Assembly: GCF_000312425.1 (NCBI RefSeq)
Contig: NZ_HE997181.1
Span: 1,958,638 to 2,022,637, forward strand
Length of the DNA: 64,000 nt
Direction: 5' to 3'
Source of the DNA: Reyranella massiliensis 521
GTDB lineage: Bacteria > Pseudomonadota > Alphaproteobacteria > Reyranellales > Reyranellaceae
Made by a program: the position numbers and the translations under genes. Below the pieces are notes generated by a model, which did no database searches, was not told where the DNA came from, and worked only from the letters and a program-made list of their open reading frames with translations. Positions 1-64,000 of this stretch are shown here, in pieces (the stretch's first letter is position 1; the number at the start of each line of letters is the position of its first letter).

Positions 1-127
1 GCCCCGACACTAGGCCATCAAGCGCTTGAAAGCACTTCTCCCATGGAAGCGGGGCCGTTGCTTAGGGAGTACCCCTTGGATGAGTCAAAACCATCCCTGT
101 AAGACCACCGTTGACGAAGAACGGACA

Positions 128-188
128 CTCTCGGAGTAGCTGCCCCAATGCTCCACCAGAAAGGCAAAGATCGGCGCTACTCTGAGAG
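128..188. repeat. 13-bp inverted repeat with inner stem
   Basis: CTCTCGGAGTAGC at 128-140 pairs with GCTACTCTGAGAG at 176-188 with a single mismatch. Inside the loop, TGCC at 141-144 can pair with GGCA at 163-166, continuing directly from the outer stem. This nesting is what one expects of a folded RNA rather than a simple protein-binding palindrome. Confidence 0.6.
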
Positions 189-191
189 CAG

Positions 192-225
192 CCATTCGCG
201 GGCCCCATCCCACGAGAGCGAATGG
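192..225. repeat. 8-bp perfect inverted repeat
   Basis: CCATTCGC at 192-199 is perfectly complementary to GCGAATGG at 218-225, with an 18-nt loop. It begins three bases after the preceding stem ends and stops three bases before the next begins. Confidence 0.55.
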
Positions 226-228
226 TCA

Positions 229-259
229 GGCTCCGCATAGACACCCACTATGCGGAGCC
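229..259. repeat. 12-bp perfect hairpin, 7-nt loop
   Basis: GGCTCCGCATAG at 229-240 and CTATGCGGAGCC at 248-259 form a perfect 12-bp stem around the loop ACACCCA. It is strong enough to act as a transcription-stopping structure, but no T-run follows on either strand, so a standard Rho-independent terminator is not supported. Confidence 0.65.
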
Positions 260-342
260 GCCCATGCTCAGCGCATTGACATTGTTCCAGGGAAATTGTG
301 GCGAATTGCAGGTGAAGTCGAGAGCGGGGGGCTCGTCACCCT

Positions 343-975
343 TCATCGCGGATGCTGCCGCAGTAGTTTCATTAAGTCTGTCGGCAATTCTCCACGCGCC
401 AGTTTGACCTGAATGCCCAGCAACGCCGTAATACTCGAAAAGCTCGTGATTTCACCGGACAACACCATCGAAACGGCTTGGCCAAACGGCATCCGGCGCT
501 GCTGCAGTCGTTCTTCCGGTTCAGGATGGGGGAGACCGGCCTGCAAACCCCAGGCAACAAAGCACTGCGTACGCCCATCGATGGTGCCGGGGGCTAGGCT
601 GGCGTCGAACAACTGAAGCCAGTGGTCGGCACGATATCCCGTCTCCTCGCTCAGCTCCATTTGAGCCGCTTCCACCGGTGCTTGATCCAGCTTGCAGCCC
701 CCGCCGGGGGCTTCCCAAGTGAATCGGTCGACGACGTAGCGATACTGGCCGACCAGAGTTGTGCAGCCTTCGTCATCGATCGGGACGACGCTGACGCCGA
801 ATGTCCTCATCCTGATGCTGTTGTAGACGCGCGGAAGACGAGCCCCGTGGGCGACGGTGTCGCTCCGAACCGAGAAATAGGAGCAAGCAAAGCGCTCTTC
901 TTCCCGGTGCACAGTCCAGGGATTGGCTCGATCGTCGGTGAGGCCATCCAAAGATTCAGCCCTCTGGTGCTGCAT
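343..975 (-). CDS. Nudix hydrolase with atypical Nudix box
   Basis: A 210-residue protein of the ADP-ribose pyrophosphatase-like Nudix type; these hydrolyse nucleoside diphosphates linked to another moiety, often nucleotide sugars. The Nudix box is at residues 92-114. The metal-binding glutamates (E107, E110, E111) and the glycines are kept, but the usual first Glu is Q98 and the usual Arg is M106. The ATG at 975 was chosen because AAGGAG lies about nine bases before it; an in-frame GTG at 996 has no such site. It sits beside a glycosyltransferase gene on the same strand, so a nucleotide-sugar substrate is plausible but unproven. The altered box means activity is uncertain. Confidence 0.8.
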   Translation of the reverse strand: MQHQRAESLDGLTDDRANPWTVHREEERFACSYFSVRSDTVAHGARLPRVYNSIRMRTFGVSVVPIDDEGCTTLVGQYRYVVDRFTWEAPGGGCKLDQAPVEAAQMELSEETGYRADHWLQLFDASLAPGTIDGRTQCFVAWGLQAGLPHPEPEERLQQRRMPFGQAVSMVLSGEITSFSSITALLGIQVKLARGELPTDLMKLLRQHPR

Positions 976-1035
976 TCCGGCTGACTCCTTCACCAAGGCT
1001 CTGCCTTACACACCGATCCTGCAACGCGAGCCGTC

Positions 1036-2001
1036 TTATGCCCGGGCTGACTTGCTTGTGCGCCATGCCACTCCCTGGACCGCACGGCGCGCATCCTTGC
1101 CACCGATTGCCTGGGCCGCGACTTTCGCGGAATGAACGGCGACGAGCCCCATGCAGCCCGCCTTTGTAAACAGTCCGACAGGCTTTCCGAGTGGCGTCGA
1201 GAAATAGGTTTTGAGCTGCCGCATCCTGCGGGAATAGGCCTGACCGTCCGTGCTCAACCAACCCACGATTTCCTTCTCGTCGAGATGGCAGGAAGCATCC
1301 TCGTGGAAGCGCTTCGAGAAAAGTACCTCTTCTGAGCATTGGAACCGGCCGAGTAGCGCCAGCTCTGCCAGCATCGCGCGATCTCCGCCGGAAAAGTTCG
1401 GTATGAGCCCCGTCCTCTGCAAGGCTGAGCGACGCATGACACCGAACATGTGCGTGCCCCAGCAGGCGCCCGACAGAACCTGCCAGAAACGCAAGATGGC
1501 GGTTGGGCTGTCGGCGACCATGGGGCTGTCGGCTGTCTGCAGGATGCCCGTTCTCGGATCGACATAGCTTCCCGTCGCCGGATTGATGGGGAAGGGCTTG
1601 CCGCGATCGTCCACGAACGCGGTTTTGGAGTGAGCCAGAATGACGTCCGGATTTTCATCCAGTATGCGAACGCAGCTCTCCAGATAGCGGGGATGGTACA
1701 GATCGTCGTGGGCTATCCATTTGAACAGGGGCGCTCGGGAGAGTTGGAAGACCTTGTTGAAATTGGGGATCGCGCCGAGATTCTTCTCATTACGATGGTA
1801 CCGAACGCGCGAGTCGCGCTCCATGAAGGACCGGCACGTTTCCGCCGTCTGGTCGGTCGAGGCATTATCGCAGACGATGATCTCGAAGTCCTGAAAGGTC
1901 TGCGTCAGGAAGCAATCGAGTATTTCCGCCAGATACCGCTCGCCATTGTAGACCGGCAAGCCGATCGAAAGCCGTGGAGAATGCTGGGTGGAGAGGGTCA
2001 T
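1036..2001 (-). CDS. Family 2 glycosyltransferase
   Basis: A 321-residue GT-A fold glycosyltransferase that probably transfers a sugar from a nucleotide donor to a lipid-linked glycan at the cytoplasmic membrane face. The N-terminus has the family 2 opening (SIGLPVYNGERYL, residues about 13-25), then CDNASTDQT and the HDD metal/nucleotide site near residue 98. The ATG at 2001 puts the domain close to the N-terminus; an in-frame ATG at 2034 adds 11 residues, and neither has a good ribosome site. It is divergent from the sugar-nucleotide genes that start at 2375. Donor and acceptor cannot be read from sequence. No membrane segment is evident. Confidence 0.85.
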   Translation of the reverse strand: MTLSTQHSPRLSIGLPVYNGERYLAEILDCFLTQTFQDFEIIVCDNASTDQTAETCRSFMERDSRVRYHRNEKNLGAIPNFNKVFQLSRAPLFKWIAHDDLYHPRYLESCVRILDENPDVILAHSKTAFVDDRGKPFPINPATGSYVDPRTGILQTADSPMVADSPTAILRFWQVLSGACWGTHMFGVMRRSALQRTGLIPNFSGGDRAMLAELALLGRFQCSEEVLFSKRFHEDASCHLDEKEIVGWLSTDGQAYSRRMRQLKTYFSTPLGKPVGLFTKAGCMGLVAVHSAKVAAQAIGGKDARRAVQGVAWRTSKSARA

Positions 2002-2374
2002 GTACTGGAGTCCGCACTGTAGGCGGCGAGCCATTCAGCCAGAGAAGTTGGCGACTACGCCGCGGTTCCCGTTTCGAGGCCGAAACGATGAACGAGGTCG
2101 TGGGTGATACCAACGGGACATCGGAGGCAGCGACTGTCGTGAGGAGAGTGTTCGCGACAACTTATTGCCGTCATTGCAGCCGTTCTGCGGGTCTGCGGTG
2201 GTAACCCTGCAGAGCTAGGAAGCGCCACCCTTTTTGCCTTCGCTACAGGGCCCCATTTCCTTGATACCTGACAGTCGCAGTTGTCGAAGATTGCGAGGAA
2301 ATCAGTGACATCAGGGCGGTTCTGCAGAAGCGCTCGTCCTCGCAATCACTCACCTCGAATGAGAGGCACGGTAC
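2002..2374. promoter_or_regulatory. Divergent intergenic region with 7-bp hairpin
   Basis: This stretch separates the divergent glycosyltransferase and decarboxylase-like genes, so promoters for both should be here. A perfect inverted repeat, CGTTTCG-AGGC-CGAAACG, lies at 2070-2087, about 70 bases upstream of the glycosyltransferase start. I could not identify convincing -35/-10 pairs on either strand. A long open frame crossing the region on the minus strand is a shadow of the gene at 2375. Confidence 0.5.
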
Positions 2375-3463
2375 ATGAGTAGTGCGAGCAGGATCATCCA
2401 CGAAGACGCCAAGGTGATGCGAGCGACCATTCCCGGCGTGTTCGACCGGCTGGCCAACAGCAACATCCTCGTCACCGGCGCCTCTGGCTTCCTGGGCAGC
2501 TACATCGTGGACATTCTCTCGGTGCTCAATCACGCCTCGCCGAGCCTGAACGCCAACATCGTCGCTTCCGACAACTTCATCGCCACGAACGTCGACCGCC
2601 TTGTCCATCTGAAAACCGATCCCTTCGTCGAGCTCCGGACGGCGAATGTGGTCGACGAAACGGATTGGGGCCGGAAGTTCGACTGGATCATCCATTGCGC
2701 AAGTATGGCGTCGCCCATCTACTATCGGCCGCGGCCGCTCGAAACGATCGACGCGAACGTCAACGGCACGTGGCGCATGCTGGACCTTGCAGAAGCGCAC
2801 GGCGCACAGGGCATGCTCTTCTTCTCGTCGAGCGAGATCTACGGCGATCCTGATCCTCGGTTCATTCCCACACCGGAACACTATCGGGGATATGTGTCCT
2901 GCACGGGACCGCGTGCCTGCTACGACGAATCGAAGCGTCTCGGGGAGACGCTCTGCATCAGCTTCTGGGCACAGCGGAAGGTTCCCTCCAAGATCGTGCG
3001 CCCGTTCAACGTCTATGGCCCGGGGCAGCGGCTGAATGACGGACGCATGGTTCCCGACATGATGTCCGCCGCGCTCGACGGTGGTCCGATCGTCCTGCTG
3101 AGCGACGGAAGTCCGACGCGTTCGTTTTGCTACGTTCGCGACTTTATTGCCGGAAGCCTTGGCGTGCTCGTTCTCGGCAAGCCGGCGGAGCCCTACAATG
3201 TCGGCAATGCCGAGGAACGCTCGATGCTCGACGTGGCCCGCATGATGGCCGAGATCGCCGGCCATCCAGGCCGACCACTCGACGTGCAGTTTCGCAAGAG
3301 CGACGATGCCCAGTACCTCGTCGACAATCCCAGCCGCCGCTGTCCGGACCTGACGAAAGTCAGGGCCGATGTCGGCTATGAACCAAGCGTGGATCTGCGT
3401 ACCGGCCTTGCCCGGACTTTCGAATTTTACCATGAGCGCCGGCACGAAACGGTGGCGGCTTGA
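2375..3463 (+). CDS. UDP-glucuronate decarboxylase-like SDR (UDP-xylose synthase type)
   Basis: A 362-residue extended short-chain dehydrogenase. The NAD-binding GASGFLG is at residues 35-41, SSE at 152-154 and the catalytic YDESK at 183-187. The surrounding GPRACYDESKR and the later TRSFCYV closely resemble UDP-xylose synthase, which oxidises UDP-glucuronate, decarboxylates it and reduces the C4 ketone. The next gene encodes the dehydrogenase that makes UDP-glucuronate, which fits. It could instead release the UDP-4-keto-pentose or make an apiose-type branched sugar. The first 29 residues before the Rossmann fold are unusual; a start at M15 is possible. First gene of a plus-strand run ending at 8084. 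Confidence 0.82.
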   Translation: MSSASRIIHEDAKVMRATIPGVFDRLANSNILVTGASGFLGSYIVDILSVLNHASPSLNANIVASDNFIATNVDRLVHLKTDPFVELRTANVVDETDWGRKFDWIIHCASMASPIYYRPRPLETIDANVNGTWRMLDLAEAHGAQGMLFFSSSEIYGDPDPRFIPTPEHYRGYVSCTGPRACYDESKRLGETLCISFWAQRKVPSKIVRPFNVYGPGQRLNDGRMVPDMMSAALDGGPIVLLSDGSPTRSFCYVRDFIAGSLGVLVLGKPAEPYNVGNAEERSMLDVARMMAEIAGHPGRPLDVQFRKSDDAQYLVDNPSRRCPDLTKVRADVGYEPSVDLRTGLARTFEFYHERRHETVAA

Positions 3464-3482
3464 GATCGCGTGGAAGCAATCC

Positions 3483-4853
3483 ATGAAGATCACCATTGTC
3501 GGCACAGGATATGTTGGCCTCGTGACTGGCGTCGGTCTGGCTGCGATCGGTCATACCGTAACGTGTGTAGACTACGACGAGCGAAAGATTGCCGCCATTG
3601 CCACCGGCAAGGCGCCATTCTACGAGCCGGGACTCGACGAGCTGCTGGTCGAGCAACGTACCTCGGGACGCCTGCAGGCGTCGACCTGTCTCGAAGACAG
3701 CCTGCGCAATGCCGATGTGTCGATCATTGCCGTCGGCACACCTTCCAATGAGATAGGCATAGATCTCAGCTATATTCGCCAGGCGGCGCGGGCGATCGGC
3801 AAGCAGCTGCCGGCGATCGCTGGCTACCACGTCGTCGTGGTGAAGAGCACGGTCGTACCGACAACGACGGATACGGTCGTTCGGGCAGAGCTCGAGGCTG
3901 CGTCCGGCATGGTTGGCGGCCGCGATTTCGGCCTGGCCATGAATCCCGAGTTTCTGAGCGAAGGGCGTGCCGTCGAGGACTTCACCAAGCCCGATCGCAT
4001 CGTCATCGGCGCCAATACCGCGCGGGCGAGCGCGGTGCTGGCGGAAATGTATGCGGCCTTCGAGTGCCCGGTTCTGGAGACAACGCCGCGCAATGCCGAG
4101 ATGGTCAAGTATGCCGCGAATGCGCTGCAGGCGACCCTGATTTCCTTCTCCAACGAGATTGCCGGCATCTGCGAGTCCGTTGCCGGCCTGGACGAGGCAA
4201 CCGTGATGCGCGGCGTTCATCTGGACAAGTGTTGGGGCGCGCCGGGCAATGATGGCAAATCCCGCTTCGCCGGCGCCGTGAGCTATCTCAGAGCCGGCAT
4301 AGGTTTTGGCGGGAGTTGCTTCCCGAAAGATCTTCGAGCACTTCGCGCCTTTGCGCATGGAGAAGGTGCTGACGTACCGATCCTGAACTCGGTGCTCCAG
4401 GTCAACGAAGAACGAGCCGGCCGTGTGGTGGAGCTGTTGGCCAGCCAGGTCGGCACGCTGCGCGACAAGCGCATTGCCGTACTGGGACTGGCCTTCAAGC
4501 CGGAGACCGACGACGTCCGCGAATCGCCTGGCGTGCGAATTTCGAAACTCCTGCTGCAGCGAGGAGCAGACGTCGTGCTGCACGATCCGATGGTCCAGGT
4601 CGACACGGTGCGGGATCAACTGGGGGCGAACATCACTCAGGCCCACGACGTCGCTACGGCGGCAAGCGGCGCCGATGCAATCGTGATCGCCACGGGCTGG
4701 GATGCCTATCGCCAGCTCGACTGGGACGACATCACCTCGCGTATGCGCTCTCCCATTGTCTTCGACGGGCGCCAGGTCGTGTCCTCCGATCGCCGTCACG
4801 AGGGAACGATGCTGCTGGCGCCGGGGCGGCGCCCCGAAAGGGTCGGCGCGTGA
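3483..4853 (+). CDS. ugd: UDP-glucose 6-dehydrogenase
   Basis: A 456-residue enzyme oxidising UDP-glucose to UDP-glucuronate with two NAD+. The N-terminal Rossmann motif GTGYVGL is at residues 7-13, and the active-site cysteine is C279 in GFGGSCFPKDL. The NPEFLSEG segment and the C-terminal domain with GLAFKPETDDVRESP are also typical. The ATG at 3483 was preferred because it places the nucleotide-binding motif at the N-terminus; the open frame reaches back to 3369 but that part overlaps the upstream gene. Only 19 bases separate it from the decarboxylase-like gene, so the two are probably co-transcribed and supply UDP-glucuronate and a UDP-pentose. Confidence 0.95.
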   Translation: MKITIVGTGYVGLVTGVGLAAIGHTVTCVDYDERKIAAIATGKAPFYEPGLDELLVEQRTSGRLQASTCLEDSLRNADVSIIAVGTPSNEIGIDLSYIRQAARAIGKQLPAIAGYHVVVVKSTVVPTTTDTVVRAELEAASGMVGGRDFGLAMNPEFLSEGRAVEDFTKPDRIVIGANTARASAVLAEMYAAFECPVLETTPRNAEMVKYAANALQATLISFSNEIAGICESVAGLDEATVMRGVHLDKCWGAPGNDGKSRFAGAVSYLRAGIGFGGSCFPKDLRALRAFAHGEGADVPILNSVLQVNEERAGRVVELLASQVGTLRDKRIAVLGLAFKPETDDVRESPGVRISKLLLQRGADVVLHDPMVQVDTVRDQLGANITQAHDVATAASGADAIVIATGWDAYRQLDWDDITSRMRSPIVFDGRQVVSSDRRHEGTMLLAPGRRPERVGA

Positions 4854-4917
4854 TGGGCGCGATCCGCGGTCCGCAAGAGAGGGGCGGTGCGAACCGTTGG
4901 CCTCGACGGAGGCGCCT

Positions 4918-5511
4918 GTGATCTTCACCGAGACCAAGCTCCAAGGTGCCTTTATCGTCGACGTCGAACGCCGGCGAGACGATCGCGGTTTCTTCGGGCG
5001 TGCTTTCTGCCGGCACGAGTTCCAGGACCTAGGACTGGAAGCCGATGTCGCCCAGACGAACGTGGGCGTGAGCGTCAAGCGCGGAACGGTCCGGGGCATG
5101 CACTTCCAGTATCCGCCGGCCGTCGAAGCGAAGCTCGTGCGATGCATGCACGGGGCGATTCTCGACGTGATCGTGGATTTGCGGCCCGAAAGCTCGACCT
5201 TCCTGGAGCACGTGGCCGTCGAACTCAGCGGCGAGAACCAGCGTGCACTCTACATTCCGGGCCGCTTCGCGCACGGCTATCAGACATTGCAGGACGAGAC
5301 CGCCATTCTCTACCAGGCGAGTACCTTCTATGCGCCGGGCGCGGAAGGTGGCCTGCGATACGATGACCCGCGGCTGAACATTGCATGGCCGCTGTCCGTC
5401 GCCGCTGTTTCCGACAAGGACAGCAATTTCGATCTCCTGGAGACACTCGAAGGCAAGCTCGCTGCACGAATGTCTCCGGCTCGGCCGGAAGCCGTTGGCA
5501 TTCTGTCATAG
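4918..5511 (+). CDS. dTDP-4-dehydrorhamnose 3,5-epimerase-like cupin protein
   Basis: A 197-residue RmlC-type cupin. RmlC enzymes epimerise 4-keto-hexose nucleotides at C3 and C5 using a His/Tyr pair; here H62 (RGMHFQ), K72 and Y138 are at the expected positions and PGRFAHGYQTL is conserved. The GTG at 4918 is chosen because GGAGG at 4908-4912 lies just ahead of it. No rmlA, rmlB or rmlD is visible, so the substrate is probably not dTDP-rhamnose precursor. A keto-sugar from the UDP- or CDP-linked route encoded here is more likely. The gene follows ugd by 64 bases. Confidence 0.85.
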   Translation: MIFTETKLQGAFIVDVERRRDDRGFFGRAFCRHEFQDLGLEADVAQTNVGVSVKRGTVRGMHFQYPPAVEAKLVRCMHGAILDVIVDLRPESSTFLEHVAVELSGENQRALYIPGRFAHGYQTLQDETAILYQASTFYAPGAEGGLRYDDPRLNIAWPLSVAAVSDKDSNFDLLETLEGKLAARMSPARPEAVGILS

Positions 5512-5553
5512 CGCTGGAGTTTCGGTACTGGCGCAATTCGGAAGGAGTGAGTC

Positions 5554-6924
5554 ATGTGGATCGTCGATTCTGCGCTCAAGGAGCGGGCAGATACGAACAA
5601 GCCCATTCGCGTCGGCATCATCGGTGCGGGGTTCATGTGCCAGGGCCTGACCAATCAGATCACGCACAGCACGCCGGGAATGCGTGTAGCGGCGATATCG
5701 AACCGTCGGGTCGGAAGGGCTGTCGACGTCTTTCACTACTCTGGCCTTAATGATGTCGTCGTAGCCGATTCGCAATTGCGATTCGATGCTGCAGTCGAGC
5801 GCTCGACGCCCGTGGCAACCGAGGATGCGATGCTCATCGCGCGTAGCGACTTCATCGATGTCCTGGTCGACGTCACCGGCTCGGTGGAGTTCGGTGCCCG
5901 CGTCGCGCTCGAAGCCTTTAAGTACGGTAAGGACGTCGTGCTGATGAACGCCGAGCTCGACGCGACGATCGGGCCAATCCTGCAAACCTATGCCGACGCG
6001 CACGGCGTCATCTTCACGGCCTGCGAGGGCGACGAGCCGGGCATCCAGATGAACCTTTACCGCTGGGTCAAGGGGCTGGGCATGACGCCCCGGCTGCTTG
6101 GCAACGTGAAGGGCCTTCAGGATCGCTATCGCAATCCGACGACACAGAAGGGCTTCGCCGAGAAGTGGGGGCAGAATCCCACGATGGTGACGAGCTTCGC
6201 GGATGGATCGAAGGTGAGCTTCGAGCAGGCCGTCGTCGCCAATGCCACGGGATTCAAGGTGTTGACGCGCGGCATGTCGCGCGGCCTCGACTATCACGGC
6301 GATGTGCTGAAGATCGGCGAAATCTACGATCTCGAAGAGCTGCGCAGGCTCGGCGGGGCGATCGACTATGTGGTCGGGACGCCGCTGACCAAGGTCTACT
6401 GTCTGGCCGAACATCCCGATCCCAAGCAGGCCCACTATCTCAACCTGTACAAGATGGGCCCAGGGCCGCTCTATTCGTTCTTCGTGCCGTATCACCTCTG
6501 CAATCTGGAGGTGCCGACCGCCATCGCGCGGACGTGCCTGTTCCGTGACCCGGTATCGAGGTCGCTGGGCGGCCCGGTGGTGGAGGTGTGCGCCGTGGCC
6601 AAGCGCGATCTCAAGGCGGGTGAAGTACTGGACGACTACGGCATGTACATGACGTACGGCGAGGCAGCCAATGTCGAGGAGATGTCCGGTGGCCGATATC
6701 TACCCCAGGGTCTCGTCGAAGGTTGCAAGCTGCTGCGGGACATCGCCAAGGATGCCGTCATCACCTACGACGACGTCGTCCTGCCGGCCGGGCGCCTGGC
6801 GGACCGGCTGAGAGCCGAGCAATACCGGAAGTTCCGAGGAGAGACCTGGCTCCAGGATCTGCTGGACAAGGCCGACGTGCGAGGCGCGATGGCGCCGGCG
6901 CAACGGGAAAAGGTTCTCGTCTAG
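5554..6924 (+). CDS. NAD(P)-dependent oxidoreductase, Rossmann plus SAF-like domain
   Basis: A 456-residue protein with an N-terminal Rossmann fold (GIIGAGFMCQGL, about residues 24-35) like that of homoserine dehydrogenases. The middle region contains DVTGSVEFGARVA and TACEGDEPG. The C-terminal part (about 350-420) resembles the SAF/antifreeze-like module, with KRDLKAGEVLDDYG. Such proteins occur in polysaccharide and sugar-nucleotide clusters, but I know of no firm reaction; reduction or rearrangement of a keto-sugar is inference. GGAGTGAG precedes the ATG by a few bases. It lies 42 bases after the epimerase gene and 35 before the duplicated-domain gene, so the three may act together. Confidence 0.75.
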   Translation: MWIVDSALKERADTNKPIRVGIIGAGFMCQGLTNQITHSTPGMRVAAISNRRVGRAVDVFHYSGLNDVVVADSQLRFDAAVERSTPVATEDAMLIARSDFIDVLVDVTGSVEFGARVALEAFKYGKDVVLMNAELDATIGPILQTYADAHGVIFTACEGDEPGIQMNLYRWVKGLGMTPRLLGNVKGLQDRYRNPTTQKGFAEKWGQNPTMVTSFADGSKVSFEQAVVANATGFKVLTRGMSRGLDYHGDVLKIGEIYDLEELRRLGGAIDYVVGTPLTKVYCLAEHPDPKQAHYLNLYKMGPGPLYSFFVPYHLCNLEVPTAIARTCLFRDPVSRSLGGPVVEVCAVAKRDLKAGEVLDDYGMYMTYGEAANVEEMSGGRYLPQGLVEGCKLLRDIAKDAVITYDDVVLPAGRLADRLRAEQYRKFRGETWLQDLLDKADVRGAMAPAQREKVLV

Positions 6925-6959
6925 GCAGTGAAAAGTTCATCTCCGAAAGAGTATTGGTC

Positions 6960-8084
6960 ATGACGATCGGGGCAGGGGACTGGGTAGAGGTGCGGAGCAA
7001 GGAAGAGATTCTTGCGACGCTGGACGAACATGGGCGCCTTGAAGGTCTGCCCTTCATGCCGCAGATGACCCAGTATTGCGGTCAGCGCTTCCAGGTATTC
7101 AAGAGGGCAGGAAAGACCTGCAGCGAGATAGACGGGCCGTCGGGTGTTACTTACGTCAGCCGACGGCTGCATGACGCGGTTCATCTCGAACACCGCTGCG
7201 ATGGTCGGGCATACGGCGGGTGTCAGGCTGGCTGCCTCATCTTCTGGAAAGAGGCGTGGCTCAAGCACGCCAATGGCGATGGACCGGGGTATCCAGCATC
7301 CGGATCGTCTGTCGATCGAGCGTCCATCGCCGGGGCCATGAGCGGCTGCACCGAAGACCAGGTTCGTGCGGCAGCCATCTATCGAACGCCGGAAGGCGAC
7401 GTACGGTACTCGTGCCAAGCCACTCAGTTGATGGAAGCCAGCACCCCCCTCAGCCTGTGGGACGCCCGGCAGTACGTCGAGGCTTATCGTTCCGGAAACA
7501 ATTCTCTAGGTACTGTTCTGAAGGCCATCGTGTACGTGCTCTACTACTACGGCACGATGGCGCGTTCCCCGCGCTGGGGCGTGGCGTCTCGCTGGTTCTA
7601 CGACCGCTTCCAGGCGGTCTGGGGAGGCATCCCATTCCCCAGAAAAGCCGGCAAGATCGCAATGGGCCCGACTCCCAGGCTCGATCTGGATCTGCAGCCG
7701 GGAGAAGTAGTGCGGGTCAAATCGTACGAGCAGATACTGGAGACGCTGAGCACGTCGGCGTCCAACCGCGGTCTTAGTTTTGATGCCGAGCTCGTTCCCT
7801 ATTGCGGCAAGGTATTCAGGGTACGTACCCGGATAGAGCGCTTCATCGACGAAAAGACCGGCAAGATGCTGCATATGAAGACGCCGGCTGTCATACTCGA
7901 CGGCGTGCACTGTCAGTCGCTCTACAGCGGACGACGGATACTCTGTCCTCGCGCCGTATTCTTGTGGTGGCGTGAAATATGGCTGGAGAGAATTCCCGAA
8001 GCGGAGGTTGCCCAGGCTGTTTCTGGTTCCGAGAGCCTGTGCCATTCCAGGGCTTCGAGGAAGATCAGTGCGGCCGTCCATTGA
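6960..8084 (+). CDS. Uncharacterised protein with internally duplicated Cys/Trp-rich domain
   Basis: I recognise no function. The 374-residue protein has two copies of one domain, at about 7-103 and 248-344. Shared positions include G-x-V-x-V-R/K-S-x-E-x-I-L-x-T-L, YCG (39-41 and 281-283), a VH followed by paired cysteines (C80/C88 and C318/C329), and a final W-K/R-E-x-W-L (96-101 and 337-342). The cysteines suggest a metal site or disulfides; the beginning of each copy resembles a small SH3-like barrel. A linker of about 140 residues holds C130, C152 and an aromatic stretch (189-200). No signal peptide is evident. The start at 6960 is the first ATG after the preceding gene. Its position ties it to sugar-nucleotide modification. 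Confidence 0.7.
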   Translation: MTIGAGDWVEVRSKEEILATLDEHGRLEGLPFMPQMTQYCGQRFQVFKRAGKTCSEIDGPSGVTYVSRRLHDAVHLEHRCDGRAYGGCQAGCLIFWKEAWLKHANGDGPGYPASGSSVDRASIAGAMSGCTEDQVRAAAIYRTPEGDVRYSCQATQLMEASTPLSLWDARQYVEAYRSGNNSLGTVLKAIVYVLYYYGTMARSPRWGVASRWFYDRFQAVWGGIPFPRKAGKIAMGPTPRLDLDLQPGEVVRVKSYEQILETLSTSASNRGLSFDAELVPYCGKVFRVRTRIERFIDEKTGKMLHMKTPAVILDGVHCQSLYSGRRILCPRAVFLWWREIWLERIPEAEVAQAVSGSESLCHSRASRKISAAVH

Positions 8085-8121
8085 GCGGCTGGCCGAGACC
8101 GCAAGATTAGGGAAAGCTCAG

Positions 8122-8140
8122 CCGTCTATTTGAGAGACGG
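8122..8140. terminator. Weak hairpin between convergent genes
   Basis: CCGTCT at 8122-8127 pairs with AGACGG at 8135-8140 around a 7-nt loop, in the 68-base gap between the convergent duplicated-domain and PIG-L genes. The position suits a bidirectional terminator, but there is no T-run. Confidence 0.3.
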
Positions 8141-8152
8141 AGGTATCGGACG

Positions 8153-8806
8153 TCACTGCACCGTGAGCTTTCTTGCGTGAAAGGCTTCGGCGAAGCCTCC
8201 GGGGGCACGGCATTCCATGCCGCGCAGGCGCGCCAGGCCCATGAAGATATCATCGTCGAACCAGTCCTTGGCGCGCTGGGAGCCGAAATGATCGTGGAGC
8301 AGCTTCGTCTTACGCTCCATCAGCGCTCTGGTGGTCGGCAGGTAGACGTTTGGTTGACCCGTATCGCCATCCCATTTGGGAATCTCGTATTCGAGAATCG
8401 TGTGATCGCGAAATGTATTCCACGTCAGCTGGGATACTTCGCGGTGGTCCTGATGAGCATCTTGACGCCAGTGGGACAGGATCAGATCGGGCGAAGTTCG
8501 CTTTTTCAGCGCTTCGAACCAGACCTTGATCTCGGCGCCCTGATGAGGAAAGAACCCATCCTTGAAGGTCGCCAGGTCGATGACAGCACTGACGGCATTG
8601 CCGAGAAATGCCTGAGCGGACGCGCGCGCTTCGTCGGCGCGGGGGCCGACGGCGCCAAGTACCGCCCAGTGCACGTTCAGGCAGACGCCGCGCTCGATCC
8701 AGCCCAGGATTGTGGCGCCGGCGCCGATCTCGATGTCGTCGGAGTGGGCGCCGATACAAAGCACTGAAAGACGATCACCCGATCCCGCAAGGCCCAGAGG
8801 CTTCAT
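8153..8806 (-). CDS. PIG-L family (LmbE-like) deacetylase
   Basis: A 217-residue zinc-dependent deacetylase of the LmbE/PIG-L family, which removes N-acetyl groups from GlcNAc-type substrates. The metal motif GAHSDDIEIGAG is at about residues 17-28 and a later HxDH (HQDHREV) near residue 118 supplies the third ligand region. No signal peptide is seen, so it should act on a cytoplasmic sugar or lipid-linked intermediate. Its start overlaps the stop of the RfbF-like gene by four bases, so translation is probably coupled. LmbE-like genes next to RfbF-like cytidylyltransferase genes recur in polysaccharide loci. The substrate is unknown. Confidence 0.85.
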   Translation of the reverse strand: MKPLGLAGSGDRLSVLCIGAHSDDIEIGAGATILGWIERGVCLNVHWAVLGAVGPRADEARASAQAFLGNAVSAVIDLATFKDGFFPHQGAEIKVWFEALKKRTSPDLILSHWRQDAHQDHREVSQLTWNTFRDHTILEYEIPKWDGDTGQPNVYLPTTRALMERKTKLLHDHFGSQRAKDWFDDDIFMGLARLRGMECRAPGGFAEAFHARKLTVQ

Positions 8807-9618
8807 CCGGCCTTCCTTGCCGGATCACTCGGGGCCACTCTGACGGCTCCGTCGAAGCGCCAGGGCATCGTGCCTTTGTCGACGAGATCCTCAAGGACCT
8901 GCTTGTCCTTCAACGTATCCATCGGACGCCAAAAGCCTTCGTGCCTGAATGCCATGAGCTGGTCGGCGTCGATCAGGCGCTGGAAGGGCGCTTCGACCAG
9001 TTCATCGCCTGGCTTCATGTAGTCGAAGATTTCGTTGCGGAAGATAAAGAAGCCGCCATTGATCCAGAGATTGGCCTCCTGGCTGGCGCGGATGCGGTTT
9101 ACCTTTCCGCTCGGCCGCATGTCGACGAGGTGCATGCTGAATGACGGCCGAACCGCCAGGAAACAGGCGACCTTACGGCTGGCGCGGAAGGCTTCGATCA
9201 TCTCATCCAGGTTCACGTCGCTCAGGCCGTCGCTGTAGTTGGCCAGGAACATCTCCTCCCCGGCGACGTGCTCGCGGACGGACCACAGCCGTTGGCCGAT
9301 GTTGCGCCAGATGCCGGTATCGATCATGGCGATCCGCCAGTCCTGCTGCGGATCGCCAAGGATCTCCACATTGTCGCCGAAGCCCGAGACGACGCAGTCT
9401 GCGTAGGTCTGCGGCCTGTAGTTCAGGAAGAACTCTTTGACGACGTTTGCCTTGTAGCCGAGGCACAGGACGAAGTCCTTATGGCCGAACTGACTGTAGT
9501 AGTGCATCAGGTGCCACAGGATCGGCTTGTCCCCGATCGGGATCATCGGCTTGGGAATACTCTCGGACACGTCTCGTATACGCGTACCGAGACCGCCGCA
9601 GAACAGAACTGTTTTCAT
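8803..9618 (-). CDS. rfbF: Glucose-1-phosphate cytidylyltransferase-like nucleotidyltransferase
   Basis: A 271-residue nucleotidyltransferase. It starts with FCGGLGTRIRD (residues 6-16) and has IPKPMIPIGDKPILWH, SDGLSDV and WINGGFF, a pattern typical of RfbF, which makes CDP-glucose from CTP and glucose 1-phosphate. The ATG at 9618 sets the usual length; the open frame extends 18 codons further. The usual partner, CDP-glucose 4,6-dehydratase, is absent from the window, so either the product is used directly, the partner is elsewhere, or the specificity differs. First gene of a two-gene minus-strand operon with the PIG-L gene, divergent from wzz. Confidence 0.85.
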   Translation of the reverse strand: MKTVLFCGGLGTRIRDVSESIPKPMIPIGDKPILWHLMHYYSQFGHKDFVLCLGYKANVVKEFFLNYRPQTYADCVVSGFGDNVEILGDPQQDWRIAMIDTGIWRNIGQRLWSVREHVAGEEMFLANYSDGLSDVNLDEMIEAFRASRKVACFLAVRPSFSMHLVDMRPSGKVNRIRASQEANLWINGGFFIFRNEIFDYMKPGDELVEAPFQRLIDADQLMAFRHEGFWRPMDTLKDKQVLEDLVDKGTMPWRFDGAVRVAPSDPARKAG

Positions 9619-9888
9619 GGCAGCAGCCTTTGGATCGTATGCTCTGTGCGTCGGCACTGCGTCTGAGGTCACAATGCTTTTGCCTTGTGGTCACACGTGC
9701 GCCCATCGCTACTGGATGGAACCTGTGCGCGCAGCCGCAACGAGTCAACGAAGCGCCAAGGGTAGTCCCGTTGGTGCGTTTCTGCCGAAGCGACAGCAGT
9801 GCCCGGGATCGCGCTGCTTCCTAAGGGTTAGCCCGTTTGAGGAAATCACGCCGTCCAAAGGGTCACCCGTTCCGCGGGCCGATCAGGT
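9619..9888. promoter_or_regulatory. Divergent promoter region with GGTCACA direct repeat
   Basis: This 270-base gap lies between the divergent rfbF-like and wzz-like genes. GGTCACA occurs at 9667-9673 and again at 9689-9695, 22 bases apart, which is two helical turns. The second copy is part of TGTGGTCACA. This could be a regulator site controlling both directions. No confident core promoter was found. Confidence 0.35.
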
Positions 9889-11226
9889 ATGGATTCCACC
9901 ATGAGTATTCTCGAACTCAATAGCGACAAGCCGCTTGCCGGGACCGACCTCTCCAAGGGGAGAACCGGCCTCGCCCAAGGGGGGGCCGGTCTCGCCACCA
10001 ACAAGGCACTACGAAACCCCGAGCGGCTGGGGCCGGAGAGTCTTAAACAGCAGATTCCGCCTCTGGAGCTCGAGCGCACCGATCTGCGAGCGTATTATGA
10101 GATGGTGGCGGCTCGCGCCTTGTCGTCCATCAAGAGGGAATGGCGTCTTATCGCCTCCATCGTTGTGGTGACGATGACGCTTGCGTGCCTCGTCATCCCG
10201 CTGATCCCGCGCCAGTACTCGGCGACCGCGCTCGTCTACCCGAATCTGTTCTCCGTCGAACAGGCAAAGCTCACCCCTAAAGGGAGCATCGATGCGTCGT
10301 CGCTCGTCACCAGCGAAGCGCGGCTGATCGTCTCCGATGCGATCCTGCAGGCGGTCGTGGCACGTCTCAAGCTGGACGAAAGACCCGGGGTCATGGGGGC
10401 GGGATCATGGGGATCTGGAATTACGAGCTGGATCCGAACCCTGATCCTGCCTGAAACCCGTAATCATTCGCCTTTTGATCGCCAGGTAGCGTTGCTGCGT
10501 AGCCGTGTAGATGTGGCGAAAGACACGCGCTCGTATCTCATTTCCATTTCCTTCACCGCGCATTCCGCAGACGAAGCTGCAGCGGTGGTCAACGCCATTG
10601 CGCTCGAATACATCCGCGACAAGAAGATCCTTCGCAGCCAGAGCGCCGTCGCGGCAGCGGAGGCCGAACTGCAGCGTCAGCTGTCAGTCAACGGCGAAAG
10701 GCATCCCAAGGTGCTGCAGAGCGTTGACGGGCTTGAATCTGCGCGCGCCGAACTGAATGCCATCCTGACAACCGACGATGCCGCTCAGGAAGCCCTCGCA
10801 GCCGATGAGGGAGTCAAGCTGGCGATACCAAACAGGACGCCGACCAGCCCGAAGGGATTCGTGATCCTGGGCCTTTCGTTCATCGTGAGCTTGCTGATCG
10901 GCGTCTGTCTGGCGGTCTGGCGCGACCGACTTGGTTTCGAGCCGCGGCAGTTCCTTCTCGATCTCTTGTCGACCGGACGGCGTTATGGCCACCAGATTGC
11001 GGGCGGCCGTAATGTGGGAAGCGGAGCGACATCCGTTCAGATTTCAAACTCTCGAACTGGATGGACCGCGGACAAGTGGCGGCGCCTTCGTACGGGCTTT
11101 TCCTCGCTGGTTCAGAGTGCATTCGCTCCGGTCCGTCATGGTGGCGGCCTGATCGGGCAGCGGGGGCGCCGACAGGATGAGCAATTGCGTCGCCGTTCGA
11201 CCGGAAGGTCGAAACGCATCATCTAA
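9889..11226 (+). CDS. Wzz-type polysaccharide chain-length determinant
   Basis: A 445-residue inner-membrane protein of the polysaccharide co-polymerase family. Membrane segments are at about 86-106 and 323-345, flanking a periplasmic domain with coiled-coil character (about 245-300). The N-terminal 60 residues are cytoplasmic and include a short imperfect repeat (18-36). After the second membrane segment there is a basic tail of about 100 residues containing WRRLRTGF near residue 398. An LRT motif normally precedes a tyrosine autokinase domain, but no Walker A follows, so the kinase is missing or decayed. A start at 9901 is equally possible. First of a series wzz-wzx-wzy. Confidence 0.8.
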   Translation: MDSTMSILELNSDKPLAGTDLSKGRTGLAQGGAGLATNKALRNPERLGPESLKQQIPPLELERTDLRAYYEMVAARALSSIKREWRLIASIVVVTMTLACLVIPLIPRQYSATALVYPNLFSVEQAKLTPKGSIDASSLVTSEARLIVSDAILQAVVARLKLDERPGVMGAGSWGSGITSWIRTLILPETRNHSPFDRQVALLRSRVDVAKDTRSYLISISFTAHSADEAAAVVNAIALEYIRDKKILRSQSAVAAAEAELQRQLSVNGERHPKVLQSVDGLESARAELNAILTTDDAAQEALAADEGVKLAIPNRTPTSPKGFVILGLSFIVSLLIGVCLAVWRDRLGFEPRQFLLDLLSTGRRYGHQIAGGRNVGSGATSVQISNSRTGWTADKWRRLRTGFSSLVQSAFAPVRHGGGLIGQRGRRQDEQLRRRSTGRSKRII

Positions 11227-11249
11227 CGGCAGGACGATTGGGGCAGTCC

Positions 11250-12560
11250 ATGGAAGGGAAGCAGTTCTTCGAAAGAGCCTCATGGACGCTCGTCGATCAA
11301 TGCGTGGTGAGCGGCGGCAACTTCCTGCTCAATGTTTTGCTCGCGCGCGTCCTCAGCGAGCAGGACTACGGCGAGTTTGCCCTTTTCCTGGGTGGTATCT
11401 TCCTCCTGCGAGCGATTGACTATTCGCTGATCTCCTATCCGCTATCTGTCCGGCTGTGTGTCGCGAAGGAAGAAGAACGCGGCACCTTGCTGGGAAACAC
11501 GGTGTTGCTCACCGTGGCGCTGAGCCTGGTTCTGGTCGTGGCCATGGCGATCGGGACGACAATACTGGACGAAGAGAGTATCCTGTTGCCGGCCTGTCTC
11601 TGCTATCTCTGCTGGCAGGCTCAGGAGACGTCGCGCCGATTCCTGCTCGCCGAGTTTCGCTACCGAGCGGCGGTAGCGGGAGACGGCATCGCCTATGTCG
11701 GGCAGGTTCTCGTAATTGCCTTCGTGCTGTGGGCGGGCTCCGTTACTCTGGCAACCGCTCTCTATTCGATGTCGGCAACCTTCGTCTTCGGGGCGCTTGT
11801 ACATGCGTCGAAGCTGAAGTTTGCCCGACCGGACTTTACCCAGATTCGTCAGTTGGCTGCCGAGTACATCTCGGTAGGAAAATGGTCGCTTGTGAACTAC
11901 GAGCTGGTGCTTATCCGCGCACAGATCTTTCCTTGGCTGCTCGCGGTCTTTGCCGGGCTTACCGCAACCGCATCGCTTCAGGCCGGATTGAATCTCGCCA
12001 ACACCATGAACCCGATCATCTTTGGTATCGGGAATGCTATTCCTCAAGTTGCCGCTCATGCATACCACACGGGCGGTGTCTTGGCGGCATCGCGTGCAGC
12101 CTATCGCTACGTGCTCTTCGGATTGGGGCCGATTCTGCTCATCTGCGCCGCCGGACTGGTGGTGCCTCACATTCTCCTGAGAGCCGTCTACGGGGATTCA
12201 TCACCGTATGTCGGCATTGTGATCGGGCTGCAGCTTCTCGTGGTCGCAGGCGTCTTCGACTACATCGCCGAAATGATCAGCAAGACCTTGCTCGGCGTTC
12301 AGTCCGGCAAGCTGGCCTTTCTGGTCAACGTCGTCGCTGTCGGTGTGGCGCTGGCGCTCGCCCTTGTACTCATCGGACCGATGGGAGTCTTCGGTGCGTG
12401 CCTGGCTTTGCTCATCGCCAACCTGGTGCGTGCCGTAGGGGCGGTGACGGCGATCACGTGGTTGATCACCCGTGAGAAAGCCAAGAACCAGGCCCATGGT
12501 ACTTCGGCCGGCGGCATGGCGCCGACCAACCCCGCCGTTGGCGCCCCTGCGAAGCAGTGA
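11250..12560 (+). CDS. Oligosaccharide flippase, Wzx-like
   Basis: A membrane protein of 436 residues with about 12 hydrophobic segments, of the MOP superfamily polysaccharide-transport type. Such proteins move undecaprenyl-linked repeat units across the inner membrane. The N-terminal pattern (FFERASWTLVDQCVVSGGNFL, then LLARVLSEQDYGEFAL) is typical of these flippases. ATG 11250 is used; a TTG at 11238 would add four residues. It starts 23 bases after the wzz-like gene and is followed by the polymerase-like gene, the usual order in Wzx/Wzy pathways. Substrate specificity cannot be predicted. Confidence 0.82.
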   Translation: MEGKQFFERASWTLVDQCVVSGGNFLLNVLLARVLSEQDYGEFALFLGGIFLLRAIDYSLISYPLSVRLCVAKEEERGTLLGNTVLLTVALSLVLVVAMAIGTTILDEESILLPACLCYLCWQAQETSRRFLLAEFRYRAAVAGDGIAYVGQVLVIAFVLWAGSVTLATALYSMSATFVFGALVHASKLKFARPDFTQIRQLAAEYISVGKWSLVNYELVLIRAQIFPWLLAVFAGLTATASLQAGLNLANTMNPIIFGIGNAIPQVAAHAYHTGGVLAASRAAYRYVLFGLGPILLICAAGLVVPHILLRAVYGDSSPYVGIVIGLQLLVVAGVFDYIAEMISKTLLGVQSGKLAFLVNVVAVGVALALALVLIGPMGVFGACLALLIANLVRAVGAVTAITWLITREKAKNQAHGTSAGGMAPTNPAVGAPAKQ

Positions 12561-12596
12561 GTAGCCGGCCATGAAGCCCAGCACCACTGTGTGACG

Positions 12597-13955
12597 ATGT
12601 CGGACGCGGTCAGACACGTTTCCGGACGCACGCTTCTCTGGGGCGATCGCTATCTGACGTTCCTGGCAATCGTATTGCTGGGCTATGCCTTGCTGGGAAA
12701 AGGCTTCGCCTATATCGGCATTCCACCGCTCTACATCGGCGAGATCGCGTTCCTCACCGGGATCGTCGTCCTCGTCAGATCCGGCGCGCTCGTCGCCTCT
12801 GTCACGACACTTCCAAGCCTTTTGCTGATCGCGACAATGATGTGGGTCGTGGTGCGTACCGTCCCGTACATAGCCGTCTACGGGATCGATGCGCTGCGGG
12901 ATAGCGTCATTCTCCTGTACGGCGCCTTTGCCTTCATCGTCATTGGATTGCTGCTGGAAGACGCTCGCAGGATCGATACCGTTCTTCGCTATTACGCCGC
13001 GTCGCTCGTGACCTTTCCCATAATACCCTTGGCGTTCTGGCTGACCAAATATTGGGGGGACTATATCCCCAGGCTATACGGTCCGAACATACCGATCGTG
13101 GAGATCGGAGCGAGTGCGCTCGGCACGCATCTGGCCGGTGCTGCGGTCTTCGTCTTGATCGGTTATCGGAAGGTGTCGTGGTTCTGGGTCCTGATCTGGT
13201 TCGGGGCGTTGGCGATGATCGGCGCGTCCAATCGGGGCGCAACGCTTGCCGCCGCCGTGGCAATCATGCTTGCGATGCTTGTGCTGGGACGGCTTCGCAT
13301 GATGCTGACAGCCGCCGTCGCGGGCGTAGGGCTTTTCGTTGTTTTGCTCACGGCTGAGGCTACGTTTCTCGACTACGAGGAAGTCAAGGATTCCATCGAC
13401 CGCCCCGTCAGCGCGCATCAGATATTGGAGAACATCAGGAGCGTAATCGGTCAGTCCGGATCGCAGACGGAAGGAACGAAGAAGTGGCGTCTCGATTGGT
13501 GGGATATCATCATTGGCGATACGATCCATGGGCCGCATTTCTGGACCGGCCGCGGGTTTGGCTTGAATCTTGCCGATGCCGATGGGTTTGCCGGCACTGG
13601 CGATGCCAACACGTCTCGCCCCCCGACGCGAAGCCCGCACAACGCACACATGACTCTCCTGGCGCGGGCCGGCGTTCCCGGCGTGGTGTTGTGGTCGCTC
13701 GTGCTCCTGTCCTGGAGTGGCTTGATGCTGCGCGCGATGCTGATCGCATATCTCCGCGGACATACGCAGTGGAGAAACCTTTTCCTATGGATCTTCTGTT
13801 ACGTGACCGCGATCGTCATCAACGCGACGTTTGACGTTACGCTCGAGGGGCCGATGCAGGGTATCTGGTTCTGGTGCCTGTTCGGCTTCGGCGTTGGATC
13901 GGTGATGGTTTATCGCGCACAGGTTGCCGATGAAGCCGTAGGCCGGCTGCGATGA
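12597..13955 (+). CDS. O-antigen ligase/polymerase-like membrane protein (Wzy-like)
   Basis: A 452-residue polytopic protein with about 10-12 membrane segments and a large extracytoplasmic loop (about residues 255-345) before the last segments, as in Wzy polymerases and WaaL ligases. The loop contains WWDIIIGDTIHGPHFWTGRG and SPHNAHM, a motif shared by this superfamily. In this position, after a flippase and a chain-length regulator, polymerisation of repeat units is the likely role. GTG 12591 is an alternative start two codons upstream. The stop overlaps the next start by four bases, so the beta-helix gene is translationally coupled. Confidence 0.78.
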   Translation: MSDAVRHVSGRTLLWGDRYLTFLAIVLLGYALLGKGFAYIGIPPLYIGEIAFLTGIVVLVRSGALVASVTTLPSLLLIATMMWVVVRTVPYIAVYGIDALRDSVILLYGAFAFIVIGLLLEDARRIDTVLRYYAASLVTFPIIPLAFWLTKYWGDYIPRLYGPNIPIVEIGASALGTHLAGAAVFVLIGYRKVSWFWVLIWFGALAMIGASNRGATLAAAVAIMLAMLVLGRLRMMLTAAVAGVGLFVVLLTAEATFLDYEEVKDSIDRPVSAHQILENIRSVIGQSGSQTEGTKKWRLDWWDIIIGDTIHGPHFWTGRGFGLNLADADGFAGTGDANTSRPPTRSPHNAHMTLLARAGVPGVVLWSLVLLSWSGLMLRAMLIAYLRGHTQWRNLFLWIFCYVTAIVINATFDVTLEGPMQGIWFWCLFGFGVGSVMVYRAQVADEAVGRLR

Positions 13956-15424
13956 TGAGCTGGATTTCAAAGTGGGCGCTACGCAGGAGCCTGCTTGGCT
14001 CACTAGTGCTTACTGGCTTCCTGATCACGGGGGGAGCGGCAAGGGCAGGCGTCGATGACGCGCGCTGCCCCTCCAATGCGATCGCCGTCGAGCCCGGCAC
14101 GCTGATCCAGATGGCTGCGGATCGCGCCGGTATCGGCGCTTTGTTGTGCCTCAAGAATGGCATTCACAGGGCTCAGGCGGTTCGACCGCTGGCAAAGCAG
14201 AAATTTTACGGGGAAGGCCAGAGCGTCCTGAACGGGAGCCGAGTGCTCACCGGATTCAGGCGCGAGGAGAGCTTCTGGGTAATGAACATCGCGCTCCAGC
14301 GCAGCCGGAAGCACGGCGAATGCCTGCCGAGCGCTCCGATCTGCAATCAGCCGGAGGCCGTGTTCATCGATGACCGACCGTTGATCCGATTGCCGGGCAA
14401 GAACGGTTTGGCGAGCGGCAAGTTCTTCATCGATTACGCTGCTGGCAAGATCTATCTGGGCGACGATCCGACCAATCGAACGGTCGAACTGACGGTCGCC
14501 GCATTTGCGTTCGAGAGCACGGCGGCCGACGTGCTGATTAGCAATATCACCGTGGAGAAGTTCGCAAGTGCTGCGCAAAAGGGGGCGATCCACTCCCGCG
14601 AAGGCAGCGGGTGGACCATCGAAAAATGTGAGGCCCGCTTGAACAGCGGAGCCGGAATCAGCGTGGGAACGGGTAGTCATGTCCGGAACTGCGATATTCA
14701 TCACAATGGCCAGATCGGCATCGAAGGCAACGGCAATGATATCCGGATAGAGAATAACCGTATCTGGTCGAACAACATCCACGGCTTCGATGCCACCTGG
14801 GAGGCGGGCGGCGTGAAGATCGCGCTGAGCGACGGGGTCACGTTCCGCGGCAATCACGTCTACGACAATGACGGCCCCGGCTTGTGGTGCGACATCGACT
14901 GTCGCAATGTCTTGTATGAAGAGAACCTCGTCGAGAACAACCAGGATGTCGGCATCTTCCACGAGATTTCATTCAAGGCAGTGATTCGCAACAACGTGCT
15001 GCGGCGCAATGGCCTCGGCAACAGGGGATGGTTCTGGGGTACCGACATTCTCCTTTCCGCATCCGAGGATGTCGTGGTGTCGGACAATACACTGACCACC
15101 GCACCTGGAAGATGCGGGATCATGCTGATCGACCAGGGACGTCGGAACAGCAGTGGCAAGTTCTACAAAACGCGCAACAATACCGTCCGTGCCAATGAGA
15201 TGACCTTCGAAGGCGCGGCTTGTGCGGGGGGGACTTCCGATACCAAGCCAGGCAGCGAGAATTTCGGGATCATCACGAGCGGCAACAACCTGTTTGACGG
15301 CAATACCTACCGCGTCGGACGGCAGAGTGGAGCAAGCCGCTTCGTGTGGGGACATGACGTCACCGGCTGGGACGGCTTCCGACGAAAGGGTCAGGAGCGG
15401 AACGGCCGCCTGATCCCTCTTTGA
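13952..15424 (+). CDS. Secreted right-handed parallel beta-helix protein
   Basis: A 490-residue exported protein. A signal peptide is visible at residues 1-31 (positive start, hydrophobic core, cleavage after ARA). From about residue 190 there are repeated short segments rich in N, G and I (IRNCDIHHNGQIGIEG, IRIENNRIWSNNIHG, FRGNHVYDNDGPG, LYEENLVENNQDVG) that mark a parallel beta-helix as in polysaccharide lyases and mannuronan epimerases. It probably cleaves or epimerises the polymer made by the neighbouring genes, in the periplasm or outside. The catalytic residues are not identifiable, so binding without catalysis cannot be excluded. Translationally coupled to the Wzy-like gene. Confidence 0.75.
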   Translation: MMSWISKWALRRSLLGSLVLTGFLITGGAARAGVDDARCPSNAIAVEPGTLIQMAADRAGIGALLCLKNGIHRAQAVRPLAKQKFYGEGQSVLNGSRVLTGFRREESFWVMNIALQRSRKHGECLPSAPICNQPEAVFIDDRPLIRLPGKNGLASGKFFIDYAAGKIYLGDDPTNRTVELTVAAFAFESTAADVLISNITVEKFASAAQKGAIHSREGSGWTIEKCEARLNSGAGISVGTGSHVRNCDIHHNGQIGIEGNGNDIRIENNRIWSNNIHGFDATWEAGGVKIALSDGVTFRGNHVYDNDGPGLWCDIDCRNVLYEENLVENNQDVGIFHEISFKAVIRNNVLRRNGLGNRGWFWGTDILLSASEDVVVSDNTLTTAPGRCGIMLIDQGRRNSSGKFYKTRNNTVRANEMTFEGAACAGGTSDTKPGSENFGIITSGNNLFDGNTYRVGRQSGASRFVWGHDVTGWDGFRRKGQERNGRLIPL

Positions 15425-15713
15425 CAGTCGGTGTGAGCCGGATTGTGCCGGGAGCAATCAACAAAGAGGTACCGCACCGGCGCTTGTTGATCCCGACCGC
15501 TGCGTCGCACAAAGTCGACGCATCGTTCAACCCGCGGGCACTGCCTCTTTTGACAGACATAGCAAGAGACGTCCCTTCCAAGAGGAGGCAGCGAGCTTTG
15601 TCGATTCAAAGAACTACGATGCGTTATTTGAGGAATGTTCCAAGCACCGGCGATCTCGGTGGTTCCGGGTGGTCACGAACGGACCTGCGGCCGGCCCATC
15701 TGAGAGACTTCAC

Positions 15714-16745
15714 GTGCTGAGAGAGGCCAAATATGGCGCCGCCGACCGAGGGCGGCCCTGGCTGCTCTGCCTGTGGGTCATGCTGGGCGCGCTGCTGAGT
15801 GTGGCGCTGTGGGCCTATACGCCCTCGCTGCCGGCGGAGATGCTGAAGACACGGTATGCCAACGAAGATTCGAAGTTCATCGATATAGGGGGCGCACAGA
15901 CCCATGTACGCGACCAGGGAAATCCCGACGGCATTCCGCTGGTGCTGATCCATGGCTCGGGTGGCTCGTTGCATGTATGGGAGGGGTGGACCTACGAGCT
16001 CCGATCGAAGAGGCGGCTGATCTCGGTCGACTTGCCCGGCCATGGGCTCACCGGAGCCTGGCCGCGTGGCGCGTACACCGTGGAAGCCTATGCCGACTTC
16101 ATCGAAGTGTTGCTCGATACGCTGAAGATCGAACGCGTAGCACTGGCTGGACATTCGCTGGGAGGCGCCGTCGCATGGACTTTCGCGGCGAGATGGCCGG
16201 ACCGGGTAACCCAGATCATCCTGGTGGATGCGGCAGGCGAGAACCGTGAAGCGGCATTGCCGACGAGATTCGCACGCCTGCCGGTCGTGGGTGACATCGG
16301 AATCCACTTCAAGCCCGAAATATGGGTGCGGCGGAAACTCGGCCAAGCTTACGCCGATCCGGCGATGGTGACCGACGAACGCGTGAAACGCACGGCCGAG
16401 CTGCAGCGTTTTCCCGGCAACCGCGAAGCCACCCTGCAACGTGCACGCACGCAGGAGCCGCTCGATCCAGCACCACTGAAGAAGCTTGTCGTGCCCACTC
16501 TGATCCTGTGGGGCGCAAAGGACCGTTGGGTCCCTGTATCTGATGCCTTTCGGTTCGAGAGCGACATCAAGGGTTCGAAGGTCCAGATCTTTGATCAGCT
16601 CGGCCACGACCCTATGGAGGAGGACCCCAGGGCCACGGCTGCGTCCGTAGACGCTTTCCTGACGGCAACGACAACCCGGTCCGTCTCGCAGCCGCTGTCC
16701 GCGATTCAGCCGAACACCGATCACCTCGCGGGCACGCACCAATAG
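15714..16745 (+). CDS. Membrane-anchored alpha/beta hydrolase
   Basis: A 343-residue alpha/beta-hydrolase with one N-terminal membrane anchor (about 16-36). The oxyanion loop HGSGGS, nucleophile elbow GHSLGG, acid in WGAKDRWVP and histidine in LGHDPMEED are all present, so the triad is complete. The anchor places the catalytic domain in the periplasm. GTG at 15714 has GAGAG shortly upstream; an in-frame GTG at 15669 adds 15 residues. The 289 bases before it show no other gene. It may deacylate the exported polysaccharide, but broad esterase or epoxide hydrolase activity fits equally well. Confidence 0.75.
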   Translation: MLREAKYGAADRGRPWLLCLWVMLGALLSVALWAYTPSLPAEMLKTRYANEDSKFIDIGGAQTHVRDQGNPDGIPLVLIHGSGGSLHVWEGWTYELRSKRRLISVDLPGHGLTGAWPRGAYTVEAYADFIEVLLDTLKIERVALAGHSLGGAVAWTFAARWPDRVTQIILVDAAGENREAALPTRFARLPVVGDIGIHFKPEIWVRRKLGQAYADPAMVTDERVKRTAELQRFPGNREATLQRARTQEPLDPAPLKKLVVPTLILWGAKDRWVPVSDAFRFESDIKGSKVQIFDQLGHDPMEEDPRATAASVDAFLTATTTRSVSQPLSAIQPNTDHLAGTHQ

Positions 16746-16803
16746 CCGCCTGACGTCGGAGGTGCGACGAGCTTGGAGGCCTGGCTCTCCGTGGGCGGCG
16801 TAA

Positions 16804-17751
16804 CTACCCTTGGGCGGATGGTCGAGCCTTTCCCCCGGCGCGCCACCGCAGAACGTCCCACAGCCAGTAGAGAACGAACGTCAGATTGTACTGCAGATAG
16901 CGCGGCCCCAGTCGGAGCGGCTCTTTGCTCAGTCGATATGCCCAAGTCAAGCCTGTCCGTTGCATCCATGCCGGCGCAAACGACCGGCGACCGCTCAGCA
17001 GCGAAAACGCATCGCCCACGGCAAGGAATACCCCGCGCCGATATCGCCACTGGTTGTCCATGATCCATTGCTCCATTCGCACGCCGGGCAATGCGACCCA
17101 TACGAAATCCGGGTCGGCGCGATTGATGGTATCGGCGAACGACACCTCGTCGGCTTCGATGAACGGCCGAAAGGGGGGGCTCAGCATGCCGACAATTTCG
17201 ATGTCCGGCTGCAACTGAAGCAGGACGTGTCGCAGCTCGGAGAGACACGCCTCGGAATCGCCGAAGAAGAAGTGGCGCCACGGCCGTGGTGTGCTTCGCA
17301 GCGCGTGCCGCATGAAATAGGGGCCGTACACACGGTCCTTCAGACCAGCTCCGCGAAAGTTGAGCGCCCAGACGACCGGCATGCCGTCCGGTAACACCAG
17401 ATCGAAGCGGTCGAGAATTTGGGCGAACTCAGGATTGTGACGGGCTTCGCCGAGTATATGAGTGTTGGAAGGACAGACCGCCGTTGGCCGCTGCTCCAGC
17501 GCGAGTGCCTTTATCCGCTCCAGCGCCGAATCATAGGTGGCGCAGGCGACTTGCGTTCCCAGAAGCTCGATGGATTCCAGCGAACCATCGCCCGGCTGCG
17601 GAGGGTGCCGCGTCTCAAGCGATCCAGTGCCGTTAGATGGTTCGGACGCCTGGCGGGAGCTTTGTTCTTTGCTGTCGGAAGACTTGTCGGTCGTTGTGGG
17701 AGCGTCGCTGCGATGATCCTGCCAGTGTAGGTCTTCTGCACGCGTGTCCAT
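16804..17751 (-). CDS. WecB/TagA/CpsF family glycosyltransferase
   Basis: A 315-residue GT26 enzyme. These add N-acetylmannosaminuronate, N-acetylmannosamine or a related sugar to a lipid-linked acceptor. The family hallmarks are present: CPSNTHIL, LPDGMPVVW and near the C-terminus GDAFSLLSGRR followed by APAWMQRTGLTWAYRL and EPLRLGPRYL. ATG 17751 gives the usual domain plus about 55 extra N-terminal residues that look disordered; the open frame extends 23 codons further. It is convergent with the hydrolase gene and is the last recognisable glycan gene of the locus. Confidence 0.88.
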   Translation of the reverse strand: MDTRAEDLHWQDHRSDAPTTTDKSSDSKEQSSRQASEPSNGTGSLETRHPPQPGDGSLESIELLGTQVACATYDSALERIKALALEQRPTAVCPSNTHILGEARHNPEFAQILDRFDLVLPDGMPVVWALNFRGAGLKDRVYGPYFMRHALRSTPRPWRHFFFGDSEACLSELRHVLLQLQPDIEIVGMLSPPFRPFIEADEVSFADTINRADPDFVWVALPGVRMEQWIMDNQWRYRRGVFLAVGDAFSLLSGRRSFAPAWMQRTGLTWAYRLSKEPLRLGPRYLQYNLTFVLYWLWDVLRWRAGGKARPSAQG

Positions 17752-17903
17752 GGTCACATTCCACTCTGTCCGGAAACGTGACCTCCGTGCCGCTGGCGGC
17801 GAGAAGCGGAGGCCTGTCACCTACATAGCGGATGCCTTCGGTGTGCCCGTGTTCGCATAAGGCGAAGCGATTGTTCTTAGGGAGTAGTCTCCAAGGAGTT
17901 GGG

Positions 17904-18983
17904 TCATTTCGGTCGCGGCTCGGTGATTTTCCTGCCTGCTTCGACGAGGTCGCCGCGACGCAACCGTTTCACGGCGTTGATGAGAGTACGAGCGGCATTG
18001 CGCGTCTCTTCCTGGAAGGCATGGTCGGTGTCCAGGGCCTGGTGACTGGTCGCGTAGCTCTCGTAATAGCCGACGTATCGGTCGATTTCGGCATGGTGTC
18101 CGGCACCAATCAGGCCCATGTCGTTCAGCCAGTCTGAAATCGAGCGACGAAGAGTCTCTGCACCTGCGGCGTCTCCATGAACGACGACCGAGAAGGCGCG
18201 CCCTGCAAGATGACGCGGGAAGGCCCAGCCTTTCAACTCGATCGCCTTGGCCTTGTCGGGATCTTTCCCGCTTGTCGAGGTTGGATCGGGGTTGCCGCCA
18301 TCGGCGCAAACCAGCCTGTCCATCATGGCCTTCAGCACGGTAGGCGCCTGATACCAGTGCACCGGCGTCACGATCATGATGCCGTGCGCTGCCACCCACA
18401 TCGGGTAGATATCGTTCATCCAGTCGTTGATCTGCGCATAGGCATGATTGGGGTAGCAGGAGCAGGGCCAGTGGCAGAGCGGCATGGCGGTCGAAACGCA
18501 GGCCTTGCAGGGATGAATGTGCAGGCTGCGTTCAGATACGATTCGGCTGAGGTCCAGTAGTTCGACGTCGAAGCCGGGCTGCCGCCTGAAGATCCGCTCC
18601 ACGAGCTTGACCAGCCGCCAGGTCTTCGAGATTTCGCCAGGGCAGGTCTGGTCGCTCCGCGGCGAACCGTTGATGAGCAGGATGCGTGACAAGGATCGAC
18701 GCGACTTCTGCTGACGTTCCGCCTTGGCAATGGCAGCTCGCGCCGCAAGCCATTCGACGGAAATTTTATAGTTGGGGTCGGCAAAGCCTCTGCCGGCGCG
18801 ACGCGTCCGGGGCGCCTTTCGGTCATCCTTGTAGGCTTCCCAGGCGATCGGGAGAGTAGCTTCGACCGATGCGTCGACCGGGCTGAAGGCAGGATCGTAG
18901 AAGCGCTGCCGCAGACGGTGTTCGAACTCATCCTTGCCGAGTTCGGTCTTCGGCATGCCTTTGCGGGCCTTTACTCTTGCCAT
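17904..18983 (-). CDS. Flavodoxin-like NAD(P)H:FMN oxidoreductase with cysteine cluster
   Basis: A 359-residue protein with a flavodoxin-like FMN-binding domain from about residue 99 (RILLINGSPRSD is the phosphate loop; TPVHWYQAP at 206-214 is the second flavin loop). An N-terminal extension of about 95 residues is helical and charged. A compact cysteine cluster, C159-x2-C162-x7-C170-x3-C174-x-C176, sits where iron-sulfur flavoproteins carry their cluster ligands, so electron transfer through an Fe-S centre is possible. GGGAGGAG just before ATG 18983 fixes the start. Substrate unknown; quinone or nitro reduction are options. Confidence 0.75.
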   Translation of the reverse strand: MARVKARKGMPKTELGKDEFEHRLRQRFYDPAFSPVDASVEATLPIAWEAYKDDRKAPRTRRAGRGFADPNYKISVEWLAARAAIAKAERQQKSRRSLSRILLINGSPRSDQTCPGEISKTWRLVKLVERIFRRQPGFDVELLDLSRIVSERSLHIHPCKACVSTAMPLCHWPCSCYPNHAYAQINDWMNDIYPMWVAAHGIMIVTPVHWYQAPTVLKAMMDRLVCADGGNPDPTSTSGKDPDKAKAIELKGWAFPRHLAGRAFSVVVHGDAAGAETLRRSISDWLNDMGLIGAGHHAEIDRYVGYYESYATSHQALDTDHAFQEETRNAARTLINAVKRLRRGDLVEAGRKITEPRPK

Positions 18984-19157
18984 GTTCTCCTCCCTGGAAT
19001 CAGCGTCAACGCCAGGACCATGGCGAAGCTGCAAGAGCGGTCGATTGCACGGGTGTTTCCAAGGCGGACACCATGTGCAACACGTGGCCAGTACAGGCTG
19101 TGTGATGCTTCAGGAGATCGCGAGGTCTGGAGAGGGGGTGTCGCCGCCTCTGCCGGA

Positions 19158-19520
19158 TTGTCGCAATTGGCGGAAGCTTGGGGAGATATTCTGGTGTTTT
19201 GGTCGATTGCGATGATTCTGGGATACTTCTTCATCGGTGCCGCCAAGGTCGCCGAAGCATTGAATGCCGCGCCAGATGAGAAGTCTCGGCATGGCGGGAG
19301 CCGGAACCTGTTTCAGGTGGTCCATCTGCTGGTTCTGTGGCCGCGCCATGTTCCGATGCCCTGGGCTGCGTTGTCCGCACACGTATTGATCGTGGCCGCC
19401 ATTCTGTGGGGGCTGGGATATTTCGTCGGCGATTTGTTTGTTCGCGCCGGCATCGTGGTAGCACTGCTCGTCGTCGCGTTGAGCTGGTACCTTGTCCGCA
19501 CCGGGAAGCAGGCACAATGA
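19158..19520 (+). CDS. Small integral membrane protein of unknown function
   Basis: I do not recognise a family. The frame encodes about 120 residues with three hydrophobic segments (about 9-30, 62-82 and 84-104) separated by a charged loop, so it should lie in the inner membrane. The start is uncertain: TTG 19158 is used because it leaves a divergent promoter space before the flavoprotein gene; ATG 19212 would cut into the first membrane segment and ATG 19020 would add 46 uncharacteristic residues. It is followed by 157 bases without a clear feature. Confidence 0.45.
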   Translation: MSQLAEAWGDILVFWSIAMILGYFFIGAAKVAEALNAAPDEKSRHGGSRNLFQVVHLLVLWPRHVPMPWAALSAHVLIVAAILWGLGYFVGDLFVRAGIVVALLVVALSWYLVRTGKQAQ

Positions 19521-19677
19521 GGGAACGGCGTGGCGGCGGTAGGGGCCGGCAGTAGGGTGGTCCCTGAGGCTAATCACTTCACAATGGCCGGAAATCACTG
19601 GGCGCACCGCGCGTCACATGCTCAGAATCTGTTCGTTCCATTGCGGAACGCAGGTCTTGGCTTCGAGGGAGCACAGT

Positions 19678-20457
19678 ATGGCTGACGAAACCCGTTTGCG
19701 GCGCTTCGCCGTGCTCATAGACGCGGACAACACGTCGCCCAGGATCGTCGCTGGGCTTTTCGAAGAGATCGCCAAGTTCGGCGAGGCGAGCGTGCGACGC
19801 ATCTACGGGGACTTCTCCAGCCCGCGCCTGAAGTCATGGGCCGATATCCTGCAGAAATACGCAATCGACCCCTACCAGCAGTTTGCCTATACGTCCGGCA
19901 AGAATGCCTCCGACATCGCTCTCGTGATCGATGCCATGGATCTCCTGCACAGCGGCCGGTTCGACGGTTTCTGTCTGGTATCGTCCGACAGCGATTTCAC
20001 CCGCCTGGCCTCGCGGCTTCGCGAGGAAGGGGCTGACGTCTATGGCTTCGGCGCGCAGAAGACACCGGAGAGCTTCCGGCAAGCCTGCCGCCGCTTTGTC
20101 TACACCGAAAACCTGCTGCCCGAAGTGGCGGTAGCCGCCCCCGAGCAGGAAGATGGGCCTCGTCAGGCCCTGCAGCCGCCCAGTGCCGCGGTTCCGATTC
20201 TCAGCCGGGCGATCGAACAGATGGAAAGCGAGGATGGTTGGGTCCGGCTGGGGGCCGTCGGGCAGCGCCTTGCCAACATCGCATCGGATTTCGATCCGCG
20301 CACCTATGGCTACCGCAAGCTGAGCGACCTTGTCCGCAAGACCGGCGCTTTCGAGGTCGAGCAAACGGAAGGGCGGACGGTGCGGATTCGGGCCATGCCG
20401 GGGCAGAAGGCGGGCTCCACACGGTCGCGGGCGCGCTCGCGCAGGACTGGCTCCTGA
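19678..20457 (+). CDS. NYN (LabA/DUF88) ribonuclease-like protein with OST-HTH domain
   Basis: A 259-residue cytoplasmic protein. The N-terminal PIN-like NYN domain (about 8-150) has FAVLIDADNTS with acidic residues D15 and D17, SGKNASDIALVIDAMDLL and LVSSDSDFTRL, together forming the metal-dependent nuclease site. The C-terminal part (about 172-240) matches an OST-HTH/LOTUS RNA-binding domain (DGWVRLGAVGQRL, DFDPRTYGYRKLSDLV). The basic tail may also bind nucleic acid. A role in RNA turnover is likely; the target is unknown. GGGAG precedes ATG 19678. Followed after seven bases by a small membrane protein gene. Confidence 0.85.
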   Translation: MADETRLRRFAVLIDADNTSPRIVAGLFEEIAKFGEASVRRIYGDFSSPRLKSWADILQKYAIDPYQQFAYTSGKNASDIALVIDAMDLLHSGRFDGFCLVSSDSDFTRLASRLREEGADVYGFGAQKTPESFRQACRRFVYTENLLPEVAVAAPEQEDGPRQALQPPSAAVPILSRAIEQMESEDGWVRLGAVGQRLANIASDFDPRTYGYRKLSDLVRKTGAFEVEQTEGRTVRIRAMPGQKAGSTRSRARSRRTGS

Positions 20458-20464
20458 TCCCTCG

Positions 20465-20791
20465 ATGCCCGGCAGCGATATCGAGACGTTGAAGCGACGC
20501 GCCTTCGATCGCCAGGCCGAGGCGCGGGCGGCGGTGCGCGCCTATGGTCGAGCCTCCTGGATTCGTTTCGCCGCAACGTTCATTCCCGTGCCGCTGGTCG
20601 TCGTGCTGTTCAGGCTCTATCTCGTCGATTGGCACTACTACATCCTGGGCGGTGCCTTCATCGTGATCGCGATGCTTATGTATGCCCTGGACACCAGAGC
20701 CGCGGACCGGCGGGACAGGGCGCTCGCGGCCGCCAAGGAGGCTCGCGCCGCCTATCGAAGGGCTCGGAAGGCGGCAAGGGGCGGGGCATGA
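20465..20791 (+). CDS. Small two-helix membrane protein
   Basis: An unrecognised 108-residue protein. A basic, helical N-terminus (1-35) is followed by two membrane segments (about 36-53 and 58-76) and a long Arg/Ala-rich helical C-terminus. The topology suggests both ends in the cytoplasm. The gene begins seven bases after the NYN gene and its stop overlaps the next start by four bases, so the three genes form one transcription unit. No function can be assigned. Confidence 0.6.
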   Translation: MPGSDIETLKRRAFDRQAEARAAVRAYGRASWIRFAATFIPVPLVVVLFRLYLVDWHYYILGGAFIVIAMLMYALDTRAADRRDRALAAAKEARAAYRRARKAARGGA

Positions 20792-22032
20792 GTAAAGCCG
20801 TTATCGTCGGCGCAGGGATAGCCGGCCTCGCGGCAGCCGCTGCCACGGTGCCATTCTTCGAGGCGGTCACGATCTTCGACAAGGATGCGCTGCCGGCCCG
20901 GCCGCTGCCGCGCAAAGGCGTGGCGCAGGATCTGCAGGTCCATATCCTCCTCAAGGGGGGCGAACTGGCCCTTGAGGCGCTGATGCCCGGCACGCGCGCT
21001 GCCTTGCTGGCGGCCGGTGCGGTCGAGGTGCGACAGACCGAGGACGTTTTGATCTGGGAGCGCGACGAGTGGCACGCGCGTCGCGATCTTGGCCACAGCC
21101 AGCTGATGATGAGCCGGCCTGCTTACGAGCATGTGCTGCGTCGGCAAGTCCTGACGCTGGGCAACGTCACGATCCAGGATCGCACGCCGATTCAAGCTCT
21201 GCCTTCGGAGGGCAGAGGTCTAACCGTGATCGCGACGGGACGTGGCGATCAATTGCTTGCCGGCGTCGATGTCCCGACGACCACCCTCGGCATCGAAGTC
21301 ACCTACACTTCGGCGCGCTTTGCCAAGCCGGAGCGCTATCGCGGCGAGGGCCGGTTCATCGCCTGTATCCCCAAGCCGCCGGACGATCGGTATGGGCTCG
21401 TCTGTCCGGTCGAGAACGACGAATGGCTGATCACGCTCTGCAGCCGGTTCGACAACAAGGTCCCGACGGATCTCGAAGGCTTCCGTGCCTATGCCGCGGC
21501 GCTGCCCATTCCCGACATTGCCGAGCGGCTGGGCGAGGCCGTGCCTCTCGGGCCGTTGCGCAGCTATCGCATCGCCAACGCGACCTGGCGGCACTTCGAG
21601 CGTGCGAGCGGCTTGCCGCCGCACGTCCTCCCCATCGGCGACTGCATATCCAGTTTCAACCCGACCTTCGGGCAGGGCATGTCGGTCGCCGCGGGCCATG
21701 CCCTGGCGTTACGCGAGGCGCTGGCTGCCATGGGGGCGGACAACCTCGACGGTGTGGCGGCGGCCTACCTGCCGCGCGCAGCGGCCGTGAGCGAGCAGGC
21801 CTGGGCTATGGCGGCAATGGCCGACCTGGAGTACCCGCTGACCGCGGGCGACAGGCCGGCCGGTTTCGACAAGATGGTGCTGGGCTCGGAGGCAATGCGT
21901 CGGGCGGCCGAGGAGCATCCTGAGGTGCATCGCTTGCGCTTCGAGATCGGCAACCTGGTGAAGCCGAACAGCGCCGCCCGCAGCGGCCCGGCGGCACGGC
22001 TGGTTGCCAAGGAGATGATGCGCCGGCGTTAG
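20788..22032 (+). CDS. FAD-dependent oxidoreductase/monooxygenase
   Basis: A 414-residue flavoprotein of the p-hydroxybenzoate hydroxylase-like fold. The FAD-binding GAGIAGLAAA is at residues 8-17, and the second FAD motif GDCISSFNPTFGQGMSVA near residue 292 resembles the GD-x(6)-P-x-x-GxG signature of aromatic hydroxylases and epoxidases. The DG motif typical of true hydroxylases is not obvious, so reductase activity is possible. It starts inside the stop of the small membrane protein gene (four-base overlap) and ends by overlapping the convergent VOC gene by four bases. Substrate unknown. Confidence 0.75.
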   Translation: MSKAVIVGAGIAGLAAAAATVPFFEAVTIFDKDALPARPLPRKGVAQDLQVHILLKGGELALEALMPGTRAALLAAGAVEVRQTEDVLIWERDEWHARRDLGHSQLMMSRPAYEHVLRRQVLTLGNVTIQDRTPIQALPSEGRGLTVIATGRGDQLLAGVDVPTTTLGIEVTYTSARFAKPERYRGEGRFIACIPKPPDDRYGLVCPVENDEWLITLCSRFDNKVPTDLEGFRAYAAALPIPDIAERLGEAVPLGPLRSYRIANATWRHFERASGLPPHVLPIGDCISSFNPTFGQGMSVAAGHALALREALAAMGADNLDGVAAAYLPRAAAVSEQAWAMAAMADLEYPLTAGDRPAGFDKMVLGSEAMRRAAEEHPEVHRLRFEIGNLVKPNSAARSGPAARLVAKEMMRRR

Positions 22033-22466
22033 GTGCGATTCCTCATCGTGCAGCGGCATTTGTCGACCTGATGCAGCTCGACCATGTTGCCGCAAGGATC
22101 GTTCATGAAGAGCTGTAGCGAGTCCGGGCTCGTCAGTCCTTCGATCGCCCAATACTTGACGCCCAGGCGTTCGAGTTCGCGCCGGCTTTCCTGGATGTCG
22201 GCGACGGCCAGCGCGATGTGCGGCAGGGTTGGGTCCATGCCCGGCCCCTTGGCAACGGGGGAAGGCTGTTGGCCGCCGAACAGGTGGATCTGGCCAACCT
22301 CGCCGACATTGATCCAAAGGCCCGGGATGCCGGGAATGGTCGGCCGGCCCCTGTCGCGCTCGAGACCGAGGACCTCGGCATAGAAGTTGGCCACCGTGTC
22401 GACCATCTCGCCCTTGTCGTCGAGGCGGTAGCCGGTGTGGTGGATCTCCAGAACCTTGATGGGCAT
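22029..22466 (-). CDS. VOC (glyoxalase/bleomycin resistance) family protein
   Basis: A 145-residue vicinal-oxygen-chelate protein with two beta-alpha-beta-beta-beta modules. Metal ligands are suggested by H10 (IHHTGY), H61 (QIHLFG), H82 (LPHIALAVAD) and E129 (GNMVELHQ). It could be a glyoxalase, a dioxygenase or an epimerase. The last segment, DPCGNMVEL, is typical of the family. It lies just upstream of the MFS gene end and may be co-transcribed with it; a gap of 22 bases separates them. Confidence 0.8.
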   Translation of the reverse strand: MPIKVLEIHHTGYRLDDKGEMVDTVANFYAEVLGLERDRGRPTIPGIPGLWINVGEVGQIHLFGGQQPSPVAKGPGMDPTLPHIALAVADIQESRRELERLGVKYWAIEGLTSPDSLQLFMNDPCGNMVELHQVDKCRCTMRNRT

Positions 22467-22488
22467 GCGGCCCCTCCGTGGCTGTCCA

Positions 22489-24021
22489 TTATCGCCGGGT
22501 GCGGCGGCCGATCAGCAGGATGAGCGGAATGGCCATCGCCGAGCAGGCAGTATAGAGGCCGAAGGCGTTGATGTAGCCGATCATTGCCGATTGCCGGCCG
22601 ATCTCTTTCGAGAGGCGAGCCAGCCCCTGCATCGTGTCGAAATCCCAGCCGCCCGTGACCCATGGCAGAGCCAGGGCCCTGTTGAAGGGGTTCACCAGCT
22701 CCACCATGCGGCTGTAATTGGCGCTGGTCGCGCGCACGATCTCGGCGACGCAGATCGAAATGAAGAAGCTCGACCCGATGTTACGCAGCAGATGATAGAC
22801 CGCTGTGCCTTCGGCCAGGTTGGCGGCGCTGACATTGGAGAAGGTGACCAGCGTGAGAGGCACCCAGATGACGCCGACGGCGATCCCCTGCAGAAAGCTG
22901 TTCAACATCAGGGTGCCCATGTCGACATTGAGGTCGATGGCCATCAACCAGACGCCCGAGAGCGTCTGCACGGCAAAGCCCCCGATCAAACCGATGCGCG
23001 GGTCCATGCGGCCGACGAAGATTGCCAGGAAGAAGCCGATGGTGGCACCGACGCCGCGTGCGGCGATGACTTCTCCGATCAACGCATCCGGAAAGCCGGC
23101 ATGCTGCTGCAGGAGCGGGGGCAGCAGCACCATGGGGGTGAAGTTCAGCATGCCGTAGATCAGCACCAGCACGAGGCCGATTGCATAGTTGCGGTCGAGC
23201 AGGAGACGCAGGTTGAGGAACGGCCGGTCGGTCGTGAGGCTGTGGGCGAGGAAGACCCAGAACGCGACGACGGCAACGAAGGCCTCGATCATGATCTCGG
23301 TCGACTCGAACCAGTCGAGCCGCTGGCCGCGCGACAGTACCAGTTGCACACAGGCAATGGAGACCGATAGAGAGAGGAAGCCTGTCCAATCGAGGCTGAT
23401 GCGCCCGGTGGGGCGGTCGTAGGGGAGGGTGAGCCGCAGGCCCACGAAGGAGACCAGACCCACCGGCACGATCATGTAGAAGGCCCAGCGCCAGCTATAG
23501 ATCTCCGACAGCATGCCGCCCACCGTGGGGCCGATCACCGGCCCGATGACCACGGCCATGCCGAAGATCGAGGTCACCAGCCCCTGCTGTCGCTTGGGGA
23601 AGGTGTCGAGCAGGATGGTCTGCGACAACGGGATCACCGGGGCCCCCAGCGCCCCTTGCAGGACGCGCCACAGGATCAGCGTCTCCAGGGAATTGGCGAG
23701 ACCGCACATCAGGGTCGTAACCGTGAAGGCGAAGACCGACCAGACCATAGTCTCGCGCCGGCCGAACCGTGCGGCCAGCCAGCCTGTCATTGGCGTGGCC
23801 ACCGCGGTGGCCAGGATGTTGAAGGTCATCGCCCAGGCGATCTCGTCCTGGGTGGCCGACATGGTGCCCTGCATCTGGGGCAGAAGCGTCGAGGCGATCA
23901 GAAGGGTGGTGGCGTAGAGGGTCGAGCCCAGCACCACCATTACGAGAATCAACACCCGCTTGCCCAGCGAGGTTTCCTCGGAGCTTTCCGGAAAGGTGTC
24001 GGCGGCGGTTGTTGAACTCAT
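22489..24021 (-). CDS. DHA2-family MFS multidrug exporter (EmrB-like)
   Basis: A 510-residue transporter with about 14 membrane segments, the layout of the EmrB/QacA drug:H+ antiporters. Motif A-like GWLAARFGRRETM near residue 80 and the motif C-like GPVIGPTVGGML near residue 165 are present. It most likely exports amphipathic compounds with the membrane-fusion protein encoded on the other strand. Its start codon is 11 bases from a near-perfect palindrome shared with the divergent MarR gene, so it is probably repressed by that regulator until a ligand binds. Confidence 0.9.
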   Translation of the reverse strand: MSSTTAADTFPESSEETSLGKRVLILVMVVLGSTLYATTLLIASTLLPQMQGTMSATQDEIAWAMTFNILATAVATPMTGWLAARFGRRETMVWSVFAFTVTTLMCGLANSLETLILWRVLQGALGAPVIPLSQTILLDTFPKRQQGLVTSIFGMAVVIGPVIGPTVGGMLSEIYSWRWAFYMIVPVGLVSFVGLRLTLPYDRPTGRISLDWTGFLSLSVSIACVQLVLSRGQRLDWFESTEIMIEAFVAVVAFWVFLAHSLTTDRPFLNLRLLLDRNYAIGLVLVLIYGMLNFTPMVLLPPLLQQHAGFPDALIGEVIAARGVGATIGFFLAIFVGRMDPRIGLIGGFAVQTLSGVWLMAIDLNVDMGTLMLNSFLQGIAVGVIWVPLTLVTFSNVSAANLAEGTAVYHLLRNIGSSFFISICVAEIVRATSANYSRMVELVNPFNRALALPWVTGGWDFDTMQGLARLSKEIGRQSAMIGYINAFGLYTACSAMAIPLILLIGRRTRR

Positions 24022-24051
24022 TGCCTAGACTATTGTAGCCTAGGCAACAAT
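24021..24051. promoter_or_regulatory. Palindromic MarR operator
   Basis: ATTGTAGCCTAGGCAACAAT at 24032-24051 is a 20-bp palindrome with one mismatched pair, centred on GCCTAGGC. An additional half-site, TTGCCTAG, is at 24021-24028, overlapping the exporter start. The gap between the exporter start (24021) and the MarR start (24071) is only 49 bases, so binding here would block both promoters. This is the expected autoregulation arrangement of MarR-controlled efflux loci. Confidence 0.8.
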
Positions 24052-24070
24052 TCTCGACGAGACCAGCGCC

Positions 24071-24520
24071 TTGGGGCCAGACGACGACGAATATATCGGC
24101 TACGTGCTGTCGGACGTTGCGCGTCTGATGCGGACGGTGTTCGACCGCCGTGTCCGCGGCATCGGTCTTACCCGCGCCCAATGGCTTGTCCTGACCCGGC
24201 TCTATCGACGGCCGGGGGCCAGCCAGACCGAACTTGCAGTCATGCTCGAAATCGATCGCGCCAGTGCCGGCCGCATGCTCGACCGAATGGAGAAAAACGG
24301 TTGGGTCGAGCGCCGCGCGGACAGCGAAGACCGGCGTATCAACCGCCTCTATCTCACCGACGAGGCGCGGCGGGCGCACAAGGAAATGTGGGCGATTGCC
24401 GAGGCGACCGTGGACGATGCGCTGGCGCCGCTCTCGGAACGCGAACGCGATCAGTTCACGCGTCTGGCCGCCCGGGTGAAGGGGCGGCTACAGGGCCTTG
24501 CCGGGAGCAACGGCTCGTGA
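24071..24520 (+). CDS. MarR family transcriptional regulator
   Basis: A 149-residue winged helix-turn-helix repressor. The recognition region is SQTELAVMLEIDRASAGRMLDRMEKNGWVERR at about 58-89, followed by DSEDRRINRLYLTD as the wing. The first ATG-like start is absent; TTG 24071 is the best placed, with GTG 24104 as an alternative. It should bind as a dimer to the palindrome just upstream and be released by an exported toxic ligand. Its stop overlaps the start of the membrane-fusion protein by four bases, so regulator and pump subunit are made together. Confidence 0.88.
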   Translation: MGPDDDEYIGYVLSDVARLMRTVFDRRVRGIGLTRAQWLVLTRLYRRPGASQTELAVMLEIDRASAGRMLDRMEKNGWVERRADSEDRRINRLYLTDEARRAHKEMWAIAEATVDDALAPLSERERDQFTRLAARVKGRLQGLAGSNGS

Positions 24521-25617
24521 GCCGGCGCCCGGTTCCTGTCTTGCGTTTGGTGCTGCTGTTTGCGGTGCCGCTGGCGGCGATTGCGGGGGCAGGCTGGTGG
24601 TGGATGTCGGGCGGCCGCTATGTCTCGACCGACAACGCCTATGTGAAGGCCCATATCGTGCAGATCTCCTCCGAGGTGTCGGGGCAGGTGCGCCGCGTCC
24701 TGACGCGGGATCACGCGAACGTTGCTGCCGGCGAGACACTGCTCACCATCGAATCCCGGCCGTTCCGTTTGGCGCTCGACAGCGCAGATGCCGAGCTCGA
24801 TGCGGCACGTGCCCATGTCGAAAGTCTTCGCGGCATCTGGCGAGAGGCCGTTGCCGAGGTTGCGGAAGCCGAATCTCGTTCAGCCTATCAGGAAAGGCAG
24901 TGGCAGCGGCAGGAGGAGTTGGCATCCAAGGGCGTGGCCTCGGCCAGCAAACGCGACGAGGCATTCAACGAGGCGCGTGGCGCGGCCGATCGCGTGCGGA
25001 CCGCCAAGGAGAAGCTCCAGCGGGTGTTGACCGCCCTGAATGGAGATCCGCAGCTGCCGGCCGACCAGCATCCGATGGTGCGCGAGAAGATGGCCGCACG
25101 GGAGCGGGCGGCTCTCGACCTCGCACGCACCGCAGTCCGCGCGCCGGTCGACGGCGTGGTGGTGAATATGCGTCTGCAGCAGGGCGAGCAGATCAAGGCA
25201 GCGACGCCCCTGTTCGCGCTGGTGGTGCTGAGCCGGCCGTGGGTCGAGGCGAACTTCAAGGAAACCGAGCTGACCCACGTGCGGGTCGGCCAGAAGGCGA
25301 CGGTCGTGCTGGACACCTATCCCGACGTGACCTGGGAGGCGCTGGTCGAAAGCGTCAGCCCGGCGACCGGCGCGGAGTTCGCGATCCTGCCGCCGCAGAA
25401 TGCCAGCGGGAACTGGGTCAAGGTCGTGCAGCGCCTGCCTGTTAAATTGCGGCTCCTGCCGCATGTCGGGGAGCCGCCGCTGCGGGCTGGCATGACGGCC
25501 ACCGTGTCGATCGATACGGGCCGTCAGCGCAGCCTGACCGGCATCACGCGAGTCCCGGCGGGCGGCAAGGAAAGCCCTCCGTCGCCGCCACACGATGTGA
25601 CGGCGCAATCGAAGTAG
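24517..25617 (+). CDS. HlyD/EmrA-type membrane-fusion protein
   Basis: A 366-residue periplasmic adaptor with one N-terminal membrane anchor (about 7-28). The lipoyl-like segment has STDNAYVKAHIVQISSEVSG (36-55), a hallmark of EmrA; a coiled-coil hairpin (about 95-190) and the second lipoyl half RAPVDGVVVNMRLQQGEQI follow. It links the exporter at 22489 to an outer-membrane channel, none of which is encoded nearby. GTG 24517 was chosen because of GGGAG upstream and the four-base overlap with the MarR stop. The adaptor and exporter genes are divergent, unlike the usual emrAB operon. Confidence 0.88.
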   Translation: MSRRPVPVLRLVLLFAVPLAAIAGAGWWWMSGGRYVSTDNAYVKAHIVQISSEVSGQVRRVLTRDHANVAAGETLLTIESRPFRLALDSADAELDAARAHVESLRGIWREAVAEVAEAESRSAYQERQWQRQEELASKGVASASKRDEAFNEARGAADRVRTAKEKLQRVLTALNGDPQLPADQHPMVREKMAARERAALDLARTAVRAPVDGVVVNMRLQQGEQIKAATPLFALVVLSRPWVEANFKETELTHVRVGQKATVVLDTYPDVTWEALVESVSPATGAEFAILPPQNASGNWVKVVQRLPVKLRLLPHVGEPPLRAGMTATVSIDTGRQRSLTGITRVPAGGKESPPSPPHDVTAQSK

Positions 25618-25627
25618 CGGTCGAACC

Positions 25628-26680
25628 TCAGCCGCAGGCCAGCGAATAGATGTGCTGGACGTCGCCGGGCAGGGGTATGGCCTGCCAGCTCTTGCCGGCA
25701 TCGCGCGTGCCGTAGATCTCACCGTCGTAGCGGGCGCCGAGATAGACTTGTGCCGCATCGGTGGGATGCAGGCCGATCGACATGATGGTGCCGTGGACCT
25801 GGACCTTGTCGAAGCGCTTCCAGCTCTCGCCACCGTCTTCGCTGCGATAGAGCCCGCCGTCGTGGCTGGCCGCCGCAACGGAAAGCGCGGAGTAGAGCGT
25901 GTTGGGCTCGACCGGCGAGACGCGAATATCGCGGCCGTAGGTCGTGGGCGAAAAACGGCCGACTTCCATGTCCTTCCAGGTGTGCCCCTGGTCGCAGCTA
26001 CGGAACAAGCCCATCCGGACGGCGAGCCAGATGCTGTCGGGGTCGGCCGGGTTGATGGTGACGGCATGGCTGTCGAGCATGCCCTCGGCCGTGGTGTCGC
26101 TGACGATCTTGCTCTTGAGGTGCTCGTGCTCGGCGAGTTTCAGAAGGCCGGCGCTGCAATCGCTCCAGGTCTGGCCAAGATCGATGCTGCGCATGACACC
26201 GTTGATTTCGAGGGCGGCGTAAATCTCGTCGTGCCGCTTGGGATGCTGTACCAGCCGCATCACGCGCGAAGCGAAAGGCCCTTTGCAATGCATATCGACG
26301 CCTGGCGACGGCAGTCGCCGCCACGAAGCGCCGCCGTCGTCGCTGCGATAGACGTCGATCGGTGAGGCCCCGGCGAAGATACGGTTGGGATCGCGCGAAT
26401 CCACCAGGAAGGACCAGACTTCCCGCTTGTTGTCGGGAAAGGCGGTCCGCCGGAAGGTGGCGCCGCGGTCCGTGCTGCGCCACACGCCGTCGTTGGTTCC
26501 CGCGAAGACCATCTCGGGGTTCGACGGGTGCACGAAGACGGTGAAGGCCTGGACGCTGCCCAGGACGTGTTGCCAATCGCCGCCGGCCGTGGCGCGCCGG
26601 AAGACTCCGACGCGGCCCTTCTGTTCGGTCTTTCCGAAGTAGCCAGCAACCCCGGCAAAGAGGTTCGATTGCTCGACCAT
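25628..26680 (-). CDS. Asp-box (BNR/VPS10-like) beta-propeller protein
   Basis: A 350-residue protein built from repeated S-x-D-x-G-x-T/S-W Asp-boxes: RSTDRGATF, RSDDGGASW, RSIDLGQTW, RSCDQGHTW, RSEDGGESW and GTRDAGKSW are visible. This is a sialidase-like or YCF48-like propeller, but no sialidase active-site arginines are identifiable and no signal peptide is seen, so it may be cytoplasmic. ATG 26680 is preferred over 26725, which would overlap the upstream gene. Function unknown; Asp-box proteins can bind glycans or assemble complexes. Convergent with the membrane-fusion gene. Confidence 0.7.
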   Translation of the reverse strand: MVEQSNLFAGVAGYFGKTEQKGRVGVFRRATAGGDWQHVLGSVQAFTVFVHPSNPEMVFAGTNDGVWRSTDRGATFRRTAFPDNKREVWSFLVDSRDPNRIFAGASPIDVYRSDDGGASWRRLPSPGVDMHCKGPFASRVMRLVQHPKRHDEIYAALEINGVMRSIDLGQTWSDCSAGLLKLAEHEHLKSKIVSDTTAEGMLDSHAVTINPADPDSIWLAVRMGLFRSCDQGHTWKDMEVGRFSPTTYGRDIRVSPVEPNTLYSALSVAAASHDGGLYRSEDGGESWKRFDKVQVHGTIMSIGLHPTDAAQVYLGARYDGEIYGTRDAGKSWQAIPLPGDVQHIYSLACG

Positions 26681-26697
26681 GAGCAGGTACTCCTCGG

Positions 26698-27915
26698 CTA
26701 GTTCTTCTTGGCAACTATCGGGCATTCGCCCTGTTCCATGGGGCGGAAGGCTTCCTCACCGGCGATGGTGGCGAGAAGCTTGTAGTAATCCCACGGGCCC
26801 TTCGATTCGGAAGGCTTCTTGACCTCGAAGAGGTACATGTTGTGCATCTTGCGGCCGTCGGCGCGGATGTAGCTCGGCCCGAAGATCGGATCGTCCCACT
26901 TGGCAGACTTCATGGCAGCCATGACCTTGTCGGGATCATCTGTTCCAGCGGCCTTCACGGCATTCAGATAGGCAAGCGTGGCCGAATAGAAGCCAGCCTG
27001 CACGCTGGTCGGCATCTTGCCGTTGAAGCGCGCGCCGAAGCGCTTGGAGAAGTCGCGCGTGCGGTCGTTGAGGTCCCAGTAGAAGGCCTCGGTCAGGTTC
27101 AGCCCCTGCGCCCGTTCGAGGCCGAGCGAATGGACATCGGAGATGAAGACCAGGAGGCCCGCAAGCTTCTGGCCGCCCTTGACGATACCGAACTCGCCGG
27201 CCTGCTTGATCGCGTTGATCGTGTCGCCGCCGGCGTTGGCGAGGCCGATTACTTGTGCCTTGGAGCCCTGCGCCTGCAGCAGGAACGACGAGAAGTCGTT
27301 GGTGTTGATCGGATGCTTGACGTTGCCAAGCACCGTACCGCCGGCCTTCTTCACGACCGCGGAAACGTCGCGTTCCAGCGCATAGCCGAAGGCATAGTCG
27401 GCCGTGAGGAAGAACCAGCTCTTGCCGCCGGCCTTCACGACCGCCGAGCCGGTGCCGTTGGCGAGCGCCGTCGTGTCGTAGACCCAGTGGATCGAATAGG
27501 GGGTGCAGAGCTTGCCTGTGAGATCGGACGAGGCCGGATCCGGCGCAATGAAGACGCGCTTCTTGTCGCCGGCGACGCGCGCTATGGCGATCGATGAAGA
27601 GGAGGCGCCGGCGCCCAGGATCATGTCGACCTTGTCGTTGTCGTACCAGCGTCCGGCCATGGTGGCGGCGATGTCGGCCTTGTTCTGGATGTCGCCGGAC
27701 ACCAACTCGACTTTCTGGCCGAGCACCGTGCCGCCGAAATCCTCGATCGCCATCTGCGTCGCCAGCACGGCCCCGGGACCGTTGATGTCGGCGTAGAGGC
27801 TCGACAGATCGGTGGCGACGCCGACCTTCACTGTATTGTCCGAAAGCTGGGCAACAGCCGGCAGCGACCAGGCCGCAAGGCAGAATGCGGCCGTGCCAAA
27901 CAAAGCTCGTCTCAT
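26698..27915 (-). CDS. Liv-type ABC transporter substrate-binding protein
   Basis: A 405-residue periplasmic binding protein of the leucine/amide type (type 1 fold). The signal peptide covers residues 1-22 (cleavage after AVA). The start of the mature protein, VKVGVATDLSSLYADINGPGA, and QKVELVSGDIQNKADIAA are typical. No permease or ATPase gene adjoins it, so it is an orphan that may use the Liv system at 44983-51841 or another one. Substrate unknown; relatives bind amino acids, aromatic acids or short amides. A short inverted repeat precedes it (27942-27954). Confidence 0.85.
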   Translation of the reverse strand: MRRALFGTAAFCLAAWSLPAVAQLSDNTVKVGVATDLSSLYADINGPGAVLATQMAIEDFGGTVLGQKVELVSGDIQNKADIAATMAGRWYDNDKVDMILGAGASSSSIAIARVAGDKKRVFIAPDPASSDLTGKLCTPYSIHWVYDTTALANGTGSAVVKAGGKSWFFLTADYAFGYALERDVSAVVKKAGGTVLGNVKHPINTNDFSSFLLQAQGSKAQVIGLANAGGDTINAIKQAGEFGIVKGGQKLAGLLVFISDVHSLGLERAQGLNLTEAFYWDLNDRTRDFSKRFGARFNGKMPTSVQAGFYSATLAYLNAVKAAGTDDPDKVMAAMKSAKWDDPIFGPSYIRADGRKMHNMYLFEVKKPSESKGPWDYYKLLATIAGEEAFRPMEQGECPIVAKKN

Positions 27916-27941
27916 CGTTTCACCCCGGGAAGCGTTATTGT

Positions 27942-27954
27942 TAGGCCAAGCCTA
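27942..27954. repeat. Short palindrome resembling MarR half-sites
   Basis: TAGGC-CAA-GCCTA at 27942-27954 is a perfect 5-bp inverted repeat, preceded by ATTGT and followed by GCAA. These flanks resemble the half-sites of the MarR operator at 24032. It lies in the divergent gap between the binding-protein gene and the dienelactone hydrolase gene. Confidence 0.3.
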
Positions 27955-27996
27955 GCAAGGTGGCCGCGTCGCGGAAAGCAGGAGGAGCGCCGATAG

Positions 27997-28737
27997 ATGA
28001 TCGAGAAAATTCTGGACATCCCGACCCAGAGCGGCGGCATGGAAACGTTCATTTGCCATCCGGAACGCGGTGGACCTTATCCGCCCGTCCTGTTCCTGAT
28101 GGATGCGCCGGGCATCCGCGAGGAGCTGTACGACATGGCCCGGCGGCTGGCGACGGTCGGCTACTACGTGCTGCTACCCAACCTCTACTATCGCGCCGGC
28201 AAGGATACGAAGTACGGCGCCGATGTCCTGACCCACGGCAGCGCCGAGCATCAGCGCATGCGGGCGGTGCGGACCAAGATGACGATCCCGCCAGTAATGG
28301 ACGATGTCGCTTCCCTGATCGCCTATGCCGATCAACAGAAGGAAGCGAAGAAGGGGCCGGTCGGCGCCCATGGCTATTGCATGAGCGGGCCCTATGCCTT
28401 GGCTGCAGCCGCCCGCTACCCGGACCGTATCGCCGCTGCAGCTTCTTTCTACGGTACCTGGCTGGTCAGCGATGCCGTCGAGAGCCCGCACCTCACGTTG
28501 GGCAAGGCCAAGGGAGAGCTCTACATTTCCTGCGCCGAGCACGATGACCTGGCGCCGCCCGACATGGTGAAGGAACTGAAGAAACTGTTCGACGCTTCGG
28601 GCGCGAAGGGCGAACTCGAAGTCCACCCGACAGTCCATCACGGCTTCGCCTTCCCGCAGCGCTGGTGTTACGACAAGCCAGCGGCGGAGCGACACTGGGA
28701 GCGGCTGATCGCGCTTTATCGTCGAAACCTCGGTTAG
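27997..28737 (+). CDS. Dienelactone hydrolase family protein
   Basis: A 246-residue alpha/beta-hydrolase. The nucleophile elbow GAHGYCMSG near residue 125 carries Cys rather than Ser, as in dienelactone hydrolases of aromatic-ring cleavage; the acid is in CAEHDDLAP and the histidine in VHHGFAFPQR. It opens lactones such as dienelactone, but many relatives have other ester substrates. A cytoplasmic location is expected. GGAGGAG precedes the start. It is followed after 14 bases by a Bug binding-protein gene, so uptake and hydrolysis could be linked. Confidence 0.85.
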   Translation: MIEKILDIPTQSGGMETFICHPERGGPYPPVLFLMDAPGIREELYDMARRLATVGYYVLLPNLYYRAGKDTKYGADVLTHGSAEHQRMRAVRTKMTIPPVMDDVASLIAYADQQKEAKKGPVGAHGYCMSGPYALAAAARYPDRIAAAASFYGTWLVSDAVESPHLTLGKAKGELYISCAEHDDLAPPDMVKELKKLFDASGAKGELEVHPTVHHGFAFPQRWCYDKPAAERHWERLIALYRRNLG

Positions 28738-28751
28738 GCGGGGGGCGAACG

Positions 28752-29702
28752 ATGAAACTCTTGAGTTTTCTGGTGGCGCTGATCATCGCGCTGCCGGCTG
28801 CCGCGCAGGACTATCCGAACAAGCCCATCCGGATCATCACCGCCTTTGGAGCGGGGACGGCAACGGATGTCGCGGCGCGTGTGATCGGGGCGGAGATTGC
28901 TTCGCAGATCGGTCAATCGGTCGTGATTGAGAACAAACCGGGCGCGGAGGGGCAGATCGCGGCGCAGGCTGCAGCCGCCGCAGCGCCAGATGGCTACACG
29001 CTGTTCTTCACCACCCAGACCACGCAGGCAATCAATCCGCATGTCTACAAAACGCTGGCCTACGATCCAGTGAAGAGCTTCACGCCAATCGCTGGTATCA
29101 CCCAAGGGCCGCAGATCGTCATGGTGCGCAACGACCTGCCGGCCAAGACCATCGGCGAGCTGATCGCCCTGGCCAAGGCGCAGCCCGGCAAGCTGAGCTT
29201 CGGCAGCGGCAACGGTTCGAGCCGTGGCGGTGCCGAGCTTTTCAAGATCATGACTAAAGTCGATTTGCTGGGCGTCCCTTACAAGACGCAGCCGCAAGCC
29301 GTTGCCGATCTCCTGGGTGGCCGGATCGACGTGATTTTTTCGGACTTCACCGCCGGCCTGCCGCCGGTGCTGGACGGACGCGCCCGCGGTCTTGCCGTCA
29401 CCAGCAAAGAGAAGATCCCGGGGTTGGAACAGTTTCCGACCGTGGCGGAGAGTGGTGTGCCGGGCTTCGAGATTTTCGCCTGGACCGCGCTCTACGCGCC
29501 GGCGGGAACGCCGAAGCCGATCGTCGACAAGTTGAATGCGCTTGTCCGCAAGGCGACCGAGTCGACGGCTTACAGGAACCTGGTGAAAACCACCTACGGG
29601 ACGTCGTTCACCGGCTCGCCCGAGGATCTCGCGGCCTTCCAAGCGGCGGAGACGAAGAAGTGGGGAGAGATCGTGACTACTGCGGGGATGAAGGAGCCGT
29701 AG
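28752..29702 (+). CDS. Bug/TctC-family periplasmic binding protein
   Basis: A 316-residue tripartite tricarboxylate transporter receptor. The signal peptide is residues 1-18 (cleavage after AAA) and the mature protein starts DYPNKPIRIITAFGAG, followed by VIENKPGAEGQIAA, the family hallmark. Bug proteins bind carboxylates such as citrate, terephthalate or nicotinate. No TctAB membrane components are nearby. The 3' end overlaps the convergent MFS gene by 26 bases. It is directly downstream of the dienelactone hydrolase gene. Confidence 0.9.
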   Translation: MKLLSFLVALIIALPAAAQDYPNKPIRIITAFGAGTATDVAARVIGAEIASQIGQSVVIENKPGAEGQIAAQAAAAAAPDGYTLFFTTQTTQAINPHVYKTLAYDPVKSFTPIAGITQGPQIVMVRNDLPAKTIGELIALAKAQPGKLSFGSGNGSSRGGAELFKIMTKVDLLGVPYKTQPQAVADLLGGRIDVIFSDFTAGLPPVLDGRARGLAVTSKEKIPGLEQFPTVAESGVPGFEIFAWTALYAPAGTPKPIVDKLNALVRKATESTAYRNLVKTTYGTSFTGSPEDLAAFQAAETKKWGEIVTTAGMKEP

Positions 29703-30867
29703 TCCTCCGCGCGGCAGCAATCTGCCAGACGGCCGCGGCGAAGACACAGGCGGCCACCGCGAAGAAGGCCATACGGTAGCTAGCGACGGACGCGATCAGG
29801 GCGAAGATCGGCGGGCCGAAGACGGCCCCGGAGAAGGCAAGCGCCGTCTGCACAGAGGCAACCGCCGCCGCTTCGCCGGGCGGTGCGAGGTGGGCGAACT
29901 CGGCCTGCGACGTGCCGTTCCAGCTGATGACCACGCCGCCATAGGCCACGACCACAATGGTGATTAGCCAGAAGGGAGAGTCGGGGGCCAGCAGTCCCGT
30001 GGCGATGCAGCCCGCCGTCATGAGGATGCCCGTCCAGCCGAGAAGCTGCATGCGTGGCAGGCGATCACCGAGGCCGCCGCTCACGAGCCGCACGCCGGTG
30101 CCGATGATCTGCGACAGCGACAGCAGGAAGCCCGCCTGGGCGATGCTGAGACGGCAATGCTCGTAGAGGTAGGTGACGAGATAGAAAGTGAAGGTGTGCT
30201 GGGCGACCACATAGACGAAGGCCGACCAGCCGAGCACACGAAGCTGGTCGTGACTCAGCACGAAGCGGATCGACCTCCAGATGCTACCAGCGGGCTTGCT
30301 GGCGCTGGCGACGACGTCGAGATCGCGGCGTAGCGGCTCAATCGCAAGGGCTGCCAGCAGAGCGCCGCCGGCCGCAATCAAGCTGGCCCCGCGCCAGCCG
30401 ACCCATTCCAGAAGCTGAGGGAAGAGCAGGCCGGCGAGCGCAAAGCCGACCGGCACGCCGGTCTGCTTGATCGAAAAGACCATCCCGAAATATTCGCGGG
30501 GCACGCGCTGGGCCAGCACATGAGCGGAAGCCGGATTGAGCGGCCCTTGCGCTGCGCCAATGAAGACCACGGCCAGTATCGTCGCGGCGACCAGTGCCAG
30601 AGCATTGAGGGCGAGGCCGATCGCCGCCATCAGCAGGGCGGCCTGACAGATGCGCACCGAGCCGAAACGGAGGATCGGTCCCGCCGCCACGAGCGCCATG
30701 GTCGCGGCGACCGCATAGATGATCGCAGTGAAGATGCCGACCAGCTTGGGGTCGATGGCCAGATCCTTGGCCACAGCCGGCATCATCACGCTGAGCGAAA
30801 GCACGGAGAGCGAGACCATCACCTGGATGGCCAACATTGTGGCCACAGGGATGATCGCGCGCCTCAT
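29677..30867 (-). CDS. MFS transporter, 12-segment type
   Basis: A 396-residue permease with about 12 membrane segments and a central cytoplasmic loop (about 185-200). It lacks the 14-segment layout of the exporter at 22489. FSIKQTGVPVGFALAGLLFPQL in segment 5 resembles MFS carriers that import organic anions. It sits 10 bases downstream of the CitE-like lyase gene on the same strand, so it is likely the last gene of the C5-acid operon and could bring in its substrate. The 3' end overlaps the Bug gene. Confidence 0.82.
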   Translation of the reverse strand: MRRAIIPVATMLAIQVMVSLSVLSLSVMMPAVAKDLAIDPKLVGIFTAIIYAVAATMALVAAGPILRFGSVRICQAALLMAAIGLALNALALVAATILAVVFIGAAQGPLNPASAHVLAQRVPREYFGMVFSIKQTGVPVGFALAGLLFPQLLEWVGWRGASLIAAGGALLAALAIEPLRRDLDVVASASKPAGSIWRSIRFVLSHDQLRVLGWSAFVYVVAQHTFTFYLVTYLYEHCRLSIAQAGFLLSLSQIIGTGVRLVSGGLGDRLPRMQLLGWTGILMTAGCIATGLLAPDSPFWLITIVVVAYGGVVISWNGTSQAEFAHLAPPGEAAAVASVQTALAFSGAVFGPPIFALIASVASYRMAFFAVAACVFAAAVWQIAAARRTTAPSSPQ

Positions 30868-30877
30868 GGCAGCAGGC

Positions 30878-31795
30878 TTACATCCCGAAGAGGTCGGCCT
30901 TGTTCAGGATGGTGTTGCGCAGGATGCGGATCGAGGCCACGTCGACCATGATACCATCGACGTTGATAGCCCCCAGGCCTTGCGCTTCGGCCTCGGCATA
31001 GGCCTTCTCGAGCTTGCGGGCACGGGCAATGTCCTCGGCCTTGGGCGAATAGACGTCGAGCGCGATGTCGATCTGCGAAGGATGGATCGCCCACTTGCCG
31101 ACGGCGCCCAAGGTCATCGAGCGGCGGCACTCTTCGCGATAGGCGTCCGGGTTCTTGAAATCGGCGAACGGGCCGTCGACCGGATCGATGCCGGCGGCGC
31201 GGCAGGCCATGATCAGCCGGAAACGGGCATAGTGCCAGATGTCGCCCGGATAGCCGTCGGTCTCGCCGACGTTCTTGTTGGTGACGCCCATCGATGCGGA
31301 GAAGTCACCCATGCCGAAGACCAGGCATTCGAGGCGCGGCGTCGACTTGGCGATCGCGTCGACGTTCTGCATACCCTCGACTTCCTCGATCAGGGCTTCG
31401 AGGCCGATGCGGCGCTTGAGCTTCAGCTTCTTCTCGAGCTGGTGCAGCAGCTTGTCGGCGAACAGCACGTCGGCCGGCGTCAGCACCTTGGTCATCATGA
31501 TCGTGTCGAGATGCTCGCCGGCGCCCTCGACCACCTCGATGATGTCCTCGAAAGCGTACTCGGTCGTCAGGTCGTTGATGCGCACGCAGCGCGTCTTGCC
31601 CTTCCAGTTGAGCGACTTCAGGCCCGCGATGATCTTCTTGCGGGCATCGCGCTTCTGGTTGGGGGCCACGGCATCTTCCAGATCGAGGAAGACATGATCG
31701 GCCTTCGACTCCGACGCCTTCTGAATCATCTTCTCGCTGGAGCCGGGCGTCGAAAGCTGAACGCGGCGGGCGCGGCGGGGTTGGCGGTCGGTCAT
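30878..31795 (-). CDS. CitE/HpcH family CoA-ester lyase (citramalyl- or malyl-CoA type)
   Basis: A 305-residue TIM-barrel lyase. The CoA-binding loop STPGSSEKMI is at 15-24, DLEDAV at 38-43, the metal ligands are in GLEALIEEVEG and FGMGDFSASMG. These enzymes cleave (S)-citramalyl-CoA to acetyl-CoA and pyruvate, or malyl-CoA-type substrates to glyoxylate and acyl-CoA. ATG 31795 is supported by GAGGAG a few bases upstream; the open frame continues further but over another gene. In this operon, next to a CoA-transferase and MaoC hydratases, the citramalyl-CoA reaction of itaconate degradation is favoured, though malyl-type activity is possible. Confidence 0.85.
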   Translation of the reverse strand: MTDRQPRRARRVQLSTPGSSEKMIQKASESKADHVFLDLEDAVAPNQKRDARKKIIAGLKSLNWKGKTRCVRINDLTTEYAFEDIIEVVEGAGEHLDTIMMTKVLTPADVLFADKLLHQLEKKLKLKRRIGLEALIEEVEGMQNVDAIAKSTPRLECLVFGMGDFSASMGVTNKNVGETDGYPGDIWHYARFRLIMACRAAGIDPVDGPFADFKNPDAYREECRRSMTLGAVGKWAIHPSQIDIALDVYSPKAEDIARARKLEKAYAEAEAQGLGAINVDGIMVDVASIRILRNTILNKADLFGM

Positions 31796-31805
31796 TCTAT
31801 TCTCC

Positions 31806-33032
31806 TCAGGCAACGATCTTGTCGGCGCGCAGGCGGGCGATATCGCCGGCGCCGCAGCCGATCGACCCCAGATACTCGTCCGTATGCTCGCCCAGCAAGG
31901 GGGCGCGATGGCGCACACGGCCGGGGGTTTCGGTCATCTTGATGGCGACACCGGCAATCGCGGTTTCGATGTCGAGCCCGGGATGCGGAACCCGGACCAC
32001 CATATCGCGGGCAGCGAAGTGCGGGTCGGCAAAGACATCGCGCACGTCGTTCACCGGCGAGAAAGGTACCTGGCCGCCGAAATGCTGCAGCAGCTCCTGC
32101 TTGGTGCGCTGGCTGGTGAACGCCGAGACCGTCGCGATGATCTCGTCCTGGTTGGCGCGGCGGTCCTGCACCGTGGCCAGGCGCGGATCGGTGCCGAGTT
32201 CGGGCCGGCCAATGAGGCGGCACAGGATCGGCCAGTGGGCGTCTGCATGAGCGGCAATGGTGATGAAGCCGTCCTTGGCGGGGAACATGCCGAAGGGGCA
32301 GAGCAGGGGATGATGGTTGCCTTCGGGCACCGGCACGCCGCCGGTATAGGCGTGCTGGTGCACGATGCGCTCGCACATCGAGAGGATGGCATCGACCATG
32401 CCGACATCGACGAACTGGCCCTTGCCTGTCTTGTGGGCGCGGAAGATGGCGCTCACCAGGCCGACGGCACACATGGTTGCCGGCATGAGGTCGCCGATGC
32501 CGGGGCCGACCTTCATCGGCGTATGCTTGTCGGGGCCTGTAATGGCCATGACGCCGCCGAAAGCCTGCGAGACGACGTCGTAGGCCGGCCAGTCGGCATA
32601 GGGGCTGGCGCCGGTGCGGCGGTCGCCGAAGCCGCGGATGGTGGCGTAGACCAGCCTGGGATTGCTCTCGCGTAATGTCTCATACGAGAGGCCCAGACGT
32701 TCCATGACGCCGGCGCGGGAGTTCTCGACGATGGCGTCGGCGTCCTTGCACAGACGGATGACGAGATCGCGGCCTTCCGGCTTCTTCAGGTCGATGGCGA
32801 TCGACTTCTTGTTGCGGTTGACGGAGGCAAAGTAGCCGCCGAACGCTTTCAACTTATCGTCGGCATGGTAGGGGCCGATGATGCGCGTGTGATCGCCGTC
32901 GAGCGGTTCGACCTTGACGACTTCGGCGCCCTGGTCGGCCAGCAGCATGGTGCAGAAGGGACCGGCCAGCATCTGCGTGAGGTCGATGATGCGGACACCA
33001 TCGAGGGCGCCGAGCGGTGCCTCGGCGCTCAC
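31806..33032 (-). CDS. Class III (CaiB/BaiF) CoA-transferase
   Basis: A 408-residue family III CoA-transferase, forming interlocked dimers and moving CoA between carboxylates. The domain starts GVRIIDLTQMLAGPFCTMLLAD and continues with VKVEPLDGD, DAIVENSRAGVMERLGL and the acidic residue in VGPGIGDLMPA, at the position of the catalytic aspartate. GTG 33032 is chosen because GGGGAGA lies just before it; it overlaps the stop of the MaoC gene by four bases. In the C5-acid scheme it would make itaconyl-CoA or a similar thioester from succinyl-CoA. Confidence 0.88.
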   Translation of the reverse strand: MSAEAPLGALDGVRIIDLTQMLAGPFCTMLLADQGAEVVKVEPLDGDHTRIIGPYHADDKLKAFGGYFASVNRNKKSIAIDLKKPEGRDLVIRLCKDADAIVENSRAGVMERLGLSYETLRESNPRLVYATIRGFGDRRTGASPYADWPAYDVVSQAFGGVMAITGPDKHTPMKVGPGIGDLMPATMCAVGLVSAIFRAHKTGKGQFVDVGMVDAILSMCERIVHQHAYTGGVPVPEGNHHPLLCPFGMFPAKDGFITIAAHADAHWPILCRLIGRPELGTDPRLATVQDRRANQDEIIATVSAFTSQRTKQELLQHFGGQVPFSPVNDVRDVFADPHFAARDMVVRVPHPGLDIETAIAGVAIKMTETPGRVRHRAPLLGEHTDEYLGSIGCGAGDIARLRADKIVA

Positions 33033-33508
33033 TTGTCTCCCCAGTGGCTGCGTCGCTTGATGAGCACGGTGCGCTCGCCCTCGAAGATATGCTTGTCGTC
33101 CTGGTTTACGCCGTAGTGCCTGAAGCGGACGATGCCCGCGTCGGCCTGCTTGGCATCGGTCTTCTCCAGCACTTCGGTGTAGCAGTAGAGCGTATCGCCA
33201 TGGTGGAGGGGGCCTTTGAGCCTGATCTTGTCCATGCCGAGTTCTAGCAATGCATTCTCGGCCGTGTCCTCGGCGGCAAGGCCGATGCACATGGAGATGG
33301 TGACGCCGCCGAAGCCCAGACGCTGCTTGTAGGGCGTCGACTGGGTCAGGTGTTCATTGAAGTGCGCTTCGGCCGTGTTCATGGTGACGTTGGTGATCCA
33401 AACCTGCTCCATCGGCTCCACCGTCTTGCCGCGCGCGTGTTTCATCACGTCGCCGACGGTGAAGTCCTCGAAGTAGTTGGCCTTGCCGGTAAGTGCGGAG
33501 ACCTTCAT
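33029..33508 (-). CDS. Small MaoC-like hydratase (copy 1)
   Basis: A 159-residue single hot-dog protein related to MaoC (R)-enoyl-CoA hydratases. The loop that normally reads GDxNPxH is HFNEH here (residues 49-53), so the catalytic His is kept but the Asp position is His. LGFGGVTISMCIGLAAEDT follows. The ATG overlaps the stop of the acyl-CoA dehydrogenase gene by one base and is preceded by GGGAGGA. It could hydrate an unsaturated C5-CoA such as itaconyl- or mesaconyl-CoA, alone or with the second copy at 34671. Confidence 0.8.
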   Translation of the reverse strand: MKVSALTGKANYFEDFTVGDVMKHARGKTVEPMEQVWITNVTMNTAEAHFNEHLTQSTPYKQRLGFGGVTISMCIGLAAEDTAENALLELGMDKIRLKGPLHHGDTLYCYTEVLEKTDAKQADAGIVRFRHYGVNQDDKHIFEGERTVLIKRRSHWGDK

Positions 33509-34668
33509 CAGTTCCTCCCGCGGCCCAGCAGACGATCGGAGATGATGCGCTTCTGGATTTCCGAGGTGCCCTCGAAGATCTTGGTCAGGCGTGCATCGCG
33601 CCAATGGCGTTCGACCGCGTGCAGCGTCGTGTAGCCCGCGCCTCCGTGGATCTGGATGCCCTCGCTGGTGACGCGCTCGGCCATCTCGGAAGCGAAGAGC
33701 TTCACCATGGAAGCTTCCTTGTCGCAACGCTGGCCGGTGTCGATCTGCTCACAGACGAAATACATGAGCTGGCGTGCCGCTTCGATCTGCGTCGCCATGT
33801 CGGCGATCTTGAAGCGGATTGCCTGGAAGTCCGAGATCGAGTGACCGAACTGCTTGCGGTCGTTGGCATACTGGATCGAATCGTCGAGCGCGCCCTGGGC
33901 GAGCCCAATAGCGCGTGCGGCGGTGTGGGCGCGGGCGGTCTCCAGACCCGAAGTGGCGTAGTAGAAAGCCTCGCCTTCCTTGCCGATCAGGTCGGCGGCA
34001 TCGACACGGAAATTGTCGAAAGCCAGTTCCCATGTCTTCCAGCCGAAGTAGCCGATCTTGGGAATGGGCGCGCCGCTGCATCCCTTCGGCAGCTCGCCGC
34101 GCTTCTTCTCGACGAAGAACATGGAAAGGCCAAGATGACGCTTGCCCGGCGGGGCGTCGGACGTACGCGCGATGATGATCATGAAGTCCGCACCATCGGC
34201 GAACGTGCACCAGTACTTGTTGCCGCTGATCAGGTAGCTGTTGCCGTCCTTCTTGGCGCGGCAGGAGATGTTGGAAATGTCGGAGCCCGCGTTTGGCTCG
34301 GACATCGAGAAGGCACCGAGAAATTCACCCTTGGCCATGCGCGGGAGGTAGCGGCTGCGCTGCTCCTCGCTCATTACCTGCGAGCCGATCAGCAGATTGC
34401 CGCGTGCGATGATCGAGGCGACGCTCATCCAGCCGCGCGACAGTTCCTCGGTGACGAGGCAGTACTCGGAGCAGCCGAGGCCCAGGCCGCCATATTGTTC
34501 GGGGATCAGGATGCCGAAATAGCCCAGCGCGGCCATCTTCTCGCGGAGATCCATCGGGATCTCGCCCTTTTCGGGGTCGAGCTTGTTGGCGACGGGCAGG
34601 ACTTCGTTCAGCGTGAATTCGCGCGCCTGCTCCTGGATCATGCGGCGTTCTTCAGTAAGAAAAGGCAT
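33508..34668 (-). CDS. Acyl-CoA dehydrogenase
   Basis: A 386-residue FAD enzyme. The FAD-binding middle region (FSMSEPNAGSDISNISCRA, 116-134) and the C-terminal region with RKQFGHSISDFQAIRFKIADM and IFEGTSEIQKR are complete; the catalytic base is the glutamate in FEGTSEIQ. It forms an alpha,beta double bond in an acyl-CoA. In an itaconate or methylsuccinate context the substrate could be methylsuccinyl-CoA or a 2-methyl-branched acyl-CoA; other acyl-CoAs fit as well. Adjacent genes overlap or lie within two bases, so this is one operon. Confidence 0.9.
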   Translation of the reverse strand: MPFLTEERRMIQEQAREFTLNEVLPVANKLDPEKGEIPMDLREKMAALGYFGILIPEQYGGLGLGCSEYCLVTEELSRGWMSVASIIARGNLLIGSQVMSEEQRSRYLPRMAKGEFLGAFSMSEPNAGSDISNISCRAKKDGNSYLISGNKYWCTFADGADFMIIIARTSDAPPGKRHLGLSMFFVEKKRGELPKGCSGAPIPKIGYFGWKTWELAFDNFRVDAADLIGKEGEAFYYATSGLETARAHTAARAIGLAQGALDDSIQYANDRKQFGHSISDFQAIRFKIADMATQIEAARQLMYFVCEQIDTGQRCDKEASMVKLFASEMAERVTSEGIQIHGGAGYTTLHAVERHWRDARLTKIFEGTSEIQKRIISDRLLGRGRN

Positions 34669-34670
34669 CT

Positions 34671-35156
34671 TTACGGATTCCTGAGGCGGACGAGATTAGT
34701 GCGCTTGAAGTCGATCACGAGTTCTTCGCGCTGGTTGAAGCCCTTGGTGTGCCAGGTGACGATGCCGAACCCCTTGTGGGAGTCCGAGATGCGCCGGTCG
34801 AGCACGGTCGATTCGGCCCGGAGTGAATCACCGGGGTAGACGGGCTGATGGTAGGTAAGCTCGTTGACGCCGAGGAACGGCCCGCCGCCTTCGCTCAGAT
34901 CCTCGACCGTAAGGCCGAACACCGTCGTGAAGATGAGTAGCGGATTGGCGACGATGCCGGGATGGCCATGCGCCTTCGCATAGGCCGCATTGTAGTAGTG
35001 CGGGTTGAAGTGGAGCGTCAGCGTCGAGAAGAGGGTAGTTTCGGACTCGGTGATCGTGCGCCCCCAATGGTGGCTGAAGACCCGTCCAATTTCGAAATCC
35101 TCATAGCGGTTGCCCTTGGGCACCAGCCGGGCGCGCGCCCTGAAATCTTCAGTCAT
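34671..35156 (-). CDS. Small MaoC-like hydratase (copy 2)
   Basis: A 161-residue hot-dog protein. Its loop reads HFNPHYYNAAYAKAHGHPG, with HFNPH at 49-53, exactly the numbering of copy 1, and the same Asp-to-His change relative to classic MaoC. GIVANPLLIFTTVFGLTVEDLS follows. The two copies may form a heterodimer resembling a split double hot-dog hydratase. The ATG at 35156 has GGAG upstream. It lies two bases from the acyl-CoA dehydrogenase start and 17 from the MmgE/PrpD stop. Confidence 0.8.
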   Translation of the reverse strand: MTEDFRARARLVPKGNRYEDFEIGRVFSHHWGRTITESETTLFSTLTLHFNPHYYNAAYAKAHGHPGIVANPLLIFTTVFGLTVEDLSEGGGPFLGVNELTYHQPVYPGDSLRAESTVLDRRISDSHKGFGIVTWHTKGFNQREELVIDFKRTNLVRLRNP

Positions 35157-35173
35157 TCTCGTGTTGATCTCCG

Positions 35174-36550
35174 TTAGCTTTTGGCCGAGGCGCGGACCAG
35201 CTCGCCGATGTCGGCGAGGCTGTCGACACGCTCGATGGCGTCGTGCAGCCGACGCGTGCCCGGCGCACCGAGCTGCGGCGTCACCAGGCTGTCGAACTTC
35301 GTTTCCAGCGCCTGGCGCTGCTTGGCGAGATCGGCCCAGGGGATACCGGAATCGTGCGCGACCTCGATCGTCGTGCCATCGTCGAGCTGGATGGCCATCT
35401 CGGCGAACGAATGCGTCCAGCCGGGCTTGAATTCGATCGCCATCTTGTCGCGCAGGGTCTTGATCCGCGGATCCTGCGTCACTGCCTCGTTGTAGGAATC
35501 GAGGTTGGCCGTATCGACGCCGGTCAACGCCATCGCCACGGTCTGGCGCAGCGAGAACTTGGCTTCGAGACCCGTCGTCGGATGCGGGATGTTGCACACC
35601 CGGTCGGCGCCCGAGTCGATCCTGAGCAGGATCTTCTGCACACGCTCCGGCGGGAAGTTGCTCTTCAGCCGGATTTCCTTGGCGCATTCGATGGGGGCAT
35701 GCGTCAGGTAGCAGGCGGCGTGATACTTGAAGAGGTTGTTGCGCAGGTGCCAGCCCTGCGGCGGTTCGCCCAGCGCGGCTTTGGTTTCAAGGTGGTCGCT
35801 CTGCGACGAGGCGAAGCCCTGGTCACACTCCAGAGAGTCGCTGCGCGCGGTGAAGCCTTTGGCGGCGAGGCGCGCGGCGCGCAGCCCATGCTCCGACGCC
35901 GTGCCGGCATGGAGCGGCTTGCACATGGTGCCGAAGTTCGACTTGAGGCCGGCGGCTTGGGTGGCGGCAATTCCGAAGGCGACCGCGAGCTGGGCGTCGG
36001 TCAGCCCCAGCATCCGCCCGGCGGCCGCGGCCGCCGAGAAGGAGCCGACAGTGCCGGTGACGTGAAAGCCTTTCTGATAGTGGCTGGGAGCGACCAGCCG
36101 ACCCACGCGGCCGGAGGTCTCGTAGCCGGCGACGAAGCTCTCGATGAACAGACGACCGGAGGCTTTCATCTGCTCGCCGAGCGCCAGCAGGGCCGGAACG
36201 ACGGTAACGGTCGGATGGCCTCCCATCGAGAAATTCACATCGTCGTAGTCGAGCGCGTGGCTGGCGGAGCCGTTGATGAGGGCGGCGACCGACGGCAGCA
36301 CCGTCTCCGAACGGCCAACGAGCGTGGCCGGTCCCTTGGCGCCGTCTTCGAGCGCTTCGCGGATCAGAATGTCCGTCAGCTCTTCCTGCGCGCCGGCGAT
36401 GGTGACGGCAAACCAGTCGAGCAGGCATTGCTTGGTGCGCTCCACGAGATCACCAGGCAGGTCATGCCAGGCGAGAGAGGCGGCTCGCTTGGCGATTTCG
36501 GCGGTGACCGGGACATCGCGCGACGGGCTGGAAGGTTGCGGGGAGGCCAT
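35174..36550 (-). CDS. MmgE/PrpD family protein
   Basis: A 458-residue protein of the family that includes 2-methylcitrate dehydratase and cis-aconitate decarboxylase. The conserved opening LDWFAVTIAGAQEE (about 31-44), HALDYDDVNF (about 79-88), GGHPTVTVVPALLALGE and the C-terminal RIKTLRDKMAIEF are visible. GGAGGG precedes ATG 36550, making it the first gene of the operon. A homologue occurs in the Pseudomonas itaconate gene cluster. Whether it makes, removes or isomerises the C5 acid here is not clear from sequence. Confidence 0.88.
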   Translation of the reverse strand: MASPQPSSPSRDVPVTAEIAKRAASLAWHDLPGDLVERTKQCLLDWFAVTIAGAQEELTDILIREALEDGAKGPATLVGRSETVLPSVAALINGSASHALDYDDVNFSMGGHPTVTVVPALLALGEQMKASGRLFIESFVAGYETSGRVGRLVAPSHYQKGFHVTGTVGSFSAAAAAGRMLGLTDAQLAVAFGIAATQAAGLKSNFGTMCKPLHAGTASEHGLRAARLAAKGFTARSDSLECDQGFASSQSDHLETKAALGEPPQGWHLRNNLFKYHAACYLTHAPIECAKEIRLKSNFPPERVQKILLRIDSGADRVCNIPHPTTGLEAKFSLRQTVAMALTGVDTANLDSYNEAVTQDPRIKTLRDKMAIEFKPGWTHSFAEMAIQLDDGTTIEVAHDSGIPWADLAKQRQALETKFDSLVTPQLGAPGTRRLHDAIERVDSLADIGELVRASAKS

Positions 36551-36619
36551 GTTTCCCTCCGTTGAATGCGGTGCGGGAGTGTCGGCCAACAGCCGGCCGT
36601 TTGTCCACGCCGACTGCCC

Positions 36620-37225
36620 CTAGGGCTTCCGCGCAACGATATGGAAGATATGCCAGTGCTTGGCGTTGCCACGCGGCGTGACGCCGTCGGCTTCTTCCTC
36701 CTCGAACATCTCGAGCTGAAGCCCATCGAGATGGGCGAGGGCTTCCTCGCGGCTGAGAAAGGTAATGCCGGGCCGCCCAACCCAACTGTCGCGCGGCCCG
36801 TACCACTGGCCGGAGAAACGCCCACCAGAGGGCAGGGCTTCGCGAATGCGTGCCCAGGTACGGAAGAAGTCTTCCGGTTCGCAGAGAGGCATCGCGAAGC
36901 TCGAATTCACCAGATGAACACCGAGGGGAATGGGCACGTCTTGCAGGCGGGCGTTGATCGGCGTCACGTCGCTGCCTTCCGGCAACGGTCGTGCCTGCAA
37001 CTGGCGCAGCGCTTCGGGTTCCGAATCGACGGCTATGACGCGCCAGCCGCGACGCAGCATCTCGATCACGTCACGGCCGTCGCCGCAGCCGAGATCGATG
37101 ACGAGTGCGTCAGTCGGTGGCGTGCCGAACGCATCGAGCGCAGCGAGCAATGTGCGACGCGGCGGACGATCGCGAAGCTGCTGATAGTAAGCGGACCAGT
37201 TTTTTGACCGCAGGCTTTCCGTCAT
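36620..37225 (-). CDS. Class I SAM-dependent methyltransferase-like protein
   Basis: A 201-residue protein with a methyltransferase fold: ALVIDLGCGDGRDVIEM at about 40-56 is the SAM-binding glycine motif and VIAVDSEPEAL the acidic motif II. The later HLVNSSFAMPL is motif-IV-like. Relatives include tellurite-resistance TehB-like enzymes. Substrate unknown. The ATG at 37225 fits the domain start. It is upstream of the MmgE/PrpD operon on the same strand by 69 bases and divergent from the ABC importer operon. Confidence 0.75.
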   Translation of the reverse strand: MTESLRSKNWSAYYQQLRDRPPRRTLLAALDAFGTPPTDALVIDLGCGDGRDVIEMLRRGWRVIAVDSEPEALRQLQARPLPEGSDVTPINARLQDVPIPLGVHLVNSSFAMPLCEPEDFFRTWARIREALPSGGRFSGQWYGPRDSWVGRPGITFLSREEALAHLDGLQLEMFEEEEADGVTPRGNAKHWHIFHIVARKP

Positions 37226-37319
37226 GCGCGTTCTCTGAGTCTCTAAAGCTTGTCGGGTGGCGCTACGTGTGATCGTATCGCACTTCAATAGGAATGAAGT
37301 AACGAGCCGGGAGGGAATC

Positions 37320-38339
37320 ATGAAGGGGTTGGGACGCCTTGCGCTTGCTTTTGCACTGTTTCTGGCACCTGTAACGGCGCGAGCGGACATCAAAGCTCTC
37401 GCTGAAGCAGCCAAGAAAGAGGGCGAACTCACCTGGTACATCGCCCATTATACATCCGAAGGGGCGGAAGATCTGGGGCGGGGCTTCACCGAAATGTACG
37501 GTGTGAAGGTCAATGTCGTCCGCACGACGGCGCAGGTCGCCTATCAGCGTCTCCTTCAGGACATCAAGAACAACCAGACGATCTGCGACGTGTTCTCATC
37601 GACCGATCTCGGCCACTATGCACGGCTGAAGGCGGAAGGCCGCCTCGACAAGTACATCCCCGAGACGACGCCGAAGATCTCGCCGACTTTCCAGAATTTC
37701 GATCCGGACGGCTACTACCACCCGACCGCGGCCGGACTGGTGGTGCTGACCTACAACACTTCCAAGGTGAAGCCGGAGGATGCCCCAAAGAAGTGGGAGG
37801 ACCTGCTCGACATCAAGTGGAAGGGCAAGGTCTCGACCGGCCATCCGGGTTTCTCCGGCTATGTCGGAACCTGGGTCCTGTCGATGAAGAAGCTCTATGG
37901 CTGGCAGTATTTCGAGAAGCTGGAGAAGAACAAGCCGCAGATCGGGCGCTCGATCAACGATACGGTCACGGCGTTGAATGCCGGCGAGCGGCAGGTGGCA
38001 GCAGGTGCCGACGGCTCGACCTTGTTCAGTGCAGCGCGCGGCAATCCGCTGGCCGTGTCTTATCCCAGCGACGGCGCCGTGCTGATTATCGCGCCTTCGG
38101 CCATCATGAAGGGCACGAAGAACCCCAACGCGGCGAAGCTCTTCATGGAATATCTCTATTCAATCGAAGCTTCGAAGATCAACGCCAAGCACTTCGGCAT
38201 CCCGCTGCGCCCCGAAGTGGCATCCCCTCGGGGTGCCAAGCCGATCAGCGAGATCAAGGTGATCCGTCCGACGGTTGCCGAGGTAGACAAGGGCATTCCG
38301 GAGGTGATCGAACAGTGGCGCGATACGTTCGGTAACTGA
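37320..38339 (+). CDS. Iron/thiamine-type ABC transporter substrate-binding protein
   Basis: A 339-residue type 2 periplasmic binding protein related to AfuA/FbpA and thiamine or 2-aminoethylphosphonate receptors. Signal peptide at 1-22 (cleavage after ARA). The mature protein has GELTWYIAHY and VFSSTDLGHYARLKAEG. The pair of tyrosines used by ferric-binding proteins near the C-terminus is not seen, so the ligand may be an organic anion. GGGAGGG precedes ATG 37320. First gene of the operon reaching 44032. Confidence 0.85.
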   Translation: MKGLGRLALAFALFLAPVTARADIKALAEAAKKEGELTWYIAHYTSEGAEDLGRGFTEMYGVKVNVVRTTAQVAYQRLLQDIKNNQTICDVFSSTDLGHYARLKAEGRLDKYIPETTPKISPTFQNFDPDGYYHPTAAGLVVLTYNTSKVKPEDAPKKWEDLLDIKWKGKVSTGHPGFSGYVGTWVLSMKKLYGWQYFEKLEKNKPQIGRSINDTVTALNAGERQVAAGADGSTLFSAARGNPLAVSYPSDGAVLIIAPSAIMKGTKNPNAAKLFMEYLYSIEASKINAKHFGIPLRPEVASPRGAKPISEIKVIRPTVAEVDKGIPEVIEQWRDTFGN

Positions 38340-38358
38340 CGAGAGAGCGGCAACCGAC

Positions 38359-40092
38359 GTGACAGTGACTGTTTCTACTCTCGATGCCGCGCCGGCGCGC
38401 CCAGGGCGCGCCGGTTCCTTCGATTCAACCTGGTTGCTGTGGATCGCGATTATCGCGGTCCTGCTGTTCCTGGTGGTGAGTCCGTTCATCTACCTGGTGA
38501 TCACCAGTTTTCAGACGGAGCGGACGGGCGAATTCACCTTTGCCAACTACGCGACGGCTTACGGGCGCGCGCGCTATATCGATGCGCTGCTGAATTCGCT
38601 GAAGCTTGGCGTAGTATCAGCCCTTCTGGCCGGCGTATTCGCCGTGCCATTGGCCTGGGCGGTCGCGCGTACCAACATGCCCGGCCGCGGGTTCACGCGC
38701 ATGCTGGTATTGGCGACCTTCATCACGCCGCCCTACACCGGCGCGGTCGCCTGGATTTTGCTGGCGGGTCCCAACGCCGGCTGGCTGAACCGCTTCTACA
38801 TGCTGGCGACGGGTGCCGAGGCTGGTCCGTTCAACATCTACAGCTTCACGGGCCTTGCCGTCGTCATCGCGCTCTATTCCTTCCCCTATATCTTCATCTT
38901 CACGACGGCGGCCCTGGAGCTCGTCTCGTCGGAGATGGAGGACGCCGCCAACATCCTGGGCGCGGGCCCATGGCGGACGATGTGGCGGGTGACCTTGCCG
39001 TTGGCGCTGCCGGCAATCCTGGGCGGCGTGATCATCTGTTTCCTGGAGGCGATCGCGCTGTTCGGTTCTCCGGCCATGATCGCCATTCCGGCGCGCTTCA
39101 ATGTCGTGACGACACAGCTCTTCCAGTTCTTCGGCAACCCGGTGCGGGTCGAAGTGGCGGCGGCCTATGCCATGCCGTTGCTGGGTATCACGGTGCTGTT
39201 GGTGCTGGTGCAGCGTCTGATCACCCGCCGCAAGGGTTTCGTCGCACTGACGGGTAAGGGAGGCGAACGGCGTCCCATCCTGCTCGGCCGCTGGCGCTGG
39301 GCCGTGTTTGGCTATGCGATGTTCGTCGCGGCACTGGCGGTATTCCTGCCGTACATCTTCCTGATCCAGTCGGCCTTTGCGAAAGCCTGGGGACGTGGCT
39401 TTTCCCTGGACAACATATCGCTGCAGAATTTCCGCTTCATCCTGTTCGAGCATGCGACAGCGATGGAATCGGTGCTGAACAGCTTTCTCTACGGAGCGGC
39501 CAGTGCGACGGTGGCTGTCTTCCTGACCCTGGGTGTGGCTTACATCGTCGCTCGCAAGCTCGTACCGTTCGGTGGCGTCCTGGGTTTCCTCTGCGTGGCG
39601 CCCTTCGTAATCCCGGGCGTGGTGCTAGCCATCGGTTTCTATGCCGCCTACGCGCCGCCGCCGCTGGCGCTTTACGGCACCGCGCTGATCCTGATCCTGG
39701 CCTTTACCACGCGTTTCCTGCCAGTGGGGTACGTCAACGCCAGTGCGGCGATCCGCAGCCTCAACCCGGAGATGGAGGAGGCCGTCCGCGTCCTTGGCGG
39801 CAGCCGTCTGACGGCGCTGCGCCGCGTCGTGGCGCCGCTCCTGAAACGCAACCTGCTGGGGGCCTGGCTGCTGATCTTCATTCCGGCGACGCGCGAGTTG
39901 TCGGCCGCTATCTTCCTTTACGGGCCCAACACGAAAGTGGCGTCGGTCATGATCTTCGACATGAGCGAGGAGGGCAATTTCGAGCGTCTCGCCGCATTGG
40001 CGTTGATCCTGCAGGTGCTTACCCTGCCGTTGCTGTGGGTCGGGCAGAAGGCGCTCGGCCGTGATTTCATGCTGAGGCGTAACGCGACATGA
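38359..40092 (+). CDS. ABC transporter permease, fused tandem (FbpB/ThiP type)
   Basis: A 577-residue inner-membrane protein with two binding-protein-dependent permease domains in tandem, about six membrane segments each. EAA loops occur at DAANILGAGPWRTMWRVTLPLALP (first half) and EAVRVLGGSRLTALRRVVAPLL (second half), which contact the ATPase. A fused permease is normal for iron and thiamine importers. GTG 38359 starts 19 bases after the binding-protein stop, and the stop overlaps the ATPase start by four bases. Confidence 0.92.
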   Translation: MTVTVSTLDAAPARPGRAGSFDSTWLLWIAIIAVLLFLVVSPFIYLVITSFQTERTGEFTFANYATAYGRARYIDALLNSLKLGVVSALLAGVFAVPLAWAVARTNMPGRGFTRMLVLATFITPPYTGAVAWILLAGPNAGWLNRFYMLATGAEAGPFNIYSFTGLAVVIALYSFPYIFIFTTAALELVSSEMEDAANILGAGPWRTMWRVTLPLALPAILGGVIICFLEAIALFGSPAMIAIPARFNVVTTQLFQFFGNPVRVEVAAAYAMPLLGITVLLVLVQRLITRRKGFVALTGKGGERRPILLGRWRWAVFGYAMFVAALAVFLPYIFLIQSAFAKAWGRGFSLDNISLQNFRFILFEHATAMESVLNSFLYGAASATVAVFLTLGVAYIVARKLVPFGGVLGFLCVAPFVIPGVVLAIGFYAAYAPPPLALYGTALILILAFTTRFLPVGYVNASAAIRSLNPEMEEAVRVLGGSRLTALRRVVAPLLKRNLLGAWLLIFIPATRELSAAIFLYGPNTKVASVMIFDMSEEGNFERLAALALILQVLTLPLLWVGQKALGRDFMLRRNAT

Positions 40093-41150
40093 GCAAGCTG
40101 GTCCTGAAGAACGTCGCCAAACGCTACGGCAGTTTCGACGCCGTTGCCGATTTTTCCCTCGAACTGGTGAAAGGCGAGTTCGTCTCGCTGCTGGGCCCCT
40201 CGGGCTGCGGCAAGACCACGACGCTGCGCATGATCGCGGGTTTCATGCCACCGTCGGGCGGCACGATCGAGATGGACGGCAAGCAGATATCCTCTGCATC
40301 CGGCGTCGTGCCGCCGGAACATCGCCGCATGTCGATGATTTTCCAGAGCTATGCTATCTGGCCGAACATGACGGTGGGCGAGAATGTCGGCTTCGGCCTG
40401 CAGGTCCGCAAGCTGCCACGGTCGGAGATAGACCGCCGCGTCGACAAGATCCTGGACGTGGTCCAGATGCGCAATCTCAAGGGCCGCTATCCTGCAGAGT
40501 TGTCGGGCGGCCAGCAGCAGCGTGTGGCGCTGGCCCGCGCCATCGTCGTCGAGCCGGAAGTGCTGCTGCTCGACGAACCGCTCAGCAACCTCGACGCCAA
40601 CCTGCGCGAGGAAATGCGCTTCGAGATTCGCCGCCTGCACGACGAGTTCAAGATCACGACGGTCTATGTGACGCACGACCAGTCCGAGGCCATGGTGACG
40701 TCGGACCGGATCGTGGTCATGAACAAGGGCAAGATCGAGCAGATCGACGCGCCCCATACGCTGTATGGCCGGCCGAAGAGCCGGTTCGTCGCAGGCTTCA
40801 TCGGCCGCACGAACTTCCTCGAAGGGGCTCACCAGGGGAACGAGGTCCGGTTCGACGGTTTCACAGCCAAGGCCGGCGCCCTGGAAGGGGTGAATGGCGG
40901 CGGCGCGTTGCTCTATTCCCTGCGACCGCAGGCCATCGGGCTGGCCACCGCCCAGCCCTCCGGGCAGGCTCTGGCCGTCGAGGCGGAGATCGCCAGCCGT
41001 TCCTATCTCGGCGAGTACTGGGACTATCAGGTGCGTCCCCTGGCAGGGTCCAAGCAGATCCGCGTCTCGACCGCCCCGAGCCAGGTGTTCGAGGTCGGCA
41101 GCCGGGTCTGGCTGGAGATCGATCCCGCCGCCATGGTACGGGTCGAGTAA
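40089..41150 (+). CDS. ABC transporter ATP-binding protein
   Basis: A 353-residue ATPase. Walker A GPSGCGKTT is at 37-45, the Q-loop near FQSYAIWPNM, the signature LSGGQQQR near residue 138, and Walker B LLLDEPLSNLD follows. The C-terminal TOBE-like domain (about 275-350) is typical of the FbpC/PotA type. It energises the importer formed with the two preceding genes. The start overlaps the permease stop by four bases. Confidence 0.93.
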   Translation: MSKLVLKNVAKRYGSFDAVADFSLELVKGEFVSLLGPSGCGKTTTLRMIAGFMPPSGGTIEMDGKQISSASGVVPPEHRRMSMIFQSYAIWPNMTVGENVGFGLQVRKLPRSEIDRRVDKILDVVQMRNLKGRYPAELSGGQQQRVALARAIVVEPEVLLLDEPLSNLDANLREEMRFEIRRLHDEFKITTVYVTHDQSEAMVTSDRIVVMNKGKIEQIDAPHTLYGRPKSRFVAGFIGRTNFLEGAHQGNEVRFDGFTAKAGALEGVNGGGALLYSLRPQAIGLATAQPSGQALAVEAEIASRSYLGEYWDYQVRPLAGSKQIRVSTAPSQVFEVGSRVWLEIDPAAMVRVE

Positions 41151-41171
41151 TTGGCAACGCAGAGTGAGAGC

Positions 41172-42350
41172 ATGACCGCAGGACCGCTTTCCCGCTTCAC
41201 CGTCCTCGACCTGACGCGCGTGCGCGCCGGGCCGACCGCCGTGCGCTACCTGGCCGACTGGGGCGCCAACTGCATCAAGATCGAGATGCCGCCATCGGCC
41301 GGCGAGATGGACATGGGCGGGCCGCGCCACGGACCCGATTTCCAGAACCTGCATCGCAACAAGCGATCGGTGACGCTCAACCTCAAGGAACCCGACGGAA
41401 AGGCCATCTTCATGAAGATGGTCGAGAAGGCCGACGTCGTGGTCGAGAACTATCGGGCCGACGTGAAGTTCCGCCTGGGCATCGACCACGAGAGCCTGAA
41501 GAAGGTGAACCCGCGGATCATCCTGGGATCGATCTCGGGTTTCGGCCAGGACGGCCCCTATGCGGAGCGTGCTGGCTTCGACCAGATCGCCCAGGGCATG
41601 GGCGGCTTGATGTGGGTCACCGGCATGCCGGAGCAGGGTCCGGTCCGTGCCGGCATCGCCGTCGCCGACGTGGGCGCAGGCCTGCACTGCGCCATCGGCA
41701 TCCTGATCGCTCTGCTGGAGCGCGAGACGTCGGGCCAGGGCCAGTGGATTTCGACCTCGCTGCTGCAGGCGATGATCTCGATGTGCGACTTCCAGGCTGC
41801 GCGCTGGACCATCGCCAAGGACGTGCCGGGCCAGGCCGGCAATAACCACCCGACTTCGATCCCGACCGGCGTCTTCAAGACCAAGGACGGCTACATCAAC
41901 ATCGCGGCCTCCGGCGGCCACATCTACAAGCGCTTCTGCGAGTGCATCGCCGCGCCGGAGCTGATGACCGACGAGCGGTTCAGCACCGACAAGGGACGCG
42001 CGAAGAATCGCGATGCCCTGAACGCGGAGATCGACAAGCGCGTTGCGACCTACGGCAGTGCCGAGTTGGTCGAGAAGCTCAACAAGGCGGGCGTGCCCGC
42101 CGGCCCGATCTACAAGATGGACGAGATGTTCGCCGATCCACAGGTCAAGCACCTGAAGATGGCGCATCCTGTGAAGTCTCCGAAGCTCGGCGACATCGAG
42201 CTGATCGGCCAGGCGATCAACATGAGCCGCACGCCGTTCGAAATGAAGTCGGCGACGCCGGAGCAGGGCGAGCATACCGACGCCATCCTGAAGGAGTTCG
42301 GCTACGACGCGGCGGCCATCGCCGATTTCCGCAAACGCGGCGTTGTCTAG
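41172..42350 (+). CDS. Class III (CaiB/BaiF) CoA-transferase
   Basis: A 392-residue family III CoA-transferase, different from the one at 31806. It begins FTVLDLTRVRAGPTAVRYLADWG and has VVVENYRADVKFRLGID, FGQDGPYAERAGFDQIAQGMGG and a likely catalytic Asp in GIAVADVGAG. It would transfer CoA onto the imported carboxylic acid. ATG 41172 lies 22 bases after the ATPase stop; a TTG directly at 41151 is possible. It is part of the importer operon, so it probably acts on the imported compound. Confidence 0.88.
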   Translation: MTAGPLSRFTVLDLTRVRAGPTAVRYLADWGANCIKIEMPPSAGEMDMGGPRHGPDFQNLHRNKRSVTLNLKEPDGKAIFMKMVEKADVVVENYRADVKFRLGIDHESLKKVNPRIILGSISGFGQDGPYAERAGFDQIAQGMGGLMWVTGMPEQGPVRAGIAVADVGAGLHCAIGILIALLERETSGQGQWISTSLLQAMISMCDFQAARWTIAKDVPGQAGNNHPTSIPTGVFKTKDGYINIAASGGHIYKRFCECIAAPELMTDERFSTDKGRAKNRDALNAEIDKRVATYGSAELVEKLNKAGVPAGPIYKMDEMFADPQVKHLKMAHPVKSPKLGDIELIGQAINMSRTPFEMKSATPEQGEHTDAILKEFGYDAAAIADFRKRGVV

Positions 42351-42362
42351 AAGGAGGCGACC

Positions 42363-43244
42363 ATGACGGTGCTGACACAGGAACAAAGAGATGCGTTCTG
42401 GCGTGACGGCTACCTCATGGTCGAGGAGGCTGTGACACCGGCCCAACTCGCCGCCCTCAAGGGCGAGATCGCGAGCTGGGTGGAAGAGAGCCGGGTGCAC
42501 ACCGCGCCGTTCGGTCCGCCGACGGTAGATGGCCGGGCCCGTTTCGACATGGGCGCCGAGCACAGCGCGGAGAAGCCAGCGTTGCGGCGTATCAACAATC
42601 CTTCGGACATTTCCGACGCCTATCGCGAGGTCATGCTCGACGCCCGCATGGTCGACATGGTCGCCGACCTGATCGGACCGGACGTCAAGTTCCACCACTG
42701 CAAGATCAACCTCAAGCTCTCCGGCGCCAAGACCGAGGTGAACTATCATCAGGACTTCGCCTACACGCCGCACACCAACGACGACATCGTGACGGCGCTG
42801 CTGTTCCTCGACGATATCGACGAGAGCAACGGCTGCCTGACCGTCGTGCCTGGCTCGCACAAGGGGCCGGTGCTCTCGCTGTTCGAGGGCGAGCGCTTCA
42901 CGGGGGCCGTCGCGGCCGACGAGGAGAAGAAGGCCCTGGCGCAGTCGCTGCCCTGCGTCGGCAAGGCGGGTGCCGTCTGCCTGATGCACACACGGCTGCT
43001 GCACGGCTCGGCTGCCAACGGGGCGGACAAGTCGCGCGGCCTCTACATCTGCGTCTATACGGCCGCCGACGCGGTGCCGATCGCGCGCAACCCGATGCCG
43101 AGCCTGAACGAGGGCCGCATCGTGCGCGGCAAGGAGGCGCGGTTCGCTCGCCTGAAGGAAGGACTCGTCGAGCTGCCGAAGCAACCGAAGACCGCTTCCT
43201 TCTTCACCGTGCTGGGCCAGGACTCAAAGCAGGCGGCCGAGTGA
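42363..43244 (+). CDS. Phytanoyl-CoA dioxygenase (PhyH) family protein
   Basis: A 293-residue Fe(II)/2-oxoglutarate-dependent oxygenase. The iron ligands are HQD at about 122-124 (NYHQDFAY) and the distal histidine in RLLHGS; the 2-oxoglutarate-binding Arg is in KSRGLYICVY. Family members hydroxylate acyl-CoA thioesters or small acids, so after the CoA-transferase it may hydroxylate the activated substrate. GGAGG sits before ATG 42363. It overlaps the next start by four bases. Confidence 0.9.
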   Translation: MTVLTQEQRDAFWRDGYLMVEEAVTPAQLAALKGEIASWVEESRVHTAPFGPPTVDGRARFDMGAEHSAEKPALRRINNPSDISDAYREVMLDARMVDMVADLIGPDVKFHHCKINLKLSGAKTEVNYHQDFAYTPHTNDDIVTALLFLDDIDESNGCLTVVPGSHKGPVLSLFEGERFTGAVAADEEKKALAQSLPCVGKAGAVCLMHTRLLHGSAANGADKSRGLYICVYTAADAVPIARNPMPSLNEGRIVRGKEARFARLKEGLVELPKQPKTASFFTVLGQDSKQAAE

Positions 43245-44032
43245 ACGATCCGTTTCCGGCCGTTGCCGAAGCGACGGCGACGGGAGAAGTCGCCGACCTC
43301 TTTGCCGATATCCGCAGCACCGTAGGCGTCAGGGTCGTCAACCTCGTCTGGCGCCATCTCGCGACCATGGACGGCGCACTGCCTTGGGCCTGGACGGCGG
43401 TAAAGCCGCTTTATCTGCAAGGAATGGCCGATACCGCGGCGGTTCGCTTCAGGCAAAAGATGCAGCTCCCGCGGCTGGGCTCGCTCGCGGGCGACGAGCC
43501 GGCCAGCGTCGACGCCGTGCTGGCGAGCTACGACCATTCCAACACCATAAATCTCTTCGCACTAGCGGCGCTCGCGGTGTGGCTGCGCGGCGAAGCCGCC
43601 GCCACAGGTACGGCGGAGCCGGGGCCGCGATTGGTTGCTCCCGATGTCACCTTGCCCAAGCTCGCCGTGCAGGATGACGTCGCCCCCGAGACCTGGGCGC
43701 GCGTGCTGCGCCTGAACAAGTTCGGAGACCGCTCGCAGCCATTGATCCTTGCCAGTATGTACAGGCATCTCGCCCACGCACCGTCCTTTCTGGAGCGGAT
43801 CGAAGGGGCGCTGGCACCCGTTCAGGCCGACGGCTCGCTCGATCGCTCCATCGCGGCGAACCAGGCAACGGCGCGAGCGGGAGCCTCGGTCCTGGCCCGG
43901 GCGGTCGTGGCGGAGCGGCCACGTCTGGCTACGGATATCGAGAAGAGCGTGCAGGCTTTCGTCGATCACGCCATTGGCAAGATGGTGACGATCTGCCGGT
44001 CTATTCGGGTGGCGCGCGGCTCGTTGCCCTAG
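43241..44032 (+). CDS. DehI-like (2-haloacid dehalogenase type I family) protein
   Basis: A 263-residue helical protein that resembles DehI haloacid dehalogenases: the start (TGEVADLFADIRSTVGVRVVNLVWRHLATMDGALPWAW) fits the conserved N-terminal pattern. I cannot confirm the catalytic aspartate. The family also contains members with no proven dehalogenase activity. GTG 43241 is coupled to the PhyH stop by four bases, so it is the last gene of the importer operon. It could act on the product of the PhyH step. Confidence 0.55.
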   Translation: MNDPFPAVAEATATGEVADLFADIRSTVGVRVVNLVWRHLATMDGALPWAWTAVKPLYLQGMADTAAVRFRQKMQLPRLGSLAGDEPASVDAVLASYDHSNTINLFALAALAVWLRGEAAATGTAEPGPRLVAPDVTLPKLAVQDDVAPETWARVLRLNKFGDRSQPLILASMYRHLAHAPSFLERIEGALAPVQADGSLDRSIAANQATARAGASVLARAVVAERPRLATDIEKSVQAFVDHAIGKMVTICRSIRVARGSLP

Positions 44033-44033
44033 G

Positions 44034-44888
44034 TCACTCCGCAGCCTTGGCGATACCGCGTCGTCGCGCCAGCCAGTCCTGCATGGCGGCCTCCATGGTC
44101 ATGAAGACGGCGCCGCCTTCGATCAGACGCTGGATGAGGCGCTCCAGCATCATCATGCGATGGCCGCGGCCGATGACATGCGGGTGGAAGGTGTAGGTCA
44201 GGATCCCGTAGTCGCAGACCCGCGTCATGTAGGTGAAATCGTCGACGAAGTTCTCGAGTACGGCCGTCGCGTTCATAAGGCCCTGCTGAACGGAGCCATT
44301 GGGCAGGCGCATATATTCAAAGGCGGGATAGTCGTCGAGCGACCAGCTGATCGGCATCTCGACCAGCGCGGTCTCGTGGCCGCGCACCAGCGGCTTCATC
44401 AGCTCGGCAACGTCGCCCTGCCGGGCATAGTAGCATTCGTAGTCGTTGCCCATCAGCGAGCTGTCGTACTGGATGCCGTGCTTCAGCAGCAGATCGATGG
44501 AGTGAGGGGAGAGATCCCAGGCCGGGGAGCGATAGCCGCGCGCCGTCCGTCCGCTGATGCGCTTGATCGATTCGTTGCCGCGAACGATCTCCTCTTCCTC
44601 TTCGTCGCGCGAAAGGTTGACCGGCAGGCGATGCGTCCAGCCGTGATGGGCAAGCTCGTGTCCGGCTTCCACATAGGGCGTGACGGCCCCCGGCGTGCTG
44701 TCGATCGTATGGCCGGGCGTGAAGAAGGTCGCCTTGATTCCGTAGCGCTCCAGCAGGGCGATCAGGCGCGGAATGACCACGATGTCGTACTCGCCGCGTG
44801 AAATCGCCGTGGGGGAAGTCATGCCGCGGGCGATCAGGCCGGAGACATGGTCATGGTCGAAGGTAAGACAGACGATGTGACGTGGCAT
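44034..44888 (-). CDS. Polysaccharide deacetylase family (NodB-like) protein
   Basis: A 284-residue carbohydrate-esterase 4 fold protein. TFDHDH at 9-14 is the catalytic/metal motif, HHGWTHR is the second metal motif, and RGYRSPAWDLS and DSSLMGNDYECYY follow. The pattern is closest to the Helicobacter PgdA/imidase-like branch, so cyclic imide or amide hydrolysis is an alternative to deacetylation. No signal peptide, so it probably acts in the cytoplasm. Divergent from the Liv operon; one base separates it from the convergent DehI-like gene. Confidence 0.82.
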   Translation of the reverse strand: MPRHIVCLTFDHDHVSGLIARGMTSPTAISRGEYDIVVIPRLIALLERYGIKATFFTPGHTIDSTPGAVTPYVEAGHELAHHGWTHRLPVNLSRDEEEEEIVRGNESIKRISGRTARGYRSPAWDLSPHSIDLLLKHGIQYDSSLMGNDYECYYARQGDVAELMKPLVRGHETALVEMPISWSLDDYPAFEYMRLPNGSVQQGLMNATAVLENFVDDFTYMTRVCDYGILTYTFHPHVIGRGHRMMMLERLIQRLIEGGAVFMTMEAAMQDWLARRRGIAKAAE

Positions 44889-44982
44889 GGACCGAACTCC
44901 CGGCAGGTTGCGTCCGCTCTACGGAATCTGCATGATGCCTACAACTATAAGCGAACAAGAGGTCTGAGTTTAGGGAGGGTTC

Positions 44983-45804
44983 ATGGTGGGGACGTCCGCC
45001 CAGCGCATGGCTGCGCATGAGGGCGATAGCCAGCTTGTGGTCGAAGCGGTGTCGAAGCGATTCGGCGGCGTCACTGCTGTGCAAGACGTTTCCCTCGACG
45101 TGCCCCGTGGCGGTATCCTTTCCATCATCGGTCCCAACGGCGCCGGCAAGACATCGCTCCTGAACATGATTTCGGGCTTCTACAAGCCCGACACAGGCCG
45201 GGTCGTGCTGGAAGGCCGGGATATCACGCAGAAGAAGCCGAGCGATATTGCGGCACTGGGCATCGCCCGCACGTTCCAGAACATCGCGCTCTTCAGCGGT
45301 CTCACCGTCCTCGACAATCTGATGCTTGGCCGGCACGTGCGCATGAAGGCCGGTGTGCTGTCGAGCGTCATCTACTGGGGGATGGCGCAGAAGGAGGACA
45401 TCGCCCATCGCGAAGCGATCGAGGAGATCATCGAGTTTCTGAAGCTCCAGGATCTGCGCAAACAGCCCACGGCAGCGCTGGCCTACGGGCTGCGCAAGCG
45501 GGTCGAACTCGGACGGGCATTGGCGCTCGAACCCAAGGTGTTGCTCCTCGACGAGCCTATGGGGGGGATGAACCAGGACGAGAAGGAGGACATGGCGCGC
45601 TACGTCCTCGACGTGAATCAGGAACGCGGCGTCACGGTCGTCCTGATCGAGCACGACATGGGCGTTGTCATGGATATCTCCGATCGCGTCGTTGTGCTCG
45701 ACCGGGGGCGGCGCATCGCGGCCGGCACACCGGAAGAAGTGCAGCGCGACCCCAAGGTGATCGAAGCCTATCTCGGGACGGGCAAGGGCGGAGGGCGGGT
45801 ATGA
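44983..45804 (+). CDS. livG: Liv-type ABC ATP-binding protein (LivG)
   Basis: A 273-residue ATPase of the branched-chain amino-acid type. Walker A GPNGAGKTS is at 49-57, with RTFQNIALFSGLTVLDNLMLG and Walker B VLLLDEPMGGMN. The usual LSGGQ signature is replaced by LAYGLRKRVE, normal for LivG. AGGGAGGG lies immediately before ATG 44983. First gene of a six-gene operon; its stop overlaps the ligase start by four bases. It pairs with LivF at 51011. Confidence 0.92.
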   Translation: MVGTSAQRMAAHEGDSQLVVEAVSKRFGGVTAVQDVSLDVPRGGILSIIGPNGAGKTSLLNMISGFYKPDTGRVVLEGRDITQKKPSDIAALGIARTFQNIALFSGLTVLDNLMLGRHVRMKAGVLSSVIYWGMAQKEDIAHREAIEEIIEFLKLQDLRKQPTAALAYGLRKRVELGRALALEPKVLLLDEPMGGMNQDEKEDMARYVLDVNQERGVTVVLIEHDMGVVMDISDRVVVLDRGRRIAAGTPEEVQRDPKVIEAYLGTGKGGGRV

Positions 45805-47741
45805 GCGTGGTCGACGCTGTCGAAACCTCGACATTGCCCAAGCTGTTGCAACGCAATGCAACGGAAGATCCCAAAGGGCCGGGCATGCGCGAGAAAACGC
45901 GCGGCGTCTGGCAGACGTACAGCTGGGCGGCCTATCGCGACAATGTCCGCGATTTTGCCCTCGGCCTGGCGGCGATGGGTTTCCGGAGAGGCGACAAGCT
46001 TTCGGTCGTCGGCGACAACCGCCCGCAGCTTTACTTTGCGCAACTCGCCGCGCAGGCGCTGGGCGGCGTGTCGGTGCCGGTCTATCAGGACTCGATCGCT
46101 TCGGAACTGGTCTATGTCCTGAACCATGCGGAGACATCGGTAATCGTCGCTGAAGACCAGGAGCAAGTCGACAAGGCGTTGTCGCTCAAAGACAAGCTGC
46201 CTCGACTGCGCTGGATCGTGTTCGACGATCCGCGCGGCCTTTCCTTCTACGACGATCCGATCCTGCGCTCGTTCGAAAGCGTGCTGGAGGAGGGGCGCTC
46301 CTTCGCAAGTTCGAACCCTCAGTTCTACGAGACCGAACTCGCCAAGGGTTCCGCCGACGATACGGCGATGATCGCCTACACGTCGGGCACGACCGGCAAC
46401 CCCAAGGGGGTGATGCTCAGTCATCGCAACATGATCGCCACGGCGGAAGCCTTCATCGAAGTAAACGACGTCAAGCAGGGTGACAACTGGCTCTCGTACC
46501 TGCCGATGGCCTGGGTCGGTGACGCGGCCTTCACACTGGGTATGGCGTTGATGGCGCGACTGATTGCCAACTGCCCTGAGAATCCCGAGACGGTGCAGCG
46601 AGACCTGCGTGAACTGGGGCCCGACACGATGCTGGCGCCGCCGCGCATCTGGGAGAACATGCTCACCACGATGCAGGTCAAGGCGGGCGACGCGACGCCA
46701 CTCAAGCGATGGGTCTTCGAGTTGTTCCGTGGACTGGCCGAACGCTGCGAGCTGAAGCGCTCCGACGGCGAGGCGCTGTCGATTGCGGATCGGCTGGGGC
46801 TCGCGGTCGGCGAGGTCATGGTCTACGGGCCCGTGCGCGACCAGCTCGGACTGCGCAATGCGCGCTGGTGCTACACCGGCGGCGCTCCGCTCGGCCCCGA
46901 TACCTATCGCTTCTTCCGTTCGTTCGGCATCAACCTGAAGCAGGTCTACGGCGCCACCGAGGCGTCGGCGATGATCTCCTGCCAATCGGACGCAGAAGCC
47001 AATCCCAACACCGTCGGACGACCGATCCCGCGCATCGAGGTCAAGATCGACGACCGCGGCGAGGTCATGCTGAGAGGGCCGAATGTCTTCCAGGGCTACT
47101 TCAAGCAGGACGACGTGACGCGCGAGACGATGACATCCGACGGCTGGCTCAAGACCGGCGACGCGGGCTTCTTCGACAAACAGGGCCATCTGGTCATCAT
47201 CGACCGTGCCAAGGATGTCGGAAAGCTGAACGACGGCTCGGCCTTCGCGCCGCAATTCATCGAGAACAAGCTGAAGTTCAGTCCGTTCATCCGCGAGGCC
47301 GTGGCGTTCGGCGATCAGCGACCCTACGTGGCGGCGATGATCGCCATCGACATGCAGACGGTAGGAACCTGGGCCGAAAAGCGCGGTCTTGCCTATACGA
47401 GCTACATGGACCTCAGCCGCAAGCCGGAAGTTGCGGCTCTGATCGGCGAGGAGATCGCCAAGGCCAACGCCACCTTGCCGGATATGCAGCAGGTCAAACG
47501 CTATCTGCTGCTCAACAAGGAACTCGACGCCGACGACGCGGAGATGACCCGAACGCGGAAGGTCAGGCGACGGTTCGTTGCCGAAAAGTACGCCAATGTC
47601 GTCGACGCCTTCTACGGCGGCAAAGGCGAAGTCGACGTGACCATGGAGATCACGTTCGAGGACGGTCGCCGGTCGACGCTCGTTTCGACCATCGCCCTCC
47701 ACGACGCAGGCGCTGCGCGGCCCGGACAACGCGCGGCTTGA
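45801..47741 (+). CDS. Long-chain acyl-CoA ligase-like AMP-dependent synthetase
   Basis: A 646-residue adenylating enzyme. The P-loop AYTSGTTGNPKGVML is near residue 193, YGATEASAM near 388, and DGWLKTGDAGFFDKQG with DRAKDVGKLNDG near 448-480. It should activate a carboxylic acid to its CoA thioester via an acyl-adenylate. Its length and C-terminus match the bubblegum-type long-chain group. It lies inside a Liv transporter operon between livG and livH, so the imported ligand is probably the acid it activates. Confidence 0.9.
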   Translation: MSVVDAVETSTLPKLLQRNATEDPKGPGMREKTRGVWQTYSWAAYRDNVRDFALGLAAMGFRRGDKLSVVGDNRPQLYFAQLAAQALGGVSVPVYQDSIASELVYVLNHAETSVIVAEDQEQVDKALSLKDKLPRLRWIVFDDPRGLSFYDDPILRSFESVLEEGRSFASSNPQFYETELAKGSADDTAMIAYTSGTTGNPKGVMLSHRNMIATAEAFIEVNDVKQGDNWLSYLPMAWVGDAAFTLGMALMARLIANCPENPETVQRDLRELGPDTMLAPPRIWENMLTTMQVKAGDATPLKRWVFELFRGLAERCELKRSDGEALSIADRLGLAVGEVMVYGPVRDQLGLRNARWCYTGGAPLGPDTYRFFRSFGINLKQVYGATEASAMISCQSDAEANPNTVGRPIPRIEVKIDDRGEVMLRGPNVFQGYFKQDDVTRETMTSDGWLKTGDAGFFDKQGHLVIIDRAKDVGKLNDGSAFAPQFIENKLKFSPFIREAVAFGDQRPYVAAMIAIDMQTVGTWAEKRGLAYTSYMDLSRKPEVAALIGEEIAKANATLPDMQQVKRYLLLNKELDADDAEMTRTRKVRRRFVAEKYANVVDAFYGGKGEVDVTMEITFEDGRRSTLVSTIALHDAGAARPGQRAA

Positions 47742-47752
47742 GGGAGCAGGGG

Positions 47753-48649
47753 ATGTCCGAGGATCTCGAATTCGCTCTCGCTCTGGTCCTGAACGGCGCA
47801 TCGATCGGATTGATGTATTCCCTGATCGCGCTTGGATTCGTGCTGGTCTACAAGGCGACCGACGCCATCAACTTCGCTCAGGGCGAGTTTGTGATGCTGG
47901 CGGGGCTGATCGTGGCTGTGGTGCTGGGTTTTGAAGGTGCGCCGCTTGTTGCCGCCATTGTCATCGTCGTGGCCGTCATGATCGGCTTCGGCTTCGGTCT
48001 GGAGCGTGTCGTGCTGCGGCCGTTACTTGGCCGCCCGGTGGTGGCCGTGATCATGGCGACGATCGGTCTGGCCGCCATGTTGCGTGGCCTGGGGCCGGTG
48101 ATCTTCGGCAGCGAGACCAGGGCGGTGTCGTTGCCGATCGGCGACGAACCGATCGTGCTGGGGCCGGCCAGCCTGCCGCCGATCCAGGTCCTGGGCGCGG
48201 TGGTCGCCATCCTGCTCTTCCTGGCATTCAGCTGGTTCTTCAAGAAGAGCCGCATGGGCGTGGCGATGCGCGCCGTCGCCGACAACCAGCAGGTGGCCCA
48301 GGCCATGGGCATCAATGTCGAGCGCTACTTTGCGCTTGCCTGGGCGATGGCGGGGGTGGTGTCGGCGTTGGGCGGCGTGGTGTGGGGCAGCATGCTGGGC
48401 GTCGACGTCCATCTGGCGCTGGTCGGCCTCAAGGTGTTCCCGGTGGTGATCCTGGGCGGCCTCGATTCGATCGGTGGGGCGCTGGTCGGCGGGCTGATCA
48501 TCGGCATCGTCGAAAGTCTCGCGGCGGGCTACCTCGACCCCTATGTCGGCGGCGGCACCAAGGACTTCGCGCCTTATGTGCTCATGATTCTGGTCCTCAT
48601 GATCAGGCCCTACGGCATCTTCGGCAAACGCAAGATCGAGCGCGTGTAG
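47753..48649 (+). CDS. livH: Liv-type ABC permease (LivH)
   Basis: A 298-residue permease with about eight membrane segments. Typical features are LIALGFVLVYKATDAINFAQGEFVM at the start and the EAA-like loop MGVAMRAVADNQQVAQAMGINVER. The NFAQGEF motif and GLKVFPVVILGGLDSIGGALVGGLIIG are LivH hallmarks. ATG 47753 has AGGGAG upstream. It forms a heterodimer with LivM from the next gene, six bases away. Confidence 0.92.
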   Translation: MSEDLEFALALVLNGASIGLMYSLIALGFVLVYKATDAINFAQGEFVMLAGLIVAVVLGFEGAPLVAAIVIVVAVMIGFGFGLERVVLRPLLGRPVVAVIMATIGLAAMLRGLGPVIFGSETRAVSLPIGDEPIVLGPASLPPIQVLGAVVAILLFLAFSWFFKKSRMGVAMRAVADNQQVAQAMGINVERYFALAWAMAGVVSALGGVVWGSMLGVDVHLALVGLKVFPVVILGGLDSIGGALVGGLIIGIVESLAAGYLDPYVGGGTKDFAPYVLMILVLMIRPYGIFGKRKIERV

Positions 48650-48655
48650 GCGTCC

Positions 48656-49723
48656 ATGTTCCATCGCGAATCCGGGATCTTCAAGACGACCTACGCGGCC
48701 GATGCGGCGCTCTATCCATTGCCCATCGCCAAATGGACGGTGGCGGCGCTGGCGCTGATCTTCGTCGTGCTCGTCCCGCTCACCGTCCACGAATACTATC
48801 TGTCGATCCTGAACCTGATCTTCATCGCCATTGTCGGCGCGCTTGGGCTCAACATTCTCGTGGGCTACACCGGCCAGATATCGATCGGGCATGCCGCCTT
48901 CATGTCGGTCGGCGCCTATACCGCGGCCAATCTCGCCGTGAAACTCAACTTGCCGTTCTGGATCACATTGCCGGCCGGCGGTCTCATGGCGGCAGCAATC
49001 GGCGTGATCGTCGGCATGCCCAGCCTGCGCATCAAGGGACTTTACCTCGCTATCGCCACCCTGGCGGGCCAGCTCATCATCGAGTGGACGATCAATCGCG
49101 TGCCGGCGATTTCGGGCGGTGCGCAGGCATCCATCGAGGTTGATCGGCCGAGCCTGTTCGGGTTCAGCTTCAACACCCAGGGCAGCCTTTACTTCTTCCT
49201 GCTGTTCTTCGCCGTGCTGGCAATCGTTGCGACCCTGAATCTGGCCCGCAGCCGCATCGGCCGAGCATTTGTCGCCGTGCGCGACCAGGACATCGCGGCC
49301 GAGATCATTGGCATCAACATCTACCGCTATAAGCTGCTCGCCTTCGCGATCTCGTCCTTTTACGCCGGTGTCTGCGGCGTGCTCTACACCTACTATTTCG
49401 GCATCGCGAACTACGAGCAGTTCCAGCTCATCGTCTCGATTGACTACCTGGCCATGATCATCATCGGCGGGCTGGGATCGGTACTGGGCTCAATCTTCGG
49501 CGCCGTCTTCGTGACCCTGCTGCCCATCGTGATCCGCCTCTTCATGGAGGACGTGGGCTCGCTGTTCTTCACCACGGCGGAAATGGCCAATGTCGTCTCA
49601 GGCCTCCGGCTGGGTGTGTTCGGCGGACTGATCATCTTCTTTCTGATCGTCGAGCCGGAGGGGCTCAACAGGCTTTGGCGCAATATCCGGAGCTATTTCC
49701 GGGTCTGGCCCTTCTCGTACTAG
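48656..49723 (+). CDS. livM: Liv-type ABC permease (LivM)
   Basis: A 355-residue permease with about ten membrane segments. Typical LivM features are ALGLNILVGYTGQISIGHAAFMSVGAYTAA, SRIGRAFVAVRDQDIAAEIIGIN (the ATPase-contact loop) and IIIGGLGSVLGSIFGAV. No clear ribosome site precedes ATG 48656, so translation may depend on LivH synthesis. Followed by the periplasmic binding protein gene. Confidence 0.92.
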   Translation: MFHRESGIFKTTYAADAALYPLPIAKWTVAALALIFVVLVPLTVHEYYLSILNLIFIAIVGALGLNILVGYTGQISIGHAAFMSVGAYTAANLAVKLNLPFWITLPAGGLMAAAIGVIVGMPSLRIKGLYLAIATLAGQLIIEWTINRVPAISGGAQASIEVDRPSLFGFSFNTQGSLYFFLLFFAVLAIVATLNLARSRIGRAFVAVRDQDIAAEIIGINIYRYKLLAFAISSFYAGVCGVLYTYYFGIANYEQFQLIVSIDYLAMIIIGGLGSVLGSIFGAVFVTLLPIVIRLFMEDVGSLFFTTAEMANVVSGLRLGVFGGLIIFFLIVEPEGLNRLWRNIRSYFRVWPFSY

Positions 49724-49751
49724 AGGGGCGCAATAGCGAAGGGAGGAACCC

Positions 49752-51002
49752 ATGACGAGGTTCGTAAGGAGTTGGCTTGGGGTCGCGGCGACCACCGCAA
49801 CCCTTGTGTTCGGCGGAGGGCAGGCCTTCGCGCAGAAGGAACTCGTGTTCGGCCTCCAGTGCGACCGCACCGGACCGACAGCGACGGTCGGCGTCAACCT
49901 GTGTCCGGGCTATCACGACTATATCGGCCTGGTGAACAGCAAGGGCGGGGTCGAGGGCTTCAAGATCAAGGTTCTCGAGATCGACAACGAGTACAAGGTG
50001 CCGCCGGCAATGGAAGCTCATGAGCGCTTCAAGAAGGAAGGGGCCGTCCTCGAAGGCCTGTACGGGACACCGCAAACGGCGGCGCTGAACAAGAAGCTGG
50101 AGGAAGACAAGATCCTCGGCACCTCGCCGGGCTTCGGGACGGCCTCGGCGGCCGACGGCAAGCGCTTCCCCTATACATTCCCGATTGCCGCCAGCTACTG
50201 GTCACAGGCTGGCGCCGCCGTCGCCTTCGCCAAGGAGCGGCTGGGTGGTAGTCTCAAGGGCAAGAAGATCGCTTACCTGTTCTATGACAATCCTGCAGGC
50301 AAGGAGCCGCTGCCGATCCTCGAGGATCTGGCCAAGGCGGAAGGTTTCGAGATGAGGACCTTCGCGGTCCCGGCGCCGGGCGTTGAGATGGGCGCCCAGA
50401 TCCTCGATATCACCGGCCGGTTCAAGCCCGACTTCGTGATCACCCACTTGTTCGGCCGCGCGCCGTCGGTCTCGATCAAGGAGTTGAAGGGCAAGGGCTT
50501 TCCGCTCAGCAAGGTGGTGGCCTTCGTGTGGGGCAGTGCCGAAGCCGACATCGCCGCTGCGGGCGGCATGGGGGCAGCCGAAGGCTACAACACCATCCAG
50601 TTTGCGGGCGTCGGCAAGGACTTCCCGGTGCTGAAGGATATCGAGGCCATGTACAAGGCGCAGGGCAAGGCCTCGCCAAAGGAAATGGACTCGACCGTTT
50701 ACTACAATCGCGGCGTCTTGATCGCGGCCTTGCATGTCGAAGCCGTGCGCAATGCCATCAAGGCCAAGAACGGCGCGGCGCCCACATCCGAAGAAGTCAA
50801 GAACGGCATGGAAGCGATCAAGGGCTTCACGTTGGGCGGGCTGGTGCCGCCGATGGAGATCACGCCGGCCGACCATGAAGGCGGAGGCTGGGTCCAGATA
50901 TGGACGGTGAAGGGCGGTAAGCTCACGAAGACCAAGGACTGGTTCCAGGGCTATCGCTCTGTGATTCAGAAGCATCTCGACGCCGAAGCGAAGAAGTCCT
51001 GA
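49752..51002 (+). CDS. livK: Liv-type ABC substrate-binding protein (LivK)
   Basis: A 416-residue periplasmic binding protein. Signal peptide covers about residues 1-27 (cleavage after AFA). The mature start KELVFGLQCDRTGPTATVGVNL and VEGFKIKVLEIDNEYKVPPAM match the Liv/amide branch. GGGAGGA precedes the ATG. As the dedicated receptor it decides the specificity of the importer; given the ligase gene in the operon, an aromatic or fatty acid is more likely than an amino acid. Confidence 0.9.
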   Translation: MTRFVRSWLGVAATTATLVFGGGQAFAQKELVFGLQCDRTGPTATVGVNLCPGYHDYIGLVNSKGGVEGFKIKVLEIDNEYKVPPAMEAHERFKKEGAVLEGLYGTPQTAALNKKLEEDKILGTSPGFGTASAADGKRFPYTFPIAASYWSQAGAAVAFAKERLGGSLKGKKIAYLFYDNPAGKEPLPILEDLAKAEGFEMRTFAVPAPGVEMGAQILDITGRFKPDFVITHLFGRAPSVSIKELKGKGFPLSKVVAFVWGSAEADIAAAGGMGAAEGYNTIQFAGVGKDFPVLKDIEAMYKAQGKASPKEMDSTVYYNRGVLIAALHVEAVRNAIKAKNGAAPTSEEVKNGMEAIKGFTLGGLVPPMEITPADHEGGGWVQIWTVKGGKLTKTKDWFQGYRSVIQKHLDAEAKKS

Positions 51003-51010
51003 GCGAACCG

Positions 51011-51841
51011 ATGGGCGGGTGGCGAGCAATCGCCACCCGACAGGCCATGCTGGCTATCAACAATATCGAAGTCGTCTACGATCGTGTCATCCTCGTCCTC
51101 AAGGGCGTGTCGATCGACGTGCGCGAGGGCGCCATTACGACGTTGCTCGGGGCCAACGGGGCCGGCAAGACGACAACTTTGAAGGCGATCTCGGGCGTCC
51201 TGCGCGGCGAGCGTGGCGAGGTCACCAAAGGAACAATCCAGCTTGGCGAGCATCGCATCGACGGCATGCGGGCTCACGATGTCACGCGGCTGGGCCTCGT
51301 CCAGGTCTTCGAGGGACGACGCGTGTTCGAGCATTTGACGACCGAGGAGAACCTGATCGCCGGCGGTCACGTCCAGAAGGAAGGCGCGGTGGTGAGGCAG
51401 GGGATCGACCTTGTCTATTCCTACTTCCCACGGCTGAAGGAGCGCCGACACCAGCAGTCGGGGTACCTCTCCGGAGGCGAGCAGCAGATGCTGGCGATCG
51501 GCCGCGCGCTGATGAGCAAACCCAAGGTCGTGCTGCTCGACGAGCCGTCGCTCGGCCTGGCACCCATGCTGGTCGAAGAGATCTTCGGAATCGTCGACAA
51601 GCTCGTGAGACAGGAGAGGCTTTCCGTCCTGCTGGTCGAACAGAATGCCACGATGGCGCTGGGCGTGGCCGACCATGGCTATGTCATGGAAAACGGCCGC
51701 ATCGTGCTCGAAGGACCAGCCGACAAGCTGCGCGACAATTCCGACATCAAGGAATTCTACCTGGGCCTGAACGAAGGCGGCACGCGAAAGTCTTACCGCG
51801 ACACCAAGCATTACAAGAGGCGCAAGCGCTGGCTATCCTAG
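51011..51841 (+). CDS. livF: Liv-type ABC ATP-binding protein (LivF)
   Basis: A 276-residue ATPase. Walker A GANGAGKTTT, YLSGGEQQMLAIGRALM signature and Walker B VVLLDEPSLGLAPM are all present; the last motif is characteristic of LivF. ATG 51047 (12 residues shorter) would give the usual LivF start MLAINNIEV and may be the true one. It works with LivG on the LivHM permease pair. The C-terminus is basic, slightly longer than common. Confidence 0.92.
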   Translation: MGGWRAIATRQAMLAINNIEVVYDRVILVLKGVSIDVREGAITTLLGANGAGKTTTLKAISGVLRGERGEVTKGTIQLGEHRIDGMRAHDVTRLGLVQVFEGRRVFEHLTTEENLIAGGHVQKEGAVVRQGIDLVYSYFPRLKERRHQQSGYLSGGEQQMLAIGRALMSKPKVVLLDEPSLGLAPMLVEEIFGIVDKLVRQERLSVLLVEQNATMALGVADHGYVMENGRIVLEGPADKLRDNSDIKEFYLGLNEGGTRKSYRDTKHYKRRKRWLS

Positions 51842-51848
51842 GCGTCTG

Positions 51849-52910
51849 ATGCGCCACGCTGTTCCGCTTCTCGCCTGCTTCGCCCTGGTGTCCGCTCTCC
51901 CGGCTACGGCACAGACCCGTCTCGCGCAGCAATGCGTGGCGTTTGGCGAAGGCCAATACCGCAAGCTCGATCCCTCGATCGAACGTATCACCGCCCAGGA
52001 GGTGCCGCCGCCGACTCTGGAGAGGATCGGCGCCAATGCGGGGACGCAGGCTGTTGCTGCCGTGCTCACCTTTCGCGGACGGCTGACCTATCGCGACCGC
52101 AGCCCCCTCGAAACCCAGTTCGTCTGCATGCTGGATGTTGCCGAGAAGCCGTTGTTCTTCTACGCCCTGCCGGTCCAGACCACCCGTGCCGCGCCGACCC
52201 CCTTCGGACGAGGCCCGGGCGCGTCGGCGTCGCAGTCGGTCATGGCCTTGACCCCGCAACCCGCCCAGCAAGCGCCGGCCCGCCAGCCGTCCGTGCCGCT
52301 GGCGGCTCCCGAGGCTCGGCGTCCGCCGCTGCCCGCCGGCGCGATCCGGCTGCGCGGTCTTGTCCGGGACATCGGCGGCAAGCTGCAATTCTCGCCCTGC
52401 GACGGGGCACCGCTGGCTCTCGAAGATCGCACGCCCGGCCAGGAGCTGAGCCGGGCGTTGCGCGAGCTGACGGCGGGCCAGGAAGGGCGGCCCATGTTCG
52501 TAGAATTATACGGTGGGCGCGAGAGCGGACCCGGGGCAGGCGTCGGCGCCCTCGAGGTCCGACGGGCTGCCGTCGAAACGGCAGGCTGTCGCGAGCGTTT
52601 CGATCAGCGTGAGTGGATCGGATTGGGCAATGAGCCATCGTGGCGGCTGGAAATCACCTCCCGGGACATGCTCCTGAACGTTCTCGGCGGCGCCCTGCCG
52701 CAACGGGCGCCGCATGCCGGTCTCTCGCGGCAGGGCGGTTCGATTTCCTACGCCGCCACCGAAGGCCCGGACTTTTCGGTGACACTCGACGAGCGGCGCT
52801 GCGTCGATTCGATGTCCGGCGCGCTCTTCGCCTATTCTGTCGAGGTACATAGCGAAGGGCGGACCTATATCGGCTGTGCCGCCCACAACCCCGCAATGCC
52901 GGCGCCCTGA
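51849..52910 (+). CDS. Exported protein with C-terminal COG3650-like domain
   Basis: A 353-residue secreted protein; the signal peptide is at 1-21 (cleavage after ATA). A proline/alanine-rich linker lies at about 115-165. The region from about 170 (IRLRGLVRDIGGKLQFSPCDG) and the GNEPSWRLEI segment near residue 259 resemble the COG3650 periplasmic/lipoprotein domain of unknown function. Two pairs of cysteines could form disulfides. It starts eight bases after livF but probably is not part of the transport function. Confidence 0.6.
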   Translation: MRHAVPLLACFALVSALPATAQTRLAQQCVAFGEGQYRKLDPSIERITAQEVPPPTLERIGANAGTQAVAAVLTFRGRLTYRDRSPLETQFVCMLDVAEKPLFFYALPVQTTRAAPTPFGRGPGASASQSVMALTPQPAQQAPARQPSVPLAAPEARRPPLPAGAIRLRGLVRDIGGKLQFSPCDGAPLALEDRTPGQELSRALRELTAGQEGRPMFVELYGGRESGPGAGVGALEVRRAAVETAGCRERFDQREWIGLGNEPSWRLEITSRDMLLNVLGGALPQRAPHAGLSRQGGSISYAATEGPDFSVTLDERRCVDSMSGALFAYSVEVHSEGRTYIGCAAHNPAMPAP

Positions 52911-52927
52911 CGCCGCAAGGAGGCCTG

Positions 52928-53674
52928 ATGAACGACGTGGAGCAGTTGCGGGAGATCGTCGGGGCTGCCAAGCGGATCGTGGCCTTTACGGGAGCCGGCA
53001 TCTCGACCGAGTCGGGCATTCCGGATTTTCGCTCTCCGGGCGGCATCTGGACGCGGTACAAGCCCATCTACTTCGATGATTTCATGGCGTCGGACGAAAT
53101 GCGCCGCGAATCCTGGCGGCGGAAGTTCGCTACCGACGAAACCATGCTCAATGCCGAGCCGAACGCCGGCCATCGCGCCCTGGCGAAGCTGGTGGAGCTG
53201 GGGCGTATGAGCGCCATCATCACCCAGAATGTCGACGGGCTGCATCAGCGCTCCGGCGTTCCCGATGCGAAGGTGATCGAGCTGCACGGCAATGCCACCT
53301 ATGCAAGCTGCCTCGACTGCGGCCATCGCCATGAGCTCGCCCCAATCCGCACGGCATTCTTGGAGAAGGGCGAATTACCGCTTTGTGAGAAGTGCGAAGG
53401 CATCGTGAAGACGGCGACCATCTCGTTCGGCCAGGCGATGCCGGAGATTCCGATGATACGCGCGCAGGAGGAGACGCTCGCCTGCGACTTGCTCATCGTG
53501 CTCGGCAGCTCGCTGGTCGTTTACCCCGCCGCTGGTTTTCCGCGAATGGCCAAACGCAACGGTGCCCGTTTCGTCATCCTCAATCGCGATCCGACGGACC
53601 AGGACGACGATGCCGATCTGGTGATCCACAACGAGATCGGCCCGACTCTCAGCAAAGCGATCGGCGTGAACTGA
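52928..53674 (+). CDS. cobB: NAD-dependent protein deacylase (Sir2 family)
   Basis: A 248-residue sirtuin. NAD-binding GAGISTESGIPDFRS is at 22-36, TQNVDGLHQRSG at 99-110, catalytic H120 in ELHGN and the zinc cysteines C128, C131, C153, C156. FGQAMP replaces the more common FGE-type motif. It removes acyl groups from lysines; acyl-CoA synthetases are frequent targets, which is notable because acyl-CoA ligase and CoA-transferase genes lie nearby. GGAGG precedes the ATG. Confidence 0.92.
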   Translation: MNDVEQLREIVGAAKRIVAFTGAGISTESGIPDFRSPGGIWTRYKPIYFDDFMASDEMRRESWRRKFATDETMLNAEPNAGHRALAKLVELGRMSAIITQNVDGLHQRSGVPDAKVIELHGNATYASCLDCGHRHELAPIRTAFLEKGELPLCEKCEGIVKTATISFGQAMPEIPMIRAQEETLACDLLIVLGSSLVVYPAAGFPRMAKRNGARFVILNRDPTDQDDDADLVIHNEIGPTLSKAIGVN

Positions 53675-53737
53675 GTGGTCATCGTTGCAGGTCTTCTCGG
53701 GACACGGTTTAATCGAACCCGTCATGGAGGCCTGACA

Positions 53738-54745
53738 ATGCTGATCAATCGCAGGGCCGCGCTGTTGGGCAGCCTGGGGGCTGCCGCATTCGGCACGGCA
53801 CCTGTCCGCGCGCAGGACATCACTTTCTTCCGCATTGGCACGGGCGCCACGGCTGGCACCTACTTCCCCATCGGTGGCCTGATCGCAAATGCGATCTCCA
53901 ACCCGCCGGGCTCGCGCTCCTGCGCCGACGGTGGTTCCTGCGGCGTTCCCGGGCTGGTGGCGACCGCGGTTGCATCGAACGGTTCAGTGGCGAACGCCAG
54001 CGGTATTGTCGCCGGCACGATGCAGTCGGGATTCGTCCAGTCGGACGTCGGCTACTGGGCCTTCACCGGCACGGGCATCTACGAGGGACGTCCCAAGGCC
54101 GACACGCTGCGAGCCATTGCAAGCCTCTATCCCGAGAGCTTTCATCTCGTCGCGAGCAAGAGCTCGGGCATCAAGTCGGTGAAGGATCTCAAGGGCAAAC
54201 GCCTGTCACTCGACGAGCCGGGTTCGGGCACGCTGGTCGATGCCCGGTTGATCCTCGGCGCTTATGGGCTGACAGAGAAGGACCTCAAGGCCGAGTACCT
54301 GAAAACCCAGCAGGCGGCGGACAAGCTGAAGGACGGTGCGCTGGATGCCTTCTTCAGCGTAAGCGGTTGGCCCTACGGCGCGATCTCCGAGCTCGCGGCG
54401 ACCACGCCCATCAATCTGGTACCGATCGACGGTCCCGAGGCAGAGGTGTTGGTGAAGAAATACAGCTTCTTCGGGACGGAGGAGATCCCTGACGGTGCTT
54501 ACAAGAATGTAGCGGGTGTAAAGACTGTGAGCGTGAACGCCATCTGGACAACGTCAACGAAACAGACCGATGCACTGATCTACGCGGTCACGGCGGCACT
54601 GTGGGAGCCCAGCACGCGAAAACTGCTCGACTCGGGCCATGCCAAGGGCAAATCGATCAAGCTCGACACGGCGCTCCAGGGCATCGGCATCCCCCTGCAT
54701 CCGGGCGCCGAGAAATATTACAAGGAAAAGGGCCTGATCAAGTAA
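53738..54745 (+). CDS. TAXI-family TRAP transporter substrate-binding protein
   Basis: A 335-residue periplasmic binding protein. The signal peptide (1-26) contains two arginines at NRRAALLG, so Tat export is possible. The mature protein starts ITFFRIGTGATAGTYFPIGGLIANAI and has GTMQSGFVQSDVGYWAF, typical of the TAXI family that works with a TRAP permease. No permease gene is nearby. GGAGG precedes ATG 53738. It is followed by the sugar-acid catabolic genes, so a carboxylate ligand is likely. Confidence 0.88.
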   Translation: MLINRRAALLGSLGAAAFGTAPVRAQDITFFRIGTGATAGTYFPIGGLIANAISNPPGSRSCADGGSCGVPGLVATAVASNGSVANASGIVAGTMQSGFVQSDVGYWAFTGTGIYEGRPKADTLRAIASLYPESFHLVASKSSGIKSVKDLKGKRLSLDEPGSGTLVDARLILGAYGLTEKDLKAEYLKTQQAADKLKDGALDAFFSVSGWPYGAISELAATTPINLVPIDGPEAEVLVKKYSFFGTEEIPDGAYKNVAGVKTVSVNAIWTTSTKQTDALIYAVTAALWEPSTRKLLDSGHAKGKSIKLDTALQGIGIPLHPGAEKYYKEKGLIK

Positions 54746-54767
54746 GGCCGCCGATCCGGGGGAATAA

Positions 54768-55508
<741 letters not shown>

Positions 55509-55510
55509 CC

Positions 55511-56137
55511 GTGGATATTGCGGCCATCGCCGCCCGGGCGCCGGTTATCCCGGTTCTGACCATCGATCGAGTGGAAACGGCCGTTCCATTGGCACGGGCG
55601 CTGGTGAAGGGCGGGTTGCCTGTCCTCGAAATCACCCTTCGTACCGAAACTGCCTTGCAGGCACTGGAGCTCATCGGGCGTGAAGTGCCCGACGCGGTGG
55701 TCGGCGCAGGCACAGTGCTCAATGCAAGGCAGGTCGAACAGGTGCAAAAGGCGGGGGCTCGCTTCGGTGTCAGCCCTGGCTGCACGCAGGAGCTCGCGGC
55801 GGCCGTCAGGGCGGCGAGGCTGCCGTTCCTGCCGGGTGTGCAGACGGTCTCTGAGGCAATGAGGTTGGCTGATCTAGGCTTCAACCTCCTGAAATTCTTT
55901 CCGGCGGACACTGCAGGCGGCGTCGGTTGGCTGAAGGCGGCGTCGGCGCCGCTGGCCGGGCTGCGGTTCTGCCCCACCGGCGGGATCGGAGCGGAAACGG
56001 CGCCAACCTATCTCGCGCTTGCGAACGTCGCTTGCGTAGGGGGCTCCTGGGTTGCCCCTAAGGATGCTGTTGCAGGTGGCGACTGGGGCAGGGTCGAGCG
56101 ACTGGCTGCCGCGGCCTCGAATCTCAAACGCCCCTAG
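55511..56137 (+). CDS. eda: KDPG/KHG aldolase
   Basis: A 208-residue class I aldolase that cleaves 2-keto-3-deoxy-6-phosphogluconate to pyruvate and glyceraldehyde 3-phosphate. APVIPVLTIDRVETAVPLARALVKGGLPVLEITLRT contains the catalytic Glu, VGAGTVLN the phosphate region, and FLPGVQTVSEAM with LLKFFPADTAGG the Schiff-base lysine (in LKFFPA). CPTGGIG is also conserved. GTG 55511 is two bases after the SDR stop, so the two genes are cotranscribed. Confidence 0.92.
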   Translation: MDIAAIAARAPVIPVLTIDRVETAVPLARALVKGGLPVLEITLRTETALQALELIGREVPDAVVGAGTVLNARQVEQVQKAGARFGVSPGCTQELAAAVRAARLPFLPGVQTVSEAMRLADLGFNLLKFFPADTAGGVGWLKAASAPLAGLRFCPTGGIGAETAPTYLALANVACVGGSWVAPKDAVAGGDWGRVERLAAAASNLKRP

Positions 56138-56192
56138 CGCGCGAACTCGAAAGGTGCTTCAAGTCAAGCATCTAGTGGTGCGGGCATCTCCA

Positions 56193-57200
56193 ATGAATAA
56201 ACTGTCGTTCGCGGCGTTGGCGCTTTCGCTTGTGATGGCAGGCGGCGCAGCGTGGGCAGATTCCGTGCTGATCCTCAATTCCGAGGAAGCCTCCTACAGT
56301 ATCCTGAGCCGCAGTACGCGCACCGAAATTGCGCGCCTCCCGGTCGGCCGCGAGCCACACCATCTGATCATCACGCCGGACGGCAAGGAGGTGCTGATCG
56401 GCTCGACTGCGACCAACGAGCTGCTGGGCCTCGACATCAAGACCGGCGAGCGCAAGCGCATCGTCAAGGACATCATCGATCCCTATCACCTGGGTTTCAG
56501 CCCTGACGGCAAGTGGTTCGTCACCGCGGCCTACAGGCTCGACCACGTCGACATCTTCCATGCCGACGGCTTCCGCCTGGCTGGCCGCATCTTCATCGAT
56601 GGTCTGCCGAGCCATATGGCGTTCGATGCCGAGTCCAAGACCGTCTTCGTGACCTTGCAGCAAAGTGGCCGTCTCGCGGCGTTCGACCTCGAGACCCAGT
56701 CGCTGAAGTGGAACATGCCTGTCGGAAACACGCCGGCCGGCGTCGTCATGCTGCCGGACAACAAGCGGCTTCTGGTTGCCCTGACAGGCGAGGACGGCAT
56801 CGCCGTCGTCGATCCGAAGGACGGTGCGGTGCAGGGCCATCTCCAGACCGGCAAAGGTGCGCACAATTTCTGGCCCAGGGGCGACGGCAAGCAGTACTTT
56901 GTCAGCAATCGCGTCGAGGGCACGGTGTCGCTGATCGACACGACCGGCGAAATGCGCGTCGTCGGGAACATCCGCATCCCGGGCGGTCCGGACTGCATGG
57001 ACATCACGCCGGACGGTAAGGAACTCTGGGTCACACAGCGCTTCCTGCGCCGCGTGGCGATCGTCGATATCGAGCAGCTCAAGGTCGTTGCCAGCATTCA
57101 CGTCGGCAAATCACCCCATGGCGTGTTCATGCTGCAGGGTACGGCACTGTTGACGGACAAGCCGGTGCGCGCTGCCTCGACGGCGAGCGACCGGAAATAG
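56193..57200 (+). CDS. Exported YVTN-type beta-propeller protein
   Basis: A 335-residue periplasmic propeller. Signal peptide at 1-22 (cleavage after AWA). Repeated blades contain PDGKEVLIG, FSPDGKWFV, LPDNKRLLVAL and ITPDGKELWVT, the YVTN/cytochrome d1-like repeat pattern. Some relatives are lactonases, others redox proteins; no heme-binding CxxCH is present. A lactonase would fit upstream of a sugar-acid pathway, but this is inference only. Starts 55 bases after the aldolase gene. Confidence 0.75.
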   Translation: MNKLSFAALALSLVMAGGAAWADSVLILNSEEASYSILSRSTRTEIARLPVGREPHHLIITPDGKEVLIGSTATNELLGLDIKTGERKRIVKDIIDPYHLGFSPDGKWFVTAAYRLDHVDIFHADGFRLAGRIFIDGLPSHMAFDAESKTVFVTLQQSGRLAAFDLETQSLKWNMPVGNTPAGVVMLPDNKRLLVALTGEDGIAVVDPKDGAVQGHLQTGKGAHNFWPRGDGKQYFVSNRVEGTVSLIDTTGEMRVVGNIRIPGGPDCMDITPDGKELWVTQRFLRRVAIVDIEQLKVVASIHVGKSPHGVFMLQGTALLTDKPVRAASTASDRK

Positions 57201-57212
57201 CGGCCCGCGCCA

Positions 57213-58211
57213 ATGCGGGAACTCACCGATTTCTGGGTCGACATCCAGGCCTGGCTGTTCGAGACTATCGTTAGCCCGGTTCTTTTTCATTTCGGCCTGA
57301 TGGCCTGGTACGAACCGGGATACAGCGCCGTCGAATTCCTGATGCTGGGTGTCGTGCAGATCGCGATCATCGCGCTCGGCATGCGTTTCTTCGAGCGTCG
57401 CTGGCCGCTGGAAAAGTCTGGCCCGGACGATCGGCTGATCCGCGTCGATCAAGTCTATACGGTGCTTAACAAGCTCGGCATCGTCCCGCTTGCCATCTTC
57501 ATCGTCACCTATCCGCTGGTCCAGCATATCGAGCTGCTGGTGCGCACCTGGGGATTCGCGCCGCCACGGCTGGAACGCATTCTGCCCTGGTTGGGCGACA
57601 ACGCGCTGGCATCGTTCCTCGTCTATTTCTTTCTCTACGATTTCGCCGCCTACTGGCTGCATCGCGCCCAGCATGGTTTTGCCTGGTGGTGGTCCCTGCA
57701 CAGCCTGCACCACAGCCAGCGGCGCATGACCGTTTGGACCGACGACCGCAACCACGTGGTCGACGACCTGCTGATCAACCTGGCGCTGGTTCTGTTCTCG
57801 CAGGTCGTTGGCGTGCAGCCCGGCGAATACGTCATGATCCTGATGATTGGCCGCCTCATCGAGAGCTGGTCGCATGCCAATGTCGACATGAGCTTTGGCC
57901 GGGTGGGCGAACGGCTGCTGGTCGGTCCGCGTTTCCATCGTCTGCACCATGCTCTCTCCACGCCGGAGGAGCGCCACATTCAGGATCACAATTTCGCGCC
58001 GGTTTTCCCGATCTGGGACATCCTGTTCGGCACGGCAATTTATGACGGCAAGCACCGGCCGACGGGCGTCGACGATGCAGTCGTCGATGCCGACAATGGG
58101 CGTGGCTGGCTTGCCCAGCAGGTAACCGTTCTTGGTCGTCTGGTCCGGGCGCTGGTGCCGGGAATCAGGCGGTCTTCAATGCAGCCAGGACTGCGTCCGC
58201 CCGCGGAATAG
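57213..58211 (+). CDS. Sterol desaturase/fatty acid hydroxylase family membrane protein
   Basis: A 332-residue membrane di-iron enzyme with about four to six membrane segments. The histidine motifs are HRAQH (about 150-154), HSLHHS (about 163-168) and HRLHHA (near 244-249), as required for the di-iron centre. These enzymes hydroxylate or desaturate lipid chains. It starts 12 bases after the propeller gene. The 3' end overlaps the convergent kinase gene by 47 bases. Its link to the sugar-acid module is only positional. Confidence 0.85.
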   Translation: MRELTDFWVDIQAWLFETIVSPVLFHFGLMAWYEPGYSAVEFLMLGVVQIAIIALGMRFFERRWPLEKSGPDDRLIRVDQVYTVLNKLGIVPLAIFIVTYPLVQHIELLVRTWGFAPPRLERILPWLGDNALASFLVYFFLYDFAAYWLHRAQHGFAWWWSLHSLHHSQRRMTVWTDDRNHVVDDLLINLALVLFSQVVGVQPGEYVMILMIGRLIESWSHANVDMSFGRVGERLLVGPRFHRLHHALSTPEERHIQDHNFAPVFPIWDILFGTAIYDGKHRPTGVDDAVVDADNGRGWLAQQVTVLGRLVRALVPGIRRSSMQPGLRPPAE

Positions 58212-59094
58212 GCGTGACCGCGCCGTATCCAGTGGTCGAGAGGGCGGCCGCGACGTTGGCATAGCGCGCCGCCACGTCGGGCGTGTCGCCAGCCAGGAGA
58301 CGGGCGAGAAAGGCACCATCGAAAGTGTCGCCGGCGCCCGTGGCATCCACCGCTTCGACCTTGAAGGGCGGCACGCGCGTGCGCCTGTCTTTGGTCGCTA
58401 TCAACGATCCTTCCGCTCCCATCTTCAAGGCGACCAGCGGCGCACCGAGCCCGAGATAGTAGTCGGCAATGGAGTCGGGGGCGGTGAGCCCGGTGAGCTG
58501 TTGGGAGTCGTCGAGGCTCGGCAGGGCGATGTCGCACTGCGCGATTGTGGCGTCGATCACCTGACGCGCCTGGTCGAGCTCCCAGAGCCGAAGCCGCAGG
58601 TTTGTATCATAGGACACCTTCACGCCAGCCTTGCGCGCGGCCGCAACCGCGGCAGCGCAGGTGAGGCGGGCGCTCTCGCTGATGGCCTGGCCGATGGCCG
58701 AGAGATGGAAGTACCTGGCGCCGGCAATGTAATCGGCGGCGAGCGTTTCCGGCGTCATCAGTGAGGCGGCCGAGTTCTTCCGCAGATAGTCGAACTTGTG
58801 ACCGGCATCACTGTGCGTCACAAAGCTGACGCCGGTGGGCGCTGTCGGATGACGCATGACTCTGGAAGCATCGACGCCTTCGGTTTTCCAGAGATCCAGG
58901 AAAGCATCGCCCATCCAATCCTGCCCGACGCTGGTGAGATAACCTGCGCTGGCGCCCTGTCGCGCCGCGGCAATCGCCACGTTCTGCGAATCGCCGCCAA
59001 AGCCCTGCAGCCAGGTCCGGCCGTCGCCTTCCTTGGGCCGATTGAACTCGATCAGGGGTTCGCCGAGGCTGACGATCGCAGGAGAGTTTGCCAT
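58165..59094 (-). CDS. kdgK: 2-keto-3-deoxygluconate kinase-like PfkB carbohydrate kinase
   Basis: A 309-residue ribokinase-family sugar kinase. The N-terminal GGDSQNVAIAAARQG motif binds substrate; the C-terminal VDATGAGDTFDGAFLA (about 250-266) contains the anion hole and catalytic Asp. With a neighbouring Edd-type dehydratase and an Eda aldolase, KDG kinase is the most sensible assignment, making KDPG for the aldolase. It is divergent from the dehydratase gene across a 111-base gap and convergent with the desaturase gene. Confidence 0.85.
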   Translation of the reverse strand: MANSPAIVSLGEPLIEFNRPKEGDGRTWLQGFGGDSQNVAIAAARQGASAGYLTSVGQDWMGDAFLDLWKTEGVDASRVMRHPTAPTGVSFVTHSDAGHKFDYLRKNSAASLMTPETLAADYIAGARYFHLSAIGQAISESARLTCAAAVAAARKAGVKVSYDTNLRLRLWELDQARQVIDATIAQCDIALPSLDDSQQLTGLTAPDSIADYYLGLGAPLVALKMGAEGSLIATKDRRTRVPPFKVEAVDATGAGDTFDGAFLARLLAGDTPDVAARYANVAAALSTTGYGAVTPIPRADAVLAALKTA

Positions 59095-59099
59095 GACCG

Positions 59100-59194
59100 A
59101 GATTTGTCATGGGCCTCCTCGAACCTCAAGAGGGCGCCCCAGCGAGACGCTGGACTTCGGGAACGCCTTCTCCCAGGCTTGCGTTAACAAATCT
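59100..59194. promoter_or_regulatory. Mirrored ACAAATCT leader elements
   Basis: AGATTTGT at 59100-59107 and ACAAATCT at 59187-59194 are perfect inverted copies, each just before a start codon: kinase (minus) and dehydratase (plus). Each gene's messenger would therefore carry ACAAATCT close to the start, and at the dehydratase gene it abuts the ribosome site GGAGGA. They may be regulator half-sites or translational elements. Confidence 0.4.
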
Positions 59195-59205
59195 GGAGGA
59201 AGCGG

Positions 59206-61014
59206 ATGGCCGACAAGAAGGACAAGTCCGACGAGAAGGGCGGTAAGCGCCGCCTGCGTAGCCGCGAGTGGTTCGACTCCAAGAGCGATCCGACCATGAC
59301 CGCGCTCTACCTCGAACGGTACATGAACTTTGGCCTTACCCTGGCGGAGCTGCGCAGCGGCAAGCCGATCATTGGCATCGCCCAGACCGGCAGCGACCTC
59401 TCGCCTTGCAACCGGCACCACCTCGACCTTGCCTGGCGTATCCGCGACGGCATTCGGGACGCCGGCGGCATCCCGATCGAGTTTCCCGTCCACCCCATTC
59501 AGGAATCGGGCAAGCGGCCGACCGCAGCGCTCGATCGCAATCTGGCCTATCTCAGCCTGGTCGAAAGCCTCTACGGTTACTTCTTCGATGGCGTGGTCCT
59601 GACCACGGGCTGCGACAAGACCACGCCTGCGATGATCATGGGCGCGGCGACGGTCGACATTCCGGCCATCGTGCTGTCCGGCGGGCCGATGCTCGACGGC
59701 CATTTCGCCGGTGGCCTCTCAGGCTCGGGCACCATGGTTTGGTACGCCCGGCAGGAACTCGCGGCTGGCCGCATCGACATGGAACAGTTCATCGAGATGG
59801 TGGCGTCGAGCGCGCCCAGTGTCGGCCATTGCAATACGATGGGCACCGCGCTTTCCATGAACAGCATGGCCGAGGCGCTCGGCATGTCGCTCACCGGCTG
59901 CGCAGCCATTCCGGGTCCCTACAAGCAGCGCGGCCAGATCGCATACGAAACCGGCAAGCGCATCGTCGACATGGTCTGGGAGGACCTTCGCCCCTCGAAG
60001 ATCCTGACGCGCAAGGCCTTCGAGAATGCCATCGTGGCAGCCAGCGCGCTGGGGGCCTCGACCAATTGTCCGCCGCATATCAATGCGATTGCCCGTCATG
60101 CCGGCGTCGACCTGGTGAACGATGACTGGGACAAGATCGGCTACGACATTCCGCTCCTGGTGAACTGCATGCCGGCTGGCAAATACCTTGGCGAGGCCTT
60201 CTATCGGGCCGGCGGCGTGCCGACGGTAATGGCCGAGCTTCTGGCCAAGAAGAAGGTCCATGGCGATGCGCTCACCGTCACCGGCAAGACGATGAAGGAG
60301 AATCTGAAGGGTGCTCTTCCGGCAGATGGGGAAGTCATCAAGACCTACGACAAGCCGATGTTGGGGCAGGCGGGCTTTGCCGTGCTGAGCGGAAACCTGT
60401 TCGACTCGGCGATTATGAAGACCTCGGTGATCTCGGCCGAATTTCGCGAGAAGTACCTCGAACGAAAAGGCGACAAGGATGCCTTCGAGGGCACGGCCAT
60501 CGTGTTCGAGGGGCCGGAAGATTATCACCACCGGATCAACGATCCGAAACTGCCGATTGACGAGAACAGTATCCTGTTCATCCGCAATACCGGCCCCGTC
60601 GGTTACCCGGGCGCAGCCGAGGTGGTGAACATGCTGCCACCGGACCGGCTGGTGAAGGGGGGTATACTGCTGCTGCCGTGCGTCGGCGACGGCCGGCAAA
60701 GCGGCACCTCGGCCAGCCCGTCGATTCTCAACGCCTCGCCCGAGGCGGCCGTCGGCGGCGGCCTGGCGCTGCTCGAGACGGGAGACAAGGTTCGCATCGA
60801 TATCGGCAAGCGCCGCGCCGACATCCTGATCAGCGATGCCGAACTCGCCAAGCGCAAGGTTGCCTGGAAGCCGAACGTCAAGGAGAGCCAGACGCCCTGG
60901 CAGGAACTGCAGCGCAAGTTCGTGGGCCAGCTTGCAAGCGGGGCCTGCCTCGACTTCGCGGTCAACTATCAGCGGATATCCGAGACCAAGGGAGTGCCGC
61001 GGCACTCCCACTGA
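59206..61014 (+). CDS. IlvD/Edd family sugar-acid dehydratase
   Basis: A 602-residue Fe-S dehydratase. The three cluster cysteines are C68 ([10 protein letters not shown]), C136 (TTGCDKTTP) and C209 (GHCNTMG), the same spacing as in the [2Fe-2S] L-arabinonate/D-xylonate dehydratases. The C-terminal [20 protein letters not shown] (about 495-514) carries the active-site serine. It dehydrates an aldonic acid to the 2-keto-3-deoxy acid. GGAGGA lies just before ATG 59206. The N-terminus is lysine-rich. With kinase and aldolase it completes an Entner-Doudoroff-like route; whether hexonate or pentonate is the substrate is open. Confidence 0.92.
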
Positions 61015-61017
61015 CCG

Positions 61018-61689
61018 TCAGCGGAAGAGACGCTGCTCGACGGAGACCGGCAGGTCGGCCCGATTGATCAAGATGATCGCCCAAGGCGACGTCGGATGGC
61101 TCACAGGGCGTACCGGCGGCGGGCCGAGGCTTGCGGCCGCACCGGGCGCGGCAAAGCCTGAGGCTCCGGAAGGCAAGGAGGAGGTGGCGGCGGTCGGCGG
61201 TGCACTGGAAACAGGGCGCGGAGCCGTACGCTGAGCCATCATCTGCTCCATCGGCATACGCTCTTCGAACACGACCACGATGCGGTCGCGCCGCCGTGCT
61301 GTCGAGAGCACATTGACAGCATAGCCTTCGCTGGCGCGGCGGCCGAGGAAGATACCGACGGCATTCATGCGGCCAGCCTCGAACATGTCTGGCGGCGGAC
61401 TGCCGACACGGCTCCACAGGCTGCGCCATTCGGCAACTGTACTGGCGACGACATGCTCGGGCTGACGAGTCACTGCCGTGGCGCCCTGCCACTGACGAGC
61501 CTCGATGGTCTGGGCGATTGTAGGCGCGGTGGCCAACAGCGCGCCGGCCGACGCAACGCCTATCGTCAGCAGTCGCCGCCGCGGCAAATGGTGAAACACC
61601 TGGGAGACCGGCTTGCTAATGAACGGCACGATTGGATCTCGCAGGGACCCGAAAACTGGTTGTTGTGACGGTGCTAAACACCATGACAC
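61018..61689 (-). CDS. Exported PrcB-like domain protein
   Basis: A protein of up to 223 residues. RRRLLTIGVASAGALLATAPTIAQ (about 37-60) looks like a signal or Tat-type leader. The rest resembles the PrcB C-terminal domain: EWRSLWSRVGSP, AVGIFLGRRASEGYAVNVLST, RIVVVFEERMP and PWAIILINR. PrcB modulates a surface protease in spirochaetes; the role here is unknown. A proline/alanine/serine-rich insert (about 155-205) interrupts the domain. The real start may be a GTG close to the RRRLL segment. Convergent with the dehydratase gene by three bases. Confidence 0.6.
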   Translation of the reverse strand: MSWCLAPSQQPVFGSLRDPIVPFISKPVSQVFHHLPRRRLLTIGVASAGALLATAPTIAQTIEARQWQGATAVTRQPEHVVASTVAEWRSLWSRVGSPPPDMFEAGRMNAVGIFLGRRASEGYAVNVLSTARRRDRIVVVFEERMPMEQMMAQRTAPRPVSSAPPTAATSSLPSGASGFAAPGAAASLGPPPVRPVSHPTSPWAIILINRADLPVSVEQRLFR

Positions 61690-62034
61690 TTTGGCTCAAT
61701 TGAGGCGCAGCCTTTGCCGCACTGCACTCACGGAACGTGAACTATAATGCTCGGCAGATTCGCGGCGGCAAAGCCTTTCGTATCAATGTTTTTGGGCCTG
61801 TTGCACGAATGCAACAGGTCGGATTGAATCCTTAATCGCTATCGCCGACAGGCAATCGGCGCGAAAGGCCGCCCGTGATCGTGGGGCGAGTTGACGAGCG
61901 AGCTGCAACCGATGTCCATGGCCTGGCTGTGGCCAATCGGCGGCGAAGCATGCCTGCAAAGGGTCCTTTCAGGCGGGCGATGCGCGCTCGGTGCCGGCGT
62001 GACAGGAAGCGGAACGGGCGCCACACTCGACAGC
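61690..62034. promoter_or_regulatory. Divergent region with perfect hairpin and TATAAT
   Basis: Between the PrcB-like gene and the LysR gene. CCTGTTGCA at 61797-61805 pairs perfectly with TGCAACAGG at 61810-61818 around CGAA. The core TTGCACGAATGCAA has the dyad form used by LysR-type regulators. TATAAT at 61743-61748 is a perfect -10 consensus on the plus strand but without a matching -35. No T-run follows the hairpin, so it is not a terminator. Confidence 0.5.
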
Positions 62035-62985
62035 ATGGCCGTCCGTACCGCAGTCGCGCCGCGCTTCCTGCGAGCGGCCCAACCTCTGCCTGCCGCAAGC
62101 CGATTGAAACCGACCCTGCTTCTGTCCTTGCAGGCATTCGATGCAGCCGTGCGGCTGGGCAGCTTCAAGGAAGCTGCCGAAGCCTTGCATCTCACGCCGT
62201 CAGCGATCAGCCATCGCATACGCAATCTCGAGAGGGCGATGGGTGGGGCGCTGTTCGTCCGGGCGCATCGTGCGGTGGAGGTAACCCCGACAGGACGCAC
62301 CCTGGCGAGAGCGACCGGACGGGCGTTCGGCGAGCTCGTCCGGGCAACCTCGCCGCTGGTCGGGGTAGAAGCCAGCCGTCGGCTAAGATTGAGCGTCTCG
62401 CCGCTCTTTGCTTCGGCCTGGCTCCTTCCGCGTATCGCGGATTTCATGGCACGCCATCCAGACATCGAGCTGGTCATCGAGAATTCCGTCGGGCCTCTCG
62501 ATCTCGAAAATGAACCGTTCGACGCGGCGGTCCGAGCAGGCGATGGCACTTGGCCGGGGCTGGTCGGCAAGCATCTGCTCGACCTGCACGCCGTTCCCGT
62601 GGCGACGCGAGAGCTGGTGCGGCGATTGAAATTGCGCCGCCCGGCCGACATGGTGCGGGCACCGATGATCCACGTCGTGTCATTTCCGTATGCATGGCCG
62701 CAATGGCTCCGCCGAGCCGGAGCGGGAGCCAGCAAGGCAAAGCAAGCGGTATGGGTCGATAGCTTCGAAGCGGCCCTCCAACTCGCGGAACGCGGCGCCG
62801 GCGTCGCGCTCGGCCTGACGCCATTGTTCGCAGACCGCGAGGCGGCCGGAACGCTCTGCCGACCCGTAGCCCTCACCAATCCAACCGGTGCCTATTGGCT
62901 GCTGCATCGTCCGGAAGAAAGCCACAACGCCGCATTACGGGGCTTCAAGCGCTGGCTGATCGCCGGGTTGGCCGCCAACAGTTGA
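62035..62985 (+). CDS. LysR family transcriptional regulator (GcvA-like)
   Basis: A 316-residue regulator. The helix-turn-helix is at about 27-60 (LQAFDAAVRLGSFKEAAEALHLTPSAISHRIRNLER), followed by the effector-binding domain (about 112-310). GcvA-like features include FVRAHRAVEVTPTGRTLA. ATG 62035 fits the family start; the frame stays open to 61891. It lies 90 bases upstream of the Rieske oxygenase gene on the same strand and probably regulates it, with the dyad at 61797 as a candidate site. Confidence 0.88.
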   Translation: MAVRTAVAPRFLRAAQPLPAASRLKPTLLLSLQAFDAAVRLGSFKEAAEALHLTPSAISHRIRNLERAMGGALFVRAHRAVEVTPTGRTLARATGRAFGELVRATSPLVGVEASRRLRLSVSPLFASAWLLPRIADFMARHPDIELVIENSVGPLDLENEPFDAAVRAGDGTWPGLVGKHLLDLHAVPVATRELVRRLKLRRPADMVRAPMIHVVSFPYAWPQWLRRAGAGASKAKQAVWVDSFEAALQLAERGAGVALGLTPLFADREAAGTLCRPVALTNPTGAYWLLHRPEESHNAALRGFKRWLIAGLAANS

Positions 62986-63075
62986 ATCTCGCTCAAGCGT
63001 CGGTCCGTTGCTTTCTTTTGTCCTGTCCTGAGCCTCACCTATGCTCGACCAAGCAGAATGAGAAGGAACACCAGC

Positions 63076-64000
63076 ATGAAGCCGGGAATGGATGATCAAT
63101 CGGTAGCGCAGCGCGTCCTCGATCATATGGCCAACGGCACGACCGATCTCGGTGACGAGGTCTGGCGGGAACCTGTCGCCAACTATCGTTCGACGGATCG
63201 AATGAAAGCCGAGATGGAGCGAGTGCTCCGTCGCTCTCCGGTTCCTTTCTGTCCTTCGGCCGCGCTACCGGAAGTCGGCTCGTACATCGCCCGCGAAGCC
63301 GCAGGCGTGCCGCTGGTCGTAACGCGGGGCGTTGACGGCAAGGTACGTGCGTTCCGCAACGCCTGCCGACATCGGGGCATGCAGATCGCCGAAGGGGCGG
63401 GGTGTGCTCGCGCCTTCGTCTGCCGCTACCATGGCTGGACATACAATCTCGAAGGACGCCTGCGCCATATCCCGCACGAAGGCGGCTTCCCAGGCTTCGA
63501 CAAGGAGGCGCATCCGCTGATGCCAGTCACGGCGACGGAGCGCCTTGGTCTCGTCTTCGTGACTCAGGACGAACCTGCCGCAGGCGGCGATCCGCTCGAA
63601 GGGCTCGACAGGCTGATCAACCCCGACCAACGGTTGTTCGCGACCGCCGAACGGGACTTTGACGTCAACTGGAAGATCTTCCTCGAGAGCTTTATCGAGG
63701 GTTATCACATCAAGTCGACTCACCCGGACAGCTTCCTGCCGTACGGGTTCGACAATCTAAATGTCATCGACCTGTTCGGCCGCAACAGCCGGGTTACCTA
63801 TCCGTTCCAGCGCATCAAGAAGCTGGCCAAGGTGCCGCCGCGGGAGCGCCGCGTCGAAGGGCTCCTTACCTATGTCTATCACCTGTTTCCCAATGTGCTG
63901 GTGACCGTGCTGTCACGGCATACCAACGTGATCATCCTGGAGCCGCTGGCGGTCGATCGCACGCGCCAATTCACCTACACGCTGAGCAACGGCGGTGGCG
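63076..64000 (+). CDS. Rieske aromatic ring-hydroxylating oxygenase alpha subunit (cut by window end)
   Basis: The first 308 residues of a Rieske non-heme iron oxygenase; no stop occurs before the window edge. The [2Fe-2S] ligands are C97-x-H99 and C116-x2-H119 (CRHRG and CRYHGW). ESFIEGYHIKSTH at 204-216 holds the mononuclear iron ligands H211 and H216. It hydroxylates or demethylates an aromatic or quaternary-amine substrate using electrons from a reductase that must lie elsewhere. ATG 63076 fits the domain. Substrate cannot be told from this part. Confidence 0.92.
   Translation, partial: MKPGMDDQSVAQRVLDHMANGTTDLGDEVWREPVANYRSTDRMKAEMERVLRRSPVPFCPSAALPEVGSYIAREAAGVPLVVTRGVDGKVRAFRNACRHRGMQIAEGAGCARAFVCRYHGWTYNLEGRLRHIPHEGGFPGFDKEAHPLMPVTATERLGLVFVTQDEPAAGGDPLEGLDRLINPDQRLFATAERDFDVNWKIFLESFIEGYHIKSTHPDSFLPYGFDNLNVIDLFGRNSRVTYPFQRIKKLAKVPPRERRVEGLLTYVYHLFPNVLVTVLSRHTNVIILEPLAVDRTRQFTYTLSNGGG

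Follow-up and report, generated by a model that had tools for sequence, protein, structure and literature searches.

SH3-like barrels are mostly binding modules. Proteins that carry them include Mind bomb, a eukaryotic ubiquitin ligase whose REP region is a tandem protein-binding module, and nitrile hydratase, in whose beta subunit a helical part precedes the barrel. The window analysed here, a stretch of 64,000 nucleotides from Reyranella massiliensis 521, holds a gene whose product is predicted to contain two such barrels (P0001, hereafter the two-barrel protein; Table 1). One match to it at E ≤ 1 was found in the window's own genome.

The gene lies among sugar-nucleotide genes. A SAF oxidoreductase is encoded directly upstream, across a gap of 35 bp, and its Pfam matches place it with the DRL/DXR-II-like oxidoreductases, DRL (PF21135) and DXR-II being presumably the same group. 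A published account sets DXR-II beside two related uncharacterised families, DLO1 and DLO2 (PMC3847144). A DRL-type SAF oxidoreductase beside a gene of cytidylyltransferase type points, tentatively, to a pathway for branched sugars or polyols. The RfbF-like nucleotidyltransferase scores below the cut-off of TIGR02623, the glucose-1-phosphate cytidylyltransferase equivalog, and perhaps represents a sister group.

Table 1. Features of the two-barrel protein and its neighbours in the window, with conservation among homologues.
Feature	Position	Strand	Evidence
DRL/SAF oxidoreductase	5554..6924	+	PF21135 E 3.5e-43, SAF E 1.7e-6
Two-barrel protein gene (P0001)	6960..8084	+	Open frame without internal stops, 374 aa
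N-terminal SH3-like barrel (predicted), residues ~4-104	6969..7271	+	AF2 of residues 1-105 alone, pLDDT 87.8
C40 of YCG, proposed ligand 1	7077..7079	+	66/67 two-copy, 12/13 single-barrel rows
C54, conserved in N copy only	7119..7121	+	66/67 two-copy; absent from 13 single-barrel rows
C80 (RCDG), proposed ligand 2	7197..7199	+	67/67 two-copy, 13/13 single-barrel rows
C88-x3-C92, proposed ligands 3 and 4	7221..7235	+	Both 67/67 two-copy, 13/13 single-barrel rows
Middle region, residues ~105-242	7272..7685	+	AF2: ~105-130 low-confidence, helices within 132-221
C152-Q153 motif	7413..7418	+	Both residues in 67/67 two-copy homologues
C-terminal SH3-like barrel (predicted), residues ~243-345	7686..7994	+	AF2; Mind bomb REP Z 7.3 over 70 residues
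C282, counterpart of C40	7803..7805	+	47/67
C318, counterpart of C80	7911..7913	+	67/67
C329, counterpart of C88	7944..7946	+	67/67
PIG-L deacetylase	8153..8806	-	PF02585 E 5e-13
RfbF-like nucleotidyltransferase	8803..9672	-	TIGR02623 224.6 bits, below cut-off 300.25

A duplicated protein of an uncharacterised family

Copy 1 covers residues ~4-104 and copy 2 residues ~243-345, with ~138 residues between them. They share 31% identity over 98 aa (blastp, E 6.7e-14), and comparison of the N-copy family with the C-copy family, profile against profile, gave a probability of 99.92 and E 8.8e-35 (hhalign); the internal duplication claimed in the original prediction is thus beyond chance. We aligned 67 open reading frames from 66 loci, each matched over at least 280 aa, with one Bradyrhizobium locus (L008) contributing two; this main alignment excludes 13 loci whose forms are fragmentary, split or single-barrel. 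The conserved cysteines and tryptophans first noticed in the window hold across it, with WKEAWL/WREIWL nearly invariant and eight cysteines likewise (C40, C54, C80, C88, C92, C152, C318 and C329). Other motifs had to be amended. The opening motif is G-x-x-V-x-V-[RK]-S (GDWVEVRS in copy 1, GEVVRVKS in copy 2) and not GxVxV. The pattern of VH followed by two cysteines describes copy 2 (C318, C329), but copy 1 has three (C80, C88, C92); H75 is kept in 51 of the 67 homologues, and at the position of H317 Trp is commonest (15/67), His being outside the five commonest residues. The YCG cysteine is nearly invariant in copy 1 and less so in copy 2 (C40 and C282, Table 1).

Searches of Pfam, NCBIfam, PADLOC, PHROG and PDB sequences gave no substantial match for the protein. 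The Pfam matches listed for it have E values of 0.05-0.21, profile searches of the PDB with the family returned only E ≥ 0.077, and matches to DUF3123, Ski2 and VirA (E 0.05-1.4) were taken as chance. Membership of a known named family was rejected on these grounds, and a phage origin is unlikely (0 matches among 50,697 phage records; best match to a viral structure at E 0.01). Open-licence papers yielded nothing on this family, on its motifs or on its set of genes. This is, as was first supposed, an uncharacterised family, apparently new, although its fold is known.

A scan of genome contigs returned 78 loci with relatives besides the window's own. They come from many Alphaproteobacteria (Bradyrhizobium, Afipia), from Acidobacteria, Beta- and Gammaproteobacteria, from Planctomycetes, Verrucomicrobiota and others, and from one actinomycete, with single-barrel forms in Methanoregula, Campylobacterota and KSB1. 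The family is uncommon in the samples and patchily spread among bacteria: it was found in at least 3 of 398 sampled species of the window's phylum (possibly a low count, as at most 12 candidates were scored per genome), in 4 of 37 genomes of the window's genus, in 4 of 59 sampled genomes of the phylum of the KSB1 genome and in 2 of 120 of that of the methanogen genome. Five of six matches in a plasmid collection are annotated 'hypothetical protein', and the sixth carries no annotation. At L008 the two genes, 5967-7091 (+) and 9333-10502 (-), have diverged and flank a WecG-like gene. In Rhodoblastus acidophilus DSM 137 (L067, 7992-8950) the match is split across two overlapping frames.

Predicted fold of the two copies

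Structure prediction had been proposed for each copy, and AlphaFold2 yields an SH3-like barrel twice, a known fold. The whole protein was modelled from 65 aligned sequences, two rows containing X (L050, L064) being left out, with pLDDT 90.6 and pTM 0.87; copy 1 alone was modelled from 73 rows that included the single-barrel forms (pTM 0.78; pLDDT in Table 1). The best solved match for both copies is the Mind bomb REP region, represented by PDB entry 4xi7, a complex with a Jagged1 peptide. Copy 1 superposes on it with Z 7.8 over 69 residues at 2.6 Å, and copy 2 with a best Z of 7.3 at 2.3 Å, its matches spanning 70-74 residues at 2.3-3.0 Å. A Z of 7-8 is of the size that the tool rates as common for models without a clear match, and these superpositions of predicted models, all with Z < 8, speak for the fold level only. 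Foldseek with copy 1 alone gave no match at E ≤ 0.001 (best 0.35).

The Pfam family SH3_15 (PF18346) is not listed for the two-barrel protein or for either copy (limit E 10, most matches above 0.1 being filtered). It does match 6 of 65 family members at E ≤ 1 (best 1.9e-4) and 4 of 73 barrel rows (best 0.016), and on account of these matches the family may be distant kin of SH3_15.

Cysteines of the two barrels

The four cysteines of a Cys4 domain are present in barrel 1, where C40, C80, C88 and C92 are kept in 66-67 of the 67 two-copy homologues and in 12-13 of the 13 single-barrel rows. From this conservation we infer that they would make a metal site. The original prediction of two like sites for metal or redox chemistry was not borne out by the alignment. 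In copy 2, V333 stands where copy 1 has C92, and a single homologue (L054) has a cysteine there. Because copy 2 is without the fourth cysteine in 66/67 homologues and without the first in 20/67, two equal sites are rejected, and the protein has one complete site, which possibly binds metal.

Single-barrel relatives and the history of the barrels

The single-barrel rows hold counterparts of C40, C80, C88 and C92 in 12, 13, 13 and 13 of 13 cases. In all six rows aligned there, a cysteine corresponding to C152 lies upstream of the barrel, followed by Gln in four; single-barrel L107 has no cysteine upstream of its barrel, so the C152 counterpart is not universal. In a tree of 141 barrels the N, C and single-barrel rows each fall on one side of a branch (support 99/94, 100/92 and 97/61). 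Under midpoint rooting, used for drawing only, the C side has L054 and the long-branched L058 at its base. The simplest history begins with a four-Cys barrel, passes through one duplication before the two-copy forms radiated and ends with the loss of ligands in copy 2. Two minimal frames, L111 (3353-3730, 126 residues) and L112 (5541-5930, 130 residues), each encode little but one barrel; L112 adjoins what by eye looks like an Fe/Mn superoxide dismutase gene.

A survey of single-domain relatives for co-occurrence with RfbF, PIG-L and SAF genes, as originally suggested, found these in none of L073-L079 and L109-L113 in the flanks examined. In 4 of the 11 single-barrel loci (L073, L109, L110, L113) the barrel gene adjoins a FemAB or Acetyltransf_6 (GNAT) gene, the neighbours of the other seven having been scanned in part; among two-copy loci, FemAB-like genes occur in four only (L016, L030, L045, L057). 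L109 also has Bac_transf- and Wzc-like genes, L110 a flippase and L078 an O-antigen ligase, and L077 and L078 share a gene that by eye is AsnB-like. The genes looked at in the Campylobacterota loci encode a WD40 protein, a TPP enzyme and, by eye, an LpxD-like protein.

Genomic neighbourhood

Among the 79 loci, which include the window's own (L001, with short flanks), we counted glycosyltransferases in 46, flippases in 40, RfbF in 35, PIG-L in 34, RfbC in 21 and SAF in 14. These counts rest on stop-to-stop open reading frames in place of called genes, one listing using a home-made greedy choice, and they are lower bounds, since no flank is longer than 8 kb and contig fragments make up several of the loci. 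The linkage to RfbF and PIG-L that the window had suggested is thereby supported; evidence for a particular link with the SAF oxidoreductase is weak. L003 is counted without RfbF or PIG-L in its flank; in genome G002, on a contig of equal length, both lie ~11 kb away. The immediate neighbours are often flippases (Polysacc_synt), GT2 glycosyltransferases or Bac_transf proteins and vary by locus; a C-methyltransferase (PF08421/PF08484) recurs in 17 loci and DUF4910 in 12.

A polysaccharide-type neighbour (flippase, glycosyltransferase, CDP-sugar cluster or polymerase) is present in 59 of the 79 loci, the window's own included. The queries for this count were taken from the window and the loci themselves, some after their Pfam match was known (L053, L065, L078), so that these three loci match by construction. 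The 20 loci without such a neighbour include 7 from a sub-clade of 10, three Campylobacterota, L079 and some fragments; L055 is counted among them despite its own fused GT4. In that Rhodoblastus locus (7755-10142) the two-barrel protein and a GT4 glycosyltransferase share one open frame, in which an internal Met could start the GT4 part. Parallel beta-helix proteins (PF13229) recur in the clusters, as in the window (13952-15424, +) and in L078 (8165-9511), and L065 (9485-10816) has DUF1565/Pel9A-like helix matches.

RfbF or PIG-L was found in 36 of 52 main-group two-copy loci versus 0 of 10 in the sub-clade and 0 of 4 others, again a lower bound from the flanks; for main group against sub-clade Fisher's test gives 4.9e-5, uncorrected for ancestry common to loci and congeners. 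Within the genus (n = 37 genomes) the same four genomes hold the protein together with PIG-L and RfbF of at least 85% identity, and some RfbF-like gene (E ≤ 1e-30) is present in 14. PIG-L adjoins the two-barrel gene in the window, lies 7 and 11 kb off in two congeners and is on another contig in the third. In the two congeners with distant PIG-L, the two-barrel gene adjoins WecG.

A proposed role and its alternatives

The duplication, predicted fold, cysteine conservation and genomic setting are computed, and from them we infer, tentatively, a metal-stabilised, cytoplasmic twin-SH3-like adaptor for polysaccharide assembly. Two SH3-like barrels would be joined by a partly helical segment in a protein that is presumably cytoplasmic, as a signal peptide is not apparent by eye. 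The four-Cys site of barrel 1 would most likely bind a structural metal such as zinc, and barrel 2 would be a diverged copy with a decayed site. Such a non-catalytic adaptor or assembly factor would hold together or regulate enzymes or membrane proteins that assemble surface polysaccharide by a Wzx/Wzy-type route, in many cases within pathways that use an RfbF-type nucleotide sugar. The polysaccharide setting is the commonest constant while the surrounding enzymes change, which favours a role in binding or assembly rather than a single fixed step of catalysis; an SH3-like fold is in keeping with such a role. The sub-clade and Campylobacterota loci, mostly without polysaccharide neighbours, count against the adaptor. 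So do E298, K97, R338 and E339, invariant or nearly so among homologues, which could equally be catalytic or ligand-binding residues.

The same polar residues, together with the cysteines and the presence of RfbF or PIG-L at the 36 main-group loci, would suit an enzyme, or a subunit of one, that depends on metal or thiols and acts on the sugar itself in the RfbF/PIG-L nucleotide-sugar pathway. We regard this as rather unlikely: 16 of 52 main-group loci, 10 of 10 sub-clade loci and 4 of 4 other two-copy loci are without both genes in flanks that give a lower bound on presence, the two-barrel protein stays while the pathway enzymes vary by locus, and barrels of this kind mostly bind.

Eight near-invariant cysteines exceed the needs of one four-ligand site, and the patchy, accessory distribution would also fit a sensor of redox state or metal whose cysteines switch polysaccharide assembly. 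This is improbable, as Pfam matched no DNA-binding, kinase or cyclic-nucleotide domain in the protein and the scanned neighbours are mainly biosynthetic and transport genes. A bolder proposal, and a long shot, has two four-Cys metal sites, one in barrel 1 (C40/C80/C88/C92) and an interdomain one (C54/C152/C318/C329) that would have arisen after the duplication as the barrel-2 site decayed; the protein would then act as a two-barrel switch clamped by metal and would represent a new class of cytoplasmic protein that organises the assembly of lipid-linked polysaccharides.

A nitrile-hydratase-beta-like protein, whether metallo-enzyme subunit or metal-insertion chaperone, is suggested by the whole-model Foldseek search of the PDB, in which nitrile hydratase chains account for all six matches at E ≤ 0.001 (best 1.5e-4), by the Z of 5.8 between barrel 1 and thiocyanate hydrolase (2dd4_D), and by the helical part before the barrel. 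The six alignments have an rmsd of 15.6-20.2 Å and a query TM of 0.13-0.19, so they support the barrel and not a shared two-part architecture. The match to 1ahj_B (84 residues, 4.4 Å, Z 5.8, the superposition termed VIA) starts at residue ~230, covers the barrel and ties in Z with ribosomal proteins. The nitrile hydratase beta family is absent from the Pfam matches of the protein and of either copy (limit E 10). We find this reading very unlikely. Among the subset of neighbour genes scanned, none was named as a partner alpha subunit with a metal-binding Cys motif. The idea of a cofactor partner that serves the SAF oxidoreductase specifically, suggested by the adjacency of the two genes in the window and in L002, is hardly credible and was rejected, since SAF occurs in only 14 of 79 loci against 35 for RfbF and 34 for PIG-L and is an immediate neighbour at those two loci only.

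Comparison with known systems

The family spans several bacterial phyla and methanogens, is matched by no Pfam or NCBIfam model and is tied to surface-polysaccharide clusters, where its protein belongs to none of the customary classes, namely transferases, flippases, polymerases and sugar-nucleotide enzymes. If it does serve as an adaptor in assembly, a step that is usually described in terms of its membrane proteins would have a soluble organiser. The four-Cys SH3-like barrel, in single and double forms, offers a compact model for the decay of one duplicated site.

A clear homologue is WP_244507008.1 of Mesorhizobium ciceri plasmid pMc1284, with 53% identity, annotated 'hypothetical protein' with no function; its neighbours encode PIG-L, a nucleotidyltransferase, a SAM methyltransferase, RfbC, DUF4910 and a lipopolysaccharide biosynthesis protein. 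The nitrile hydratase beta and thiocyanate hydrolase subunits share the SH3-like barrel with the two-barrel protein, but nitrile hydratase beta has no reliable superposition outside the barrel and no family-level match. KOW-type barrels of ribosomal chains, which we take to be uL24 and eL21 (the matches themselves name only the ribosome), have the same barrel fold (Z 5.4-6.5), whereas no sequence relation to them was found and the setting is not ribosomal. The Mind bomb REP region is like both copies in its SH3-like barrel yet only 17-20% identical over the match, and the conserved cysteine site and the bacterial polysaccharide setting belong to the two-barrel protein.
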